Shown here piece by piece: positions 1 to 64,000 of a stretch of 64,000 nt of DNA. The DNA is from an uncultured Coriobacteriaceae bacterium (GTDB lineage: Bacteria; Actinomycetota; Coriobacteriia; Coriobacteriales; Atopobiaceae). The number at the start of each line of letters is the position of its first letter. Position 1 is the stretch's first letter. The position numbers and the translations under genes were made by a program. The notes beneath the pieces were generated by a model that was given only the letters and a program-made list of their open reading frames with translations, ran no database searches and was not told where the DNA came from. The stretch spans positions 62,001 through 126,000 of the forward strand of contig CACYWP010000003.1 in assembly GCA_902778135.1 (NCBI GenBank), read 5' to 3'.

Positions 1-49
1 GCACGGTCGGCCGTGATGCCCCGGATTCGCCAGCGGATTCCCCAGCGAA

Positions 50-1135
50 TCAGGCGAGGCCCTTGTAGCCAAGGGTGCCGGGTGCGGCGGTGCGTCCGAA
101 GGTGGGCTGGGCCGCCTGCTCGAGCAGGTCGTGGGACACCGCGACGATCCTCTCCTCGGGCACCGCGTTGTAGCGGTGGCAGGCACACCAGTGTCCCGGC
201 AGCTCCTCGTAGAGGTCGGGCGCCGCAACCTCGCAGACGCCCTCCCGCGCAAAGCAGCGGTTGACGAAGCGGCAGCCTGGTGGCGGGTCGATGGGGCTGG
301 GGACGTCGCCCTCCAGGATGATGCGCTTGCGGCGCGTCTTGGGGTCGACGCTGGGGATTGCCGACAGCAGCGCCTGGGTGTAGGGGCACAGGGGCTCGTG
401 GTAGAGGTCCCGCTTGCCCGCGACCTCCATCAGCTTGCCCAGGTACATGACGCCGACGCGGTCGGAGACGTGCTTGACCACGTTCAGGCCGTGCGCGATG
501 AAGAGGTAGGTCAGGCCCAGCTGGTCCTTCAGGTCGTCCAGCAGGTTGAGCACCTGGGCCTGGACCGACACGTCGAGCGCCGACACGGGCTCGTCGCAGA
601 CGATGAGCTTGGGGTTGACTGCCAGGGCTCGGGCGATGCCCACGCGCTGGCGCTGGCCGCCGGAGAACTCGTGCGGGTAGCGGTTGCGCATGTAGGAGGC
701 CAGGCCCACACGCTCGAACAGCTCGTCCACACGCGCGTCAACCTGATCTGGCGGCAGGATCCTGTTGGTGCGGATGGGCTCGGCGACGATGTCGCCCACG
801 GTCATGCGCGGGTTCAGCGAGGCGTAGGGGTCCTGGAAGATCAGCTGGATGTCGGTGCACAGCGTCCTGCGCTCGCGCTCGTCCATGGCCGTCAGGTCGC
901 GGCCTTCGAAGATGATGCGCCCCGAGGTCGGCGTCAGCAGGCCCACCAGCATCTTGCCGATGGTCGACTTTCCACAGCCGCTCTCCCCCACCAGGCCGAA
1001 CGCCTCCCCGCGTCGGATCTGGAAGCTGACGTCGTCGACCGCCTGGACGAAGGAGGTCGGCTTGCCGAAGAAGTTGGTATCCGCCACGAAGCTCTTGGTC
1101 AGGTGGCGCACGTCAAGCAGCACCTCGTCACTCAT
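50..1135 (-). CDS. oppF: Oligopeptide ABC transporter ATPase OppF (system 1)
   Basis: One of the two ATPases that power peptide uptake through the OppB/OppC channel on the cytoplasmic side. The 361-residue protein has Walker A GESGCGKS at residues 50-57, signature FSGGQRQR, Walker B LIVCDEP, and the C-terminal oligopeptide/dipeptide extension with its cysteine pair (PGCRFVNRC). This length and tail are normal for OppF/DppF. The ATG start lies inside the end of oppD, overlapping it by 8 bp, so translation is probably coupled. It is the last gene of oppB-C-D-F system 1. The exact peptide specificity cannot be read from the sequence. Confidence 0.93.
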
Positions 1136-2114
1136 GTTCGCCCTCCTCTCCCTGGAACAGGAAGCAGCGCACGCTGCGGCCCGGCTGTCCCTCGATCTCG
1201 CGCAGCTCGGGCATGCGCGTGCGGCACACGTCCATGCACCGGTCGCAACGGTCCGAGAACGGGCATCCCGGCGGCATGTCCAAGGGATTGGGCACCTGTC
1301 CGCGGATCATGAACAGGCGCTCGTTGTCGTCGTCCTCCAGGCGCGGGATGGAGTCCAGGAGCCCCAGCGTGTAGGGATGCAGGGGCCGCTCGAACAGCTG
1401 GTCGACCGGGGACTGCTCCACCACCTGGCCGCAGTACATGACCACGACGCGGTCGGCCACCTCCGAGACCACGCCCAGGTCGTGGGTGATGAGCAGGACC
1501 CCCATGTTGAACTCCTCGCGGAGGTTGTAGATGAGGTCCAGGATCTGGGCCTGGATGGTGACGTCGAGGGCCGTGGTGGGCTCGTCGGCGATGAGCAGCT
1601 TGGGGTTGCACGACAGCGCCATGGCGATCATGACGCGCTGGCGCATGCCACCCGACATCTGGTGCGGGTAGTCGCGGGCGCGCTCCTCCGGGCTGGGGAT
1701 GCCCACGACGCGCAGCATCTCGACCGCGCGGGTCCAGGCGTCCTGCTTGCTCATGCTGGTGTGCAGCCGGATGGCCTCGACAATCTGGTCGCCCACGCGA
1801 TAGACGGGGTTCAGCGAGGTCATCGGCTCCTGGAAGATCATCGAGATCTGGCCGCCGCGCACCTGCTGCATCTCCTTTTCGGAGAGGGCCAGCAGGTCCT
1901 TGCCGTCGAAGGTGATGCTGCCGTTGGCCACGTGGCCGGGCGCCTGCAGCAGGCGCATGATGGAGAGCGACGTCACGCTCTTGCCGCTGCCCGACTCGCC
2001 CACGACGGCCACCGTCTCGCCGGCGTCGACCGAGAAGGTCACGTCGTCGACGGCGCGCACGACTCCGCGACGCGTGGGAAACTCCGTGCGTAGGTCCTTC
2101 ACCTCTAGCAGCAT
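1128..2114 (-). CDS. oppD: Oligopeptide ABC transporter ATPase OppD (system 1)
   Basis: Partner ATPase of OppF. The 328-residue protein starts MLLEVKDL; this ATG was chosen over longer in-frame starts because a strong AGGAGGT ribosome site precedes it and conserved sequence begins there. Walker A GESGSGKS is at residues 39-46, followed by the signature MSGGMRQR, Walker [13 protein letters not shown], and a C-terminal cysteine motif ([10 protein letters not shown]) typical of the OppD/F tail. It lies 4 bp downstream of the oppC stop and overlaps oppF, so it is part of one operon. Confidence 0.92.
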
Positions 2115-2118
2115 GGCG

Positions 2119-3033
2119 TCACCTCCTGCGGGACTTGGGGTCGAGGGCGTCGCGGATGCCGTCTCCCAGCAGGTTGAACGCCAGCACCGTGAGGGTGATG
2201 GCGAGGCCCGGGAAGAGCATGGCGTGCGGCGCGGTGAAGATGTAGTTGCGGCCGCGGCCCAGCATGTCGCCCCACTCCGCCGCGGGCGGCTGCACGCCCA
2301 GGCCCAGGAAGCCCAGCGCCGCGCAGTCGAGGATGGCACTGGAGATGCCCAGGGTGGCGCGGACGATGATGGAGGGCATGACGTTGGGCAGGATGTGGCG
2401 GAAGATGATGGTTGCATCGGAGTCGCCGATGACGCGCGCGGCGGCGACGTAGTCCGACTCCTTGACCGCGAGGATCTGGCTGCGGACGATGCGGGCGTAC
2501 TCGGGGATGGACACCAGGCCGATGGCGATGACCGCCTTGTCGATGCCGCGGCCCAGCGCCGCCATGAACGCGATGGCCAGCAGGATGGAGGGCACGGCCA
2601 GCATGATGTCCATGCAGCGCATGATGACGGTGTCGACGCGGCCGCCCTTGTAGCCGGCCACCGCACCCAGCGCGACGCCCACCGTCAGGGAGATCGCGAC
2701 GGCAGAGATGCCCACCGTCAGCGAGATCTGGGTGCCGATGAGGATGCGGCACAGCATGTCACGGCCGTTCTGGTCGGTGCCGAACCAGTGAGCCGAGCTG
2801 GGCGCGAGGAAGGACTGGGTCAGGTCCTGCTCGTAGGGGTCGTAGGGCAGGATGCCCGGCGCGATGGCCGTCACGAAGGCGACGATGGCCAGCACGACGA
2901 TGAAGGCCAGGCTGATCATGGCCGCCTTGTTCTGGCGCAGGGCATACCAGACGTCATCCCACAGGCTCTCGGGCTTGGTCGGGGTCGCGGTGGAGCCCGA
3001 CCCGGCTCCCTTGCTCTTGGCCACGGCTATCAC
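2119..3033 (-). CDS. oppC: Oligopeptide ABC transporter permease OppC (system 1)
   Basis: Inner-membrane permease pairing with OppB. The 304-residue protein has an N-terminal hydrophobic segment (around residues 35-60), the GTDQNGRD motif shared by DppC/OppC, several further membrane spans, and an EAA-type loop ([18 protein letters not shown]) that docks on the ATPases. The start is a GTG that overlaps the oppB stop (GTGA arrangement), giving 4 bp of overlap. A second in-frame GTG three codons later is an alternative start. Length is normal for the family. Confidence 0.9.
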
Positions 3034-4046
3034 CCCTCTTCCTTGCCGTAGGTGATGCGTGGGTCAAGGCGGGCGTAGATGAGGTCGACCACCAGGTTGA
3101 TGACGACGAAGATGATGCCGATGAGCATGACGGCGCCCTGGACGACCGGGAAGTCGGACTTGAGGATGCAGTCGACCACGTACTTGCCGATGCCCGGCCA
3201 GGCGAAGACCGTCTCGGTGAGCATGGCGCCTCCCAGGAGGCTGCCGAACTGCAGGCCGATGACCGTGGTCACCGGCAGCATGGCGTTGCGCAGGGCATGC
3301 CTGCGCGTGACCTTGCCCTGAGGCAGGCCCTTGGCGCGCGCGGTGCGAACGTAGTCCTCGCCCAGGGTCTCCAGCATGCTGGAGCGCGTCATGCGGCAGA
3401 TGATGGCCATGGAGTACATGGACAGGGCCAGCGCCGGCAGCACGATGTGGCGTGCGGCGTCCGCGAAGGCCTTGAGGTCCCCCTGCACCAGCGTGTCGAC
3501 GAGGAAGAGGCCCGTACCGCCGCGAGGCGCCATCAGCGGGTCGATGCGACCGCCCGAGGGCAGCACGTGCCACACGCCGGCGAACAGGATGATGAGCATG
3601 ACGCCCAGCCAGAAGATGGGCATCGAGACGCCGGCCAGCGAGAGGGCCGTGGCAAAGCCGTCGATGAAGGAGTTCTTGTTGACGGCGGCAACCACGCCCA
3701 ACGTGATGCCACAGACGCTGGCCACGAGGATCGCCACCACCGACAGCTCGACCGTGGCCGGGAAGCGCGCCATGATCTCGGTCATCACCGGTGTGTGGGT
3801 GTAGTAGGACTCGCCGAGGTCGCCATGCAGGATGCCCAACAGGAAGTCGAGGTACTGCATGACGATGGGGTCGTTCAGCCCGTAGGCGTCGCGCCAGGCA
3901 TCCATCGCCTCGCGGGTGGCATGCTCGCCGAGGACGACGGGGGCGGGATCGGGCGAGAACACGCGCATGATCAGGAAGACCACGACCGACAGGCCAAGCA
4001 GCACGGGTATGGCCTGCAGCGCTCGCTTTGCCACGTACTTCAGCAT
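3030..4046 (-). CDS. oppB: Oligopeptide ABC transporter permease OppB (system 1)
   Basis: First permease gene of system 1, 338 residues. It has the N-terminal hydrophobic helix typical of OppB (IPVLLGLSVVVFLIMR), the large extracellular loop, several membrane spans, and the EAA loop (GEDYVRTARAKGLPQGKV). An AGGAGG ribosome site lies just before the ATG. Between it and the binding-protein gene oppA1 upstream is a strong hairpin (4197-4227), which probably sets oppA1 transcript levels above those of the permease and ATPase genes. Confidence 0.92.
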   Translation of the reverse strand: MLKYVAKRALQAIPVLLGLSVVVFLIMRVFSPDPAPVVLGEHATREAMDAWRDAYGLNDPIVMQYLDFLLGILHGDLGESYYTHTPVMTEIMARFPATVELSVVAILVASVCGITLGVVAAVNKNSFIDGFATALSLAGVSMPIFWLGVMLIILFAGVWHVLPSGGRIDPLMAPRGGTGLFLVDTLVQGDLKAFADAARHIVLPALALSMYSMAIICRMTRSSMLETLGEDYVRTARAKGLPQGKVTRRHALRNAMLPVTTVIGLQFGSLLGGAMLTETVFAWPGIGKYVVDCILKSDFPVVQGAVMLIGIIFVVINLVVDLIYARLDPRITYGKEEG

Positions 4047-4196
4047 GCGCCCTCCTCTCTGGGATCTGGGATTCGGCGCGCACGGGCGGACGCCCCATGC
4101 ACGTAGAGGTCATGGTACGCCCAAAGCCCCGATGCAAGGTTTCGCACCGGTAACACCACCTTGGCGATGGACGCTCATGATGCTCCGGCATAAGGG

Positions 4197-4227
4197 AGGG
4201 CCGGGACGATCGCATCGCCCCGGCCCT
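4197..4227 (-). terminator. Hairpin downstream of oppA1 (terminator or attenuator)
   Basis: A 14-bp stem with one mismatch and a 3-nt loop lies 25 bp after the oppA1 stop and about 150 bp before oppB1. On the minus strand the stem is followed by CCCTTATG, a weak U-tract. Partial termination between a binding-protein gene and its permease genes is common in opp operons, so attenuation is likelier than a full stop. Confidence 0.65.
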
Positions 4228-4251
4228 GCGAGAGTCCGTGTCGGCCTTGGC

Positions 4252-5853
4252 CTACGCCTTGGTCGTGCCGCGCAGGAACACGATCGAGGACGGATGCAGG
4301 TTGTAGCCGGTCACCTCGGGACGCACGCCCACCAGCTGCTGGGAGTGCGAGATCGGCAGCCAGACCTGCTCGGCTGCGTTGATCTGCTCGAGCTGGTGAT
4401 AGATCTCGTCGCGGTCGGCACCGGTCGGGGTCTGCAGGCCGTCGCTGATGAGCTTCTTGTACTCGGGGTTGTCGTAGCGGGCGACGTTCATCGAGACGTT
4501 GGCGTCGGACAGCAGGTTCATGAAGTTGTCGGGGTCACCGTTGTCACCGCTCCAGCCATAGAAGCAGATGTCGAAGGTCTCGGTCTCGATCTTGGTGCGG
4601 TAGGTCGTCCAGTCATAGGTGTCGATGGTCATCTCGACGCCGGCCTTGGTCAGGTAGCCCTGGATGGCCTCGGCGAGCACCTGGCCGCCCTTGCCGTTGT
4701 AGGGGCGCGGGTTGGAGTAGGTGATGCACTTGACGGACTTGACGCCCAGGTCGGCCAGCTCGGTGGCAGCGGCCTCGGGGTCGTACTGGGTCTGGACGAC
4801 GTCCTCGTCATAGGGGGCCATCCACAGCGGCATGATGGAGTTGGCATAGGTGCCGTACTCGCCGTAGAGGCTCTCGACCAGCTCGGGCACGTTGATGGCC
4901 TTGGACAGGGCGATGCGGACGGCGGGGTCGGCGCAGACGCCCTGGTCGGTGCGGAATGCCATGTAGTTGATGTTCATACCGTCGCGGGCGTCGATGACGC
5001 AGCCGCCATCGGTGACGGTGCCGACCACGGCCTCGTCGATGCCGTTGATGATGTCGACCTCGCCGTTGGTCAGGGCGGTCACGCGCGGTGCGGCCTCGGC
5101 GATGAAGCGGAAGACGATCTGCTTGGCCTTGCCGGCGTTCTCGGGATTCCAGTAGTCCTCGTTGCGCTCGAGAACGATGTTGTCACCCTTCGTCCAGGAG
5201 ACGAACTTGTACGGGCCGGTGCCCACGGGGGTCTCGATGGCGGTCTCGAAGGCGGTGGGGGCGACGATGGGGCTGGCCATGCACATCGCGAGGTTGGCGA
5301 GGAACGGGGTCGAGGCGGCGCGCATGTGGATGACGAGGGTGGTGTCGTCGGGAGCCTCGATGCTCTCGATGCCGTTGCCCTCGGCCTCGGAGCCGAAGGT
5401 GAAGCCGGCGTAGGCCATATCCTCGGTGCGGTCGGGCTCGAGCTGACGGGCGATGCTCTGGCGGGCGGCGTCGGCGTTGAACGGGGTGCCGTCGTGGAAG
5501 GTGATGCCCTCCTTCACCTTGAAGGTGTAGGTCAGGCCGTCGTCGGAGACCTCGGGAAGGTCGGCCAGGCCAGGGACGACCTCGCAGGAGTCGTCGGCGT
5601 ACTGCAGCAGGTTCTCGTAGATCTGGGTCCAGACCTGGGCGGACTCGCCGTCATCGGCATATGCGGGGTCCAGGCCGCGCGGGTCGGCGCCCTGGGCGAA
5701 GGTGATGGTGAAGTCCTCGCCGGCGGCGGCATCCGCGGCGGTGCCGGAGTCGGAGCTGGCGGCGCCACCACCGCAGCCGGCCAGGAAGCCGGAGGTGCTG
5801 ACCGCGGCGAACAGCTGCAGGAACGTGCGACGTGACAGTGCGTTCTTGTCCAT
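4252..5853 (-). CDS. oppA: Oligopeptide-binding lipoprotein OppA (system 1), normal domain order
   Basis: Extracytoplasmic solute-binding protein of the SBP_bac_5 family, 533 residues. The N-terminus carries a Tat-like SRRTFL motif (residues 8-13), a hydrophobic stretch and a lipobox LAGC with C27 as the likely lipidated residue, followed by a Gly/Ser linker. The mature part runs in the usual order: FAQGADPRGLDPA near its start, then FHDGTPFNADAA, GPYKFVSW and RNEDYWNP, and finally the C-lobe (VRIALSKAINV, DICFYGWSGDNGDPDNF). The ATG at 5853 has a GGGAGAG site; an upstream in-frame extension looks non-coding. It is followed by oppBCDF system 1. It is a useful comparator for the permuted neighbour OppA2. 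Confidence 0.9.
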   Translation of the reverse strand: MDKNALSRRTFLQLFAAVSTSGFLAGCGGGAASSDSGTAADAAAGEDFTITFAQGADPRGLDPAYADDGESAQVWTQIYENLLQYADDSCEVVPGLADLPEVSDDGLTYTFKVKEGITFHDGTPFNADAARQSIARQLEPDRTEDMAYAGFTFGSEAEGNGIESIEAPDDTTLVIHMRAASTPFLANLAMCMASPIVAPTAFETAIETPVGTGPYKFVSWTKGDNIVLERNEDYWNPENAGKAKQIVFRFIAEAAPRVTALTNGEVDIINGIDEAVVGTVTDGGCVIDARDGMNINYMAFRTDQGVCADPAVRIALSKAINVPELVESLYGEYGTYANSIMPLWMAPYDEDVVQTQYDPEAAATELADLGVKSVKCITYSNPRPYNGKGGQVLAEAIQGYLTKAGVEMTIDTYDWTTYRTKIETETFDICFYGWSGDNGDPDNFMNLLSDANVSMNVARYDNPEYKKLISDGLQTPTGADRDEIYHQLEQINAAEQVWLPISHSQQLVGVRPEVTGYNLHPSSIVFLRGTTKA

Positions 5854-6044
5854 GAATCTCTCCCTCATGGCAGTGGGGTCGGCGTGGCCAGCCCCGGGTA
5901 CGAATGTGCTCACTACAGTACGCCAAAGGTCGCCGCCCTTGGTTTCGCGGGCGTAACAGCATCGGACGCGTTTTTTGTCAGCGGGGATGGAGGCGGTCAC
6001 AACGGCGCGCATGTCGTCCCGCACGACCCTCCCCCGCCATGGAA

Positions 6045-6073
6045 AGGACCCGCCCCACGGTGGGACGGGTCCT
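6045..6073 (-). terminator. Terminator of oppA2
   Basis: AGGACCCG pairs with CGGGTCCT, with a further CCC/GGG pairing inside. The hairpin starts 37 bp after the oppA2 stop; on the minus strand the stem is followed by TTTCC. The U-tract is short but the position fits the end of the oppA2 transcript. Confidence 0.6.
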
Positions 6074-6109
6074 GGTGTGCATCAGGGATGCGAGGTCGTG
6101 CGTGGACGC

Positions 6110-7903
6110 TTACGCGGGAAGGATGTCCTCGTTGACGTTCCAGCAGACGTAGTAGGTGCCGGCGTACGGAGCGACGACGTACTGGTCGGCGTAGTCCTTC
6201 TTGACGCGGGCCATCTCGTTGGTCGGAATGCCATCGATGAAGTGCCAGTCGCCCTTCTCCCAGTTGGCCAGGTTGGTGTTCTGGTCATCGGAGAGGAACC
6301 ACTTGATCTCCTTCATGGTCATGCTGTCGGCATCCCAGTAATCGTCGCGCTTGGTCAGCGTGATGACGGAGTTGTGCTTCCAGTCGCTGATGCTGTAGGG
6401 GCCGTTGCAGATGTAGGTCGACGGGTCGGTCGCCCAGCTCTCGCTGGAGACGACGTCCTCGCGCACCGGGTAGAACACGGGGAAGGCCATGAGCTCGTCC
6501 CAGTAGGCGATGAAGTTGGTCGTGGTGACCTCGAGGGTCTTGTCGTCCTTGGCGGTGACGGCGAGGTCGTTGGGGTAGCCCACGACGACGGAGTACATCT
6601 CGCCGTAGTCGGCACCAAGGTCCTCGGAGGCGGCGCGCTTCCATGCGAACTCGAAGTCCTTGGCGGTCAGGGGCTGGCCGTCGGACCAGGTGAGGCCGTC
6701 GCGCAGGGTGTAGGTGTAGGTGACGGTGCCGTCGTCGTTGGTGACGCCCTCGACCATCTCCTCGGCGCAGGCCGGCTCGATCTCGTAGGTGTCGCCCTCG
6801 ACATGCTTCCAGCGGGCGAGGCCCTCGAAGGTGTGGACGAGCGTGGTGGCGCCGTCAACGGCGGAGTTGAGGGCGGGGTCGAGCGTGTCGGGCTCGGAGC
6901 CGTAGCAGACGGAGATGGTGTCGCCCTTGCCAGCGACCGTGGTCTTGTCGAAGTGCGAGAAGCCCAGCGGGGTGACGTAGAAGCCCTCGACGTCCTTGTT
7001 CAGGAGGTAGGGGTTGGTGTAGTAGTACAGCGGGGTCAAGGCGCCGGTGTCCATGATGAAGTCCTCGGCGCGGTGCATGAGCTGGAAGCGCTTGGGCTGG
7101 TCGGACTCCTTGTTGATGGTGTCGATCAGCACGTCATAGGTGTCTGCCCAGGTGCCACCCTCGACCTTGAGGTCGTAGCCGAGGTCGGTGATGTCGATGT
7201 CATAGGCCGCGACGTCGGCATGGGCGCCCTTGCCGAACTGGGCGTCGTTGTTGCCGGAGCCCGAGGTCCACATGTCGAGCATGCAGATGGGGTCGGTGTA
7301 GTCCATGATCCAGCCGTTACGGGCGATGGAGAAGTCGCCAGCCTTGCGGGTGTTCAGGAAGGTCGCCCACTCCTGGTTCTCCATGCTCATCTCGATGCCG
7401 ACGCCAGCCAGCGCGGACTGCAGGTACTCGCCGATGGCCTTGTGGCCCTCGTCGGTGTTGTAGAGGTACGTCATCGACGGGAAGTTGGTGAACATGCCGG
7501 TGCCCTCGTCGTAGGCGTAGTACTTCTTCAGGACCTCGACGGCCTCGTTGAAGTTGGCCTCGAGAGCGTCCTGCCCGACGTCATAGTAGCCGGTGCCGTT
7601 GCCGCGGCCAGCGTTCTGCATGAAGTCGGAGCCGTCGGGCTCGCCGACGCCCTGGCACACGAAGGTGCTGGCGGGGATCTGGTCGGCCTGGGCGATGTCG
7701 ACGCAGATGTGGGTGCGGTCGAACAGCAGGCCGATGGCACGACGGATCTCGGCACGCGCCTTCTCGGCTTCCTCGGGGCTCAGGCTGGAAGCGCTGGAGG
7801 CAGCGCCACCGTCGGAGGAGCCGCCGCCGCACGCGGAGAGGCCGCCGACGAGGATGACGGCACCGACGCCCTGGAGGAAGTTCCTGCGGGAAAGATTGGA
7901 CAT
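6110..7903 (-). CDS. Circularly permuted oligopeptide-binding lipoprotein (OppA-like, SBP_bac_5 family)
   Basis: 597-residue lipoprotein with a Tat-like SRRNFL motif and lipobox GLSAC (C25). The order of the SBP_bac_5 fold is swapped. Residues 41-318 match the usual C-terminal half: RRAIGLLFDRTHI at 54-66, NTDEGHKAIGEYL at 149-161, MDYTDP at 200-205, PLYYYTNPYL at 291-300 and VTPLGFSHFD at 310-319. A short linker (KTTVAGKG) then leads into what is normally the mature N-terminus: SEPDTLDPA at 336-344, WSDGQPLTAKDFEFAWKRA at 406-424, GPYSISDWKHNS at 501-512, DDYWDA at 520-525, and PYAGTYYVCWN at 579-589, where the protein ends. The break falls at the inter-lobe hinge strand. The ATG at 7903 has a GGGAGA site and the gene has its own promoter region. 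It lies between oppF2 and oppA1. The reading frame is intact throughout, so this is not a frameshift. Confidence 0.9.
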   Translation of the reverse strand: MSNLSRRNFLQGVGAVILVGGLSACGGGSSDGGAASSASSLSPEEAEKARAEIRRAIGLLFDRTHICVDIAQADQIPASTFVCQGVGEPDGSDFMQNAGRGNGTGYYDVGQDALEANFNEAVEVLKKYYAYDEGTGMFTNFPSMTYLYNTDEGHKAIGEYLQSALAGVGIEMSMENQEWATFLNTRKAGDFSIARNGWIMDYTDPICMLDMWTSGSGNNDAQFGKGAHADVAAYDIDITDLGYDLKVEGGTWADTYDVLIDTINKESDQPKRFQLMHRAEDFIMDTGALTPLYYYTNPYLLNKDVEGFYVTPLGFSHFDKTTVAGKGDTISVCYGSEPDTLDPALNSAVDGATTLVHTFEGLARWKHVEGDTYEIEPACAEEMVEGVTNDDGTVTYTYTLRDGLTWSDGQPLTAKDFEFAWKRAASEDLGADYGEMYSVVVGYPNDLAVTAKDDKTLEVTTTNFIAYWDELMAFPVFYPVREDVVSSESWATDPSTYICNGPYSISDWKHNSVITLTKRDDYWDADSMTMKEIKWFLSDDQNTNLANWEKGDWHFIDGIPTNEMARVKKDYADQYVVAPYAGTYYVCWNVNEDILPA

Positions 7904-7952
7904 AGCATTCTCCCTTTCGTTTACACTTGCAAAACACACAGACACGCAGCCC

Positions 7953-7980
7953 ATCGTAGCAATCTTTTTCCGTAAGTAAA
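7953..7980 (-). promoter_or_regulatory. Candidate promoter of oppA2
   Basis: On the minus strand TTTACT (7975-7980) and TACGAT (7953-7958) are separated by 16 bp and lie about 50 bp upstream of the oppA2 start. The region is unusually AT-rich for this genome. Hexamers are recognisable but not consensus. Confidence 0.4.
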
Positions 7981-7982
7981 TA

Positions 7983-8000
7983 CCTGTATCGGCTTACAGG
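7983..8000. promoter_or_regulatory. Inverted repeat next to the oppA2 promoter
   Basis: CCTGTA and TACAGG flank a 6-bp spacer immediately upstream of the candidate -35 element of oppA2. The symmetry and position suit an operator for a dimeric regulator, but no regulator gene adjoins it, so the role is inferred. Confidence 0.35.
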
Positions 8001-8085
8001 ATGCCAATCCGGGCGAACGCACTTCTATCTCTGCCTGTCATGGGAATCGCCGCTCGAAGACAGGCCAACCCTCGACGTGGTAAGG

Positions 8086-8120
8086 CAAAAGCCTGCCACG
8101 GGGCTTCTCCCGTGGCAGGC
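8086..8120 (-). terminator. Rho-independent terminator of oppBCDF system 2
   Basis: A perfect 12-bp stem, GCCTGCCACGGG with its complement (8091-8120, 6-nt loop), starts 17 bp after the oppF2 stop. On the minus strand it is followed by TTTTGCCTT. This separates the oppBCDF2 transcript from oppA2. Confidence 0.85.
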
Positions 8121-8137
8121 CATGTCGTTCGCAAGTC

Positions 8138-9127
8138 CTACTCGTTGATCTCCTCGGTGCGGTGGCACGCGACGAAGTGTCCCGCCGTGACCTCCTTGAA
8201 GTCGGGCATGGACTCGGCGCAGCGCTCCTGCGCGTAGGGGCAGCGCGTGCGGAAGGGGCAGCCCGACGGAGCGTTCAGCGGGCTGGGGATGTCGCCCTGC
8301 AGCGGGATGCGCTTGTTGGCGCGCGCGATCTTGGGGTCGGGAATGGGCACGGCCGAGATCAGCGACTTGGTGTAGGGGTGCAGCGGATGGTCGTAGATCT
8401 CCTCCGCGTCGGCGAGCTCGACCATCTTGCCCAGGTACATGACGGCGATGCGGTCGGAGATGTGACGGACCACCAGCAGGTCGTGGGCGATGAAGAGGTA
8501 GGTCAGGCCCATCTCGTCCTGCAGCTCGTCGAACATGTTGATGACCTGCGCCTGGATGGACACGTCGAGCGCGGAGACCGGCTCGTCGCAGACGATGAAC
8601 TCGGGGTCGACCGCCAGCGAGCGGGCGATGCCGATGCGCTGGCGCTGGCCACCGGAGAACTCGTGCGCATAGCGGCTCGCGTGCTCGGAGTTGAGGCCGA
8701 CGCGGTCCATGAGCTGGAGGATCTTCTCCTCGCGGTCCTTGGCGTTGTCGCACAGATGGTGCACGTCGATGGGCTCGCCGATGATGTCGGAGACGGTCAT
8801 GCGGGGATTGAGCGAGGAATAGGGGTCCTGGAAGACCATCGTCGACTTGGTGCGGAACCAGTCGATGTCCGCCTTGTTCTTGATGGGGCGCCCGTCGTAG
8901 ACGACCTCGCCGTCGGTGGGCTCGTACAGGTGCAGGATGGTGCGGCCGACGGTGGTCTTGCCGCAGCCGGACTCGCCCACCAGGCCCAGCGTCTCGCCAC
9001 GCATGATCTGGAAGCTGACGTCATCCACGGCCTTCAGCGGGGTCGTCTTGAAGAAGCCGGTGTTGACGGGGAAGTACTCCTTGAGGTGACGCACGTCAAC
9101 CAGGGGCGTCTCGTTTGCCTGTGCCAT
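8138..9127 (-). CDS. oppF: Oligopeptide ABC transporter ATPase OppF (system 2)
   Basis: 329-residue ATPase of the second Opp system. Walker A GESGCGKT is at residues 51-58, followed by [15 protein letters not shown], Walker [13 protein letters not shown], and the C-terminal tail with CPFRTRC. The start codon overlaps the oppD2 stop by one base (TAATG), indicating coupled translation. It is the last gene before the terminator at 8091-8120. It differs clearly from OppF1 at both ends, so the two systems are not a recent duplication. Confidence 0.92.
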
Positions 9128-10254
9128 TACGCCTCACCGCCTTCCGCGTGTGCCTTGGCCTCGGCGGCAAGCTCCGCCTCGACCTCGCGCGTGATGTCGT
9201 CGACGATGCCCGCTGGCGTTGCCCTGCGGGCGGCCTCGGCCCTCTCGGCTTCCCTTGCCGCCTCCGCGGCTGCAAGGTCGGCCTCCATCTGGGCCTTGAC
9301 GTTCATCCAGCAGGACGCCTTGTGGATGCCGCCCACGGGCATGTTCTCGGGCGCCTTGTGGATGCAGATCTTCATCGCCGCGTCGCAGCGCGGGGCGAAC
9401 GGGCAGCCCTCGGGCAGGTTGAGCAGGTCGATGGGCGTGCCGGTGATGGGCTGGAGCTTCTGGCCGCGGCTTCCCGTGGTGGGGATGGAGCGCAGCAGGC
9501 CCTTGGTGTACTCGTGCTTGGGGTTGTAGAAGATGTCCTCGGCGGTGCCGCGCTCGCAGTAGCTGCCGGCATACATGACCACGATCTCGTCGCAGAGCTG
9601 GGCCACGACGCCCAGGTCGTGCGTGATCATGATGATGGCCATGCCCATCTCCTTCTGGAGCTTCTGCATGAGCTCGAGGATCTGGGCCTGGATGGTCACG
9701 TCGAGTGCCGTGGTGGGCTCGTCGGCCACGAGGATGTCGGGTTCGCAGGCCAGCGCCATGGCGATCATGATGCGCTGGCGCATGCCGCCGGAGAACTCGA
9801 AGGGATACTGCTTCATGCGCTTCTCGGGGTCGTTGATGTTGACCAGGCGAAGCATCTCGACGGCGCGCTCCCACGCCTGCTGGCGATTGCGGCTGGTGTG
9901 CAGCGTGATGGCCTCGATCAGCTGATGGCCGATCGTGTAGGTGGGGTTGAGCGAGGTCATCGGGTCCTGGAAGATGATCGAGATCTTGTTGCCGCGGACG
10001 TCGCGCATGACCTTCTCGCCCGCACCGACGAGCTCCTGCCCGTCGAGCTTGACCGAGCCGGAGACGATCTTTCCCGCCGGCGCCAGGATCTGCATGATCG
10101 AGTAGACCGTGACGGACTTGCCGGATCCCGACTCGCCAACGATGCCGAGCGTCTGTCCACGGTCGAGGTTGAAGGAGACGCCGTTGACGGCCTTCACTTC
10201 GCCTGCGTCGGTGAAGAACGACGTATGCAGGTCTTTGACTTCGAGCAATGCCAT
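9127..10254 (-). CDS. oppD: Oligopeptide ABC transporter ATPase OppD (system 2)
   Basis: 375-residue ATPase. Walker A GESGSGKS is at residues 40-47, the signature is FSGGMRQR, Walker [13 protein letters not shown], and the family's cysteine tail is CPFAPRC. After the conserved tail there is an extra charged, Ala/Glu-rich segment of about 45 residues (from about 331) that likely forms a helix and is absent from OppD1. The ATG is preceded by AGGAGGAGCT. It sits 17 bp after oppC2. Confidence 0.92.
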
Positions 10255-10270
10255 GGTGAGCTCCTCCTTC

Positions 10271-11329
10271 CTACTGGTTCAGCTTGGGGTCGAACGCATC
10301 GCGCAGGCCGTCGCCAAAGAGGTTGAGGCCCAGGACGATGAGCGAGATGACGATGGCGGGGATCACCAGGCGGTACGAGTAGCTGGTGATGCCGTTGAGC
10401 GCCTCGGACGCGAGCGAGCCGAGCGACGGCATGGGGGCGTTGACGCCCAGGCCGAGGAACGACAGGAAGCTCTCCGTGAAGATGGCCGAGGGGATCTGCA
10501 GGGCGGTCGAGATGATGATCACCGAGATGCAGTTGGGGATGAGGTGGGTCTTGATGATCCAGCCCGCCTTGGCGCCCGTCGACTCGGCGGCCAGCACGTA
10601 CTCCTGCTCGCGCAGCGACAGGATCTGGCCGCGGATGAGGCGGGCCATGGAGCACCAGTACAGCAGGGCGAAGATGATGAAGAGCGAGATGATGTTGGAG
10701 CCGATGGCCTGCAGCACCGTGCCCTCGAGCACGGGTCCCAGGGTCTCGCGCATCACCGACGCCAGAAGAATGACCATGAGCATGTCGGGCAGCGAGTAGA
10801 TGACGTCGACGATTCTCATGATGACCATGTCGACCCTGCCGCCCATGAAGCCCGCGACGGAGCCCAGGGTCATGCCCACGACGAGGACGATGATGGAGGC
10901 GAAGAAGCCGACGGCCAGCGAGATGCGCGTGCCGTAGACGATACGGATGAAGTAGTCGCGACCGTGGTCGTCCGTGCCGAAGATGTGCGGGAAGACCGTC
11001 TCGCCGCGCTCCTTGGCGGCAAGCTCGGTGGTGGAGTACTCCATCGGCGCGAGGTTGTTGAACGAGGGGTCGACCGGATGGCCAGGCTGGACGCCAAGCT
11101 GCGTCTTGTACGAGTACGGCCACACCATCGGGAGGAAGATCGACGAGAGCGTGATGAGAATGATGACGATCATGCTCACGAAGGCGACCTTGTTCTTGAA
11201 GAGGCGACGGCAGCCGTCACGGAAGAACGTCGAAGACGGGCGCATCTGCACCATGTACGCCTTCTCCTCCTCCGATGCGGGGAGGAAGTCGTCCATGTCG
11301 ACCTGCATGCTGAGGGGACTTGTTGCCAT
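10271..11329 (-). CDS. oppC: Oligopeptide ABC transporter permease OppC (system 2)
   Basis: 352-residue permease. It carries a long N-terminal cytoplasmic segment of about 45 residues before the first span, the GTDDHGRDYF motif characteristic of DppC/OppC, and an EAA loop (ARLIRGQILSLREQEYVLAA). The ATG at 11329 (MATSPL) was chosen over an upstream GTG because GGGAGG lies 8 bp before it. It follows oppB2 by 13 bp in the same operon. Confidence 0.9.
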   Translation of the reverse strand: MATSPLSMQVDMDDFLPASEEEKAYMVQMRPSSTFFRDGCRRLFKNKVAFVSMIVIILITLSSIFLPMVWPYSYKTQLGVQPGHPVDPSFNNLAPMEYSTTELAAKERGETVFPHIFGTDDHGRDYFIRIVYGTRISLAVGFFASIIVLVVGMTLGSVAGFMGGRVDMVIMRIVDVIYSLPDMLMVILLASVMRETLGPVLEGTVLQAIGSNIISLFIIFALLYWCSMARLIRGQILSLREQEYVLAAESTGAKAGWIIKTHLIPNCISVIIISTALQIPSAIFTESFLSFLGLGVNAPMPSLGSLASEALNGITSYSYRLVIPAIVISLIVLGLNLFGDGLRDAFDPKLNQ

Positions 11330-11342
11330 GATCTGCACCTCC

Positions 11343-12269
11343 CTACTCTAGGTTGATTCGTGGGTCGACGATCTTGTACATGATGTCGGACACCAGGTTC
11401 ATGATGACGATGAGCGAGGCAAGGACGATGGTCGTGCCCATGATGAGGGTGTAGTCGCGACCGGTGATGGAGTTCACGAAGTAGCGACCGATGCCCGGGA
11501 CCGCAAAGATCTGCTCGACCACGAGCGAGCCGGTGACGATGTAGGCGAGCTCGGGGCCGAAGTAGGTGATGACCGGGATGAGGGAGTTCTTGAGCGCGTG
11601 GTGCACGATGACGTTGCGCTCCGAGACGCCCTTGGCCTTGGCGGTGCGGATGTAGTCCTGGCCGAGCACGTCGAGCATCGACGAGCGCGTGAGGCGCGTG
11701 ATGTAGGACATGGGATAGAGCGACAGCGTGATGATGGGCAGGATGAGGCCGTTCTTCGCGGCACCGTTGGCGGGCAGCCAGCCCAGCTTGATGCTGAATA
11801 GGATCAGCAGCAGCGATCCCATGATGAAGCTGGGCATCGAGACGAACGCCGTCGTCATCACCATGATGGCCCGGTCGAACAGGGTGTTGCGCCTGAGCGC
11901 CGCCACCGAGCCGAACACGATGCCAAAGAAGGTCGCGATGATCAGCGCGATGATGCCGATCTTGGCCGAGGTCTTCATGCCGTCAGCGATGATGTCGGTG
12001 ACCATGCGGCCGCGTTGCTTGATGGAGGGGCCGAAGTTGCCGTGCGCGGCATCGACGAGGTACGTGGTGTACTGCTCGAAGAGCGGCTTGTCGAGGCCAT
12101 ACTTGGCATTGAGTGCCGCCTGGGCCTCGGCGGAGATGGCCTTCTCCCTGGTGAACGGTCCGCCCGGGACCGCATGCATTACGAAGAACGTGATGGTTAT
12201 GACGGCCCACAGGGTAAACACCGCCATAACGATGCGCTTCAGAATGTACGCGAGCGTTTTTGAATCCAT
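11343..12269 (-). CDS. oppB: Oligopeptide ABC transporter permease OppB (system 2)
   Basis: 308-residue permease and first gene of oppBCDF system 2. It has the N-terminal hydrophobic helix with the family pattern leading to a VPGGPF motif, several spans and the EAA loop (GQDYIRTAKAKGVSERNV). Start ATG with an AGGGTG site. The gap to the secG terminator hairpin is only about 37 bp, so its promoter either overlaps that hairpin or transcription reads through from secG. Confidence 0.92.
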   Translation of the reverse strand: MDSKTLAYILKRIVMAVFTLWAVITITFFVMHAVPGGPFTREKAISAEAQAALNAKYGLDKPLFEQYTTYLVDAAHGNFGPSIKQRGRMVTDIIADGMKTSAKIGIIALIIATFFGIVFGSVAALRRNTLFDRAIMVMTTAFVSMPSFIMGSLLLILFSIKLGWLPANGAAKNGLILPIITLSLYPMSYITRLTRSSMLDVLGQDYIRTAKAKGVSERNVIVHHALKNSLIPVITYFGPELAYIVTGSLVVEQIFAVPGIGRYFVNSITGRDYTLIMGTTIVLASLIVIMNLVSDIMYKIVDPRINLE

Positions 12270-12305
12270 TGCGTCACCCTATTCTTTTTGCCAACAGAAA
12301 CATGA

Positions 12306-12335
12306 AGGCCATCTTGCCCTGCGGCAGGATGGCCT
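12306..12335 (-). terminator. Hairpin between secG and oppB2
   Basis: A 13-bp stem, AGGCCATCTTGCC pairing with GGCAGGATGGCCT (one G-T pair), lies 18 bp after the secG stop. On the minus strand it is followed by TCATGTTTCTGTT, a loose U-rich run. Probable terminator or attenuator. Confidence 0.6.
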
Positions 12336-12352
12336 CCCAAACAAAACCCACG

Positions 12353-12601
12353 TTAGATGGTGCCCAGCGGGAAGGTCAGGCACATGACGCAGATGCTGAT
12401 GCCGAAGATGACCGCAGTGATGACGGTCAGACGGTCGAGGTTCTTCTCCATGATGCCCGAGCCGGCAGCGGAGTTGTACATGGTGGAGGCGATCATGTCG
12501 GAGACGCCGGTGCCCTTGCCGGAGTGCATGAGGATGAGCAGGATGGTTGCGACGCCAGAGACGAACATGAGCAGAAGAAGGATGAGATTGAGCGGACCCA
12601 C
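12353..12601 (-). CDS. secG: Preprotein translocase subunit SecG
   Basis: 82-residue membrane protein with two hydrophobic helices (about residues 4-24 and 58-78) joined by a short loop (MHSGKGTGVSDM). This two-helix layout with a Gly-rich loop is the SecG pattern, and the size fits. SecG joins SecYE in the protein-export channel. The start is a GTG with AAGGAG 8 bp before it; conserved sequence begins there and the upstream in-frame extension crosses a repeat region, so it is not coding. It is a single gene with a hairpin after it. Confidence 0.85.
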   Translation of the reverse strand: MGPLNLILLLLMFVSGVATILLILMHSGKGTGVSDMIASTMYNSAAGSGIMEKNLDRLTVITAVIFGISICVMCLTFPLGTI

Positions 12602-12643
12602 TGATGGACTCCTTGCGCTGTGAAGATACAGATACAGCGGTAA

Positions 12644-12674
12644 ACCATAGCACAAACCGCCGGGTAAGGGACAA
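12644..12674 (-). promoter_or_regulatory. Candidate promoter of secG
   Basis: On the minus strand TTGTCC (12669-12674) and TATGGT (12644-12649) are 19 bp apart; TG one base before TATGGT makes an extended -10. It lies about 45 bp upstream of the GTG start. Confidence 0.4.
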
Positions 12675-12740
12675 GGTGAGAAGTGATATTGCAATACCGT
12701 TACCGTCTTGGCATGAAGAAGCAGCGGTTTTGCCCCCAGC

Positions 12741-12762
12741 GTTCGACCATCTGGGACGGTTC
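12741..12762. repeat. Dispersed GGGACGGTTC-type repeat, copy near secG
   Basis: GTTCGACCATCTGGGACGGT is followed by TC. The same sequence with two changes recurs at 57522-57543. The GGGACGGTTC core also appears in the palindromes at 23332-23380 and, as GGGGACAGT with its complement, at 52944-52998, so this looks like one family of extragenic repeats. Confidence 0.5.
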
Positions 12763-12790
12763 TCCACGGTCGAAAACCTATCCCTTGCCG

Positions 12791-12895
12791 CCGGCCTGTC
12801 GCGACCTCGCGGTTCGAATCCCCGCACGCCTGGCGCAAAAGGAAGGCGCCCCATCGCTGGGGCGCCGGTTTCACATGGTGGAGATGAAGGGATTC
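12791..12895. repeat. Copy 1 of duplicated tRNA-Ala 3' end plus terminator
   Basis: About 105 bp closely matching 12953-13055, offset by 161-162 bp. It contains a palindrome half (CCGGCCTGTCGCG), a plus-strand T-arm-like GGTTCGAATCC, the hairpin GGCGCCCC/GGGGCGCC, and the last about 20 nt of tRNA-Ala including its CCA end. The match stops inside the tRNA T-arm. Confidence 0.75.
12835..12866 (-). terminator. Duplicated terminator hairpin (copy 1)
   Basis: GGCGCCCC (12845-12852) pairs with GGGGCGCC (12859-12866) over a 6-nt loop. On the minus strand it is followed by TTCCTTTTGCG. It is a second copy of the tRNA-Ala terminator. Confidence 0.6.
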
Positions 12896-12952
12896 CCGCG
12901 CCGCCTGCGGCGGCGCTCGTGGGGTTCGCTGCGCTCACCCCGCGACAGGCCA

Positions 12953-13055
12953 CCGGCCTGTCGCGACCTCGCGGTTCGAATCCCCGCACGCCCGCTCAAA
13001 AGTGAAGCGCCCCATCGCTGGGGCGCCGGTTTCACATGGTGGAGATGAAGGGATT
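12953..13055. repeat. Copy 2 of the duplication, overlapping the intact tRNA-Ala
   Basis: Second unit of the imperfect tandem duplication. It is fused to the intact tRNA gene, so this copy is probably the original. Just upstream, CGCGACAGGCC and GGCCTGTCGCG form an 11-bp hairpin across the unit boundary (12941-12965). Confidence 0.75.
12998..13027 (-). terminator. Terminator of tRNA-Ala
   Basis: GCGCCCC (13007-13013) pairs with GGGGCGC (13020-13026). On the minus strand it is followed by TTCACTTTTGAG. It lies about 10 bp after the tRNA CCA end. Confidence 0.75.
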
Positions 13056-13112
13056 CGAACCCTCGGCCTCTGCCTTGCGAAGGCAGCGCTCTCCCAACTG
13101 AGCTACATCCCC
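13037..13112 (-). tRNA. tRNA-Ala (anticodon CGC)
   Basis: 76-nt gene including an encoded CCA end. The acceptor stem GGGGATG pairs with CATCTCC (one G-T pair), the D-arm is GCTC..GAGC, the anticodon stem CTGCC/GGCAG encloses the loop TTCGCAA (anticodon CGC, reads GCG), and the T-loop is TTCGAAT. All arms fold normally. It has its own promoter upstream and a terminator directly after it. Confidence 0.95.
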
Positions 13113-13129
13113 GTTTGAATGCAAAAGAC

Positions 13130-13158
13130 ATTGTGGCGATTCTCGCGGCTTCTGTCAA
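13130..13158 (-). promoter_or_regulatory. Promoter of tRNA-Ala
   Basis: On the minus strand TTGACA (13153-13158), a 17-bp spacer and CACAAT (13130-13135) lie 17 bp before the mature tRNA 5' end. The -35 is consensus, and the spacing to the tRNA is typical of stable RNA genes. Confidence 0.75.
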
Positions 13159-13174
13159 CTGGGAGATCGTGCAC

Positions 13175-14299
13175 CTACACGGGAATCACGCGCAGCTCAT
13201 GAGAAGCAGCCGTGAACGGCTCGTAGCCGCGCTCGCTCACCACGCCACAGTCCTCAAGGCGGATGCCGAACTTGCCCGGCAGGTAGATGCCCGGCTCGAT
13301 GGTCACTACCGATCCGGCAGGCACCGGCTTGTTCCACCCTCGACCGAAGCCGGGACGCTCGTGGATCTCGATGCCAACGCCATGCCCGAGCCCGTGCCCA
13401 TAGTAGTCCCCATAGCCGGCCTCGCTGATGACCCGTACCGACAGGTCGTGGATGTCCGAACCGATGACATCCGGCGCAACCGCGTCCGCGCAGGCCTCGT
13501 GCGCCTGGCGCACCACCTCGTACACCTTCATCTGTTCGTCCGAAGGCTGGCCCAGGCATACCGTGCGGGTCATGTCCGCATGATAGTCATGGTAGAGCGC
13601 CCCGTAATCCATGACGATGAGGTCGCCTGCGCACACCTTGCGCTCTCCCGGCCGCGCGTGGGGGTTCGCCCCGTTGGGCCCGGAGGCGATGATGGTGTCA
13701 AACGAAAGGCCGTCCGCACCATGAGAGAGCATGTAGTTCTCCAGCTCGGCGCGTATCTGCTGCTCGGTCATTCCAACTTTGATATATCCACAGATGTGCT
13801 CGAAGGACTCGTCGGTGATGCGCTGCGCCTCGCGCAACAGCTCCAGCTCGGCTTCGTCCTTCACCATGCGCAGGTCGCAGATGTCCCCATGCAGACGCGG
13901 CAGCGCGGGAGCGATGGAAGCCTGCCCGAACTCGTGGCGCAGTGCGTCATAGAAGGCCAGGTCGCACGTGTCCTCGATGGCAACCACGCGCGCCCGTGCC
14001 TCTGCGACACGGCAAGCCGCCCAGGCCGCCGGTGCCACCACCTCCATGTCCAGCTGCCAGGGAGTGTCATCTCCCAGATGCTCGACGAAACTGTTGAAGT
14101 AGCGCGAATCGGTGTGCAGCCAGAGCCCCTCGGGCGTGACGAGAGCGGTGTGGGCGACCTCGTCGTCGAAGACGCCCTCGGCACCAGTCAGCCAGCGGAG
14201 GTCGGGGTTGTTGCGCAGGATGACGGCGTCGTAGCCGCGCTGCTCCATGAGGGCACGGAGACGGGAGACACGGCCGGCACAGGCAACGTTGTCAGACAT
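13175..14299 (-). CDS. M24 family metallopeptidase (Xaa-Pro aminopeptidase-like)
   Basis: 374-residue cytoplasmic peptidase that removes N-terminal residues next to proline. The N-terminal creatinase-like domain (about 1-130) is followed by the pita-bread domain with metal ligands visible in MDYGALYHDYHADMTR, GHGLGHGVGIEIHE, TIEPGIY and RLED. Length is usual for PepQ/YpdF-type enzymes. Start ATG with AAGGAG 5 bp upstream; a longer in-frame start at 14371 lacks a ribosome site. It lies alone between tRNA-Ala and repeat element A. Uptake of peptides by the nearby Opp systems would supply its substrates. Confidence 0.9.
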   Translation of the reverse strand: MSDNVACAGRVSRLRALMEQRGYDAVILRNNPDLRWLTGAEGVFDDEVAHTALVTPEGLWLHTDSRYFNSFVEHLGDDTPWQLDMEVVAPAAWAACRVAEARARVVAIEDTCDLAFYDALRHEFGQASIAPALPRLHGDICDLRMVKDEAELELLREAQRITDESFEHICGYIKVGMTEQQIRAELENYMLSHGADGLSFDTIIASGPNGANPHARPGERKVCAGDLIVMDYGALYHDYHADMTRTVCLGQPSDEQMKVYEVVRQAHEACADAVAPDVIGSDIHDLSVRVISEAGYGDYYGHGLGHGVGIEIHERPGFGRGWNKPVPAGSVVTIEPGIYLPGKFGIRLEDCGVVSERGYEPFTAASHELRVIPV

Positions 14300-14430
14300 G
14301 GGCACTCCTTGATTGTTTGATGCGGATAACCTATGCACTGTACCACGTGGGGCTTGCGGCCGTGTCGCCAAAACCCTGCGCTACGGTCCGTCAGGCATCG
14401 ACGCGACCGTCGTCCCGTAAGGGTGGCCAC

Positions 14431-14591
14431 GTTGTCTGCGTTTATCAGAACGCCCGTCTCTCGCCTACGCAAACAAGGCCGTATTCTGCGCAAGCAAAAG
14501 CGCAAACAACAAAAACCGCAGCCCCGGAGCCTATCAAAGCGCAGACAAAAGCGCTTTTCGATCCTCCAAGGCTGCGGATTGCGCAGACAAC
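14431..14591 (+). repeat. Five-box intergenic element, copy A
   Basis: 161-bp element in the 309-bp gap between aroB and the peptidase gene, which holds no other gene. Boxes: GTTGTCTGCG at 14431, GTATTCTGCG at 14481, then in the other orientation CGCAAACAAC at 14501, CGCAGACAAA at 14540 and CGCAGACAAC at 14582. Start-to-start spacing is 50, 20, 39 and 42 bp. An extra box, CGCAAACAAG, lies at 14468, a position also occupied by related sequence in copies B and D. AAAGCGC/GCGCTTT around box 4 can form a small hairpin that may end the aroB operon. See copies at 28917, 37562 and 47033. Confidence 0.85.
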
Positions 14592-14608
14592 TCGTCCGAC
14601 CCGCTCCC

Positions 14609-15715
14609 CTACTCGGCGCGTGACGCACACCACGCGGCGACGTGCTCGGCGATGCGCTCGTCCGAGACCGCGGCCAGGCGCACGCGGCCCAGCTGTCGGG
14701 GCAACCCCATCAGGAAGCGGTTCGAGCGCTCGAAACGCACGTCGCGCACCGCAGCTATCAGGGCATCCGGGTCGAGGCTGGTCGAAACCATGGGCAGCTC
14801 GAGGCTGTCCAGCAGCTCGTCCTGCGCCAGCACGTCATCGACTTCCAGCAGGCCCTCGCCACAGGCAAGACGTGCCTGGAATCGCAGGGCCTCGGCACGT
14901 GCGGTCGAGGGTGCCACGTCCGCGACCAGCCTCTGCAGCGCACCGGCAAAGGCCTCCCCATAGCTCAGGGACTGTCGGGTTGCCAGCGCGGTCGACGAGA
15001 GCATCTTCCCGCGCAGCTTCACGGTGTCCTGCAACTGGTCGAAGAGCACCTCTCGATTTCCCGCACAGATGTCCTCGGTGCGGTCCCACAGCCGCGAGAA
15101 TGCAGCCTCGGAGTCGCACATGGCCGTCACAACCATCAGCACGCGAGCCATCATCGCATCTTCCGTGGGCTGGTCCGCGAGGGCGACGTCCGCGTCGAAC
15201 AGCACATGCTTGACGCTTGGCCGCACCTGCAGCAGGCGCGAGCGCGAACCGACGTCGATGCCCCGGGGGGACACCGCGGCCTCCACCAGGGCGGTCTGAC
15301 CCGTGGGCACCATCACCAGCGGCGTGCCGCCGCACCACTGCGAACAGGCATACGACGCCAGCGAGCATACGTCCACGTCACCCACGGCAACGACCAGGTC
15401 ATCGGCCGTGATGAGGGTCTCCCCCAGGTCGCAGAGGAGCCGGCTGGCAGACGCCACCGTGCGCGCGGCAGGCCCCGACGGCACGTCGACGCGCTCGCTC
15501 GTGTATCCGGCATCGCTCAGGTGGCGACGCAGCAGCTCCACCACGTCCTCGCCGACGCCGGAACCCACCACCAGCGCGCTGGCACGGGGCCGTCCCACGG
15601 CACCCTTCAGCACCGCCGTGCATTCGTCGAGAACGCCGGTGCCCAGACGGACGTCGCACGACCCTCCGGGAAGCGATACCCACTGGCGGGCACGAACCGC
15701 TGGCTTGTCGCTCAC
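14609..15715 (-). CDS. 3-dehydroquinate synthase-like protein lacking the usual active-site motifs
   Basis: 368-residue AroB-family protein directly after aroK. Overall layout matches dehydroquinate synthase, but key motifs are lost. The NAD-loop GGGxxxD region reads AVGDVD (110-115), the GGKTGVN lysine segment is replaced around residues 147-157 (AAVSPRGIDVG), the zinc-ligand glutamate in the usual AEVIK motif aligns with R191 (ARVLM), and the LNxGHTxGHA histidine motif reads LSYGEAFAGA (250-259). The protein is therefore unlikely to bind zinc or catalyse the normal reaction. Start taken at the GTG that overlaps the aroK stop (GTGA) with an upstream GAGAGGGG; a GTG 18 bp upstream is possible. 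The intact frame and operon position suggest it is still used. Confidence 0.75.
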   Translation of the reverse strand: MSDKPAVRARQWVSLPGGSCDVRLGTGVLDECTAVLKGAVGRPRASALVVGSGVGEDVVELLRRHLSDAGYTSERVDVPSGPAARTVASASRLLCDLGETLITADDLVVAVGDVDVCSLASYACSQWCGGTPLVMVPTGQTALVEAAVSPRGIDVGSRSRLLQVRPSVKHVLFDADVALADQPTEDAMMARVLMVVTAMCDSEAAFSRLWDRTEDICAGNREVLFDQLQDTVKLRGKMLSSTALATRQSLSYGEAFAGALQRLVADVAPSTARAEALRFQARLACGEGLLEVDDVLAQDELLDSLELPMVSTSLDPDALIAAVRDVRFERSNRFLMGLPRQLGRVRLAAVSDERIAEHVAAWCASRAE

Positions 15716-16263
15716 AGCAGCCCCCTCTCCCACAGCAGGTTGCCCGCCTCTGCGGCGACCTGCTCGAAGTCCTTGTTCCTGATGTCTATGGTGATGTCCG
15801 CCTCGCGCTGGTAGAGCGGGCGACGATGCGCGTAGAGCGCGGCGGTCTGCTCCGTCGTGCCCAGGTCGGGGCGACGCTCGGGGTGCTGAATCTGACGGAG
15901 CGAGTCCTCGAGGCTGCCATCGAGATAGACGATGGTGCCCATCTCATGCATCAGCTTGCAGCACTGCTGCCGCTCGACGATGCCGCCACCACAGCTGACC
16001 AGCAGGGACTTGCGCTTGGACAGCTCGTGGAGGGCACGCTCCTCCCCCAGCCGGAACGCCTCCTCGCCGTCCTGCTCGAAGATGTCGTTGACCGACTTGC
16101 AGACCAGGCGCTCGACCAGGCGGTCGGTGTCGATGTAGGCGCGGTGGAACAGGCGACCGAGGTTGCGCGCCAGCGTCGACTTGCCCGCACCGAGAAAGCC
16201 CACGAAGAAGACGTGGTCACAGCCTTCGTGCACGACGTAGCCCCGTGGTGCCACCGCACTCAC
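15712..16263 (-). CDS. aroK: Shikimate kinase
   Basis: 183-residue enzyme phosphorylating shikimate in aromatic amino-acid synthesis. P-loop GFLGAGKS is at residues 22-29, the substrate-binding DTD motif at about 45-47, the SCGGGI shikimate-binding motif at about 90, and the lid arginines in HPERRPDL. The GTG start overlaps the yqeG stop (GTGA), and its own stop overlaps the aroB-like start in the same way. This makes a tightly coupled chain of genes. Confidence 0.92.
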   Translation of the reverse strand: MSAVAPRGYVVHEGCDHVFFVGFLGAGKSTLARNLGRLFHRAYIDTDRLVERLVCKSVNDIFEQDGEEAFRLGEERALHELSKRKSLLVSCGGGIVERQQCCKLMHEMGTIVYLDGSLEDSLRQIQHPERRPDLGTTEQTAALYAHRRPLYQREADITIDIRNKDFEQVAAEAGNLLWERGLL

Positions 16264-16760
16264 TCGCCCTCGAAGGTACGTCCGTGCAAGATCATCCTCT
16301 CACCGATGCGCATGATGTGGGTATACCAGAGGTCGGTGGTCGACTGGGGCCGCACGAGGATCGTGCGCACGCCCGCCAGGTTTCCGGCGACGACGTCGGT
16401 GTAGACCTGGTCGCCTATCAGGATGGCCTCGTCGGCGGACACGCCCATCTTTGACAGCGCCTTGCTCACCGCGAACGGGAACGGCTTCATGGCGTGATGC
16501 ACCACGTCGCTCTCGAGCTCGCGGGCCGACCGCTCGACCTGCGCCGAGTGGAAGTTGTTCGACACGACGCAGGTGGTCATGCCAGCGGCGTGCACGCGCT
16601 CGATCCAGTCGAGCACCTGCGGTGGCGCGACCTTCGCGTCACGCGGCACGCAGGTGTTGTCGCGGTCCATCAGCACGCACCGGATGCCCTGGTCCTGCAG
16701 CCAGTCGACATCCACCATCTCGATGGAGGCCAGGTATCTCGTCGCAGTGAACAGTCCCAT
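16260..16760 (-). CDS. yqeG: YqeG family HAD-IIIA phosphatase
   Basis: 166-residue HAD hydrolase. Motif I is MDRDNT (DxDxT, around residue 31-36), motif II SNN, and motif III/IV IGDQVYTDVVAGNLAG. The length and the ending match YqeG, which in low-GC Gram-positives sits beside aro or ribosome-assembly genes. The physiological substrate is not known. The start follows mltG by 9 bp and its stop overlaps aroK. Confidence 0.88.
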   Translation of the reverse strand: MGLFTATRYLASIEMVDVDWLQDQGIRCVLMDRDNTCVPRDAKVAPPQVLDWIERVHAAGMTTCVVSNNFHSAQVERSARELESDVVHHAMKPFPFAVSKALSKMGVSADEAILIGDQVYTDVVAGNLAGVRTILVRPQSTTDLWYTHIMRIGERMILHGRTFEGE

Positions 16761-16769
16761 CGCAGCGTC

Positions 16770-18098
16770 CTAGCCGTAGAGCGACTCGTTGATGGCCTGC
16801 TGATGCTCTTCGTAGCTCTCCGAGAACTGATGCACGTTCTCATTGATGAAGAAGTAGTAGTAGTTGGTATCGGCAGGCTCCATCGCGGCCTTGATGGACT
16901 CGATGCTGGGAGAGCAGATGGGCGTGGGCGTGAGACCCGCATACTGGTAGGTGTTGTACGGGCTGTCGGTCTGCAGGTCGTCGGCCGTCACCTCGCCACC
17001 GGTCACGTACATCATGGTCGCATCGCTCTGGATGGCCATGCCAATGGACAGGCGGTTGTAGATGACCGAGGCCACCAGGGGACGGTCCTCCTCCGTGACG
17101 GCCTCCTTCTCGATGATGGAAGCCACCTTGAGCAGGCCGTAGTTGCTGATCTCGATGCCATAGCGCTCGCGCAGGCTGTCGCGGGCGGCGGACATGTCGA
17201 GCGAGTCGACCTCGGCGCGGAACTGGTCCAGCATGGCACGGATGACCGTGTCGGCCGTCATGTCCTTGCCACCCAGGTCGTAGGTCTTGGCATACAGGTA
17301 GCCCTCGAGCGAGTCGTCGCTGACGTTGTCGAGGAACTCGTACTCGTCGACGTAGTTGGAGGCCTTCGCCTGCTCGAGGAACTCGTCGGCAGAGATGCCC
17401 AGCTGCTCCTCCACCGAGGCGGCGGTCTTCGAGACGGTCAGGCCCTCGGCCAGCTTGAGCTGGTATTCCGTCGCATTGGGGCCCGACACCAGCTGGCGCA
17501 CGACCTCGGAGGGCGTGGCCCCGGTGATGAACTGGTAGGTGCCGCTCTTCATGGAGGCGTCGGCGTTCTGCTTCTGGATCTCCTGGTAGAAGCTGGTCTC
17601 GTCGGAGATGACGTGGTTCTCGATCAGCAGCTGGGCAATCTGCGAACCGCCCGCACCGTCGGGCACGGTGACGATGACCTGCTCGCCGGCAGGGTAGTCC
17701 TCGGAGATGGGCTCGTTGCGCTGGAACAGTCGCGGCACCACGCGCCAGCCGATGACGCCTACGGCGACGACGGCCGCCACCGCCAGGATGGCGATGAACG
17801 GGGCGACGCGCGAGTTGGCGCTGCTCGACTTGCGCTTCTTCGTTCCGGCGGCGCGACGCTTGTGGGCGGCAGCCGCACGCTGGGTGGCACGTGCCGTGCG
17901 CTCGGACATGTGGCTCGTGCTGCGGACCCCGTTGGCGTTGCGCCGAGACGCGGTGGCAGACGTGGTCCTCGGGGAGCGTGGGCTGGCGCTGCGCGGTGTC
18001 GCGGCGCGACGCGTGCGGGCACTCGTCGCGGGCGCGTCCGAATCGTTCGTGAAATGCGCTGCCCGCCTGCTCGAAGAGTTGTCCTGGCTCGTGGGCAT
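16770..18098 (-). CDS. mltG: Endolytic murein transglycosylase MltG
   Basis: 442-residue membrane-anchored enzyme that cuts nascent glycan strands and is thought to set their length. A basic, low-complexity cytoplasmic tail (1-97) precedes a single membrane helix (about 98-120), then a LysM-like region and the YceG catalytic domain with the catalytic glutamate in ASIIEKEA and the conserved LTPTPICSPS loop. The tail is longer than in E. coli MltG and rich in Ser/Arg/Ala. It lies between ruvX (9 bp upstream) and yqeG, as in many actinobacterial alaS-ruvX-mltG-aro clusters. Confidence 0.92.
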   Translation of the reverse strand: MPTSQDNSSSRRAAHFTNDSDAPATSARTRRAATPRSASPRSPRTTSATASRRNANGVRSTSHMSERTARATQRAAAAHKRRAAGTKKRKSSSANSRVAPFIAILAVAAVVAVGVIGWRVVPRLFQRNEPISEDYPAGEQVIVTVPDGAGGSQIAQLLIENHVISDETSFYQEIQKQNADASMKSGTYQFITGATPSEVVRQLVSGPNATEYQLKLAEGLTVSKTAASVEEQLGISADEFLEQAKASNYVDEYEFLDNVSDDSLEGYLYAKTYDLGGKDMTADTVIRAMLDQFRAEVDSLDMSAARDSLRERYGIEISNYGLLKVASIIEKEAVTEEDRPLVASVIYNRLSIGMAIQSDATMMYVTGGEVTADDLQTDSPYNTYQYAGLTPTPICSPSIESIKAAMEPADTNYYYFFINENVHQFSESYEEHQQAINESLYG

Positions 18099-18107
18099 GA
18101 TAGGTCC

Positions 18108-18521
18108 TTACGTTCGTCTGGCATCCAGCCAGGCCTGCAAAAAGAGCGAGGCGGCGACCATGTCGACCTTGCCGCGCATGGCACGCTCGCTCATACCCTC
18201 CTCACGTAGGATACGCTTGGCCTCGCGTGAGGACAGCCGCTCGTCGGCAAATTCCAGAGGAAGGCCGCATGCACGGGCGATCCGCTGGGCTTGCTCCATG
18301 ATGCGCTGCGCCTGCGGGCCGTCCTCGCCGGCCAGCGTCTGGGGTCTGCCGCAGACGAGCAGCTCGGGTTCGTAGTCTTCCAGCACGCGACGGAACGTGC
18401 GCGCATGGCCAAGCACCTCCTGCGCGGGCAGGACGGCGACCGGGGAGGCGACCGTGCCCGTCGCGTCGCTCGCGGCGATCCCGACACGCACCTCCCCTAT
18501 GTCCAGTGCCAGCACGCGCAC
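18108..18521 (-). CDS. ruvX: RuvX/YqgF RNase H-fold nuclease
   Basis: 137-residue protein, annotated in this family as putative Holliday-junction resolvase; roles in pre-rRNA processing are documented for YqgF in E. coli. Conserved acidic residues are visible in LALDIGEVRVGIA, FADERLSS and KVDMVAASLFLQ. Length is normal. The start is a GTG 3 bp after the alaS stop, so expression depends on the alaS transcript. Confidence 0.92.
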   Translation of the reverse strand: MRVLALDIGEVRVGIAASDATGTVASPVAVLPAQEVLGHARTFRRVLEDYEPELLVCGRPQTLAGEDGPQAQRIMEQAQRIARACGLPLEFADERLSSREAKRILREEGMSERAMRGKVDMVAASLFLQAWLDARRT

Positions 18522-18524
18522 GTG

Positions 18525-21170
<2,646 letters not shown>

Positions 21171-21209
21171 GTCTCTCCTTGGATGGCACGGTGAACGTCC
21201 AATTGCAAA

Positions 21210-21215
21210 ACTATA
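21210..21215 (-). promoter_or_regulatory. Candidate -10 of alaS
   Basis: TATAGT on the minus strand about 40 bp upstream of the alaS start, in one of the few AT-rich patches. No good -35 hexamer is seen at the right distance, so the call is tentative. Confidence 0.35.
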
Positions 21216-21330
21216 GCGCACCGAGGCGGATGTGACCGAAAAAGCTCCTACCAGCCACAAGGAGTTCAAGCTCGCCAGCCCTCGCGACGGCACGCGCGCA
21301 GGCGATGCGGCACCCCCAAACATGAGAGAA

Positions 21331-21357
21331 AGGGCCGGGACGCGCGGTCCCGGCCCT
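21331..21357 (-). terminator. Terminator of the BspA-like gene
   Basis: AGGGCCGGGAC and GTCCCGGCCCT form a perfect 11-bp stem with a 5-nt loop, 43 bp after the stop. On the minus strand it is followed by TTCTCTCATGTTT. Confidence 0.8.
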
Positions 21358-21399
21358 CGTGTGCTCCCTCGCAGGCCCCGGAGGGGGCCCATTCGAGCG

Positions 21400-23235
21400 C
21401 TAGAGCTTGTAGCCGTAGAAGGCGATGCTCTCGTATCTCCAGCCGTTGTTCTTCACCAGGCTGTCACGCTCGGCGGCGCTGGACGTGTAGTGGTGCTGGC
21501 CCCTCTTCAGGCGGCCGTTGTACAGGCGGTACAGGGCGACGTTGCCGCCAGAGTAGAAGGCGGGCGTGCCATTGAGGTCGAGGGTCCACCCGTGCTTGGC
21601 GATCAGTATGTCACGCTCGCCCTTGCTCGTGGTGTAGTGATGGTCGCCGGACTTCCTGTTGTACAGGCGCCACACCGGCGTGCTCGAGCTTGCAGGGGCA
21701 TACCAGCCCACGCCCTCTGCGCGCCAGTCACGGTAGTTGCCCGTGCCGCAGGCGTTGTACTCGCCCAGACCCATGGTGTAGAGGTGCTCGGAGGTCTTGG
21801 TGTTGTACATGCGATAGACGACCGCGCGAGCCTGGGTGATGTAGGTGTCGGCCGTCTTGCGGCGGTTGGACGCAATCTGGCTCGTGCTGTACCAGGCCTT
21901 GCTGCGCGTGGAGTACCACTTGCCGTTGGAGGCGGTGGCGGTGGGCACGGCACCCTTGAGGTTGACCGGCCAGGAGTTGGAGATGGTCCAGGACTTCAGC
22001 GAGTTGTCGTTCTTGAAGCAGTTGGTAGCGGTCGTCAGCGCAGAGCAGGTCCAGCCAGACAGGTCGATGGTCTCCAGGGCGTAGTCGGCTTGGAACATGC
22101 TCTCCACCGTAGTCAGCTTCGAGCAGGGCCAGCTGGCGAGGTTTGCCGTCTTCAGTGACTGGCACCCACCCAACATGTAGCTGGCGTCAACCAGGGCGGA
22201 GGGCCGCCAGCTTGACAGGTCGATGGAGGTGAGGGACGTGCAGTTTGCGAACATCCAGCTCATGTCACGCACCTTGGAGACGTTCAGTTTGCCCAGCTTG
22301 GCCGAAACCATGCTCGTGCAGTTGTAGAACATCGAGCCCATGTCGGTGACGCCGGAGGTGTCCCAGCTACTGAGGTCGATGGCCCCCATCGAGGTGCAGT
22401 CGTAGAACACGGAGTTGAGGTTGGTGACCTTCGAGGTGACCCACTTGCTCGGGACCGTGAGGCTGGTGAGCTTGTTGCAGCCATTGAAGCAGTTCTTGAG
22501 GCTCGTGAGGTCGGGGGTGCGCAGGTTCGAGATGTTGCAGGAGGTCATGTTCTTATAACCTGAGAACAGGTTGGGGCCAGCGCCAGTGCCATAGGCATAG
22601 ACGCCATAGGAGACGTAGACCGACTTGATCGAATCCGAGTAGGTCGCCCAAGGGTCGGATGCGAGGTAGCCTGTGGAGCCCTTGGGGCTGATGGTGAGGT
22701 GGCCGCTGGAGTTGATGGACCAGTTGCAGGTGCCGGTCGAGCCGCTGTGTGAGGCGCCCAGCTCCTCGGGCTCGCCGTCGCTGGCCTCCAGGGACTGCGG
22801 CTCGGAGCCGTCGGAGATGGCGGGATGATGCTCGATCTCGTCAAGGTCGCGTGAGGGGACGAACAGCTCGTAGGCGTCGGGGTCGACGACCTCCTCCTGC
22901 GTGGCCTCGTCCTCCGTGGCCTGCTGCTCGTCGGCGACGACGGCAGGCTGGTCCTGGTTCTGCGCCTCGGTATCGGTCGCGGCGATCTCGTCCGCGGCGA
23001 CCGCGGCTTCAGGCACCGTCTGGTCGGACTCGCCCGCAACCTCGGCCTCGGGCGCGTCCTCCTCGGGAGCGGCTACGGGGACCTCCTCGGGCGTCTCCGC
23101 CTGATCGTCGAGGACCTGCTCGATGGCCTGCGAAGCCTCGTCCTCGATCTCCGCCAGCGCCTCCGTCGGCACGCCCATCCCAACCAGGGCCACCGACAGC
23201 ACGCACGCCAGCGCGCCATTCCACCATCGTCTCAT
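21400..23235 (-). CDS. BspA-type leucine-rich repeat surface protein
   Basis: 611-residue secreted protein. It has a signal peptide (about 1-28, cut near ALA), an acidic Glu/Ala-rich region (about 29-150), then five to seven repeats of about 23-25 residues with the pattern LTSIDLSSWDTSxVTDMxxMFxxC, typical of the BspA/DUF285 repeat (about 200-430). The C-terminal 170 residues hold three repeats of the form VYRMYNxxTxEHLYTxxxxE (DUF5648-like). No LPxTG sorting signal or terminal membrane anchor is present, so the C-terminal repeats may hold it at the surface. BspA repeats are linked to adhesion in oral and vaginal bacteria; that role here is inferred. Confidence 0.85.
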   Translation of the reverse strand: MRRWWNGALACVLSVALVGMGVPTEALAEIEDEASQAIEQVLDDQAETPEEVPVAAPEEDAPEAEVAGESDQTVPEAAVAADEIAATDTEAQNQDQPAVVADEQQATEDEATQEEVVDPDAYELFVPSRDLDEIEHHPAISDGSEPQSLEASDGEPEELGASHSGSTGTCNWSINSSGHLTISPKGSTGYLASDPWATYSDSIKSVYVSYGVYAYGTGAGPNLFSGYKNMTSCNISNLRTPDLTSLKNCFNGCNKLTSLTVPSKWVTSKVTNLNSVFYDCTSMGAIDLSSWDTSGVTDMGSMFYNCTSMVSAKLGKLNVSKVRDMSWMFANCTSLTSIDLSSWRPSALVDASYMLGGCQSLKTANLASWPCSKLTTVESMFQADYALETIDLSGWTCSALTTATNCFKNDNSLKSWTISNSWPVNLKGAVPTATASNGKWYSTRSKAWYSTSQIASNRRKTADTYITQARAVVYRMYNTKTSEHLYTMGLGEYNACGTGNYRDWRAEGVGWYAPASSSTPVWRLYNRKSGDHHYTTSKGERDILIAKHGWTLDLNGTPAFYSGGNVALYRLYNGRLKRGQHHYTSSAAERDSLVKNNGWRYESIAFYGYKL

Positions 23236-23331
23236 GGGTCTTTCCTTCCGTCCAACGTGTCTGGCCGTATTGCTGCTCTACACATCCTAAACCATAAGAA
23301 CAGAAAGTTTGTCCTCTCGGTCCGAAAACGG

Positions 23332-23380
23332 CGGGGACGGTTCCTTCCGCGTGGGAATCGAGCGGAAGGAACCGTCCCCG
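23332..23380. repeat. Perfect 19-bp palindrome with GGGGACGGTTCC core
   Basis: CGGGGACGGTTCCTTCCGC (23332-23350) and its exact complement (23362-23380) flank an 11-bp loop, 21 bp after the sigma-factor stop. On the minus strand the stem is followed by CCGTTTTCGG, so it can act as its terminator. The GGGGACGGTTCC core recurs in other intergenic sites of this window. Confidence 0.8.
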
Positions 23381-23401
23381 TAGCTTGGTTTCGCGAATGG
23401 C

Positions 23402-24229
23402 CTACTTGCTCATCAGGCCTTCCGGGTCGAGCTTGTCCTGAATCTGTCGCAGCGCCTTGCGCAGCATGCGCGAGACCTGCACCTGCGAGATGCCCAGCCG
23501 CTCGGCAATCTCGACCTGGGTCAGTCCCTCGCGGAAGCGCATCTGGATGATCTCCTGCTCGCGGGGCGAGAAGTCGCCGATGGCATCCTCGATGACCATG
23601 CGGTCGTCCGAGGCGGCCAGCTCCCCGTCCTCCGTCGCATAGTGGTCGATGATGGAGGGTGCGTCGTCGTCGGCGTTCTGTCCGGTGCCTTCCAGGGGCA
23701 CCGAGCTGTATGCGCTCGAGGACTCCATCGCCTCCAGCACCTCGTCGACCGTGGCGCCCAGCCGCTCGGCGACCTCGGCCACCGAGGGCGGCCGCTGCAG
23801 CTCGCGGGTCAGCTCGTCGGTCGTCTGGTTGACCTTGGAGGACAGCTCCTGCAGGCGCCGAGGGACGCGCACCGACCAGCCCTTGTCGCGGAAGTGGCGC
23901 TTGATCTCGCCCATGATGGTGGGTGTCGCAAAGGTCGTGAACTCCAGGCCACGCGCCGGGTCGAAGCGGTCGATGGCCTTGATCAGGCCGATCGTCCCCA
24001 CCTGCATGAGGTCCTCTATCGGCTCCCCGCGGTTCTTGAACTTGCTGGTCAGGAAGCGCACGAGGTTGAGGTGACTGACGATGAGCTGCTCGCGCGCCTC
24101 CTCGTCACCCTCCTCCTTGTACAGGCGGAACAGCTCGCGCGTACGCTCCTTGTCCCATGCGACCCTACCCTCGCGTGGGGGCCGCTTTGCCCGAGCACGC
24201 CGGCGCTCCTCGGGGTCGCTACTCGCCAT
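23402..24229 (-). CDS. SigB/SigF-family RNA polymerase sigma factor
   Basis: 275-residue group 3 sigma factor. Region 2 (HLNLVRFLTSKF, DLMQVGTIGLIKAIDRFDP), region 3 (VPRRLQELSSKVNQ) and region 4 with the helix-turn-helix EIAERLGISQVQVSRMLRK are all present. It matches the SigB/SigF/SigG group that controls general stress or sporulation genes. It overlaps the end of the RsbW-like gene by 11 bp, the usual arrangement for a sigma factor and its antagonist. A basic N-terminal extension of about 25 residues precedes region 1.2/2. Confidence 0.9.
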   Translation of the reverse strand: MASSDPEERRRARAKRPPREGRVAWDKERTRELFRLYKEEGDEEAREQLIVSHLNLVRFLTSKFKNRGEPIEDLMQVGTIGLIKAIDRFDPARGLEFTTFATPTIMGEIKRHFRDKGWSVRVPRRLQELSSKVNQTTDELTRELQRPPSVAEVAERLGATVDEVLEAMESSSAYSSVPLEGTGQNADDDAPSIIDHYATEDGELAASDDRMVIEDAIGDFSPREQEIIQMRFREGLTQVEIAERLGISQVQVSRMLRKALRQIQDKLDPEGLMSK

Positions 24230-24593
24230 ACGCGCTCTCCGCCCTCTTCACCAGGTTCAGGGTCCTGCCGTCCTCGGTCACGCCATGCTCGTCGCAGATG
24301 GCCGACAGGAGCAGCTCCGCCAGGTCGAGCGCGTCGTCGCCCTCGTCGATGGGCATCGGGCCCAGCGCAAAGCTGGTACGCACCTCGCCCACGTCCAGCG
24401 CGAAGCTGACCTCGCAGCTCTCGGGCGCCGTCGCGCAGCACACGACGAAGCCCTCCTCGGCGGCCATGCGCACGTCCTCGACCTCGTCGACGCTCATGTC
24501 ACAGACGACGGCCAGGTTGGCCGCCATCATGCGCACCGTGCGCGCGAACGCCGCCTGGGCGGGTACGCTGAGGTGCACCGTCTGTCGCGACAT
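24219..24593 (-). CDS. RsbW/SpoIIAB-like anti-sigma factor with degenerate ATP site
   Basis: 124-residue protein with the fold pattern of GHKL anti-sigma kinases and the expected position directly upstream of the sigma gene. The N-box normally reads ExxxN; here it is AAEEGFVVCC (45-54) without the Asn. The DxGxG box is absent (ALGPMP region), and the Gly-rich lid reads DEGDDALDLAELL. The C-terminal TLNLVKR strand is kept. It probably holds the sigma factor without kinase activity, and no RsbV-type antagonist adjoins it. Start ATG 6 bp after the previous gene. Confidence 0.75.
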   Translation of the reverse strand: MSRQTVHLSVPAQAAFARTVRMMAANLAVVCDMSVDEVEDVRMAAEEGFVVCCATAPESCEVSFALDVGEVRTSFALGPMPIDEGDDALDLAELLLSAICDEHGVTEDGRTLNLVKRAESAYGE

Positions 24594-24601
24594 CGCTCCC
24601 C

Positions 24602-25177
24602 CTACTCCACGTCATCCGGTGCGGAGACCGGGGCGTAGGTGACATAGCCGGACTTGTGGGCGGGCTGGTCGTAGACCGGGTCGGCCACGGCGGAGCCGGC
24701 GGGCTGGGCAGGGGCCTGTTCCTGGGAACCCTTGCCGATGAGCTGCTGGCCCTCGGGGATGGTGATGCCGCCCAGGCTGGCGACCTTGGACACGACGCCC
24801 ACGGCGGCGCTGGTGGCGGTGTTGACGATGCGCGTGGCAGACTCGCCCACGCCCGCGACGCCGCGCGTGGCGGACGAGACGTCGCCCAGGATGCCGTTGA
24901 CCGAGCCGAGGCCGGTGCTGGCCTCGTCCACTACGACGGTCACCTTCTCGACCAGAGGGGTCACCTCGCGCAGCGCGGGCTGCAGCTCGTCGACGACGCC
25001 ATCGAGCTTGGCGATGATGGGGGTCGCCTGGTCGATTGCCTCGGTGGCCGAGTGGGAGACCTCGTCGAGGGTGGTGCGCGCCTTGCGCAGGGTCAGCGCG
25101 AGCTCGGCTACCGCCCACACGGCAGCGATCACCAGCACGATCAGCATGATGTCGAGGGGCTCCATGGTCATGGTCAT
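24602..25177 (-). CDS. DUF948-like membrane protein
   Basis: 191 residues: one N-terminal membrane helix (about 6-24, IMLIVLVIAAVWAVAELAL), a long amphipathic helical region with repeated DELQPALREVTPLVEKV-type heptads (35-105), and a low-complexity Ala/Pro/Gln tail. This layout fits DUF948 (YtxG-like) proteins; in Bacillus YtxG belongs to the SigB stress regulon. It is the first gene of the operon with the anti-sigma and sigma genes. Three in-frame ATGs lie in a row; the first has AAGGAG 8 bp upstream. Confidence 0.75.
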   Translation of the reverse strand: MTMTMEPLDIMLIVLVIAAVWAVAELALTLRKARTTLDEVSHSATEAIDQATPIIAKLDGVVDELQPALREVTPLVEKVTVVVDEASTGLGSVNGILGDVSSATRGVAGVGESATRIVNTATSAAVGVVSKVASLGGITIPEGQQLIGKGSQEQAPAQPAGSAVADPVYDQPAHKSGYVTYAPVSAPDDVE

Positions 25178-25375
25178 GGTCGTTTCTCCTTCGAATGAGC
25201 CGCAATGCGGCATTGCAGACATACGTGATTGTTAGTTTAGCCGTTTGGCGCAGCGGTGGTGCAGACGACGCCGTCCGGCACATGGTTTGGCTCGGTGGCA
25301 AGGCGGTGACGATGGTCGTGCCGCAGTGCGTCACACGAAGGCGTGCCCCGAACGGCCGCGGGGTTGCGGCGTGGA

Positions 25376-26734
25376 CTACTCCCCCGCGCGGTCGCGGCCG
25401 ATGGCCTCGGTGCGCCAAGCCTCCCAGCCGCGCGGTCCGGGCCGGTAGAAGGCGCCCCGCTCCAGGCCATCGGGCAGATACTGCTGCTCAACCCATCCCC
25501 CGTCGAAGTTGTGCGGGTAGAGGTAGGCGCCATACTCGTCCGAGCCGGGACGATGGCGGTCGCGCAAGTGGTTGGGCACCTCGCGTCTCGGCCCCTGACG
25601 CACCTCGGCCAGCGCCGCGTCGATGCCAGCCTCGGCGGCGTTGCTCTTGGGGGCCAGGCACATGTAGATGACCGCCTGGGCCAGGTTGATGCGGCACTCC
25701 GGATAGCCGATGACCTCGGTCGCCTTGAAGGCCGCCTCGGCCACGAGCAGGGCCTGCGGGTCGGCGTTGCCGATGTCCTCCGACGCCAGGATGAAGATGC
25801 GCCGCGCGATGAACTTCGGGTCCTCCCCGGCGTCGATCATGCGCGCCAGCCAGTAGAGCGCCGCATCGGGGTCGCTCCCGCGCATCGACTTGATGAAGGC
25901 CGAGATGATGTCGTAGTGCATGTCGCCGGCCTTGTCGTAGGAGAGGCCGCGGCGTGGGTTGGCCTCGCGGACGTGCTCGACCGTGATGGTCACCGGGTTC
26001 CCGTGGGGGGCATCGCCCTCCGGCGGCGCAGCCATCTGGCTGGCCAGCTCCAGCGATGTCAGCGCGGCGCGGCCGTCGCCTCCCGCCAGCGTCACGATCT
26101 CCTGCAGCGCGTCGTCTGCCAGTGCAAACGCACCGTTCAGGCCATACTCGTCATCCATCGCCCGCATCACGAGCCGAGCGATGGAGCCATCGTCCAGGGG
26201 CTGGAGCTCGACGACGCGCGAGCGCGACAGCAGGGCGGAGTTGACCTCGAAGTAGGGGTTCTCGGTCGTCGCGCCGACCAGCACCACGATGCGGTCCTCG
26301 ACAGCATGCAGCAGCGCGTCCTGCTGGGAGCGGTTGAAGCGGTGGATCTCGTCGACGAACAGGATCGTGCGGCGGCCCATGCCCAGCAGGCGCGACTCGG
26401 CGGCCTCCACCTCGCGACGCAGGTCCTTGACCGTGCCGGTGACGGCCGACACCTCCACGAACTCGGCGTGGGTGGTGTTGGCGATGATGCGCGCCAGCGT
26501 CGTCTTGCCCGTGCCGGCAGGGCCGTACAGGATGACCGACGAGAGGGTGTCGTGCTCGATGGCGCGCCGCAGCCACGAGCCCTCGCCCACCGCCTGCTCC
26601 TGGCCGACGTATCCGTCCAGGGTCTGGGGGCGCATGCGCACGGCGAGGGGTGCGTTCAGCTTGCGCTGGTAGCGCTCGATGTTGGAGAAGAGTGTTTCCA
26701 TAGGCGGCATTGTAGCGCGTGTGTCGGACATCAT
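25376..26734 (-). CDS. rarA: Replication-associated recombination protein A (RarA/MgsA)
   Basis: 452-residue AAA+ ATPase acting at stalled replication forks as a clamp-loader-like factor. Walker A GPAGTGKT, Walker B FVDEIHRFN, sensor region GATTENPYFEV, and the C-terminal MgsA tetramerisation domain (RGSDPDAALYWLARMIDAGEDP, YPHNF) are all present. The ATG at 26734 was chosen because AAGGA lies 9 bp before it; METLF at 26701 is an alternative. It is divergent from the C26 amidase gene, with a 63-bp shared upstream region. Confidence 0.93.
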   Translation of the reverse strand: MMSDTRATMPPMETLFSNIERYQRKLNAPLAVRMRPQTLDGYVGQEQAVGEGSWLRRAIEHDTLSSVILYGPAGTGKTTLARIIANTTHAEFVEVSAVTGTVKDLRREVEAAESRLLGMGRRTILFVDEIHRFNRSQQDALLHAVEDRIVVLVGATTENPYFEVNSALLSRSRVVELQPLDDGSIARLVMRAMDDEYGLNGAFALADDALQEIVTLAGGDGRAALTSLELASQMAAPPEGDAPHGNPVTITVEHVREANPRRGLSYDKAGDMHYDIISAFIKSMRGSDPDAALYWLARMIDAGEDPKFIARRIFILASEDIGNADPQALLVAEAAFKATEVIGYPECRINLAQAVIYMCLAPKSNAAEAGIDAALAEVRQGPRREVPNHLRDRHRPGSDEYGAYLYPHNFDGGWVEQQYLPDGLERGAFYRPGPRGWEAWRTEAIGRDRAGE

Positions 26735-26797
26735 GATGCTATCCTTTTCACGTCATTGGCATTCACATTGGCCCGCTTGGAGACGCAAGGGACGGAT

Positions 26798-27532
26798 ATG
26801 GCGCAGGAGACCCCCTACAGGCCACTGATCGGCATCTGCTCACGTCCGGGAGAGAGCGACCCGGACCTCTCCTACATCAACACGCACTATGCCAAGGCCG
26901 TGCAGCTGGCGGGCGGCATCCCCGTCGCGCTGCCCTACGGCTTCGAGGCCGCGAGCATCGCCCACGACATCGTCAGCCGCATCGACGGACTGCTGCTGAC
27001 GGGGGGTGGCGACGTCAGCGAGGAGGGCTTCGGGGGCAACAACTACGCAAAGGGCTGCGTGGCGCGGATCTCGTTCATGAGCGCCGACCGCGACGTCTTC
27101 GAGTGGGCCGCCGTCCGTGCGGCATGGGACGCCAACAAGCCCTGCCTGGGCATCTGCCGTGGCATGCAGGTCATGAACGTCTCGTTCGGCGGCACGCTGC
27201 TGCGCGACATCGCCGAGACGCGACCCGACTCCACCATCGACCACATGCAGCCCAAGCCCTGGGACGTGCCGGTGCACAGCGTGCGCGTCGAGCCGGCCAG
27301 CTGGCTGCGCCAGATCCTGGGAGGCACCGAGTTCCAGGTCAACTCCATCCACCACCAGGCCATCGCCGAGCCATCGCCTCAGGGGCGCATCGTCGCGCAC
27401 GCGCCAGACGGCACGCCCGAGGCGATCGAGTTCGACGACAAGCGCTTCTTCATCGGCGTGCAGTGGCATCCCGAGCAGTTGGGGACGATGCCCCAGCTGT
27501 TCGAGGCCTTCATCGACGCCTCGCGGCACTAG
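26798..27532 (+). CDS. C26 family gamma-glutamyl hydrolase (PuuD-like class I glutamine amidotransferase fold)
   Basis: 244-residue enzyme. The nucleophile elbow is CLGICRGMQ, followed by the catalytic histidine in QWHPEQ. The LTGGGDV oxyanion-side motif and NSIHHQAI stretch match gamma-glutamyl-GABA hydrolases and related C26 peptidases. The substrate could be a gamma-glutamyl amide or polyglutamate. No other putrescine-pathway genes are near. Start ATG (MAQETP) with a GGGA site. Confidence 0.88.
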   Translation: MAQETPYRPLIGICSRPGESDPDLSYINTHYAKAVQLAGGIPVALPYGFEAASIAHDIVSRIDGLLLTGGGDVSEEGFGGNNYAKGCVARISFMSADRDVFEWAAVRAAWDANKPCLGICRGMQVMNVSFGGTLLRDIAETRPDSTIDHMQPKPWDVPVHSVRVEPASWLRQILGGTEFQVNSIHHQAIAEPSPQGRIVAHAPDGTPEAIEFDDKRFFIGVQWHPEQLGTMPQLFEAFIDASRH

Positions 27533-27631
27533 CGCAGGGACCGCCGTCGGCAGCGCCCCCAATCCGATGCCATTTCCGTCACGACCATGCGCTAGGCTGG
27601 TGGCGACACCCATAACCTCCGAGGAGGACGC

Positions 27632-28879
27632 ATGCCCCTATCGCTGACCAACCGCTGTGCCCCCGACATCCCCTGCGCGCTCTCGCCCCAGACCGCCACC
27701 CTGGTCGCACGGGCCCGCTCGGACGGCAAGCCCAGCCCCTTCGCGACCCCCGACATCGCCGCCCTGCGGCGCGACCCCACCCATGACGTGGGCACGTCCC
27801 TGCGCCCCTCCTTCGTCCGCGACACCGAGAAGATCCTGCACATCCCCGCCTACAACCGCATGAACGGCAAGACGCAGGTCTTCTCCTTCCGCGCGAACGA
27901 CGACCTGTGCCGCCGTGGCCTGCACGTCCAGCTGGTGGCGCGCGTCGCCCGCGACATCGGGCGAGCCCTGGGGCTCAACCTCGACCTCATCGAGGCCATC
28001 GCGCTGGGTCACGACATCGGCCACACGCCCTTCGGGCATGCGGGCGAGCGGTTCCTGAACGACATCTATCACCGCCGCACCGGACGCTGGTTCTTCCACA
28101 ACGTGCAGAGCGTGCGCGTGCTGGACGTCCTCTACGGGCGCAACATCTCGCTCCAGACGCTCGACGGGGTCATCTGCCACAACGGCGAGTTCGAGCAGCA
28201 GCGCTTCGAGACCAGTGGCCTTGCGGGGTTCGACGAGTTCGACCGCGTGGTCGCCGGTTGCTGGGAGCGGGGCGACGACGCGATCGGGCGCCTGCGCCCC
28301 ATGACGCTGGAGGGCTGCGTCATGCGCGTCTCGGACATCATCGCCTACGTGGGGAAGGACCGCCAGGATGCCATTCGCGCGGGCATCTGCGACGAGGACA
28401 GCTTCGACGACGGGCTGGGCGGGGCATACAACAGCTGGGCGCTCGCGGCGTTCACCGCGGACATCATCGAGCACAGCCTGGGCAAGGACCACCTGGAGAT
28501 GAGCGAGGCGGGCTTCGCGGAGATGCGGCGCGCCAAGCGCGAGAACTACGAGAAGATCTACGGTGCCAGCGAGGTCAACGGCGAGTTCCCCGAGGCGGTC
28601 GCCACCCTGTTCGCCCTGCTCTACGACCATGAGCTGGAGGTGCTCCGTCGCGGGGACCAGGATGCGGCGATCTTCCGCCACCACATCGAGCCGCTCTCGC
28701 GCCACCTCTCCCACTATGGCTGCGGCTACGCATGGGAGGACGACCCCGACCAGTGCGTCTGCGACTTCATCAGCGCGATGACCGACGACTACTTCATGGC
28801 CACCTGCGAGGAGCTCTTCGAGGAGGCTAGGTCGCTGTTCCCGCGCAGGTCCTACTTTGAGGGGTCGGTTCGGGCCTAG
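27632..28879 (+). CDS. dGTP triphosphohydrolase-like HD domain protein
   Basis: 415-residue HD-superfamily phosphohydrolase. The sequence LHVQLVARVARDI and the ALGHDIGHTPFGHAGE motif supply the H..HD metal ligands; a later conserved aspartate lies in RVSDIIAYVGKD. The family removes triphosphate from dGTP or related dNTPs. Length is close to that of the shorter dgt-like proteins. Start ATG preceded by GAGGAGG. The gene runs toward element B and the convergent GNAT gene. Confidence 0.87.
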   Translation: MPLSLTNRCAPDIPCALSPQTATLVARARSDGKPSPFATPDIAALRRDPTHDVGTSLRPSFVRDTEKILHIPAYNRMNGKTQVFSFRANDDLCRRGLHVQLVARVARDIGRALGLNLDLIEAIALGHDIGHTPFGHAGERFLNDIYHRRTGRWFFHNVQSVRVLDVLYGRNISLQTLDGVICHNGEFEQQRFETSGLAGFDEFDRVVAGCWERGDDAIGRLRPMTLEGCVMRVSDIIAYVGKDRQDAIRAGICDEDSFDDGLGGAYNSWALAAFTADIIEHSLGKDHLEMSEAGFAEMRRAKRENYEKIYGASEVNGEFPEAVATLFALLYDHELEVLRRGDQDAAIFRHHIEPLSRHLSHYGCGYAWEDDPDQCVCDFISAMTDDYFMATCEELFEEARSLFPRRSYFEGSVRA

Positions 28880-28916
28880 CGCACGGCGGAGCCCATCGCA
28901 CATGGCACGCGCATGG

Positions 28917-29077
28917 CTTGTCTGCGTTTTGAAAAGCAGACCTATCGCCGCTACGCAGAGAATGCCCTAGTCTGCGCAGCCGTGAACGCAGACAACGCAA
29001 ACCGGTGCTCGGGGGACGCGCAAAACGCAGACAAAAGCGCCTGCTCTGGCGAATCCGCCGAGAAGAGCGCAGACTAC
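28917..29077 (+). repeat. Five-box intergenic element, copy B
   Basis: 161-bp element between the convergent dGTPase-like and GNAT genes; its last 4 bp overlap the GNAT stop region. Boxes: CTTGTCTGCG at 28917, CTAGTCTGCG at 28967, CGCAGACAAC at 28987, CGCAGACAAA at 29026 and CGCAGACTAC at 29068. Spacing is 50, 20, 39 and 42 bp, the same as copy A. A related CGCAGAGAAT sits at 28954, matching the extra box of copy A. Only one box is exact, so this is the most diverged copy. Confidence 0.85.
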
Positions 29078-29832
29078 CCTGCCACTGCGTCCCAGTCCCG
29101 TGGCATCAACCCCACGTGGTCGGGTGAGGGGCTGCAGCGCATCCCCAGGCTGCGTTGCAGCGCCAGCGACCCGTCGTTTCCCGCAAAGACCTGGCACCAG
29201 GGCATCCATCCCTGGCGCAGGTGCTCGGCCATCTTCGCAGACTGCAGCGCACGGGCCCATCCCTGGCGACGATAGGCGGGAAACACCTCCAGCATGCCTA
29301 TGGCACCTTCGGCGTGCTCGCCGACGAAGCCCACCAGCCGGCCCCGTTCGTCAAACCCTCCCAACAGGCGCCCCTCGCCCAGCATCCTCAGGTAGTCCTC
29401 GCGCTCGTAGAACTCGGGATGGCTGTAGCCAGAGATCACCTGATCGACATGGCGCACGTCCAGCTTCCGGATGTCGCGTCCCTCGAAACCCACGGGGGCG
29501 TCCGTCCCCTCGTACCAGCAGACGTGGTAGGAGGGGTCATAGGCGACGAGGTCCAGGGCCTGCTCGGCGACGGGGACCAGGTCACGCCTGGACAGCTCGA
29601 TGTAGCCGGGATGCGCGACGTGACGGATTGCCCAGGCACCCTCCTCCGCATCTGACGCCCAGAGCGTCTGGGCCTCACCGTCGCGCGAGGCGACCAGCAC
29701 GGCCCCGACGGAGGCATGACGCACGGCCATGACCGAGCGCCTCAGGGACTCCAGCACCGGCAATGCGTGCGCAATGTCGGCACGCATCGCCCCTATGACG
29801 TCGTCTGGCAGCGCGGACGCCAGGGCCGCCAT
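29074..29832 (-). CDS. GNAT family N-acetyltransferase
   Basis: 252 residues. The N-terminal half (1-130) is poorly conserved. The C-terminal half has the GNAT acetyl-CoA signature GMLEVFPAYRRQGWARALQSAKMAEH (motif A, split around residues 185-210) and a final FAGNDGSLALQRSLGMR. The ATG follows the stop of the ATP-grasp gene with no gap (TAGATG), so the two are translationally coupled and probably act on one pathway. The substrate is unknown. Confidence 0.82.
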   Translation of the reverse strand: MAALASALPDDVIGAMRADIAHALPVLESLRRSVMAVRHASVGAVLVASRDGEAQTLWASDAEEGAWAIRHVAHPGYIELSRRDLVPVAEQALDLVAYDPSYHVCWYEGTDAPVGFEGRDIRKLDVRHVDQVISGYSHPEFYEREDYLRMLGEGRLLGGFDERGRLVGFVGEHAEGAIGMLEVFPAYRRQGWARALQSAKMAEHLRQGWMPWCQVFAGNDGSLALQRSLGMRCSPSPDHVGLMPRDWDAVAG

Positions 29833-31203
29833 CTAGCTGCGCACCACCAGGCAGCCCATTGCCAGGCGGTCCTTCCAGGCGGCGATCGTGTCGCCCGTGC
29901 CGCAGATGGCGCGCACGCCGCCCAGCCTGCCCTCGAACAGGTACAGGCCGAGCATGACGTTCATGTCCTTGGTGGCGCAGGGCCCGTCCTCGCCCACGGC
30001 GCCGGACACGACCTTCAGCGTCTGCTTGGGCACGAGCTCCTGGACGGCGTCGTGGCGCTTGATGCTCTTGATCAACCGGTTGCGCCAGGCCGACTTGGCC
30101 ATGTCGACGCCCGCGTAGGCCTCATGCGTCGCCCCGCCGTCGGCGCACTTCAGCACCCATTTCTCCTGGTCATAGAAGTCCGAGATGTCGGAGGCGGGAG
30201 TGATGACGCTCGTCTTGGTGATGTGCGCGTCGATGAAGTCGACCTCGTCGTGGGTCAGCAGGTTGCGGCACTCCTTGGTGCGCAGCAGCTGGAGGAACGA
30301 CTTGGTGCAGCAGGGCCAGGAGCGATACCCACCGACCGTGCAGACCAGGCCGCGACGGGTGGCGGACAGCAGCGTGTTGATGCCCTCGCTCTTGCGGGCA
30401 ACCGCCTCGTCAGCCGTCGCACGCAGCCACACGCAGGTGATGGGACCCTGGTTGTCGACCAGCTGCTCGATGTTGCCGACGCGCTCGACGCGCAGCTCGC
30501 TGGGATCGGTCGCATGCGCGTAGCAGCCCTTCTCGCTGAGGCGCCCGACGAAGTACTCGGTCTCCGCCGCACGGACGGACCCGGCGAAGTCGACCACGGC
30601 GATGGAGGGGTGGATGGGATGGTTGCGTCCCTCACGGGCGTTTGCCCAGTTGCTGTAGGTCTCCAGCAGCGCATCGACGCAACCGTCCACCGTGTCGAAG
30701 GTCTCGATGTTGGGGTGGCTCTCGGCGAAGGAGCGGAAGGCGCCCATCTGCTGGACCGCACGGGTGACGGAGACGTTCTCGACCATGCCGTCAAGACCAC
30801 CGGTCACGATGCCGCAGATCTTGAAGTCGGCCTTCTTGCGGTCGTAGAACAGGTCGATGCGCGCGAGGGGCACGGCCTTGCGACAGCCCGTCGGCACCAT
30901 CGTCATGCGCTCCACCTCGGGGTTGAGGGAGAGCAGCGGGCGGAAGCTGCGGTCGCGCTGGTACTTGGCCATGATCTTCTCCATGATGGAGGCCATGGTC
31001 GAGGCGGTCTGCTCGAAGGTCTCCAGCATCCCCTCGTCGATGAAGTACGGCGTGGCAGCCCATCCGGTCGACTTGCTGCTGATGCCGGCAACCGTCGAGG
31101 TCAGATACTGCTCGGCGGAGGCGCGCCCCTCCAGGTCGCCGTCGAGCTTCTTGAGCGCCCTGAGATACGCGGTGTCGCACGCCGTGGCCGTCTGCTTTGC
31201 CAT
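29833..31203 (-). CDS. ATP-grasp superfamily protein (circularly permuted ATP-grasp / glutathionylspermidine-synthase-like)
   Basis: 456 residues. The C-terminal part (from about 330) has the nucleotide-binding pattern of circularly permuted ATP-grasp proteins: KWVLKCADGGATHEAYAG, then QELVPKQTLKVV, then a final acidic/aromatic MLGLYLFEGRLGGVRAICG. A mid-section VVDFAGSVRAAETEYFVGRL resembles the pre-ATP-grasp region. Such enzymes form amide or peptide bonds; the substrate cannot be named. Start ATG with GGAAAGGA upstream. Coupled with the downstream GNAT gene and preceded by an SGNH hydrolase on the same strand. Family level call only. Confidence 0.65.
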   Translation of the reverse strand: MAKQTATACDTAYLRALKKLDGDLEGRASAEQYLTSTVAGISSKSTGWAATPYFIDEGMLETFEQTASTMASIMEKIMAKYQRDRSFRPLLSLNPEVERMTMVPTGCRKAVPLARIDLFYDRKKADFKICGIVTGGLDGMVENVSVTRAVQQMGAFRSFAESHPNIETFDTVDGCVDALLETYSNWANAREGRNHPIHPSIAVVDFAGSVRAAETEYFVGRLSEKGCYAHATDPSELRVERVGNIEQLVDNQGPITCVWLRATADEAVARKSEGINTLLSATRRGLVCTVGGYRSWPCCTKSFLQLLRTKECRNLLTHDEVDFIDAHITKTSVITPASDISDFYDQEKWVLKCADGGATHEAYAGVDMAKSAWRNRLIKSIKRHDAVQELVPKQTLKVVSGAVGEDGPCATKDMNVMLGLYLFEGRLGGVRAICGTGDTIAAWKDRLAMGCLVVRS

Positions 31204-31309
31204 AACGAGTCCTTTCCAAGAGCCAGGTGACAGGACACATGGTAACCGACCATGGCGCCCTGCGGGTTCACGTGAGCGGCGGACAGGCCCGCTGCCCGCA
31301 CGCTCCATC

Positions 31310-32593
31310 CTATCCCGTCTGGGTCTGGTGTTGGGAACCCTTGTCGATAAACTCTCCGAACGGCAACGCCATCGTGTCGTTGGGCTCGGGCAGGAGCGCC
31401 GTCTCCTTCTTGCGGGACGGGCGCTTCTTGCGCCGCTTGCCTACCGAGGAGGGCTTCAGCCCCGGGACGCGCATGACTGCGTTCAGGCGCGTGGCAACCT
31501 GGCGGCAGCCGCGCTCGTTGGGATGCTCGTAGCCATCGGCCAGCAGCTCCGCATCGTGCTCCATCAGCTCCAGCCCGTCCACCAAGGCCATCTGGTCATG
31601 GGTGCCCACCTGGGCCGCTATGAGCGAGGGCACCTGCTCGTGGCAGCTCATCGCATGCGAGGGAGAGGTCTCCTCGTCGTGCCACAGGGGCGTCAGGACA
31701 TGGGTCGGCACCTTTGGCCAGAGACGCGCCACGTCGCTCAGGTAGGAGCGGATGTCCGCCGACACGCGACGGGGCACGCAGGGCTCGTAGCGGTAGTTCT
31801 GCCCGAAGGCAATCACGATGCGGGCGGGATCGACCGACCCCGCCAGGCCAAAGAGCGAGCCCGGCTGGAACACCTGGCCACCAACCCCTTGGTTGACCAG
31901 GTCCAAGCCCAGCCGCCCTGCCAGCAGCGCGGGCCAGCTGTACGCCGGGTCCCCCGCGACGAAGCCCTGGGCGATCGAGTCGCCCAGCACCAGGAGCTGC
32001 TTGCGATGCGCGACGGGGCGGATGAAGCTGCCGTCGCATATGACGTCACGCACCACAGACCCACGCAGCGTCGGCAGCCAGATGCGCACGTGATGCGTGC
32101 GACCCATGCCGGGCAGTGGTTGCAGACCCAGCTCGTCCTCGGCGTCATGTCCGGCAAGCCCCACCACGACCAGGCCCTCCCCAGGCGCGGGCATGCCCAG
32201 GTCCTCGTGGCGACGGCCATCGATGTCAGCGGAGAGGCCATCATGCGGCCGCTCCCCCGCGGGGTCGCCCCGGTCGATGTCATCCAGCACCGCACGCGTG
32301 CCCTTGGGCTCGACGTCGGGCACCACCTCCAGCGCCACCTCGCGCGCGTCGGTCTCGAACTCGACGCAGACCCCCGCCGTGGTACGTGCCATCTGACGGA
32401 AGAGTCCCGGGTGCCATGCCTGGCAGCTGCCCAGGGCCCGCAGCTGCTCCTCGGAGAAGCGCAGCGGTCTCACCCAGCGAGAGTCCTGCTCGACGGCGCC
32501 GACTATCCCATGCAGCAGACCTGCGGCCGGCGCGCTGGCCAACCGCTCGCGCGCCCGTTCGTCCGCTATGTCGTGCACAAGGCCCATTGGCAT
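31310..32593 (-). CDS. SGNH/GDSL hydrolase family protein
   Basis: 427 residues with an N-terminal beta-rich domain (about 1-225) and a C-terminal SGNH hydrolase domain. The nucleophile is in VLGDSIAQGF, the block III Asn in FGQNYRYE, and the catalytic Asp/His pair in EHPNERG. No signal peptide is evident. A basic tail (KRRKKRPSRKK) follows. Such enzymes deacylate sugars or lipids. The ATG (MPMGLV) was chosen because a TACAAT -10-like site lies upstream of it, inside any longer reading. It is followed on the same strand by the ATP-grasp and GNAT genes. Confidence 0.8.
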   Translation of the reverse strand: MPMGLVHDIADERARERLASAPAAGLLHGIVGAVEQDSRWVRPLRFSEEQLRALGSCQAWHPGLFRQMARTTAGVCVEFETDAREVALEVVPDVEPKGTRAVLDDIDRGDPAGERPHDGLSADIDGRRHEDLGMPAPGEGLVVVGLAGHDAEDELGLQPLPGMGRTHHVRIWLPTLRGSVVRDVICDGSFIRPVAHRKQLLVLGDSIAQGFVAGDPAYSWPALLAGRLGLDLVNQGVGGQVFQPGSLFGLAGSVDPARIVIAFGQNYRYEPCVPRRVSADIRSYLSDVARLWPKVPTHVLTPLWHDEETSPSHAMSCHEQVPSLIAAQVGTHDQMALVDGLELMEHDAELLADGYEHPNERGCRQVATRLNAVMRVPGLKPSSVGKRRKKRPSRKKETALLPEPNDTMALPFGEFIDKGSQHQTQTG

Positions 32594-32810
32594 CGCTTCG
32601 CCCGTATCGAATCGTTGGTGATAGCCCTTTATTGTAGCGAAGGTGCCCGGATCCTGCCCGTCGAGCCATAGGACATGACACGTCACCACTGCCCACGGCC
32701 CGCGACACGGACGGCCGCGTTTCCCTTGTGTGCCGTACGCATGGCATTTCGGCTATGCTAGTAGGCGTTTTGAGACCGCGCATCGAACCGTTCTAAGGGG
32801 ACGTCTCACC

Positions 32811-33410
32811 ATGGCCAGGACACTCTACCTGCTGCGTCACGGACAGACCATGTTCAACACCCGCGGCCTCGTACAGGGCTGGTGCGACTCCCCCCTCACC
32901 GAGCTGGGACGACGCCAGGCGGAGCTGGCTCGCGACTGGTTCGACGAGCAGGGCATACGCTTCGACCATGCCTACTCCTCCCCGGCGGAGCGCGCCTGCG
33001 ACACCGTCGAGATCGTGACGCGCGGCAAGCTGGCCTACGAGCGGACCCGTGGCCTGAAGGAGTTCCACTACGGGGCCATTGAGGGCAACAGCTACCAGCT
33101 GGTGCTGCCCGGCACCTACAACCCCTACGGCGACTTCCTCGTCCCCTTTGGCGGCAGCTCCGAGGACGAGGTCATCGAGCGGATGCGCACCACGCTCGCC
33201 GAGATCATGGAGCGACCCGACCACCACAGCGTCCTGGCGGTCAGCCACGGCGCCTGCACCCGCGCCTTCATCAGCTCGTGCGACGCGACCAGCGACCTGC
33301 ATGTGCCCAACCGCGTCGCCCCGAACTGCTCGGTACACGTGCTGCGCTACGAGAACGGGGCCTTCAACCTGGTGGAACGGTTCATCCCCGACGAGAGCAA
33401 GCTGCGGTAG
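32811..33410 (+). CDS. Histidine phosphatase family protein (phosphoglycerate mutase-like)
   Basis: 199 residues. The catalytic LLRHGQTMFN is at 7-16, with R/H pairs in YSSPAERACDT and SHGACTR. Conserved Glu is in LKEFHYGAIEG. The fold covers phosphatases and cofactor-dependent mutases; the size and motif fit the phosphatase branch. Start ATG with AAGGGG 10 bp before it. It faces the convergent metallophosphatase gene across a long palindrome. Confidence 0.88.
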   Translation: MARTLYLLRHGQTMFNTRGLVQGWCDSPLTELGRRQAELARDWFDEQGIRFDHAYSSPAERACDTVEIVTRGKLAYERTRGLKEFHYGAIEGNSYQLVLPGTYNPYGDFLVPFGGSSEDEVIERMRTTLAEIMERPDHHSVLAVSHGACTRAFISSCDATSDLHVPNRVAPNCSVHVLRYENGAFNLVERFIPDESKLR

Positions 33411-33412
33411 GA

Positions 33413-33612
33413 GACCCCGCGACCCGACCCGGCAGGAGGGCGGGCGGAACGAAGACACACTACGCAAGTGCGTTCGCGCGCCCGTGGCCAGCAGCTGCGG
33501 AATCGCTCGCTCACGCTCGCTAGGTCCTCGCTTACGCTGACCGCAGGCGCGCGAACCGCTTCGTGTACGTCTTCTTACCGCCCGCCCTCCTGCCGGGTCG
33601 GGTCGCGGGGTC
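33413..33612. repeat. 200-bp palindromic element with perfect 35-bp arms
   Basis: The left arm (33413-33447) and right arm (33578-33612) are exact reverse complements over 35 bp. Inside them the next about 35 bp also pair imperfectly (GTTCGCGCGCC and GGCGCGCGAAC are shared). The whole gap between two convergent genes is taken up, and the right arm overlaps the last gene's stop codon by 2 bp. It could fold into one long hairpin on either strand and act as a bidirectional terminator. No transposase reading frame or target duplication was seen. Confidence 0.85.
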
Positions 33613-34417
33613 ACTCGCCTTCGAGAACGGGCTCGTAGATCTCCTCGCCGTCGTCCAGGCGCAGCATCAGCAGCTGACCGAATCCCGCGCCGCCGGCGCA
33701 TCCGCAGTCTATGTCCCACCTGTCGGCGACTCCTCCGGTCGCCTCGCAGGCCCCGACACGCACCATGCGGCACAGGCCGTTCGAGCCTCGGGAGGAGCGG
33801 TCAGGCCGGTCAGCCATGCCATCCAGGTAGAGCGTGGGAGTGTGTCCCGCGATGACGATGACGCCCTCCCCCCGGTCGTCGACCAAGCCCGTGGGGACGC
33901 CCCAGAAGTCCTCGCGAATCCATAGCAGGTCGTCGCGGTACTGGTGTCCCATCATCTCGTCAATCGCGTCCTCGTCCCACACCTCGGCGGGTGCGAGGGC
34001 GATGCGCGTGGGATCGATGCCCGCATGGACCAGCAGGTAGCGCCTGCCATTCACCTCGGTCTGGGTGTACAGGGGCAGCGTGAACAGCCATTGGGCCAGC
34101 TCGACGCGCTCGTCGGCGGGCAGGGCACGCAGGCCTGTCTGGGTGGGGGCAGAGCCATTGATCGCCCAGTTCAAGGCGCCAGACGGGTCGTCGGGGTCGG
34201 CATAGTAGGACAGCATCAGGTCCTCGTGGTTGCCCATCAGGACGACGGAGTTGGGCAGGTCGTGGCAGCAGCGCACCACCGACATCGGGTCGGGCCCACG
34301 GTCGATCATGTCGCCCAGCATGAAGATGCGGTCCTCGGAGCTTGGCGAGACCCGTGATAGCAGCCTGTCAAGGGTACCGAAGTGCCCATGGACGTCGGAG
34401 AACACATACGTTGCCAT
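33611..34417 (-). CDS. Metallophosphoesterase (calcineurin-like, PrpE/ApaH type)
   Basis: 268 residues. Metal ligands appear in FSDVHG, GDMIDRGPD, MGNHE and, near the end, IAGHTP; a further His is in LVHAGID. This is the serine/threonine-phosphatase-like bacterial branch. The ATG at 34417 (MATYVF) was preferred because the family begins there; an in-frame ATG 27 bp upstream is possible. It ends inside the 35-bp inverted repeat arm. Confidence 0.88.
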   Translation of the reverse strand: MATYVFSDVHGHFGTLDRLLSRVSPSSEDRIFMLGDMIDRGPDPMSVVRCCHDLPNSVVLMGNHEDLMLSYYADPDDPSGALNWAINGSAPTQTGLRALPADERVELAQWLFTLPLYTQTEVNGRRYLLVHAGIDPTRIALAPAEVWDEDAIDEMMGHQYRDDLLWIREDFWGVPTGLVDDRGEGVIVIAGHTPTLYLDGMADRPDRSSRGSNGLCRMVRVGACEATGGVADRWDIDCGCAGGAGFGQLLMLRLDDGEEIYEPVLEGE

Positions 34418-34488
34418 GTCGCCCGTTACCTTTCCGTCGAGCATGCAGACACCTGCGAGACAGGATAGCCCAACTCGCGCGTGCCCGC

Positions 34489-35013
34489 CTACCTGCGCCG
34501 TCCGCCGGCCGCATGGCGGTGCAACGCCTTGCGGCGCGCCGCCAGCTTCCAGGGGGATGGCACGCCCACCTCGCGCAGCCTGCCACCCGTCCGCCGTTCC
34601 GCCATGCGCACCTCGTGCTCGATGTCGCGCATGGTCGGATCAAGCCGGTCGCCCTTCAGGCGGCACTCCCACGCGACGAGCACCGTCCACCCCGCATCCA
34701 GCAGCTCCCGCTGGTCGCGCGCGTCGCGGCTGCGATTGCGCGCGAACTTCTCGGACCAGAAGGCGACGTTGGACTTGGGCATGGGCAGGGCGCAGTGCGG
34801 GCAGCGATGCCAGTAGCAGCCGTTGACGAAGACCGCCACCTTGCGCCCCGGATAGCACACGTCCGGCTTTCCCGGCGCCTTCTTCCAGTGCAGGCGATAC
34901 CCCGGCAGCCCGGCCTCGCGCAGCTTCTGGCGCACCAGCAGCTCGGGCTTGGTGTTCTTAGACCGGTTGGCCTGCATCACGTGACGCGTGGCGATGCTCA
35001 CCTCGTGGGGCAT
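34489..35013 (-). CDS. vsr: Very short patch repair endonuclease Vsr
   Basis: 174-residue mismatch endonuclease that nicks next to T-G mismatches arising from 5-methylcytosine deamination. The core is KPDVCYPGRKVAVFVNGCYWHRCPHC, read in pieces around residues 49-75, with the catalytic Asp in KPDV and the structural zinc Cys/His cluster in GCYWHRCPHC; RNRSRDARDQ follows. A basic tail of about 20 residues follows the fold. No cytosine methyltransferase gene adjoins it. It starts 4 bp after the phospholipase-C-like gene, so they share a transcript. Confidence 0.93.
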   Translation of the reverse strand: MPHEVSIATRHVMQANRSKNTKPELLVRQKLREAGLPGYRLHWKKAPGKPDVCYPGRKVAVFVNGCYWHRCPHCALPMPKSNVAFWSEKFARNRSRDARDQRELLDAGWTVLVAWECRLKGDRLDPTMRDIEHEVRMAERRTGGRLREVGVPSPWKLAARRKALHRHAAGGRRR

Positions 35014-35017
35014 GGTC

Positions 35018-35989
35018 CTACTCGCTCGGCTCTTCCGTCAGGTCGGGGTCGACCGGGCAGCCCGAGAAGTTCAGGTTGTCGGTTAGCTGCTCGGCGGCTG
35101 CCTCGTCGAAGTCGCTGGACAGGAACAGCGCCTCGGCATCGAACACCTTGCCCAGCGCCTCCTCGTAGAGGTCCCAGAAGCTCTCGGTCGACACCGCTCC
35201 GGTGAAGGGGTTGGTCCACTCGCCGTGCTCCTGGTTTGCGAAGGACGAGCCGGCAGAGGCACGGTCACGGTGAGACATCGCCCTGACCAGCGAATAGCGC
35301 GTATGGCGCACCGAGCGGTCGACCACCGACAGGGTCTTGCTAAGCTTCTCGCTCGGGGACCAGAACGCGCGCTGCAGGATGCGGAACGACTTGACCGCGC
35401 GCGTGTAGGTGTCCAGCTCGAGGGTACGGCTGTAGGTCCACAGGTTCATGTAGAAGAAGAGCTTGTCGATGATGGCCAGCATCGCGTCGGAGCCGCGCAG
35501 CACCTCGCGGTAGGGGCGGTAGGTCGCGATCGTCTCGTGGCGCCTGTCGTAGAGCACCATCTCGTCCAGGTCGCGCTCGATCTCGGCGTGCACGATCGAG
35601 CCGTCGGAGCGGTCGAGGTTCTCGATGCCGGCGTCGCAGATGGCGTACTCCTTGGCGAAGATCAGGGGGTGAGCCGCACTGTCCAGCAGGTAGTGGCAGA
35701 GGAACCCCGCCGCGTAGGCCTCGCCGACCGGCCGCTCGGCCTTGGTCAGCATGGAGAGGGCATCGTGCATCGAAGCCAGCAGCTTTGCCGGGCGTGCATG
35801 GTGCATAAGGTCGCCCACGCGGCTCTGCTTTGAGATGCGCGGCTCGATGATCAGGTAAAACAGCGGGTCGGGACCCTGGTTGCCCAGCATGAAGGCATCA
35901 TGGGCGTCCTTGGAGATGAGGTTCACCTGCGCGGAGACCGTGTCAATGGCATCGCGTCCGAAGAAGTCGTGCGTCAGAATCGCTGGCAT
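35018..35989 (-). CDS. Zinc-dependent phospholipase C family protein
   Basis: 323 residues. The start MPAILTHDFFGRDAID, the GNQGPDPLFY motif, the DLMHHAR stretch and the FLCHYLLDSAAHPLI sequence supply the Trp/His/Asp zinc ligands of the Zn_dep_PLPC (PF00882) family. No signal peptide is seen, so the protein is probably cytoplasmic, as in many family members of unknown substrate. Start ATG with AAAGGA; the longer frame upstream lacks a site. It is transcribed with vsr. Confidence 0.85.
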   Translation of the reverse strand: MPAILTHDFFGRDAIDTVSAQVNLISKDAHDAFMLGNQGPDPLFYLIIEPRISKQSRVGDLMHHARPAKLLASMHDALSMLTKAERPVGEAYAAGFLCHYLLDSAAHPLIFAKEYAICDAGIENLDRSDGSIVHAEIERDLDEMVLYDRRHETIATYRPYREVLRGSDAMLAIIDKLFFYMNLWTYSRTLELDTYTRAVKSFRILQRAFWSPSEKLSKTLSVVDRSVRHTRYSLVRAMSHRDRASAGSSFANQEHGEWTNPFTGAVSTESFWDLYEEALGKVFDAEALFLSSDFDEAAAEQLTDNLNFSGCPVDPDLTEEPSE

Positions 35990-36306
35990 CTGCTGTCCTT
36001 TCACACCGTGGGGCGATATGCCCCTAGCCTGTTGAGCGTACCGCAAGCGAACAGCCTTGCCCAGTTCGAAGTCGCGAAGGGACGTCCTTGCACAGACGGA
36101 CGGGCGCGCGACGCCGGGGTTGCGGACACCTTGTGATGGTCACGGAGCGTCCGCCGATATGCGCGGCGCACATGCCGGGACACCACGCCGAATCTTTATG
36201 CACCCTTGGCAGGTGCGTTCGGCCATCGGGCGAGACGCTTGCTATCCTGATGTGGTCACGTGGCCAGGTGGCCACGAGCGCCAAAAGCACGTCGCAAGGG
36301 GGACCT
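35990..36306. other. 317-bp non-coding interval between divergent genes
   Basis: It lies between the phospholipase-C-like gene (leftward) and the MFS gene (rightward). No convincing reading frame, RNA gene or strong hairpin was seen. A TATCCT at 36243-36248 is a possible -10 for the MFS gene, without a clear -35. Confidence 0.4.
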
Positions 36307-37545
36307 ATGGCTCGGACAAAATTCAACAAGGCGGAGATCAGCTGGATTCTCTACGACGTGGGCAACTCCGCCCTCGTGTTGCTTGCCACCAGCGTCATCC
36401 CCATCTACTTCAACTACCTCGCCGCCAAGGACCCGGCGGTCCAGGACGTGGCAGTCGGGGCCTGGGGACTGGCCGAGACGATAGCCTCGCTCATCATCGC
36501 CATGCTCATGCCCATCCTGGGGTCGGTCGCCGACATGCAGGGCATGCGCAAGAAGTTCATCATCGGCACCGTCGGCGCGGGCGCCGTCGCCACCGTCGCG
36601 ATGGGATTCCCCAGCACCTGGCTGCCGTTCCTGGTCGTCTACGTCATCTCCTCGGTGATGCTCAACTCGTCGTTCGTGTTCTATGACGCGCTGCTGGTCG
36701 ACGCGACGACCGACGAGCGCATGGACGAGGTCTCCTCGCAGGGCTTTGCCTGGGGCTACGTCGGCAGCTGCATCCCCTTCATCGTGTGCCTGCTCATCGT
36801 GCTCAATGCCGACAAGCTGGGGCTGGGCATGCAGACCGCGATGCTCATCGCCTTCATCATCACCACCATCTGGTGGGTGACCTTCACCGTCCCCATGCTG
36901 CGCAACGTCGAGCAGAAGAGCTACAAGCCCTACGAGCCCCATGCCATCGCCAACGCCATCAGGGGCATCGGGGCGACCCTTCGCAACATCTGGGCGGACG
37001 AGGCCCTGCGCTGGTTCATCCTCGCCTACTTCTTCTACATCGACGGCGTGCACACCGTCATCAAGATGTCGACCAGCTATGGGGCCAACCTGGGCATCGC
37101 AGGCACCCAGCTGGTGCTGGCGCTGCTCGTCACCCAGTTCGTCGCCTGGCCTTCGTCGATCGTCTACGGACGCCTCGGCCGCAAGGTCGGCACCAAGAAG
37201 ATGATCCTGGTAGGCATCATCGGCTACTTCTGCATCACGTTGTTCGCCGCCTTCTTCCTGCGCACCGCGCTGGAGTTCTGGATCCTGGCCATCTGCGTCG
37301 GCCTGTTCCAGGGCGGCATCCAGGCGCTCTCGCGCTCGGAGTTCGGCAAGCTCTGCCCCAAGGAGCATGCCAACGAGTACTTCGGCTTCTTCGACATCTT
37401 CGGCAAGTACGCGGCCATCATGGGCACGGGCCTGGTGTCCGCCTTCACGTTCCTGACCGGCAACCCCTCGCTGGGCGTCCTGTCGATCGCCGTGCTGTTC
37501 ATCTGCGGCTTCGTGATCATGCTCAAGGTACCCGAGCACCGCTAG
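36307..37545 (+). CDS. MFS transporter, UMF1/Atg22-like family
   Basis: 412-residue integral membrane protein with about 12 predicted spans. The opening WILYDVGNSALVLLATSVIPIYFNYL and the loop GSVADMQGMRKKFII match the UMF1 (Atg22-like) branch of the major facilitator superfamily. Conserved LSRSEFGKLCPKEHANEYFGFFDIFGKYAAIMG near the end (in parts) is a hallmark of that branch. Substrate unknown; fungal Atg22 exports amino acids from vacuoles. Start ATG with AAGGGGG. Confidence 0.88.
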   Translation: MARTKFNKAEISWILYDVGNSALVLLATSVIPIYFNYLAAKDPAVQDVAVGAWGLAETIASLIIAMLMPILGSVADMQGMRKKFIIGTVGAGAVATVAMGFPSTWLPFLVVYVISSVMLNSSFVFYDALLVDATTDERMDEVSSQGFAWGYVGSCIPFIVCLLIVLNADKLGLGMQTAMLIAFIITTIWWVTFTVPMLRNVEQKSYKPYEPHAIANAIRGIGATLRNIWADEALRWFILAYFFYIDGVHTVIKMSTSYGANLGIAGTQLVLALLVTQFVAWPSSIVYGRLGRKVGTKKMILVGIIGYFCITLFAAFFLRTALEFWILAICVGLFQGGIQALSRSEFGKLCPKEHANEYFGFFDIFGKYAAIMGTGLVSAFTFLTGNPSLGVLSIAVLFICGFVIMLKVPEHR

Positions 37546-37561
37546 GAGCCGTCTCGCCCCG

Positions 37562-37721
37562 GTTTTCTGCGTTTTGCGAGGGCTCCCGGTGGAAAGCCTC
37601 CGAAATCCCCCGTTGTCTGCGTTCAAATTGCGCAAACAACGGGGGCTACTTTTTCTGAAGCTTCCAAAGCGCAAACAACGAGCGATGAGCCCGCCTTTTA
37701 TGCCGGACGAACGCAGACAAC
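37562..37721 (+). repeat. Five-box intergenic element, copy C
   Basis: 160-bp element between the MFS gene and the helical-repeat gene. Boxes: GTTTTCTGCG at 37562, GTTGTCTGCG at 37612, CGCAAACAAC at 37631, CGCAAACAAC at 37670 and CGCAGACAAC at 37712. Spacing is 50, 19, 39 and 42 bp. Four boxes are exact. Boxes 2 and 3 with flanking CCCCC/GGGGG form the stem of a terminator (37607-37645). Confidence 0.88.
37607..37650 (+). terminator. Terminator of the MFS gene, built from boxes 2 and 3 of element C
   Basis: CCCCCGTTGTCTGCG pairs with CGCAAACAACGGGGG over 15 positions with one mismatch, followed by CTACTTTTTCTG. It is the only one of the four elements where boxes 2/3 are clearly followed by a U-tract. 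Confidence 0.75.
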
Positions 37722-37838
37722 GGCCAACCACCAGACGGCCGGCACACACGCCGCAATTGTTCCTATGCTGACAGCGTATCGCTCGTCGGACAGTCATCCC
37801 CAAGTGCTCTAGGATGGAGAACGGACGAGGGGGACGCG

Positions 37839-38948
37839 GTGGCACAGGACCTGACAGACCAGCTGGTGGAACAGATGCGCGAGGCGTTGGGACGCGGCGA
37901 CGAGGGCGCTGCCATCGACGCCGCGCGCACGTTGGCGCCCGTCTATGCGGACGTCTCTCCCACCGATGCCGTCGACCTGCTGGAACGCTCCTGCGTCCTG
38001 GGGACCGAGCACGTCGTCGAGGCACTCTGCGAGGCGTTTCCCGAGTTCGTCTACGAGTCGTGGGCCCTTGCGCTGGCCCTGCGCTGCGCGAACGAGCCCG
38101 TAGCGCGCCTGCTGCTGGGTCGCGGGGTCGACCTGTTGGACGGTGTGCACCAACCGACGACGTTTCGCGCGCTCCTGCCCCACGAGGGCACCTTCACCCG
38201 ATTCGGCCTGACGCGACATAGCCCCACGCTCTTCCTCAACCCCATGGACCCGACCGTGTCCACCGAGGTCTTCGAGCCCTTCCGCGGCCGTGCGAACGAG
38301 CACCTGGCAGGCGGCGCGTACGCCGTGCCCACCGACCTGGCCGCGACCTGCGACCTGGTGGCACGGCTGGCGGGAGAGGGCCTCTTTGACCAGGTCGTCT
38401 TCGACGACCTGCTGCGCGCCGCACTGGTGCGGGCATGGCACGCACTGCGCCACGAGCACGAGCGGGACGAAGAGGTCGCCGAAACCTGCCTGGCCTTCGC
38501 GTCACGCATGCTCGGGATGTACCACATGCGCGGCCAGGGAGAGCAGTCGCTCCACCGCATCCTCGGTAGCCTCATCGTACCCAAGGTCCATCCACGCATC
38601 GTCGAGTTCGTCTGCGACGAGGCGCCCGACGTCTTCCTCGAGCGGCTCTGCGAGCTCAACTGGCTGCAACGCGACGTCGACCTCGTGGCACGCATGGTGC
38701 CGCATCTCTCCCCCAGCACGCCGGAACGCAATGGCCGCCTGCTGCAGGTGCTGGCCGCAGACGGTCGCATGGCCCAGCTCGAGCTGCTGGCAGGCTGGCC
38801 CGACACGCTGACACCGGAGAACACCGATGCCGCCATGCAAGCCGCCTCCGCGGCTGGCCATGCGGAGGCTGCCGCCTGGCTGCTGGCACACCGGGCCTCC
38901 CCTGTACACGCGACGGAACCGGACGACCTCTCCGACCTGCTGCTCTAG
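37839..38948 (+). CDS. Helical-repeat protein of unknown function in a MoxR/VWA operon
   Basis: 369 residues, no signal peptide or membrane span. It is rich in Ala, Leu and Glu, with short helix pairs such as DAVDLLERSCVLGTEHVVEALCEAF and a C-terminal AMQAASAAGHAEAAAWLLAHRAS that resembles ankyrin repeats. It may be a scaffold or substrate-binding partner. It precedes the VWA gene by 14 bp and the MoxR ATPase gene follows, so the three form one operon. GTG start with GAGGGGG. I do not recognise a named family. Confidence 0.65.
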   Translation: MAQDLTDQLVEQMREALGRGDEGAAIDAARTLAPVYADVSPTDAVDLLERSCVLGTEHVVEALCEAFPEFVYESWALALALRCANEPVARLLLGRGVDLLDGVHQPTTFRALLPHEGTFTRFGLTRHSPTLFLNPMDPTVSTEVFEPFRGRANEHLAGGAYAVPTDLAATCDLVARLAGEGLFDQVVFDDLLRAALVRAWHALRHEHERDEEVAETCLAFASRMLGMYHMRGQGEQSLHRILGSLIVPKVHPRIVEFVCDEAPDVFLERLCELNWLQRDVDLVARMVPHLSPSTPERNGRLLQVLAADGRMAQLELLAGWPDTLTPENTDAAMQAASAAGHAEAAAWLLAHRASPVHATEPDDLSDLLL

Positions 38949-38962
38949 CAAGGAAGCCACCC

Positions 38963-40579
38963 ATGCCAGACATTGCGACCACCCAACCGCCAGCGACCGC
39001 ATCCTCCGACACCTCGAGGCACGACCGCGTCTGGACCCTGTCCGAGCGCGTGCTGGACCTGGCCCGCGGGCTGATCGTCGCCGACAATCCCTTCCTCGCA
39101 TCGTCAATAGGCCTGCTGCGCACCCAGCCCGCCAGCCAGCAGGACCCCCTCGCGACCGACGGGCGAACGCTCTTCGTGGACGCGGAGAAGGTGCTGGCAG
39201 CCTTCTCCCAGACGCGACAGGCACCCGTGAACGACCTCGTGCACGTCCTGCTGCACTGCGTGCTGCTGCACCCGTTCGTGGGCGGACAGGTGGACGCCGA
39301 GGCGTGGAGCCTTGCCGCCGACATCGCCGTCGAGCACCTGGCGATAGAGATCGCCGGTCCCCGTCCCGAGGAGCGCGGAAGGCGAATCGAGGAGGTGCTG
39401 AGACGGCTGGTCGACGACTTGGGACCCCAACTGACCGCGGAGCGGCTGTACCGCGCCTTACGTGACGACGCCTACGAGGGAGCCCGCCGCCAGTGGGCCC
39501 CGCTCTTCCATGTCGACGACCACGGCCTGTGGCCGCCTTCGCGCGACAACCATGCACAGGGACGCGGTGACGGGAAGGGAGACGGTGCTGGCACGCCCCC
39601 TGACGGTGCGGCCCAGCAGCAGGGTGATGCCGACGATGGCACGCCCGCGCAGCGCGCCGACGCGTCACGGATGCGCCCGAGCGACCGTCGCGACGATTCC
39701 TCCGACGGTGGAAAGGAGCCGCACCAGGGACAACCCGACGACGGCGCACCTTCCGGAGGGCGGTCTGACGACGCCTCCCCGTCCAAAAGAGGATCCGAGA
39801 CCGGACAGGCGACCCGCCAGCAGCTGGAGGCGGCCGAGAAGGCCTGGCAGCGCGCGGCCCAGAGCATGCGCGTCGACCTGCAGACCATCTCCCGCACGCG
39901 TGGTGCGGGGCTGGGCAAGCTGGTCCGCGAGCTGGAGGTCGGTGCTCACGAGCGAATCGACTATCGCGAGTTCCTGCGCCAGTTCGCCGTCGAGCGAGAG
40001 CACATGCGCGTCTCGGACGACGAGTTCGACTACATCTTCTACACCTATGGACTGCAGCTCTACGGCAACGTCCCCCTCGTCGAACCCCTCGAGTACCGCA
40101 GCGAACGACGCATCCGCGACTTCGCCATCGTCATCGACACCTCCAGCTCGGTCTCGGCGAAGGTGGTCCAGGAGTTCGTCAACACCACCTACGACGTGCT
40201 GTCCAGCGAGGGTGGGTTCTTTGCCCAGACCAACATCCACATCATCCAGGCCGATGCGCGCGTGCAGAGCGACACCAGGATATGCTCGCTGGCCGACCTC
40301 GACCGCTGGCGGCGCAACATCCAGCTGCGCGGGTTCGGCGGCACCGACTTCCGCCCCGCCTTCGCCTACGTGCAGCGCCTGCGCCAGGCAGGCGAGTTCG
40401 ACGACCTGCAGGGGCTGGTGTACTTCACCGACGGCTGGGGCATCTACCCCGAGCGCATGCCTCCTTACCAATGCGCCTTCGTCTTCTACGACGAGGACCA
40501 CCGGCCGGAGCTCGTACCGCCCTGGGCGCTGCAGGTCGTCCTGCACCCCGGCGAATTCGAGAGCCTGAGCGTCTACTAG
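38963..40579 (+). CDS. VWA-like domain protein with DUF2201-type N-terminus
   Basis: 538 residues. N-terminal domain (1-200) resembles the putative metallopeptidase domain DUF2201_N, but where HExxH is expected the sequence is HVLLH (94-98). A charged, low-complexity, disordered linker follows (about 200-290, rich in Gly, Asp, Gln, Pro), then the C-terminal VWA-like domain with a MIDAS-type DTSSS (about 393-397) and FTDGWG. Such proteins pair with MoxR AAA ATPases, here encoded directly downstream. Start ATG with AAGGAAG. Confidence 0.82.
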   Translation: MPDIATTQPPATASSDTSRHDRVWTLSERVLDLARGLIVADNPFLASSIGLLRTQPASQQDPLATDGRTLFVDAEKVLAAFSQTRQAPVNDLVHVLLHCVLLHPFVGGQVDAEAWSLAADIAVEHLAIEIAGPRPEERGRRIEEVLRRLVDDLGPQLTAERLYRALRDDAYEGARRQWAPLFHVDDHGLWPPSRDNHAQGRGDGKGDGAGTPPDGAAQQQGDADDGTPAQRADASRMRPSDRRDDSSDGGKEPHQGQPDDGAPSGGRSDDASPSKRGSETGQATRQQLEAAEKAWQRAAQSMRVDLQTISRTRGAGLGKLVRELEVGAHERIDYREFLRQFAVEREHMRVSDDEFDYIFYTYGLQLYGNVPLVEPLEYRSERRIRDFAIVIDTSSSVSAKVVQEFVNTTYDVLSSEGGFFAQTNIHIIQADARVQSDTRICSLADLDRWRRNIQLRGFGGTDFRPAFAYVQRLRQAGEFDDLQGLVYFTDGWGIYPERMPPYQCAFVFYDEDHRPELVPPWALQVVLHPGEFESLSVY

Positions 40580-40634
40580 CCGCTCGCCGACACCATCCGC
40601 CCACCACCACACACCCACGACACAAGGAGCACCC

Positions 40635-42158
40635 ATGAACATCCGCGAGGCAACCGAGCAGGTCGAAGGCGCCATCCGCGCATACCTCTCACGCGACGAG
40701 CACGGGCTGCCGCGCATTCCCGACCAGATGCAGCGCCCCCTCATCCTCATGGGCCCTCCGGGCATCGGCAAGACGGCCATCGTCGCGCAGGTCGCCGAGC
40801 GCCTGGGCATCAACTTCGTCTCGTACTCCATCACCCACCACACGCGCCAGAGCGCCCTGGGCCTGCCCTACATCGACGATGGTACCTATGGGGGACGCGC
40901 GTACAAGGTCTCGCGCTACACCATGAGCGAGATCATCGCCGCAACCTACGACGCGATCTCCGCCAGCGGCACCGAGGAGGGCATCCTCTTCCTCGACGAG
41001 ATCAACTGCGCCAGCGAGACCCTTGCCCCGGCCATGCTGCAGTTCCTGCAGTACAAGACCTTCGGGCAGCACCACCTGCCGCAGGGGTGGGTCATCGTCT
41101 GTGCCGGCAACCCGCCCGAGTACAACCGCGCTGCGCGAGACTTCGACCCTGCGATGATGGACCGTCTGAAGCGCATCGACATCGAGCCGGACGTGGACGT
41201 GTGGATGGACTACGCGACCAGCCATGGCGTGCACCCCGCCATCACCACCTACCTGGCGAACAAGCCCAAGGGCTTCTATCTTGTGCGGGCGGCGTTGAGC
41301 GGCGCTCGCATCGTCACCGCCCGCGGCTGGGAGGACCTCTCGCGGATGCTGCTGGCCTACGAGCACGAGGGGCTGCCGGTCAGCCTGGCCCTGGTCTCCC
41401 AATACCTGCAGGATGGCGAGACCGCCGAGGACTTCGCGTTGTACTACGACCTCTTCTCCAAGTACCACGACGACTACAAGATCGGTGACATCCTACAGGG
41501 CACGGCGGACGGCACCATCCTGCGACGCGCGCGTCTGGCTCCCTTCGACGAGCGCATCGCCTTGGTCAACCTGTTGCTCGACGCCGTCACCGAGGAGGTC
41601 CACGACGTCGAGGCGACCGAGGCGGCGCTGCGCGAGGTGCGCTCGACGCTGGCTGCGCGCAAGGGCGACCTCGAGGCGCACGACGGCGCATCGGTGGTCG
41701 ACGACCTGGCCGCACGGGCTCGCGAGCAGCTGGCACAGGCGCTGGCCAAGGGCTCTGTCAGCGTCTCGGCACAGCGCGTCGCGGCAGAGAGGAACCTCCT
41801 GTGGGAGCAGCTCCGCACGGCCGTGGCCCAGTGGTCGGCGCAAGGGATGAGGGACGGGGGTGCGGCCGACGCGTTCCAGGCGCTCCGCGGACCCTTCAAT
41901 GCGGCCGCGCAGGCGCTGATCGCACGCGTTGCCACGGCTGGCCAGCACCTCGACGCCGCGCTCGCCTTCCTCGACAGTGCCTATGGGGACGGGCAGGAGA
42001 TGCTGGTGTTCGCGTCACACCTGGCCATCGACCCCGTGTTCATGCACTTCGCAAGCGCCCATGGCTCCGTGTCGTTCGTCCAACACAGCCAGGCGCTGAT
42101 GTTCCACGAACGCGGCTTGGACCTGCTGCGCGAGGTGGACGAGCTGCAAGGCCTGTGA
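40635..42158 (+). CDS. MoxR-type AAA+ ATPase
   Basis: 507 residues. Walker A GPPGIGKT is near residues 39-46, Walker B GILFLDEIN near 116-124, and an Asn sensor in VCAGNPPEYN. The C-terminal half (about 300-507) is helical and charged, with no recognisable domain. MoxR ATPases act as chaperones with VWA-domain partners, as in the RavA-ViaA pair of E. coli. Start ATG with AAGGAG, 55 bp after the VWA gene. Target unknown. Confidence 0.85.
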   Translation: MNIREATEQVEGAIRAYLSRDEHGLPRIPDQMQRPLILMGPPGIGKTAIVAQVAERLGINFVSYSITHHTRQSALGLPYIDDGTYGGRAYKVSRYTMSEIIAATYDAISASGTEEGILFLDEINCASETLAPAMLQFLQYKTFGQHHLPQGWVIVCAGNPPEYNRAARDFDPAMMDRLKRIDIEPDVDVWMDYATSHGVHPAITTYLANKPKGFYLVRAALSGARIVTARGWEDLSRMLLAYEHEGLPVSLALVSQYLQDGETAEDFALYYDLFSKYHDDYKIGDILQGTADGTILRRARLAPFDERIALVNLLLDAVTEEVHDVEATEAALREVRSTLAARKGDLEAHDGASVVDDLAARAREQLAQALAKGSVSVSAQRVAAERNLLWEQLRTAVAQWSAQGMRDGGAADAFQALRGPFNAAAQALIARVATAGQHLDAALAFLDSAYGDGQEMLVFASHLAIDPVFMHFASAHGSVSFVQHSQALMFHERGLDLLREVDELQGL

Positions 42159-42164
42159 TGGAAG

Positions 42165-42198
42165 CGGCCGGACGGGAACGCATGTGCCCGTCCGGCCG
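42165..42198. terminator. Bidirectional terminator between the MoxR and larC genes
   Basis: CGGCCGGACGGG and its exact complement form a 12-bp stem with a 10-nt loop, 6 bp after the MoxR stop and 29 bp after the convergent larC stop. On the plus strand it is followed by TTCACGACTGTCTTT. Confidence 0.75.
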
Positions 42199-42227
42199 TT
42201 CACGACTGTCTTTGCTGCAGGGAGTCG

Positions 42228-43793
42228 CTAGAGGAGCTCGGCCGCAGCTGCCTGGGCCACGCGAAGGGCATCCTGGTACGAGACGTCTCCCGCCTGTGCC
42301 ATCTCCGCCACGCTGTCATGCTCGGGGTAGGCACGACGCGCGCCGCTCGGCAGCGTCACGACCTTGACGCGCAGCGTACCAAGGGACGTCTGGACCTCGT
42401 GCTGCTCGCGCGGCAACGCGGTGCGCCACTCGGGGCAGCGACGGATGCCGATGGTCGTCGTGTTCTCGAAGATGACCTCCTCCAGCTGATGGATGCGCGA
42501 GGCGCCACACAGCACCTCGATCTGGTAGCCCGGACGATTCTTCTTCATGAAGACCGGCAGGAAGTGCACTTCCAGCGCACCCGCATCGTAGAGCAGCTGG
42601 GTGACGTTGCCCAGCGCCTCACCGGTGCAGTCGTCCAGCTCGGTCTCGAGCTTCCACAGGTCGGGAGTGCCCAAGCCCTGCTGCGGAGCCGGTGTCCCCG
42701 CCTCGGCGACCTCCTCGATGACCATCGCACGCACCGTGCTGGGTGGGTCGTAGGCACGCTTGCCCGAACCCAGGCCGGTCTTGACCACGCGATAGCGAAC
42801 GGGCAGGGCATCGAGCGTGCGCACCGCTGCCGCGATGGCCGCCCCGGTCGGCGTGACCAGCTCCCCCTCCATGTCGCGCGGCTCCAGCACCAGTCCATGC
42901 GAGGCGACGATGTTGGTCACCGCGGGGACGGGGACGGGCAGCACGCCGTGGGCGCAGCGCACGCGACCGTGGCCCTCCGCCAGGGGCGATACGTAGACGT
43001 CCGTGACGTCCAGGTCGTCGAGGCAGTACGCAACGGATACCACGTCGACGATCGAGTCGACGGCGCCCACCTCATGGAAGTGGACCTGCTCGATGGGCAG
43101 GCCATGTGCCTTCGCCTCGGCATCTGCGACGATGTCGAAGATGCGATGCGCGCACGCCCGAGCGCGCGGCGCGAGGTCGGCGGCATCGATGAGGGCCGCG
43201 ATGTCGGACGGCGAGCGATGCTCGTGGTGATGATGGTGAGGCGCATGGCCATGGTCATGGTCGTGGGCATGGTCATGGTCGTGGGCATGGGCGTGCTCAT
43301 GCTCATGATCGTGGTCGTGGTCGTGGGCATGGTCGTGGTCATGACAATGGTCGTGGTCGTGGGTGTGCTCATGCTCGTGCTCATGGTCATGGCAATGCTC
43401 GTGGTCATGGCAATGCTCGTGGTCATGGGTGTGGGAGTGGTCATGGTCATGGTCATGGTCGTGGTCGTGGTCGTGGTGATGGTCGTGGCCGTGGTGATGG
43501 TCATGCTCGTGCACGTGGTCGTGGTCGTGCCCGTCCGTGCCATCCAAGTTGCCGTACAGGTACACCATGTCGTGGTCATGGGACTCGTGAGCCTCGTCCA
43601 GCACCACGTCAAAGTCGCATGCGTCGATGCCCGACACCGACTTGCGCGTCACGGCAATCTCGAACCCTCCCACATGCAGGCTGTCCAGCGCCCTGCGCAG
43701 TCCCGCCTCGTTGGCCCCCAGGTCGAGCAGCGCGCCGACCACCATGTCGCCACTGATGCCACTCGAGCATTCCAGATACAAGGTCTTTCCCAT
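42228..43793 (-). CDS. larC: Nickel-pincer cofactor cyclometallase LarC, with a long His-rich insert
   Basis: 521 residues. LarC inserts nickel into the pyridinium bis-thiocarboxylate made by LarB and LarE. The N-terminal signature YLECSSGISGDM is at 6-17, the VHFHEVGAVDSIVD motif lies near 234-247, and VTPTGAAI and GLGSG follow. Residues 89-192 are an insert of alternating His-Asp/His-Glu with about 56 His and three Cys, far longer than usual, likely a nickel store. In Lactiplantibacillus plantarum LarC needs a programmed frameshift; here it is one continuous frame. It is followed by the terminator at 42165-42198. Confidence 0.93.
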   Translation of the reverse strand: MGKTLYLECSSGISGDMVVGALLDLGANEAGLRRALDSLHVGGFEIAVTRKSVSGIDACDFDVVLDEAHESHDHDMVYLYGNLDGTDGHDHDHVHEHDHHHGHDHHHDHDHDHDHDHDHSHTHDHEHCHDHEHCHDHEHEHEHTHDHDHCHDHDHAHDHDHDHEHEHAHAHDHDHAHDHDHGHAPHHHHHEHRSPSDIAALIDAADLAPRARACAHRIFDIVADAEAKAHGLPIEQVHFHEVGAVDSIVDVVSVAYCLDDLDVTDVYVSPLAEGHGRVRCAHGVLPVPVPAVTNIVASHGLVLEPRDMEGELVTPTGAAIAAAVRTLDALPVRYRVVKTGLGSGKRAYDPPSTVRAMVIEEVAEAGTPAPQQGLGTPDLWKLETELDDCTGEALGNVTQLLYDAGALEVHFLPVFMKKNRPGYQIEVLCGASRIHQLEEVIFENTTTIGIRRCPEWRTALPREQHEVQTSLGTLRVKVVTLPSGARRAYPEHDSVAEMAQAGDVSYQDALRVAQAAAAELL

Positions 43794-43838
43794 ATCGTTC
43801 GTCTTCCTCTCGGCGTCGTCAGGCGACGCATGCCCTAC

Positions 43839-44615
43839 CTAGTCCCTCACACCCACATGGTCAATCAGCGCAGCCTGGTAGCCCGCACCGAACCCATTGT
43901 CGATGTTGACCACCGAAACCCCGCTCGCACAGGAGTTGAGCATGCTCAGCAGGGCGGCGATGCCCCCCAGCGACGCCCCGTAGCCCACGCTGGTGGGACA
44001 CGCGACGACCGGACAGGCGGCCAATCCACCCACGACGCTGGCCAGCGCCCCCTCCATGCCCGCGATTGCGACGATGGCCGAGGCGCCTTGGATTTCCTCA
44101 ACATGGGCCAGCAGCCGATGCAGTCCCGCCACGCCCACGTCGTACAGGCGCACGACACGGCTGCCCAGCATCTCGGCCGTCACAGCCGCCTCCTCGGCGC
44201 AGTACAGGTCGCTCGTACCTGCCGCGCACACGGCGACATAGCCCACGCCATCAGGCTCTGGGGGCCTTCCGACCAGCGCCAGCTGCGGCAGCTCCCGATA
44301 GTCGAACTCGGCCGCATCCCGCTCGTCCAGCCCGCTGCGCACCGCCTCGGCCTTCTGCGCATCCAGTCTCGTGACCAGGATGCGGCGCTCCCCGGCACCT
44401 CTCAGCGCCTTCACGATGCCCACGATCTGCTCCGCAGACTTGCCGGCACCGTAGACCACCTCGGAGACGCCCTGCCGCATGCCGCGGTGAAGGTCCGGCT
44501 TCGCATATCCCAGATCCTCGAACGGTGCGGTGGCCAGGCGCTCCTCGGCATCACGTGGCGTCGCCTCGCCCGTGGCGACAGCCTCCAACAGCTCACGCAG
44601 CTCCCTGCGCTCCAT
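43839..44615 (-). CDS. larB: LarB, pyridinium-3,5-biscarboxylate synthase
   Basis: 258 residues. LarB carboxylates and hydrolyses nicotinic acid adenine dinucleotide in the first step of the nickel-pincer pathway. Conserved stretches: EVVYGAGKSAEQI, YRELPQLALV, VAAGTSDL-type CAAGTSDLYCAEEAAVTAE, and the PurE-like AIAGMEGALASVVGGL with TSVGYGASLGG. Start ATG (MERREL) with GAGAGGGG; a longer frame upstream is antisense to larE. It is followed by larC after 45 bp. Confidence 0.92.
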   Translation of the reverse strand: MERRELRELLEAVATGEATPRDAEERLATAPFEDLGYAKPDLHRGMRQGVSEVVYGAGKSAEQIVGIVKALRGAGERRILVTRLDAQKAEAVRSGLDERDAAEFDYRELPQLALVGRPPEPDGVGYVAVCAAGTSDLYCAEEAAVTAEMLGSRVVRLYDVGVAGLHRLLAHVEEIQGASAIVAIAGMEGALASVVGGLAACPVVACPTSVGYGASLGGIAALLSMLNSCASGVSVVNIDNGFGAGYQAALIDHVGVRD

Positions 44616-44643
44616 GCATACCCCTCTCTCCCCAAGTCCTCCC

Positions 44644-44649
44644 ATTATC
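44644..44649 (-). promoter_or_regulatory. Candidate -10 of larB
   Basis: GATAAT on the minus strand about 30 bp upstream of the larB ATG. A -35 is not clear. Together with the larE promoter 75 bp away it marks a divergent control region. Confidence 0.35.
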
Positions 44650-44724
44650 TCACGAAGGGACTGCCCGACAGGACATGGTGGCAATATGCTGGTGACAAAT
44701 AAAACCCTACCTGTTTGCTTGGCA

Positions 44725-44753
44725 TTGTCCAGTTCGTGGCATACTGATACGAT
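44725..44753 (+). promoter_or_regulatory. Promoter of larE
   Basis: TTGTCC (44725-44730), a 17-bp spacer and TACGAT (44748-44753), 31 bp before the ATG. The surrounding sequence is AT-rich relative to the genome. Confidence 0.65.
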
Positions 44754-44784
44754 GCCTCGCCTTCGATCGCGAACAGGAGATGCC

Positions 44785-45624
44785 ATGGCCTCATCATCGC
44801 AAATCGCAGATTCCCTGGCATACGAGCGCCTCGACGCCCTGAGAGACCTGCTTGCCCTGCTCGGCTCGGTCGCCGTGGCATACTCTGGTGGCGTCGACTC
44901 GACCTTCCTCGTCGCCGTCGCCCACGAGGTGCTGGGGGGCCGCATGCTAGCCGTCACCTCCGCCGGCCGCTCCGCCCCCCAGCGCGACATCGAGCGCACC
45001 CGTGCCTTCTGCGCCGAGCGTGGCATCGCCCAAGAGGTCATCGCCTACGACGAGCTGGCCATCCCCGGCTTTCGCGAGAATCCCAAGGACCGTTGCTACC
45101 ACTGCAAGAAGGCCCTCTTCACCCAGATGTTCGAGGCGGCACGCGCTCATGGCATCACCCACCTCGTCGACGGGTCCAACAAGGACGACGAGGGTGACTA
45201 CCGTCCCGGCCTGCAGGCGCTCGAGGAGCTGGGCATCGGCAGTCCCCTGCGCGAGGTGGGCATGACCAAGGCGCAGATTCGCGCGCTCTCGCACGACATG
45301 GGGCTGCCTACCTGGGACATGCCCTCCGCAGCCTGTCTCGCGTCGCGCTTCGCCTACGGCGAGGCCATCACCGAGATCAAGCTGAAGCGCGTCGAGCTGG
45401 CAGAGGACTTCCTGCACGACCTGGGCTTCGTCCAGCTGCGCGTGCGCAGCCACGGCGAGGACGGCCGCCTCGCGCGCATCGAGGTCGACGCCGACCAGAT
45501 TACCCGCCTTGCCCAGCCCGAGCTGCGCGAACGGGTGGTCGCCCGCCTCAGGGAGCTAGGCTTCGGCTACGTCAGCCTCGACCTGGTGGGATTCCGTTCG
45601 GGGGCCATGAACGAGGTGCTGTGA
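44785..45624 (+). CDS. larE: LarE, sulfur insertase for the nickel-pincer cofactor
   Basis: 279 residues. PP-loop SGGVDS (34-39) for adenylation. Cysteines C104 and C107 (CYHCKK) and C184 (AACLASR) match the three-cysteine arrangement of LarE proteins that carry an iron-sulfur cluster, as opposed to the single sacrificial cysteine of L. plantarum LarE. That assignment is from the cysteine pattern alone. Start ATG with AGGAG; an upstream in-frame ATG at 44752 overlaps the promoter -10. Divergent from larB. Confidence 0.92.
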   Translation: MASSSQIADSLAYERLDALRDLLALLGSVAVAYSGGVDSTFLVAVAHEVLGGRMLAVTSAGRSAPQRDIERTRAFCAERGIAQEVIAYDELAIPGFRENPKDRCYHCKKALFTQMFEAARAHGITHLVDGSNKDDEGDYRPGLQALEELGIGSPLREVGMTKAQIRALSHDMGLPTWDMPSAACLASRFAYGEAITEIKLKRVELAEDFLHDLGFVQLRVRSHGEDGRLARIEVDADQITRLAQPELRERVVARLRELGFGYVSLDLVGFRSGAMNEVL

Positions 45625-45656
45625 CGCCTGTCGGAAGGACGCGGCGCGCCAGCGTG

Positions 45657-46484
45657 TCAGATGCCGTATGCGTCGCGCAGGTACAGCGCGACGCCACCTT
45701 CGGCAGCAGGCGGCGCGATGTGGTCCGCGTGGCGCTTGGCCTCGTCGTTTCCGTTGGCCATCGCCACGCCGTCACCCGCCGCGTCAAGCATCGTGAGGTC
45801 GTTGTTGTTGTCCCCGAAGGCTACCACCTCGTCCAGCGGCCAGCCCTCGTGCCCAGCCAGCCATAGGAGTGCCGACCCCTTGGTGGCCTCGGTGCTCATG
45901 ACCTCGTAGTTGCTTGCGCTGGTCTGCACGAAGTACATCCCACCGATCTCCCTGATGCCCTCGCGGATCGCCGCCGCACCTTCCTCGCCCACGAAGAAGA
46001 GGCTCAGCTTGGTGATGGGGCCCACCCGCGGCAGCAGCTCCTCGATCGTCATGTCGACGAAGGTCCGCCCCGCCTTGAGGTAGGCACGAAGGCCCTCGGG
46101 AACATCGATCTGGTCGAAGAGGTGCCTGCGCACCTCCTCCGAATAGGCATAGCCGTCGGCGAAGGCATCGACGATGACGGGCAGTGGCTTCAGGCGCCGG
46201 TAGAGGGCAACCACGCTCTCCCGCTCGATGGCGACCACACGCAGGTCGCGACCCGAACGCAGGTCATGCACGATGCCACCGTTGCTGGCCACCACATGGC
46301 GCACGCAATCGTGCTCCCGCATCGCCTGGGGGACGCCACCCACGTGTCGTCCGGTGCAGGGTATGAGCTCCGCCCCCCGGCTGGCCAGCGCATCCATCAT
46401 GCGCAGGTTCTCGGGCGGGATGGACTTGTCGGGTGCCAGGAACGTGTCGTCCAGGTCGACGAATACCGCACGAACCACCGCCAT
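45657..46484 (-). CDS. Cof-type HAD family hydrolase
   Basis: 275 residues. Motif I FVDLDDT, motif II PCTGRH, cap with alpha/beta insert, motif III KGSALLWL and motif IV FGDNNNDLTML. These are Cof/YidA-type sugar-phosphate or cofactor phosphatases. The ATG is 2 bp after the histidine phosphatase stop, so the two are cotranscribed. It converges on larE. Confidence 0.9.
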   Translation of the reverse strand: MAVVRAVFVDLDDTFLAPDKSIPPENLRMMDALASRGAELIPCTGRHVGGVPQAMREHDCVRHVVASNGGIVHDLRSGRDLRVVAIERESVVALYRRLKPLPVIVDAFADGYAYSEEVRRHLFDQIDVPEGLRAYLKAGRTFVDMTIEELLPRVGPITKLSLFFVGEEGAAAIREGIREIGGMYFVQTSASNYEVMSTEATKGSALLWLAGHEGWPLDEVVAFGDNNNDLTMLDAAGDGVAMANGNDEAKRHADHIAPPAAEGGVALYLRDAYGI

Positions 46485-46486
46485 GA

Positions 46487-46960
46487 CTAGACCTTGGGTC
46501 CCTGCTCGAACCAGGCAAGCGTCGCCTTCCCCAAGCCCTCCTCCGGCACGTCGAAGCAGGCGACAGAACCCTTGTAGAAGCCTATGGGCATGCGGGCAAG
46601 GTCGGAGGCGACGTCCTCCATGAAGGGAATGTGGCCAACCGCCACGACCGTGCCCTCCGCGGCCATCAGCTCGCCGTAGAAGAAGTCGTCGTCCTGTGCA
46701 TACAGGGACTTGTGGAACTCGATCGCGTCATGGGGCACGCCCAGCACGTCGCAGGCAACCTGCGCCGTCTGGAGCGCGCGAGTCGCCTCGCTCGACCATA
46801 CCTGGATGTCGGACTCGTCGGCAAGCGGGGCAAGCATCTCGGGATAGGCCTCCTGCAGCGCCCTCAGGCCACGCTTGGTCAGCTTCCGCTCGGCGTCGGA
46901 CTCGCCCAGGCGACGGTTCTCGGCATCTCCATGGCGAATGAGGACAAGCTTGCGAATCAT
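46487..46960 (-). CDS. SixA-like histidine phosphatase
   Basis: 157 residues, short type. RHG motif LIRHGDAEN near residues 7-15, then VWSSEATRALQTAQ and the second His in AVGHIPFMED. The size and RHGxAE variant fit SixA, a phosphohistidine phosphatase. Start ATG (MIRKLV) with AAGGAG 5 bp before it. Followed by the Cof-type hydrolase. Confidence 0.85.
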   Translation of the reverse strand: MIRKLVLIRHGDAENRRLGESDAERKLTKRGLRALQEAYPEMLAPLADESDIQVWSSEATRALQTAQVACDVLGVPHDAIEFHKSLYAQDDDFFYGELMAAEGTVVAVGHIPFMEDVASDLARMPIGFYKGSVACFDVPEEGLGKATLAWFEQGPKV

Positions 46961-47032
46961 ACGGGCTCCTTCCCATTTTGGCATCTGGCACCATCCTAGT
47001 GCATCTCCCCGACGCCAAGGACTTGTGGAGTC

Positions 47033-47193
47033 GTTGTCGGCGCTTCTTTCCGCCAGAAGTGGCTCCCGAAGTGCGTTGTCTGCGCTATCGCCACTCGCAC
47101 CAACTCATCTAGCGTTGTTTGCGCTTCTGACGGCGCAAACAACGGCATTTTCTGCGCAGCACCTCGCCCGGCCCCTCGACAAGCGCAGACAAC
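47033..47193 (-). repeat. Five-box intergenic element, copy D (inverted)
   Basis: 161-bp element read on the minus strand. In that direction the boxes begin at 47193 (GTTGTCTGCG), 47143 (GTTGTTTGCG), 47123 (CGCAAACAAC), 47084 (CGCAGACAAC) and 47042 (CGCCGACAAC). Spacing is 50, 20, 39 and 42 bp, identical to copies A and B. Four boxes are exact. A related CGCAGAAAAT lies at the extra-box position (47147-47156). Boxes 2 and 3 form a perfect 12-bp stem but no U-tract follows. Confidence 0.88.
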
Positions 47194-47200
47194 TTGCGTC

Positions 47201-48292
47201 TTACCTGTTCTCGATGTGCGAAATCCCCTTCAAGGTGATGCGCATGCTCCCATCGGGCTCGCGGTCGAAGGAGATGAGCTCGGGACGCTGGGCAAATTCG
47301 GACGGGAAGGTGATCTCGATGCCCGTGTCGGTGCGGATGCGATGGCTCTTCGTCATGCGGTTGGCGGCACTACGCCGCACAGGGACCTCCTCGGGCAGAC
47401 GCTCCTCGCGGGCACGTCGCTCGAAGCTCTCCCGCATCTGGGGGGCATCCTCGAACACTCGCTCGCCCACCTCCTGAGGCATGACCACCTCGCCCATCTC
47501 CGCACGCTCCGCGACGTACGCCTTTGCCTGCGACACGACGACCGCTGGCGTCAGACCATACTCCTCCGCCACGTCCTCCACAATCTTGGTGACGCTGGAG
47601 ATGACCTCGCGGCTGGAGGCCTGGGTGGTGCACTGCAGCAGCCCGTCAGGGATGATGTAGGAGTCACGGCCCGCGATGGAACGCGCGCGGTCGCAGAAGC
47701 TGATGGCCAGGGTGTCGGCATCGACGACGAGATAGGACTCGACCTTCTGCGTGGGATTGGGTAGGGCGGCATCGGTGCGCACGACGTCATTGGCGCTCTG
47801 TCCGTCGACGCTGCGCAGGTCGTGCACGAAGGCCTGCTTGCGCGGCAGCAGGATCACCGCGAACTTGCGGGCGGGCGGCGCGTCGTAGGCGTCATCGCAA
47901 GCCGCCTTGGCCAGCGCATCTCCCACAGCGGTCCCTGCCGCCGCCGCGCGACCCGCCACGTCGTCGGTGTCCTCGAAGTCCGCGACCAGCACGTCGCATT
48001 GCCCGGGGTCGTCGCTCTTGCGCAGCTCCTCCCAGAAGTACAGCCCTATCTCCTGGGACAGCGCGACGAACTCCTCGCGCCCTGCGAAGTAGTCCCCGAT
48101 CTTCTCGGCAAAGGCACTGCCCTCACAGAACTCCCCATGCCGGCTCTCGGGGCTCGACGAGACCTTGCGCAGATGTCGCTGCACATAGGAGCGCGTCGGG
48201 CGCTCGGACAGGTCCAGCTCGCGATCGGACAGGTACGTGCCCCCGGTCTCGAAGTCGAAGACGTGCAGAATCGCGTTGCGCACCTTGAGCAT
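47201..48292 (-). CDS. Nucleoid-associated protein, YejK/NdpA family
   Basis: 363 residues. It starts MLKVRNAILHVFDF, has the DLRSVDG and middle-region AVILLPRKQAFVHDL typical of the family, and a C-terminal part with TGIEITFPSEF and MRITLKGISHIENR. YejK is found with nucleoids in E. coli; the role of Gram-positive members is unclear. Start ATG at 48292 follows a GGATGG; MVAMLKV at 48301 is an alternative. It ends 7 bp from element D. Confidence 0.8.
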   Translation of the reverse strand: MLKVRNAILHVFDFETGGTYLSDRELDLSERPTRSYVQRHLRKVSSSPESRHGEFCEGSAFAEKIGDYFAGREEFVALSQEIGLYFWEELRKSDDPGQCDVLVADFEDTDDVAGRAAAAGTAVGDALAKAACDDAYDAPPARKFAVILLPRKQAFVHDLRSVDGQSANDVVRTDAALPNPTQKVESYLVVDADTLAISFCDRARSIAGRDSYIIPDGLLQCTTQASSREVISSVTKIVEDVAEEYGLTPAVVVSQAKAYVAERAEMGEVVMPQEVGERVFEDAPQMRESFERRAREERLPEEVPVRRSAANRMTKSHRIRTDTGIEITFPSEFAQRPELISFDREPDGSMRITLKGISHIENR

Positions 48293-48524
48293 GGCTACCA
48301 TCCGATGGTCGAAGCGGTCCGCGCGACGGGCGCGGCGTGCCGAAACAGGATAGCGCAAGCCCGGAGCCAACGCTCCGGGCATCGTGGGTCACCCGCCCTG
48401 GGGACGCGCCCGCCGGCTGGCCAGCCGGCACGCCTTGCCCCACGACTCTTGGCAGACAGGCCATCTACCTGCGCTTTTCACAAGGTACGTACAAGTGGGT
48501 TTCTCATTCGCGGACGACTCATGC

Positions 48525-48530
48525 TACAGT
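48525..48530 (+). promoter_or_regulatory. Candidate extended -10 upstream of the RlpA-like gene
   Basis: TGCTACAGT has TG one base before TACAGT. It lies about 45 bp before the ATG. No good -35 is present. Confidence 0.3.
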
Positions 48531-48575
48531 TACCGATATTTCTGTTCACGAGACGCAAGATTGGCGAGGGGTTCC

Positions 48576-49700
48576 ATGAGAAAGAGAAGAACGGGTGCCG
48601 TGGCTGTCACGCTCGGACTCGGACTCACGCTCGCACTCACCCCCGTGACTGCCCAAGCCGAGACATCCGACCAGGTGCGGCAGGAGGTTGCCACCGTACA
48701 GACGGAGCTCGAGCAGCTGGCAGACCAGATTGCCGACGGCGAGGGCAAGGTCCAGGAGCTGCAGGGCCAGGTCGACGCACTGGCCAGCGAGAGCATGCAG
48801 CTGCAGACCCAGATCATCGAGGACCGCGACGTCCTGGGCACCATCATCGCCGAGAGCTACAAGTCGAACTCCGACGCCCGCACCCTGGCCCTGCTGCTGT
48901 CCAGCCAGACGATGGACGAGCTGGTCTCGCAGGTCTACTACGCCCAGAAGGTCAGCGACTGGCAGGCCGAGTGCATCGAGAAGCTCAACCAGGACAAGGA
49001 GGAGCTGGACCGGCACATGGCCCAGATCAGCCAGGCCAAGGACCAGCAGAAGGCAGCCCTATCCAGCCTCACCAACAAGCGCGAGGAGCTGGACGCCAAG
49101 GTCGCCTCCCTGACCGCGAAGGCAGACCAGCTCGAGTCCGACGAGCGTGCCGCGGCGATTGCGGCCGCCGAGGCCGCAGCCGAGAGGGCCAGCCAGGAGC
49201 AGGCCGCCCGCCAGGAGACGGAGGCCGTGCGCAACGAGGCGATTGCCGCAGCGGTCGAGGCGGGAGACATCGCGCCGGCACCCAGCGAGGGCAACGCCAC
49301 GAATGATTCCGGCGCACAGGAGAGTCCGTCCGAGAGCGCACCGGCCGAAACCACCACCAGCCCAACGACCAGCGGCAGCGGCTGGGTGACCTGCGCGGCC
49401 TCCGCCTACACCATCGAGGACAACACGCCTCCCGGATCCACTGCCACCGCATCGGGCATTCCCCTGGACAACTCCGTCGCCACCGTCGCGATGCCCATGT
49501 CCATGAACCCCTCGCGCTTCTATGGCAGCGCCATCGAGATCTCCTACGGCGGCGTATCGGTCGTCGCCACCGTCACGGACTGTGGCTACCTCAGTGGCGG
49601 GGCGCGCGGCCTGGACCTGACGCCGGCCGTCTTCCGCGCCTTCGGCTTTGACAGCGCCGACGACTGGGGCGTCCGCACGGTCAGCTATCGCTTCCTGTAG
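48576..49700 (+). CDS. Secreted coiled-coil protein with RlpA-like beta-barrel domain
   Basis: 374 residues. Signal peptide (1-28, cut after AQA), then long coiled coil (about 30-215; heptads such as VQTELEQLADQIADGEGKVQELQ), an Ala/Glu then Ser/Thr-rich linker (215-265), and a C-terminal double-psi beta-barrel of RlpA type with ATASGIPLDNSVATVAMP and VTDCGYLSGGARGLDLTPAVFRAFG. The Asp of the VTDxG motif is kept. The layout resembles cell-wall hydrolases with PcsB/CwlO-like coiled coils. Start ATG with GAGGGG. Probably acts on peptidoglycan outside the cell. Confidence 0.83.
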   Translation: MRKRRTGAVAVTLGLGLTLALTPVTAQAETSDQVRQEVATVQTELEQLADQIADGEGKVQELQGQVDALASESMQLQTQIIEDRDVLGTIIAESYKSNSDARTLALLLSSQTMDELVSQVYYAQKVSDWQAECIEKLNQDKEELDRHMAQISQAKDQQKAALSSLTNKREELDAKVASLTAKADQLESDERAAAIAAAEAAAERASQEQAARQETEAVRNEAIAAAVEAGDIAPAPSEGNATNDSGAQESPSESAPAETTTSPTTSGSGWVTCAASAYTIEDNTPPGSTATASGIPLDNSVATVAMPMSMNPSRFYGSAIEISYGGVSVVATVTDCGYLSGGARGLDLTPAVFRAFGFDSADDWGVRTVSYRFL

Positions 49701-49743
49701 GCCAGCTCCCTCTAGGCCGTCAACCAGCGACCATCACAGCAGG

Positions 49744-49830
49744 GCGGGGATGTCTCTGAATGAACTGCCTCCCATTTCTCGGACAACAGGAGATGGGACG
49801 CAGTTCACACGGCATCCCCGCTCCTTTTGT
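49744..49830. terminator. Nested palindrome between convergent genes
   Basis: An outer stem, GCGGGGATG/CATCCCCGC (49744-49752, 49813-49821), encloses an inner 15-bp stem, TGAACTGCCTCCCAT/ATGGGACGCAGTTCA (one mismatch). On the plus strand it is followed by TCCTTTTGTCC. It probably ends both the RlpA-like and the DUF2804 transcripts. Confidence 0.65.
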
Positions 49831-49857
49831 CCCGAAGCCTCTGCCCCGACGGCTCGC

Positions 49858-50898
49858 TCAGTAGCGGTTGTGCACGTGCTCCGCAAACCCGCGCAACCCG
49901 TCCAGCGCCAGCGTGGACCCGTCGTCGAGCACCGCCGTCCCCGCAAACGTCCCGAACACCTGGTGTTGGTCGCTCATCACCACGTGCGCGACATCGATCA
50001 GGTCGCTGCGGTCCAGATCCGGCGAGAACGTGAGGTCCAGTCGCCCGTCCTCGTCGAAGACATGCCATGGCTCGAGGTAGTCGGGCGTGCCGTCCGACGT
50101 GCTGGGAATCTGGAAGGTCACCTTGTCCAACTTGTGGGCCACGCCGTCGACGAAGAGCATGTTCTCGCTGGCGGCAGAGGTGTCGCCAAAGCCATAGCCC
50201 AGGTTGAACCCCACGACATGGCCCTGCTGGAGTCCCTGCGCCGCACTCCAGTACCAGACGTTGTCATAGGTCCAGACGCCGCGCCCCCAGTCAAGCAGGC
50301 CAAACGAGTCCGCAGGGTCGAACTCGTACACCAATGCGCCACAGCGGAAGGCGCCACGGGCGCGCATGCCGACGATCTTGCGGTTGTAGTAGAAGGCATG
50401 GTCGCTACCGGCCCAAGGCGTGGCGATGACCATCGAGTCCCGCGGCTCCTGGTCGAGCAGGAACTCCGCCTCGAAGTCCTCGCCCTCGGAAAAGCCGTCA
50501 AGCGCAAAGGACAGGCGCCTGCCCGCAGGCGTGTGGGTGAAGCTGACCCTGCAGCGACGATTGGCCCAGCTGATGTCGCCGACATCCGAGCTGGCGGGCA
50601 GTCCCATGCGTCCCATCGGCGCCACCACCAGCTCGCTGGCGGTCGTCGAAGACCGCGTCTCGAAATCCATGACGGCCGCCGACACCAGCCCGATGTAGCC
50701 CAAGTCGGAAAAGGTCAACGCGACCGCATGGCGATCGTCGTTGACCAGGTAATAGTCCCAATCCTTGATGCGCCAGGGCGGCGCGGCAATGCGGTCATGG
50801 GAGTAGTCGAAGGGCGGCCGCAGGGCATACCCCGGCTCGCGGAGGCGTCCCCCCTCGTCAAGCAACGGACCGCTTCCCTCGATCAGGTGGTTGGACAT
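49858..50898 (-). CDS. DUF2804 family protein
   Basis: 346 residues, all-beta in appearance, no signal peptide. It matches the layout of DUF2804 proteins: FDYSHDRIAAPPWRIKDWDYY near the start, ANRRCRVSFTHTPAGRRL in the middle, and a RKIVGMRARG / WGRGVWTYDNVWYWSAA motif. Function unknown; the fold resembles lipocalin- or glycoside-binding-like barrels. Start ATG with GGGAGG. Confidence 0.78.
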   Translation of the reverse strand: MSNHLIEGSGPLLDEGGRLREPGYALRPPFDYSHDRIAAPPWRIKDWDYYLVNDDRHAVALTFSDLGYIGLVSAAVMDFETRSSTTASELVVAPMGRMGLPASSDVGDISWANRRCRVSFTHTPAGRRLSFALDGFSEGEDFEAEFLLDQEPRDSMVIATPWAGSDHAFYYNRKIVGMRARGAFRCGALVYEFDPADSFGLLDWGRGVWTYDNVWYWSAAQGLQQGHVVGFNLGYGFGDTSAASENMLFVDGVAHKLDKVTFQIPSTSDGTPDYLEPWHVFDEDGRLDLTFSPDLDRSDLIDVAHVVMSDQHQVFGTFAGTAVLDDGSTLALDGLRGFAEHVHNRY

Positions 50899-50962
50899 GG
50901 TTGCCTCCCGTCTGCGCGGCTCTTGGCAGGGACCCGCGTGCGGAGCAGCAGCCCTGCCTTCC

Positions 50963-51160
50963 CTACCTGCCACGATACGACATCAGCACCGTCGCCAGCT
51001 CCTGTTCTCCGTCGACGTAGGGCTGCAAGGCGTGCTCGGGGGAATGGCCGTGAAAGATCTTGCAGAGCCCGCACTGGTCGCAGTCTGCGATGCAGCGGTA
51101 GCGCTCGTTGACATAGGCCTCGCGCTCCTCGCGCGTGGATGATGCGATGAGTGGCGCCAT
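50963..51160 (-). CDS. Small Cys-rich protein
   Basis: 65 residues with the cluster CIADCDQCGLC (CxxxCxxCxxC; 23-33), a likely metal or iron-sulfur site, and a following HGHSPEHAL. Its ATG overlaps the stop of the RHH gene (ATGA), so it belongs to the SPFH operon. Not recognised as a named family, but the coupling and clean frame support it as real. Confidence 0.65.
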   Translation of the reverse strand: MAPLIASSTREEREAYVNERYRCIADCDQCGLCKIFHGHSPEHALQPYVDGEQELATVLMSYRGR

Positions 51161-51393
51161 CAGGTACGCTCCTCTCCCATCCCTTGGTGGTCCGGATCAC
51201 GTACGTCATTCCCCTCCGATGGGGACGCCTCGTCGGGCATGTTGGGGGACAGGCGCCCCGCACGACGAAGCGCCTGCCTCAGAATCCATTCTACCTGCCC
51301 GTTCGCGCTGCGCATGTCGTCAGCAGCCCACCGCTCGATGGCCTCCCAGACCGTCGGGTCTATGCGAAGGGGATACTGCTTGCGCTTTGCCAT
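51160..51393 (-). CDS. Ribbon-helix-helix (Arc-like) protein
   Basis: 77 residues. KQYPLRIDPTVWEAIERWAADDMRSANGQVEWILRQAL is the Arc/MetJ-type ribbon-helix-helix pattern (residues 5-42), followed by an acidic tail. It sits between the SPFH gene and the Cys-rich gene, with a 9-bp gap and a 1-4 bp overlap respectively. Such small RHH proteins commonly follow SPFH genes. Possibly a local regulator. Start ATG with GGAGC. Confidence 0.78.
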   Translation of the reverse strand: MAKRKQYPLRIDPTVWEAIERWAADDMRSANGQVEWILRQALRRAGRLSPNMPDEASPSEGNDVRDPDHQGMGEERT

Positions 51394-51402
51394 GGCTTGC
51401 TC

Positions 51403-52395
51403 CTAGTTGTAGAGCGTGCCCGTGTTGAGGACGGGCTGGGCCTCGGACTCGCCACAGAGGACGACCATCAGGTTGGTGGCCATCGTCGCCTTGCGCTCGT
51501 CGTCGAGGTCGATGTTGCCGCCTTCCGCCAGCATCTCCACGGCCATGTCCACCATGCCCACGGCACCCTCGACGATCTTCTTGCGTGCCGCGATGATGGC
51601 TTCGGCCTGCTGGCGACGCAGCATGGCCTGGGCGATCTCGGGGGCGTAGGCCAGGTGGGTCAAGCGGGAGTCGATGACGTCGATGCCGGCCATCTCCAGC
51701 CTGCGGTCGAGCTCCTCCATCAGCGCCTGGGAGACCTCCTCGATGTTGGTGCGCAACGTGATGGCGTTGGCATTGGAGTCGTCATCCTCCATGTGGTCGT
51801 AGGCATAGACGCTGGCCACGTGGCGCAGGGCGGTCTCGGTCACCGTGTAGACGAAGCTCTCGTAGTCGTCGACGTCGAAGACCGCCTTGGCGGTGTCGAC
51901 CACGCGCCACACGACGACCGTCGCGATCTCGATGGGGTTGCCCATCTTGTCGTTGACCTTGATGCGCTCGCCGTTGTAGGTGCGGGCGCGCGTGGAGATC
52001 TTCGATCCATGCTTGTGGCCGCCGACGTTGACCTTGACGCCCTTCTCGCCCGCCTCGATCGACGAGTCGGCATCGCTCGTCATCCCGAGGTTGCGGGTGT
52101 AGAAGGGGTTCGCCCACCGCAGGCCCTCGTCACGGACGGTGCCCACGTACTTGCCGAACAGCACGCAGACGCGCGCCTGGCCGGGCTGGAGGGTGAAGAA
52201 CCCACAGTTGATGATGACGGTGGCCGTGAACAGCAGGATGGAGGCCAGGAAGGCCAGGAAGCCGTGCTCGCCGTCCGTCATGGCCAAGCCGATGATGGAG
52301 CCCAGCATCATGCCGATGCTGGCCAGATAGCCAAGGATGACCACGCCCATCATGAGCCAACCGCTGGCGGCATGGGCCTTCTTCTCAACACTCAT
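51403..52395 (-). CDS. SPFH/band-7 domain membrane protein
   Basis: 330 residues with two N-terminal membrane helices (about 11-35 and 45-68), then the band-7/SPFH domain (VCVLFGKYVGTVRDEGLRWANPFY onward), the IEVSQAL-like EEVSQALMEELDRRLEMAGIDVIDSRLTHLAYAPEIAQAMLRRQQAEAIIAARKKIVEGAV coiled region (in parts). SPFH proteins organise membrane microdomains. Start ATG with GGAAAGGA. First gene of the SPFH-RHH-Cys-rich operon; its promoter holds the candidate operator TGATATCA. Confidence 0.9.
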   Translation of the reverse strand: MSVEKKAHAASGWLMMGVVILGYLASIGMMLGSIIGLAMTDGEHGFLAFLASILLFTATVIINCGFFTLQPGQARVCVLFGKYVGTVRDEGLRWANPFYTRNLGMTSDADSSIEAGEKGVKVNVGGHKHGSKISTRARTYNGERIKVNDKMGNPIEIATVVVWRVVDTAKAVFDVDDYESFVYTVTETALRHVASVYAYDHMEDDDSNANAITLRTNIEEVSQALMEELDRRLEMAGIDVIDSRLTHLAYAPEIAQAMLRRQQAEAIIAARKKIVEGAVGMVDMAVEMLAEGGNIDLDDERKATMATNLMVVLCGESEAQPVLNTGTLYN

Positions 52396-52475
52396 CGATC
52401 TTCCTTTCCAGAAGAGGGGCCGCCCTCCCCCATGGAGGCGCTGCCCTCGCATCGGCATGACAACCGATTGAGTTC

Positions 52476-52504
52476 ATTGTGATATCACATTGGTCTCAAG
52501 TCAA
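52476..52504 (-). promoter_or_regulatory. Promoter and candidate operator of the SPFH operon
   Basis: On the minus strand TTGACT (52499-52504), a 17-bp spacer and CACAAT (52476-52481). The perfect palindrome GTGATATCAC (52479-52488) overlaps the -10 side. The same TGATATCA core lies in the promoter of the adjacent XRE gene. Confidence 0.65.
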
Positions 52505-52600
52505 GTACAATCGAATCCTACGAAAAAGCCGCCGACGCTGGTGGCATCGACGGCATGACAGTGTTCGGTGGATGGGGGTCCGCCTCGGATCGAACGCGGT

Positions 52601-52795
52601 CTACGACTTGTCCGACTCCAGGATGAGGCTCATGTCACAGTTGAGGTACTCGCACAGGCGCTTCGCCTGTGCGATGCTCATCAGCTCGGGATGGGCCTCG
52701 TACTTCGCATAGGTCTGGCGAGAGACGCCCAGATAGCGGGCAACGGCAATCTGCTTGACGCCCTTGTACTCACGCCATTCCTTCAGGGATTGCAT
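52601..52795 (-). CDS. XRE-family helix-turn-helix regulator
   Basis: 64 residues: a lone HTH_3 domain, SLKEWREYKGVKQIAVARYLGVSRQTYAKYEAHPELMSIAQAKRLCEYL, with recognition helix around SRQTYAKYE. Start ATG at 52795 has GAGGAG 7 bp upstream; a longer reading to 52831 would run into the promoter. It lies upstream of the SPFH operon on the same strand and its own promoter carries TGATATCA, so it probably represses both. Confidence 0.85.
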   Translation of the reverse strand: MQSLKEWREYKGVKQIAVARYLGVSRQTYAKYEAHPELMSIAQAKRLCEYLNCDMSLILESDKS

Positions 52796-52820
52796 CGCTT
52801 GGCTCCTCTCGACACAGGTG

Positions 52821-52850
52821 ATGTTACTCACTTGATATCAATTATGTCAA
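52821..52850 (-). promoter_or_regulatory. Promoter and candidate operator of the XRE gene
   Basis: On the minus strand TTGACA (52845-52850), 18 bp, TAACAT (52821-52826). The palindrome TTGATATCAA (52832-52841) sits in the spacer between the two hexamers, a position where a bound repressor blocks RNA polymerase. Confidence 0.7.
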
Positions 52851-52943
52851 GAAATGCTTGTTGGCCAAGCATTTCCTCTATTTCGACAATCTTTCACAGG
52901 TGTCTCTTCGAAGCCTCGCGACCCGCCGCGCAACCGTCCGCAT

Positions 52944-52998
52944 GACGATGGGGACAGTCCCCGCTCGAGAACCGAGCGATGGAACCGTCCCCATCGTC
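52944..52998. repeat. Palindrome related to the GGGGACGGTTCC family
   Basis: GACGATGGGGACAGT (52944-52958) and ACCGTCCCCATCGTC (52984-52998) pair over 15 positions with one mismatch, around an inner CGCTCG/CGAGCG hairpin. It lies 36 bp after the stop of the amino-acid ATPase gene, so it may also end that operon. Confidence 0.65.
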
Positions 52999-53034
52999 TT
53001 GACTATCGCTTCCGGCGCCTTGCCTGATGTCTCG

Positions 53035-53769
53035 CTAGGCCTCGGCGACCGCGTTGAGGAAGCCCTGCAGACGCTCGCTCTGGGGGTTGCCGAAGATCTC
53101 GTTGGGCGTGCCCTCCTCGGCAATGACGCCACCATCAATGAACAGGACGCGGTCGGCAACCTGGCGCGCGAAGCCCATCTCGTGGGTCACGCACACCATC
53201 GTCATGCCCTCCTCGGCCAGCTGGCGCATGACGTCGAGGACCTCGCCGACCATCTCGGGATCAAGTGCGGACGTCGGCTCGTCGAACAGCATCAGGCCCG
53301 GCTTCATCGCCAGCGCGCGGGCGATGGCCACGCGCTGCTTCTGGCCGCCGGAGAGGCTGCGGGGCATCGCATCGGCCTTGTCGGCCAGGCCCACGCGTGC
53401 CAGCAGGTCGCGAGCGGTGCGCTCGGCCTCCTCCTTGCCCATCTTCTTGCGCAGGATGGGGGCGATGGTGATGTTGTTCAGCACGGACAGGTGCGGGAAG
53501 AGGTTGAACTGCTGGAAGACCATGCCCACGTCCTCGCGCAGCTCGTCGATGTTCTTGGCGTTCTCGTCCATGACGTGACCGTCGACCTTGATGGTGCCGC
53601 TGGTGGGCTGCTCCAGGCAGTTGATGCAGCGCAGGAAGGTGGACTTGCCCGAACCGGACGGACCGATGACGCACACGACCTCGCCGGTCTCGATGTTGCA
53701 GTCGATGCCCTTGAGGATCTCGTTGTCGCCGAAGGACTTGTGCAGCCCGCTAATCTCTACCTTAATCAA
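53035..53769 (-). CDS. glnQ: Polar amino-acid ABC transporter ATPase (GlnQ-like)
   Basis: 244 residues. Walker A GPSGSGKS (36-43), signature [15 protein letters not shown], Walker [15 protein letters not shown], and the H-loop VTHEMGFA typical of GlnQ/HisP. The TTG start at 53769 overlaps the permease stop and has AGAGGAAGG about 6 bp upstream; an ATG at 53793 is less likely. Last gene of the three-gene uptake operon. Confidence 0.93.
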
Positions 53770-54415
53770 GGGACACCTTCCTCTCCACGACATGCGCCAG
53801 GACCGTGAGCAGGTAAATCACGACAAAGTACAGGATGCCGACCATGATCCACACCTCGAAGGAGCGGAAGGTGCGCGCGATGATCTGCTGGCCGATCTTG
53901 GTCAGCTCAGCAAAGCCCAGCACCGAGATGATCGAGGTGTCCTTGATGGTGATGCACCACTGGTTGACCACGGACGGGATGCAGATGCGGATGGCCTGGG
54001 GGATGACGATACGCCAGGTGGTCTGGCTCTTGGAGAGGCCCAGGCTGCGAGCGGCCTCGGTCTGGCCGGGGTCGACGGCCTGGATGCCACCGCGGAAGAT
54101 CTCGGACATGTAGCCTCCCGCGTTGAGCGACAGCGCGATGACGCCAGCCGTGAAGGCGCTCATGCGGACTCCCAGCACGCCCGTTATGCCGAAATAGATG
54201 AAGAAGCCCTGCACCAGCAGCGGCGTACCGCGGATGATGGCGACGAAGGCACGGTTGATCGCACGGAAGACCGGGTTCTTCGACATGCCCATCAGGGACG
54301 CGATGATGCCGAGCACCATGGCTATGGCCAGAGACACGGCCGCCAGCTCAAGGGTCAGGGAGAGACCCTGCATGAGGAGCGGAAGTGACTGGGACAGGAG
54401 CTCGAAGAAGCTCAT
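53762..54415 (-). CDS. Polar amino-acid ABC transporter permease
   Basis: 217 residues with about five membrane spans. The family motif [42 protein letters not shown] (in parts, 100-145) includes the EAA loop. Length and type match HisM/GlnP. Start ATG (MSFFEL) with AAAGGAG 8 bp upstream; the GTG two codons earlier is too close to that site. It follows the binding-protein gene after an attenuator-like hairpin. Confidence 0.92.
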
Positions 54416-54449
54416 GGGCACGACTCCTTTCTTCTATCTGCCCAAAGAA

Positions 54450-54485
54450 GGTGCCCCCTTGAAAGCTGCCTTCCAAAGGGGCACC
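54450..54485 (-). terminator. Attenuator-like hairpin between binding protein and permease genes
   Basis: GGTGCCCCCTT pairs with AAAGGGGCACC (one mismatch). On the minus strand CTTCTTTGGG follows. It lies 51 bp after the binding-protein stop and 35 bp before the permease start. Confidence 0.6.
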
Positions 54486-54535
54486 ACCCTTTGAGATGGT
54501 TGCGCCGGATGCCGGACAGCCGGCGTGACGTGCGC

Positions 54536-55342
54536 CTACTCGACGGACTGGACGTACTTGGCGACGATCTCGTCGTAGGTGCCGTTGGCCTTGATGTTGG
54601 CCAGGCCGGCGTCGAAGGCGGCCAGCAGGTCGGCGTTGTCGCCCTTGTTGACGGCGAAGCCGTACGGGGTGGCGAACTCGGAGTCGGCGCCGCAGTCGGC
54701 GATGAGCTTGAAGTCGACGTTGCCGGTGGAGATGGCGTAGCTCATGACCGGGGTGTCCTCGAAGCAGCAGGCGGTGTTGCCGGCGGTGACGTCCTGGTAC
54801 ATGGTGGCGGAGTCGTCGAAGGTGACGGTCTCGAAGCCATACTGCTCCTTCAGGCTGTCAGCCCACAGCGAGCTCTGGGTGCCGTTCTTGACGGCGACCT
54901 TCTTGCCGTTGAGGTCGTCGAGGCTGGCGATGTCGCTGCTGGCGAGGGCGGCGGCGCACACGGTGGAGTCGTAATAGGGTGCGGAGAAGTCGAAGATCTC
55001 CTTGCGCTCGTCGGTGATGGACATGCCGGCGATGACGCCGTCAGCCTGGCCGGACTGGACGTTCTGGAGGGCGGCATCGAAGCCGACGGGGTTGAGCTCG
55101 TACTCGAAGCCCTGGTCGGCGGCCACGGCAGCCAGCAGGTCGATGTCGACGCCGATGTAGGTGCCGCTCTCGTCGGTGAACTCGAACGGGGCAAAGACGG
55201 TGTCGGTGGCGATGGTGTAGACGGTGCCGGCGGCAGCGTCGGAGCCAGCGTCGGACGAGCCACCGCAAGCGGCCAGGCCGAGCGTGGTGACAGAGCCGAG
55301 ACCAGCGAGGATGGCCTGGCGACGAGTGAGCATGTTGGACAT
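54536..55342 (-). CDS. Polar amino-acid-binding lipoprotein
   Basis: 268 residues. N-terminus has TRRQAIL (Tat-like twin arginine), then a lipobox LAAC with C26. The mature protein is SBP_bac_3 type: TVFAPFEFTDESGTYIGVDIDLLAAVA near residues 48-74, GIxxGMSIT-type VIAGMSITDERKEIFDFSAPYY, LNGKKVAVKNGTQ, and a C-terminal PYGFAVNKGD..LLAAFDAGLANIKANGTYDEI. The ligand is probably a polar amino acid. Start ATG with AGGAGG. First gene of the operon. Confidence 0.92.
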   Translation of the reverse strand: MSNMLTRRQAILAGLGSVTTLGLAACGGSSDAGSDAAAGTVYTIATDTVFAPFEFTDESGTYIGVDIDLLAAVAADQGFEYELNPVGFDAALQNVQSGQADGVIAGMSITDERKEIFDFSAPYYDSTVCAAALASSDIASLDDLNGKKVAVKNGTQSSLWADSLKEQYGFETVTFDDSATMYQDVTAGNTACCFEDTPVMSYAISTGNVDFKLIADCGADSEFATPYGFAVNKGDNADLLAAFDAGLANIKANGTYDEIVAKYVQSVE

Positions 55343-55426
55343 GATGCGTTCCTCCTATGCGTGATGTGATCCGCGCTCTCCCTGAATGTCGCGGACGAAA
55401 AAGAACGCCAAACATTCTCACACGCA

Positions 55427-55452
55427 GGGGCCGAGGCGAAAACCTCGGCCCC
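55427..55452. terminator. Hairpin downstream of glgB
   Basis: GGGGCCGAGG and CCTCGGCCCC form a perfect 10-bp stem with a CGAAAA loop, about 67 bp after the glgB stop. There is no real U-tract on the minus strand, so termination there is likely but weak. Confidence 0.55.
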
Positions 55453-55519
55453 TTATGGTTAACTAGGCTTTTACCTTGCCTGCCAGACTTGTGGAGGGGC
55501 TGCGGAAAGCCGTCGTTGC

Positions 55520-57337
55520 CTACACTTCCCTGTCATAAACCTTCAACAGGATGCCCGAGAAGGCTGGCAGCGTCAGGCAGAGACGCCCATGCCCTATCAT
55601 GACCGGCTCGTCGCCCTCCTCGGTCTTGCCGCCGAAGCGCTCCCAGTCGGTGTGCAGCAGGATGTCGTAGGACCTCACGCCCGGCAGCTCCAGCTCGTAG
55701 CCCGGCTGCCTCTCCCCGCCCATGTTGAGCACGGCAATCAGGCGCTCGCCCTCGTTCTTGCGCTCGATGGCGTACAGGCAGCGCTGCTCCTGGTGGCAGT
55801 CGAGCCATGCGAAGCCCCGGTCGTAGTAGTCCCACTCCGACAGCGCCCCGTGGCGCAGGTAGAGCTGCGACAGCTCGGCCATGTAGCGTGCGAAGGCGTC
55901 ATGGACGGGATAGGAGAGCATGTCCCAGTCCTGCTCGCGGCGCTCGTCCCACTCGCGCATCTGTCCGAACTCGCCACCCATGAAGTTGAGCTTCTTGCCG
56001 GGATGCACGTACATGTACAGGTAGAAGACGCGTGCCTGGGGGAACTTGTCCCAGTAGTCCCCGTACATCTTGTTCAGCACCGTCGCCTTGCCGTGCACGT
56101 TCTCGTCATGCGACAGCGGCAGCAGATAGCGCTCGTTGGGGAAGTACATCATGGAGAACGTCAGCTTGTGGTAGTTGTCCTTTCGCTCCTCGGGAGTCTT
56201 CTTGAAGAAGTCGAGCGTGTCGTTCATCCAGCCCATGTCCCACTTGTAGTCGAAGCCCAGACCGCCCTCCTGGGGGGAGCGCGTCGTGCCCGGATAGTCG
56301 GTGGAGTCCTCGGCGGCGAGGATGCAACCGGGATGCATCAGCTTGAGCCCGCCGTTCATGCGCGTGACGAACGCGACGGCCTCGTTGTTGACGCCGCGCG
56401 CCTGGTCGCCCATCCAGTAGATGATGCGGCTGATGGCGTCCATGCGCAGCCCGTCGAAGTGGAACACGTCCATCCAATAGTGGGCGCACGACTGCATGAA
56501 GCTGCAGCTCTCGCCGCGCGAGTACATGAAGTTGCAGCTGCCCCACTCGCTGACGCCCACATCGGTGTTGGGGTACTCGTAGAGCGCCGTGCCGTCGAAG
56601 TTGCGCAGCCCCCAGTCGTCGAGCGCGAAGTGCACGGGCACGAAGTCGAGAATCGCGCCGATGCCTGCCTGGTGCAGGGCGTCGATCAGGCTCATCAGCT
56701 GATCGGGCGTTCCGTAACGGCTGGTGGGGGCGAAGAAGCCTGTGCCCTGGTAGCCCCAGCTCTGGTCGTTGGGGTACTCGGCCAGGGGCATGAACTCGAC
56801 GTAGTTGTAGCCCGCCTCGGTCAGGTAGTCCACCAGCGGCTCTGCCAGCTCGTCGTAGGTGTACCACAGGCTTGGGTCGTCGGAGGGCTCGGTCGCGGCC
56901 TCGCCGCCCTTCTTGCGCCAGCTGCCCAGGTGCAGCTCGTAGATGTTCAGCGGCTCGCCGATGCGTGGAGTGCGGCTTGCCAGCCAATCTGCGTCATTCC
57001 ACTCGTGGCGCGTGATGTCACGGACGATGGAGCGGTGCGCCGGACGCAGCTCGCTGCCATAGGCGTAGGGGTCGGCGTGGTCCTGGTATCCCCCGCCCCG
57101 TAGATAGACGCGCAGCTCGTAGGGGTCGCCATCGGTCAGGTCGGGAACCCATGCCTCCCAGAAGTTGCCATCGTTGACGCGCTTCATCTCGGTCTGGAAC
57201 CCGTCGTGGTGCACGACCGTCATTCCGGCGGCCGCTGGAGCGAAGGCGCGAAACACCGTGCCCTCCGCCACCACATGCGCTCCGAGATACTCGTGTGCGT
57301 CGAAGACCCGTCCCGCATAGAAGCCCTGTATGTCCAT
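55520..57337 (-). CDS. glgB: 1,4-alpha-glucan branching enzyme
   Basis: 605 residues. N-terminal CBM48 (about 10-115), then the GH13 barrel: DFVPVHFALDDWGL, nucleophile in DGLRMDAIS, acid/base in LAAEDSTDYP, and LSHDENVHG. It makes alpha-1,6 branches in glycogen. The length is on the short side because the extra N1 domain is absent. No other glycogen genes are in the window. ATG start with a GGGGGAGGGG run upstream. Single gene. Confidence 0.93.
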   Translation of the reverse strand: MDIQGFYAGRVFDAHEYLGAHVVAEGTVFRAFAPAAAGMTVVHHDGFQTEMKRVNDGNFWEAWVPDLTDGDPYELRVYLRGGGYQDHADPYAYGSELRPAHRSIVRDITRHEWNDADWLASRTPRIGEPLNIYELHLGSWRKKGGEAATEPSDDPSLWYTYDELAEPLVDYLTEAGYNYVEFMPLAEYPNDQSWGYQGTGFFAPTSRYGTPDQLMSLIDALHQAGIGAILDFVPVHFALDDWGLRNFDGTALYEYPNTDVGVSEWGSCNFMYSRGESCSFMQSCAHYWMDVFHFDGLRMDAISRIIYWMGDQARGVNNEAVAFVTRMNGGLKLMHPGCILAAEDSTDYPGTTRSPQEGGLGFDYKWDMGWMNDTLDFFKKTPEERKDNYHKLTFSMMYFPNERYLLPLSHDENVHGKATVLNKMYGDYWDKFPQARVFYLYMYVHPGKKLNFMGGEFGQMREWDERREQDWDMLSYPVHDAFARYMAELSQLYLRHGALSEWDYYDRGFAWLDCHQEQRCLYAIERKNEGERLIAVLNMGGERQPGYELELPGVRSYDILLHTDWERFGGKTEEGDEPVMIGHGRLCLTLPAFSGILLKVYDREV

Positions 57338-57521
57338 GGCCCCTCCCCCTCATGGCGTTGCCTGCAGATTCGAACTGGATTCAAACTTTCGACTCGCACT
57401 CGATTCTAACAGGCGAATTTATGGAAGAGGGGAGCGTATGGGCAAAGCGAAAGAATCCGTCTGTGGATGCGCACGTGGACCAGTGGGCACCGACCAACCA
57501 ATCGGCCCGTTCGTCCATCTG

Positions 57522-57543
57522 GTTCGACCATCGGGGACGGTTC
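57522..57543. repeat. Dispersed GGGGACGGTTC repeat, copy upstream of glgB
   Basis: Matches 12741-12762 at 20 of 22 positions. It lies in the 231-bp gap between the CPBP protease stop and glgB; the rest of that gap shows nothing distinctive. Confidence 0.5.
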
Positions 57544-57568
57544 CGCCAATAGGGTCGCGACGTTGGCC

Positions 57569-58669
57569 TTACGACAGCCCGGTCGGTGCGGGCGGGCGGC
57601 CACCGCTGTGGGGCTGCTCCCAGCCAGGCGGAACGGGCAGCTCGCGTTCGACGAACGGCGGCACCTGCTCCCAAGACAGGTCCTGGCCCTCCTGACCGAC
57701 TGGCACCAGCGCATACACCGGCTCGACCCGGGTGCTCCCCCGCCCGTAAAGGGCCTCGTCCATGAATCCCCCCAGCCATACGAGATCCCCGCTATGCAGC
57801 TCGCGCAGCGATTTGATCAAAAGCGGCAGGTACAGGGCAATGACCACGACGTACAGCCCAATCGTGGGCAGGGCCTCGTCATCAGCCATCACATACTCCG
57901 TGTCGAAGGGCTCGCCGTAGATCGCCACGCTAGGCACCATCAGCATCAGGTCGTCAATCCCATGGAAGAGGCTCACTCCGCCCAGGCGCCTCGTTCGCAG
58001 GAAGATGGTGCACAGCATCACCGAATAGATGCCCGTCTGCGTCGCCTTCAAAAGCGCCTGCACTGCCATGAGGGGCGTGCCGAAGTCGTGGGCGAAGTCG
58101 ACATGGGCGAACCCGAACGCAATCGAGGTCAGCGCGATGGCGAGCTTGACCCCCCGGTCCGTGGAACCGCACACAGCGAGCAGGCCGTTGAATATCAGCC
58201 CCCGAAAGAGAAACTCCTCGGCCACGCCCACGCCCAGGCAGAAGAACGTCAGCTCGACGAGGAGCAGCGCCCAGTCCGAGGCCACCGCCGTGCCGTCGAA
58301 GGCATACAGCACGACATCGAAGGCGATGAGCAGCACCGATGTCGCCAGGCACCACCAGCCGAAGCGGAAGGTGTAGCCGATGTCCGAAGGCGATACCTCC
58401 AGCAGCCTGCGACCTCCAAGCAGCCACACGCCCGCAACGGCGGCGGCAGCGCCTGTGAACTCCATGACGATGGCGGACACGAGCGAGTCCTCGGGAATGT
58501 CGAGAAACACTGTCACATAGACGGCGAGCACCTCGGAGACGAACACGAGCAGGACGGCCAGAGAGGCAAACAGGGCCACACGGCGCCCCGCCCGCTGCCT
58601 CGTGCGAAATGACGCCATTGACTCTACGGCCTGCTCCAAGACGACATCGCGCGCCTCCTGCTGCTCCAT
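57569..58669 (-). CDS. CPBP family intramembrane metalloprotease
   Basis: 366 residues with about eight membrane spans. The catalytic motifs are EEFLFR (151-156), GFAH (H189) and FHGIDD (H236), as in CAAX-protease/bacteriocin-processing (ABI) proteins. A cytoplasmic, proline-rich tail of about 60 residues follows. Substrate unknown; some relatives give immunity to self-made bacteriocins, but no bacteriocin gene is seen here. Start ATG at 58669. Confidence 0.87.
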   Translation of the reverse strand: MEQQEARDVVLEQAVESMASFRTRQRAGRRVALFASLAVLLVFVSEVLAVYVTVFLDIPEDSLVSAIVMEFTGAAAAVAGVWLLGGRRLLEVSPSDIGYTFRFGWWCLATSVLLIAFDVVLYAFDGTAVASDWALLLVELTFFCLGVGVAEEFLFRGLIFNGLLAVCGSTDRGVKLAIALTSIAFGFAHVDFAHDFGTPLMAVQALLKATQTGIYSVMLCTIFLRTRRLGGVSLFHGIDDLMLMVPSVAIYGEPFDTEYVMADDEALPTIGLYVVVIALYLPLLIKSLRELHSGDLVWLGGFMDEALYGRGSTRVEPVYALVPVGQEGQDLSWEQVPPFVERELPVPPGWEQPHSGGRPPAPTGLS

Positions 58670-58820
58670 GTGCGCACCTCCCCCGATTGATGGTGGGGCA
58701 TCCGACGATCCCGACGATACACATCTCCCATTGTTCCCCTATTCCGGCATGCGTAGCCATGTCTGGCATGGCAGGGGACGGGATGATAGGGTTGGACCAT
58801 CGACCACAAGGAGGATGCCC

Positions 58821-59594
58821 ATGCGCATGGGATTCGTCATTTCGCCCGCCAAGAAGATGAGCGTCGTGGAGGGTCCTCCCTATGTGGCAGGGCTGCCGGC
58901 CCTCGTCGAACGCACCGACGAACTGCTGGAGGCGGTACGGGCGCTGTCGCTCGAGCAGGCACAGCAGCTCTGGCAATGCAGCGACCGGTTGGCTCGCGCG
59001 AACTACCAGCGCATGCGGGAGGCGGACCTGCGGCACGACCTGACCGCGGCGGCCATCGCCTACGAGGGCATCCAGTACCAGCACCTGGCGCCGCAGGTCA
59101 TGGACCAGGCCAGCCTCGACTACCTCGACCGTCACCTGCGCATCCTGTCAGGCTTCTATGGGGTGTTGGCACCGCGCGACGGAGTCGTCCCCTATCGGCT
59201 GGAGATGCAGGCGAAACTGGCGCTGCCCGCGCAGAGGGGCCATGGCGCCACGGCAAACCTCTACGAGTACTGGGGCGACACGCTGGCACACCACGTCGCC
59301 CAGCAGTTTGACGTCGTGGTCAACGTCGCCTCGGTGGAGTACGCCAAGGCAGTCACCCCTTATCTGGCGGAGATGGGCGTACGGGTACTGACCTGCCTCT
59401 TCGGCACGGTTCGGCCAAGCGACGGCAGGCTGGTGCAACGCTCGACCGAGGCAAAGGCGGCACGCGGCGACTTCGTGCGCTGGTGCGCGGGGCATGCCGT
59501 CGAGGCCACCTGTGACCTCGACGGCTTCGACGACCGTGGCTACCACCTGGACCCCGCGCGCAGCGACGCCGACACGCTGGTCTTCGTCCGATAG
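58821..59594 (+). CDS. yaaA: YaaA family peroxide-stress protein
   Basis: 257 residues. ISPAKKM near the start, SGFYGVLAPRDGVVPYRLEM (106-126 region) and a C-terminal VVNVASVEYAKAV are typical of YaaA/DUF328. In E. coli YaaA limits free iron under peroxide stress. Start ATG at 58821 has AAGGAGG 6 bp before it; the two flanking in-frame ATGs are worse placed. A GGGCAGCC hairpin (59594-59613) follows. Confidence 0.9.
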   Translation: MRMGFVISPAKKMSVVEGPPYVAGLPALVERTDELLEAVRALSLEQAQQLWQCSDRLARANYQRMREADLRHDLTAAAIAYEGIQYQHLAPQVMDQASLDYLDRHLRILSGFYGVLAPRDGVVPYRLEMQAKLALPAQRGHGATANLYEYWGDTLAHHVAQQFDVVVNVASVEYAKAVTPYLAEMGVRVLTCLFGTVRPSDGRLVQRSTEAKAARGDFVRWCAGHAVEATCDLDGFDDRGYHLDPARSDADTLVFVR

Positions 59595-59613
59595 GGCAGC
59601 CAATCGGCTGTCC
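59594..59613. terminator. Hairpin between yaaA and the convergent gene
   Basis: GGGCAGCC pairs with GGCTGTCC (8 bp, one G-T pair, 4-nt loop) between convergent genes. No U-tract. Confidence 0.4.
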
Positions 59614-59620
59614 GCCCCTA

Positions 59621-60274
59621 CTATTGGTCCAGCAGCTTCTTGTCGATGATCTGGAAGTTGGCCCGGTGGATGTAGAGGGCCTTGTTGTCGATCATCAGCT
59701 TGGTCGTCTTGGGCAGGTCGGTCTTGACCTCCCAATAGACGTTGTTGCCCGAGTACGCGACGATGGGCTGACCGGTCTGGGACTTGATGACCACGACGCG
59801 GCTCTTGCCGAAGTAGTTCTTGTACTGGTTGAGGGTGTAGGAGAGCGACGTGATGGTCAGGGGCGACCCGCCATGGCTCTCGATGAACTCCGGCGTGGAG
59901 AAGTCCATGTCGGGCGTCAGCCCCTTCTCGGCAAAGATGCAGGTGTCGCCACAGGTCTCCATCTCGCGCCCGTCGATGGTGATGGTGATGACGCTGGAGA
60001 GCTCCCAGGACTCGAACGCAACGCCCGTCTCGGTGTAGCCCGAGGTCTTGACCTTGTTGCCGCTGACGTTGACCCGCTTTCCGGTGGTCTTCATCGTCTG
60101 CTGCCCGTAGTTGTCGTAGGTCGTGATGACGAAGGAGTTGCCCACCAGGTCGCCGCGCAGCTCCCCAATCGAGGTGCTGCAACCAGGTACGCTCGTCGTG
60201 AACCACAGGGTCACGCCGACGGCCAACGCAACCAGCACAAGCGCGCCGATGGCAATCTTCTTGACCTTGCTCAT
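59621..60274 (-). CDS. Membrane-anchored or lipoprotein-like protein, possibly DUF5052-related
   Basis: 217 residues. A basic start (MSKVKK) and hydrophobic segment (6-26) are followed by VPGC (C32), a possible though atypical lipobox. The rest is a beta-rich extracytoplasmic domain with FVITTYDNYGQQTMKTTGKRVNVSG and VITITIDGREME. The look fits small Gram-positive lipoproteins such as DUF5052; that label is tentative. Faces the LTA-synthase-like gene divergently. Confidence 0.6.
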   Translation of the reverse strand: MSKVKKIAIGALVLVALAVGVTLWFTTSVPGCSTSIGELRGDLVGNSFVITTYDNYGQQTMKTTGKRVNVSGNKVKTSGYTETGVAFESWELSSVITITIDGREMETCGDTCIFAEKGLTPDMDFSTPEFIESHGGSPLTITSLSYTLNQYKNYFGKSRVVVIKSQTGQPIVAYSGNNVYWEVKTDLPKTTKLMIDNKALYIHRANFQIIDKKLLDQ

Positions 60275-60427
60275 GTCCCAACCTTCCTCACGCAGGTAGC
60301 CTTGTCCTCGATTGTACCCACCAGCCGGACACTTTTCCGCTTCATAGGGTTTGCGTGGGATTGTCTGGTCAGAACAGCACTTATCCTAGAATCTTCGTGC
60401 CTATATCCCACATCCAAAGGACCACGT

Positions 60428-62611
60428 ATGTTCTCAGCCCTCGCGGGACTTGTCTTTCTCATCGGCCTGCTCGCCCATGCCGGACTCTCGGCGCGCGCCG
60501 TCCTGACCGCCCGTTCCCTGGGTCGGCCCCTCATGCGACCCACCCTGGCATGGAACGCAATCTATGGTCTCACGCTGGCCTTTCTCGCCGTTTGGGGCTT
60601 CGCCGGAATGCTGGACGGTGGCGTCTTCGCCCCGCTGGCACCCCTGGTCGTCAGCCCTGCCATCGTCGCGCTCTCGCAGGTGACGCTCGCACGCGAGGGC
60701 ATCTTCGAGCGGCTGCGCGCGGGCGAGGATGGCTGGCGCCACCGCATCGAATGGTCGCTGCTCCTCGGTTTCGGCCTCGTCGCCGTCCTGATGATCGAGG
60801 AGCCGTGGAGCTGGGCCGTCGGCCTGTGGGGTCCCAGCTACTGGTGGCTCGAGCTGACCCTGGTCATGCTGGCAACCCTGTGCTTCTACCTCGTGGGGCG
60901 GCGCAGGGGCGGGGCGGCGCTGCCCGCATGGGCGTTCTTCGCGTTCGTCGGCATGATGCAGTACTTCGTCCGCAAGTTCAAGAACTCCGCCATCCTGCCC
61001 AACGACATCCTGGCCATCGGTACCGCTGCGGCAGTCGCGGACCAGTACACCTACTCCCTCGACCCGCGCGCCATCGTGGGCGTCGCCATCATCTGCGCCG
61101 GCGCCTGCCTGCTGTCGCTGTTGCACCCCAGCTGGACGGTCGTCGAGGGGGACGCGCGACGCGGGCACGTCGGCAAGGATGCGGGCATGGGCCTGGCCGC
61201 CGCGGCCCTCTGCGCCGCGCTGGTGGTGGTACCCAGCTACATGGACCTCTTCCAAGTCCAAATCATGTACTGGTACTCCATCAGCTTCTATGAGAAGCAG
61301 GGGTTCCTGCCGACCTTCATCGCCGTATGGCAGGACCTGCCCATACGCGAACCGGACGACTACACGCCCGAGGACGCGGAGCGCATCGAGCGCGAGCTGG
61401 CTGCGACCTATGACGAGCAGGTCGGCTCGACCGAGGCGCGCCAGCAGGCCACGACACAGTTCGACGAGCTGCACCCCTCCGTCATCGTGGTGATGAACGA
61501 GTCGTTCGCCGACCTCTCCGAGTTCGACGGGCTGCGCTGCGGCTACGAGGGCCCAAGCTACTTCAATGGCATGTCCGACGCGCTCTGGCGCGGCAAGCTC
61601 TTCGTCGACGTCCATGGCGGCGGCACCTGCAACAGCGAGTTCGAGTTCCTCACCGGCAACTCGGCAGCCTACATCGGAGCCGGTAAGTATCCCTACTCCA
61701 CCTTCGACCTCGACCCGGTCGACAGCATGGCCGACCAGCTCGGCGCCCTGGGCTATGGCACCTGCGCCATCCACCCCAACTACGCCTCCAACTGGAACCG
61801 GAACAAGGTCTACCCCGCCCTGGGCTTCGACGAGTTCCTCGACATCGAAGCCTTCGGCGGCTTCCCCGAGCGCAACCTCGACGGCACCAAGAAGGACGTG
61901 ACGCCGACGGGCGTCCCCGTCTTCCACAGCGGCGTCTCCGACCAGGCGACCTACGAGCGCATCTTGGAGATGCTGGAGTCGGACGACGCGCCGCAGTTCG
62001 TCTTCGACGTGACCATGCAGAACCATGGCTCCTACAACCAGGACAACATCCCCGCCGACAAGCTGACCCACTACCGTCCCGCGGGCACCTACGACAACCC
62101 CACCTTCAACGAGACGCCGGAGCGCCTGAACGAGTACCTCTCCTGCATCGAGGAGTCGGACCGAGCGCTCGAATGGTTCGTCGGGCAGCTGCGGAAGCTG
62201 GACCGCCCTGTCGTGCTCGTGTTCTTCGGGGACCACCAGCCCTCGATGACGCCCGACTACAACGACGCCTGGTACGTGGGCGAGGACGACCTGACCCACT
62301 CCCAGCGCGTCTACCACGCGAACTACCTGGTATGGGCGAACTACGACGTGGCGGGGTGCGACCAGTCCAGCGCCGAGCGCGACCTCAGCGTGGATGCGTT
62401 CGGGTCGACGGTCCTCGACGCCATCGGGGCGCCCCTCTCCGACTACCAGAAGGCCCAACAGGCCGTGGCCCAGCAGATCCTTGCCACCAACCTGCATGGC
62501 TACCTCGGTGCGGACGGCGCATGGTACACCCCCGAGGAGGAGGGCCCCTACCGTCAGCTCTACGACCAGATGGCGATGGTGGAGTACCGCAACTTCGCAG
62601 AGCGAATCTAG
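60428..62611 (+). CDS. LTA synthase family sulfatase-fold membrane protein
   Basis: 727 residues. About seven N-terminal membrane spans (1-290), then an extracellular sulfatase-like domain: VVMNESFADLSEF (metal and nucleophile region), GGGTCNSEFEFLTGN, TMQNHGSY, and VVLVFFGDHQPSMTPDYND. These match LtaS-type phosphoglycerol transferases. The true start is the ATG at 60428 with AAAGGA; the frame stays open far upstream but those codons lie antisense to the gene at 59621. The GH5 gene follows after 1 bp, so both are cotranscribed. Confidence 0.88.
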   Translation: MFSALAGLVFLIGLLAHAGLSARAVLTARSLGRPLMRPTLAWNAIYGLTLAFLAVWGFAGMLDGGVFAPLAPLVVSPAIVALSQVTLAREGIFERLRAGEDGWRHRIEWSLLLGFGLVAVLMIEEPWSWAVGLWGPSYWWLELTLVMLATLCFYLVGRRRGGAALPAWAFFAFVGMMQYFVRKFKNSAILPNDILAIGTAAAVADQYTYSLDPRAIVGVAIICAGACLLSLLHPSWTVVEGDARRGHVGKDAGMGLAAAALCAALVVVPSYMDLFQVQIMYWYSISFYEKQGFLPTFIAVWQDLPIREPDDYTPEDAERIERELAATYDEQVGSTEARQQATTQFDELHPSVIVVMNESFADLSEFDGLRCGYEGPSYFNGMSDALWRGKLFVDVHGGGTCNSEFEFLTGNSAAYIGAGKYPYSTFDLDPVDSMADQLGALGYGTCAIHPNYASNWNRNKVYPALGFDEFLDIEAFGGFPERNLDGTKKDVTPTGVPVFHSGVSDQATYERILEMLESDDAPQFVFDVTMQNHGSYNQDNIPADKLTHYRPAGTYDNPTFNETPERLNEYLSCIEESDRALEWFVGQLRKLDRPVVLVFFGDHQPSMTPDYNDAWYVGEDDLTHSQRVYHANYLVWANYDVAGCDQSSAERDLSVDAFGSTVLDAIGAPLSDYQKAQQAVAQQILATNLHGYLGADGAWYTPEEEGPYRQLYDQMAMVEYRNFAERI

Positions 62612-62612
62612 C

Positions 62613-63725
62613 ATGCGGCGCGCGAGGGTGCGGCCCGATGGCCCGAAGATCCATGGCGTGAACCTCGGCAACTGGCTGGTGCTGGAGCGCTGGATGGGGT
62701 CGGACGACCATCCCAGCCCCTTCGCGAAGGCTGCGGCGGCCGATGAGCACGACCTGCGCCACGAGCTGGCGCGCGACGAGCTGGAGGCGCGCCTGGACGC
62801 GCACCGCGACGCCTACGTCACCGAGGACACCTTCGCCTGGCTGGCCGAATGCGGATGCAACCTGGTGCGCCTGCCCGTCCCCTTCCACGTCTTCGGCGAC
62901 CAGAGGCACGAGGGCTGCATCGACTATGTCGACCGCGCGATGGACTGGGGAACCTCCTGGGGCATGCCGGTGCTGCTGGACCTGCACACGGTGCCCGGCG
63001 GGCAGAACGGGTTCGACAACGGGGGAATCAGCGGCCTGTGCACCTGGCACTTGAAGTCTTCCCAGGTCGGGCGCACGCTGGAGGTGCTCGAGGCGCTGGC
63101 GTCGCGCTACGCGGGCCATCCCGCCCTCTGGGGCATCGAGCCGATGAACGAGCCGGCGAGCCCCCTCATCTACGCCCAGAACCGCGAGCGCTACGGGTCC
63201 GAGCACCCCGAGCGCATGGAGGCGTCGACGCCCATCCCCCATGCGGTGCTCGCACAGTTCTACCGGTTGGTCGTCGAGCGCCTGCGTCCGATCGTGGGAC
63301 CCGACGTGGCGCTGGTCCTGCACGACCAGTTCCAGCTGGAGGCGTGGAACCGCTTCATGCCAGCGGAGCGCTACCCCAACGTGTGGATCGACACGCACCA
63401 GTACATCGGCACCTTCGCGCGCGGCGTCCACGTCTCCAGCCTGCGGGGGCACCTGCTGGCCGCCCGCGCCACCGGCCTGCGCATCTCCCTGGCACAGCGC
63501 CACCACCCCGTGCTGGTAGGCGAATGGTCGCTGACCAACAACCTGCGCAAGCTGGACCAGTTGACCCCTGACGAACGGGGGCGCGCCTATCGCAGCTTCG
63601 CCGACGCCCAGATGGCGGCCTTCGACCGGGGTGGCGGCAGCTGCTACTGGAGCCTGCGCAACGCCAGCTTCGCCAGCTGGAGCCTGGAGACGGCCCTATC
63701 ACGCGGGTGGCTGAGCCTGCGCTAG
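62613..63725 (+). CDS. Glycoside hydrolase family 5 (glucanase-like)
   Basis: 370 residues. GVNLGNWLVLERWM near the start, LLDLHTVPGGQNGFDN, the acid/base Glu in GIEPMNEP, and the nucleophile in LVGEWSL fit GH5 exo-beta-1,3-glucanase-like enzymes. There is no signal peptide, so it acts in the cytoplasm unless exported by another route. ATG 1 bp after the LTA-synthase-like stop. A bulged hairpin follows (63734-63766). Confidence 0.87.
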   Translation: MRRARVRPDGPKIHGVNLGNWLVLERWMGSDDHPSPFAKAAAADEHDLRHELARDELEARLDAHRDAYVTEDTFAWLAECGCNLVRLPVPFHVFGDQRHEGCIDYVDRAMDWGTSWGMPVLLDLHTVPGGQNGFDNGGISGLCTWHLKSSQVGRTLEVLEALASRYAGHPALWGIEPMNEPASPLIYAQNRERYGSEHPERMEASTPIPHAVLAQFYRLVVERLRPIVGPDVALVLHDQFQLEAWNRFMPAERYPNVWIDTHQYIGTFARGVHVSSLRGHLLAARATGLRISLAQRHHPVLVGEWSLTNNLRKLDQLTPDERGRAYRSFADAQMAAFDRGGGSCYWSLRNASFASWSLETALSRGWLSLR

Positions 63726-63733
63726 CGCGACGA

Positions 63734-63770
63734 GCCAGCAGCTCTGCCGGGACCGTGAGAGCTGGCGTTT
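63734..63770 (+). terminator. Terminator after the GH5 gene
   Basis: GCCAGCAGCTCT pairs with AGAGCTGGC through a bulge, followed by GTTTCTATCC, 8 bp after the stop. Confidence 0.5.
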
Positions 63771-63886
63771 CTATCCGATTTCCACAACTCCGCGTTCGTT
63801 GCCAAAAGTGCAGGTCTGATGGGGTACCATGTCTCTTTGCGGCCACGCGCCGCAGACAGCCAAGGCATCACACATCGGAGAAGCAC

Positions 63887-64000
63887 GTGTCATCCTCTGA
63901 GTCCCCCACCTCCACGCCAGCGCAGTCCATGGCTCCCGCCACCATCTGGGAGCCTGACAAGCAGGCCATCAGCCGACGCAAGCGGCTGCGCCTCATACGC
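63887..64000 (+). CDS. Start of a gene cut by the window edge
   Basis: GTG start with GGAGAA about 6 bp upstream and 38 open codons to the edge. The visible part is Ser/Pro/Thr-rich at first (SSSESPTSTP), then IWEPDKQAISRRKRLRLIR, a basic stretch that could precede a membrane helix. No family can be named from this. Confidence 0.5.
   Translation, partial: MSSSESPTSTPAQSMAPATIWEPDKQAISRRKRLRLIR

Follow-up and report, generated by a model that had tools for sequence, protein, structure and literature searches.

The window, that is, the whole 64,000-nucleotide stretch of DNA that was analysed, contains four intergenic copies of an element built from short boxes. Copy 1 (14431..14591, plus strand, 161 bp) adjoins a minus-strand gene (14609-15733), 17 bp past its 3' end. 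Its boxes begin at 14431 (unit position 0, forward), 14468 (position 37, inverted, CGCAAACAAG), and 14481 (position 50, GTATTCTGCG, a half box), followed by three inverted boxes at 14501 (70), 14540 (109), and 14582 (151). A central 29-bp palindrome (14465..14493; family consensus CTACGCAGAATACGnCGTATTCTGCGTAG) covers unit positions 34-62. Copy 2 (28917..29077, plus strand), with box starts at 28917, 28954, 28967, 28987, 29026, and 29068, is flanked by convergent genes, an HD-domain gene ending at 28879 and a GNAT gene ending at 29074.

Copy 3 (37562..37721, plus strand), which starts 16 bp past the stop of an ATG22/MFS-like gene (36307-37545), is atypical and an exception within the family: at 160 bp it is one base short, and it has no +37 box, the boxes present being at 37562, 37612, 37631, 37670, and 37712. 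Its +50/+70 palindrome, CCCCCGTTGTCTGCG...CGCAAACAACGGGGG, is followed by TTTTT, giving a terminator-like hairpin plus T5. Copy 4 (47033..47193, minus strand) is inverted, with boxes at 47184 (0), 47147 (37), 47134 (50), 47114 (70), 47075 (109), and 47033 (151). Separated from it by 7 bp is the 3' end of a gene (47201-48382) resembling that for NA37, a 37-kD nucleoid-associated protein; this neighbor may be an idle coincidence or a lead to the box-reading protein.

The original prediction, made on the window, had placed these four copies correctly in coordinates, orientation, and spacing, and its statement that no exact box occurs elsewhere in the window also holds, as all 12 exact matches to GTTGTYTGCG/CGCARACAAC fall within the four copies. 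It had counted five boxes with an extra related box at +37; the layout stands, but the unit has six boxes, and the one at +37 is half of the 29-bp palindrome that it forms with +50. Likewise, all four copies are real, but the family is much larger.

The source genome (G000) comprises 3,174,536 bases (3.17 Mb) in 50 contigs, and copies were gathered from it with a pattern for box pairs, a search for the box, and models based on sequence alone that drew on 4, and later 29, copies. The pattern and model searches yielded about 42 full-length copies at 35 intergenic sites, and there are two partial copies (C35:1154, truncated, and C11:96123, partial and near a contig end). A single box, GCGCARACAACG, searched with one mismatch gives 86+88 matches versus 8+15 for a reversed control, whereas in the window the box alone with two mismatches gives 131 matches versus 106 expected, which is barely above chance; what stands out is therefore how the boxes are arranged. 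Scored with a gapless weight matrix derived from the genome copies, three of the window copies reach 129-146 bits and paired copies 107-154 bits, against about -93 bits at the best unrelated position in the window. The scores are bimodal, that is, copies are either intact or absent, and half-decayed units are not seen (copy 3 excepted). The copies found in the genome scan hold one spacing, and the claim of a fixed layout was not refuted.

In 41 copies, the six 10-bp boxes lie with exact spacing at positions 0 (forward), 37 (inverted), 50 (forward), and 70, 109, and 151 (all inverted), and these copies align gap-free over 161 bp, with a 1-bp shift of the last box in four. The fuller site is 14 bp long (AAA-R-CGCARACAAC), and position 0 holds GTTGTCTGCGTTT. 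Boxes 0 and 151 form the inverted ends of the 161-bp unit, which has no room for a transposase gene. The palindrome has boxes 37 and 50 as its arms; its positions 44 and 52 read A/A in 15 copies, T/T in 14, and A/T or T/A in only seven (Fisher p=0.0006), so that as a rule one arm, and only one, is a full box.

The intervening DNA behaves very differently from the boxes. Among the 41 gapless copies, column information is ~1.5-2 bits in the boxes versus ~0.1 in the spacers, and whereas box identity is 0.83, spacer identity between copies is 0.295, a random level (0.313 is expected from column composition). The most similar spacer pair (0.474) falls below the column-shuffled maximum (0.494), and no recent duplicates were found among the G000 copies by spacer identity. 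The spacers are thus as unrelated as had been claimed, and recent duplication does not explain the copies. The further proposal that selection acts on the sequence of the boxes as well as on their distances is strongly supported by the gapless copies, the random spacers, and the relatives described below: only box sequence and geometry are preserved, and in G000 the constraint probably continues.

All 43 copies checked are intergenic according to our own codon-usage gene calls. Thirteen of the 35 sites lie between convergent genes, 17 between tandem genes, and five between divergent genes; for comparison, 3 of the 28 long intergenic regions of the window are convergent. At tandem sites, the element is nearer to the 3' end in 16 of 17 cases (medians of 36 vs 110 bp), and its orientation is independent of gene direction. 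The genes beside the copies are varied and mostly of housekeeping types; among the families of 68 neighboring genes, no transposase appears in the 25 of 124 families listed.

Relatives were sought in 18 genomes of the genus, a single representative per species, several of them incomplete. The layout occurs in six of the 18: G000 (~42 copies), G016 (25), G014 (~16), G008 (4), G004 (3), and G006 (2). Model searches found no full layout outside the genus, either in the family (140 genomes) or in a sample of the order (299 genomes); matches in G122, G038, and G334 proved to be different repeats and were rejected. The +50/+70 pair pattern gave 14 scattered single matches in unrelated phyla among GTDB representative contigs, which is consistent with chance, and searches of viral_contigs gave 1 and 0 matches.

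Each species spells the boxes in its own way: CCGCAGACAAC in G016, CGCAATAAAC at the two right-hand boxes in G014, GTACAGACAAA in G008, GCATACAAA/CACCTACAA in G004, and CACCGACAAC in G006, where boxes lie at 0/52/71/109/151. Across species, the offsets are 0, 35-38, 49-52, 108-111, and 150-153, and the step between the last two boxes is exactly 42 bp in all units measured in the six species, a descriptive result, since in the four minor species the measuring motifs were read off those same units with a ±3 bp search. No box is present at position 70 in G016 and none is apparent there in G014. In G016, 23 of 24 units have boxes exactly at 0/38/52/110/152, with a box identity of 0.91-0.94 versus a spacer identity of 0.51-0.56 (up to 0.83 in some pairs); this spacer similarity implies recent copying there and younger units.

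Units are often paired. In G000, complete units form seven close pairs, and an eighth pair includes a partial unit; in all of them box 151 points inward, and the pair gaps (42, 44, 44, 77, 86, 107, and 191 bp) are in helical phase with one another (R=0.86), with p=0.002 for a turn of 10.5 bp and p=0.04 when the length of the turn is scanned. G016 has 12 inverted pairs, likewise facing inward, with an outer length of 379-381 (eight pairs) or 348 (four pairs), classes that differ by 32 bp, or three turns, and these pairs carry a ~38-bp outer inverted repeat. Over the outer ~25 bp after box 0, the arms within a G016 pair match each other better than arms of different pairs do (p=0.001); together with the spacer similarity, this shows that copying or arm-to-arm conversion has taken place there. 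The three pairs in G014 have the opposite arrangement, with box 0 inward; pairing is therefore common, but its direction is not universal, which is a poor fit to a simple transposon with a left end and a right end.

Some positions persist between species. Five of 13 G014 sites share an intergenic region with a G000 element (C3:99562, C19:58921, C8:97063, C8:98968, and the C16 pair), with the same orientation at the four single sites; one G016 pair also sits at the C8:98968 site. Two of the three G004 sites are shared with G000, but flipped. At shared sites, the spacers do not align, even though the flanking genes are 73-87% identical. Two further candidates for sharing with C7:70816 were rejected, G014:C28 because it flanks the shared gene on the opposite side and G016:C63 because it is too distant.

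One spot deserves separate mention. In a comparison of ten congeners, the intergenic region after the stop of orthologues of the MFS-like gene (36307-37545) holds repeat families that differ by species, TGTCCCCGATGCACG (G004), GTGTCAGGGGGACGTATAATTTGACAC (G011), GACGCCACTTTTGGTACCCC (G006), and AAGGGACACGCCC (G016), and G008 has a gene for a RAYT-like Y1 transposase there. This spot is an apparent hot spot for intergenic repeats, and re-insertion is therefore possible at some of the shared sites.

In our reading, to which we give a probability of about 0.5, each unit of this repeat family is a rigid set of sites recognised by a dedicated DNA-binding protein that evolves together with them, probably one that resembles a transposase or was domesticated from such a protein. 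A multimeric DNA-binding protein is suggested by the rigid distances, the palindrome with one complete arm, the phased pairs, and the species-wide re-spelling of the boxes. The five to six sites of one unit would bind a single multimerising protein, their spacing would fix the bound subunits in one three-dimensional complex, and two units would be able to associate in inverse orientation with matching helical phase. Most likely, the family started out as a dispersed non-autonomous element, or is one even now, read by a transposase- or recombinase-like protein or its domesticated descendant; it would spread by copying, as is visible in G016, while the G000 copies would have been constrained for long enough for all spacers to randomise. 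A mobile origin is favored by the rapid box turnover, the patchy presence (6/18), and the copying in G016, whereas continuing constraint is favored by the absence of decay and the positional persistence in G000. Against mobility, G000 has no recent copy, unlike a normal mobile family. The multi-subunit protein-binding platform of the original prediction remains the best fit, but neither a candidate reading protein nor an autonomous element was found among the listed families of neighboring genes.

The ends of the transposons Tn7, Mu, and IS21 and the arm sites of lambda attP are similar in design: they too consist of several short sites whose order, orientation, and spacing are fixed over ~150 bp, and the transposon ends are also paired and inverted. 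Such arrays occur once per element, beside a transposase or integrase gene, whereas here there are ~42 solo or paired units without such a gene, and pair orientation varies by species. The likeness of this fixed array of putative sites to a multi-site transposon end or att site is one of geometry only.

A host platform for chromosome architecture or regulation, with no transposition involved, is an alternative that we regard as somewhat unlikely. A genus-specific nucleoid or loop-forming protein would bind the units, bridge the pairs, and organise the chromosome or insulate gene ends. The orthologous sites kept with their orientation, the lack of decayed copies, the helical phasing of pairs, and the placement by gene 3' ends (16/17 tandem sites; 13/35 sites convergent) all speak in its favor. 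On the other hand, patchy presence combined with rapid box change between sisters is unusual for a core system, related units have been copied to new sites in G016, and copy numbers vary widely (about 42, 25, 16, 4, and fewer).

An ordinary miniature element is improbable. MITEs are defined by terminal inverted repeats, a length of 50-500 bp, and the lack of a transposase gene (PMC10969869, PMC3049150), and the unit has all three properties; like the Correia, ERIC, and Chunjie-type MITEs (100-400 bp), it is intergenic, occurs in tens of copies, has inverted termini, and carries no gene. On this reading, the family was duplicated and is decaying now, with the boxes as terminal and subterminal repeats, and its size, its intergenic place, and the ~38-bp outer inverted repeat in G016 would agree. 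However, copies of a MITE can be aligned from end to end, have target-site duplications (TSDs), and include many that are decayed, whereas this element aligns only at its boxes and distances: lengthwise homology is absent in G000, where spacers are random, and partial in G016 (0.51-0.56). Decay should also strike boxes and spacers alike and leave fragments, yet the boxes are intact, the spacers are saturated, and G000 has only two partial copies. No convincing direct flank repeat that would represent a TSD was seen at any offset tested in G000 or G016. For G000, the decaying-MITE reading is largely refuted.

It is very improbable that the element is a structured RNA or a bidirectional transcription terminator. 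A terminator-like hairpin with a T-run is present at +50/+70 in copy 3, G014:C30, and G006:C276, but the T-run is absent from most copies, and an orientation unrelated to gene direction also argues against this reading. RNAalifold, stacked-pair Z scores, and mutual information revealed no base-pair covariation across the family, and spacer-spacer duplex energies gave no same-copy complementarity above that of shuffled pairings; although a conspicuous stem between spacers can be drawn in some individual copies (e.g., 14431), the family-wide V2/V3 complementarity is not significant (p values of 0.12-0.19). In the facing boxes 50 and 70, the C/T and G/A states combine independently (14, 11, 9, and 7 copies), and C.A and T.G combinations are both common, so neither strand would pair well. 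Palindrome positions 44 and 52 are actively non-complementary, again contrary to RNA pairing, and the window has no Rfam match to the element, its sole match being a tRNA. The original suggestion of a structured RNA with conserved repeats is therefore not supported.

Most improbable is mobilisation by a RAYT (TnpA-REP) transposase, as in REP/BIME-type elements. REP families and RAYT-like genes abound in the genus, in some cases at the same post-stop site, and REP/BIME sequences are likewise intergenic, near gene 3' ends, in inverted pairs, and in species-specific families. The element, however, is a 161-bp unit with six sites and not a hairpin of 20-40 bp, its consensus has no GTAG/GGAG/CGTC foot, the one Y1 transposase match in G000 is of IS200 size (164 aa) with no ~260-aa RAYT, and G014 has none at all.

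BOX elements of Streptococcus pneumoniae are also modular, ~160 bp long, intergenic, and present in many copies, but in contrast to the element, each of their modules is a conserved stretch of ~50 nt for which an RNA fold is predicted, and the number of modules varies (PMC3049150). The interspersed repeats known from bacteria are recognised by their sequence or RNA fold, whereas this element is recognised by geometry, and ordinary repeat finders miss it because its spacers are random and its boxes are only 10 bp long. We found no description of such an element in the literature, and it appears to be previously undescribed.

Beyond the rigid site array as such, we tentatively entertain the possibility of an undescribed class of chromosomal element: dozens of rigid nucleoprotein platforms with multiple sites, scattered over the chromosome, which pass on nothing but site sequence and geometry, which are held in place beyond the point at which spacers can be aligned, and whose spelling is replaced in concert in each sister species. 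If true, this class would amount to a bacterial geometry code for higher-order protein-DNA assembly. If one protein reads the boxes, the ~42 copies and five sister species form a data set of compensatory evolution between protein and site, and the element may reveal a new transposase or nucleoid-organising system. The element shows that conservation of spacing alone can be a detectable genomic signal.

Several smaller observations were made along the way. In G122, from another genus of the family, contigs C19 and C3 carry a palindromic repeat of ~125 bp (GGCGTTTTTCGGGACTTGTCGGCGG...CCGCCGACAAGTCCCGAAAAACGCC), the interior of which is conserved (GCGCAAACAGAGG). In G334, from another family of the order, a composite repeat (C11:88178) combines CACCGACAAC-type and TTTTCATCCA boxes in alternating orientation; the likeness to the G006 box hints at a wider superfamily. 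Two units of G014 that lie 2 kb apart (C1:128337 and 130439) are identical over ~50 bp in the center but have different outer spacers, which resembles the outcome of gene conversion. In the G004 and G008 units (3-4 copies each), positions 0, ~50, and ~109 seem to have one spelling and positions ~37 and ~151 another, and these two box classes may suggest two reading proteins or domains.
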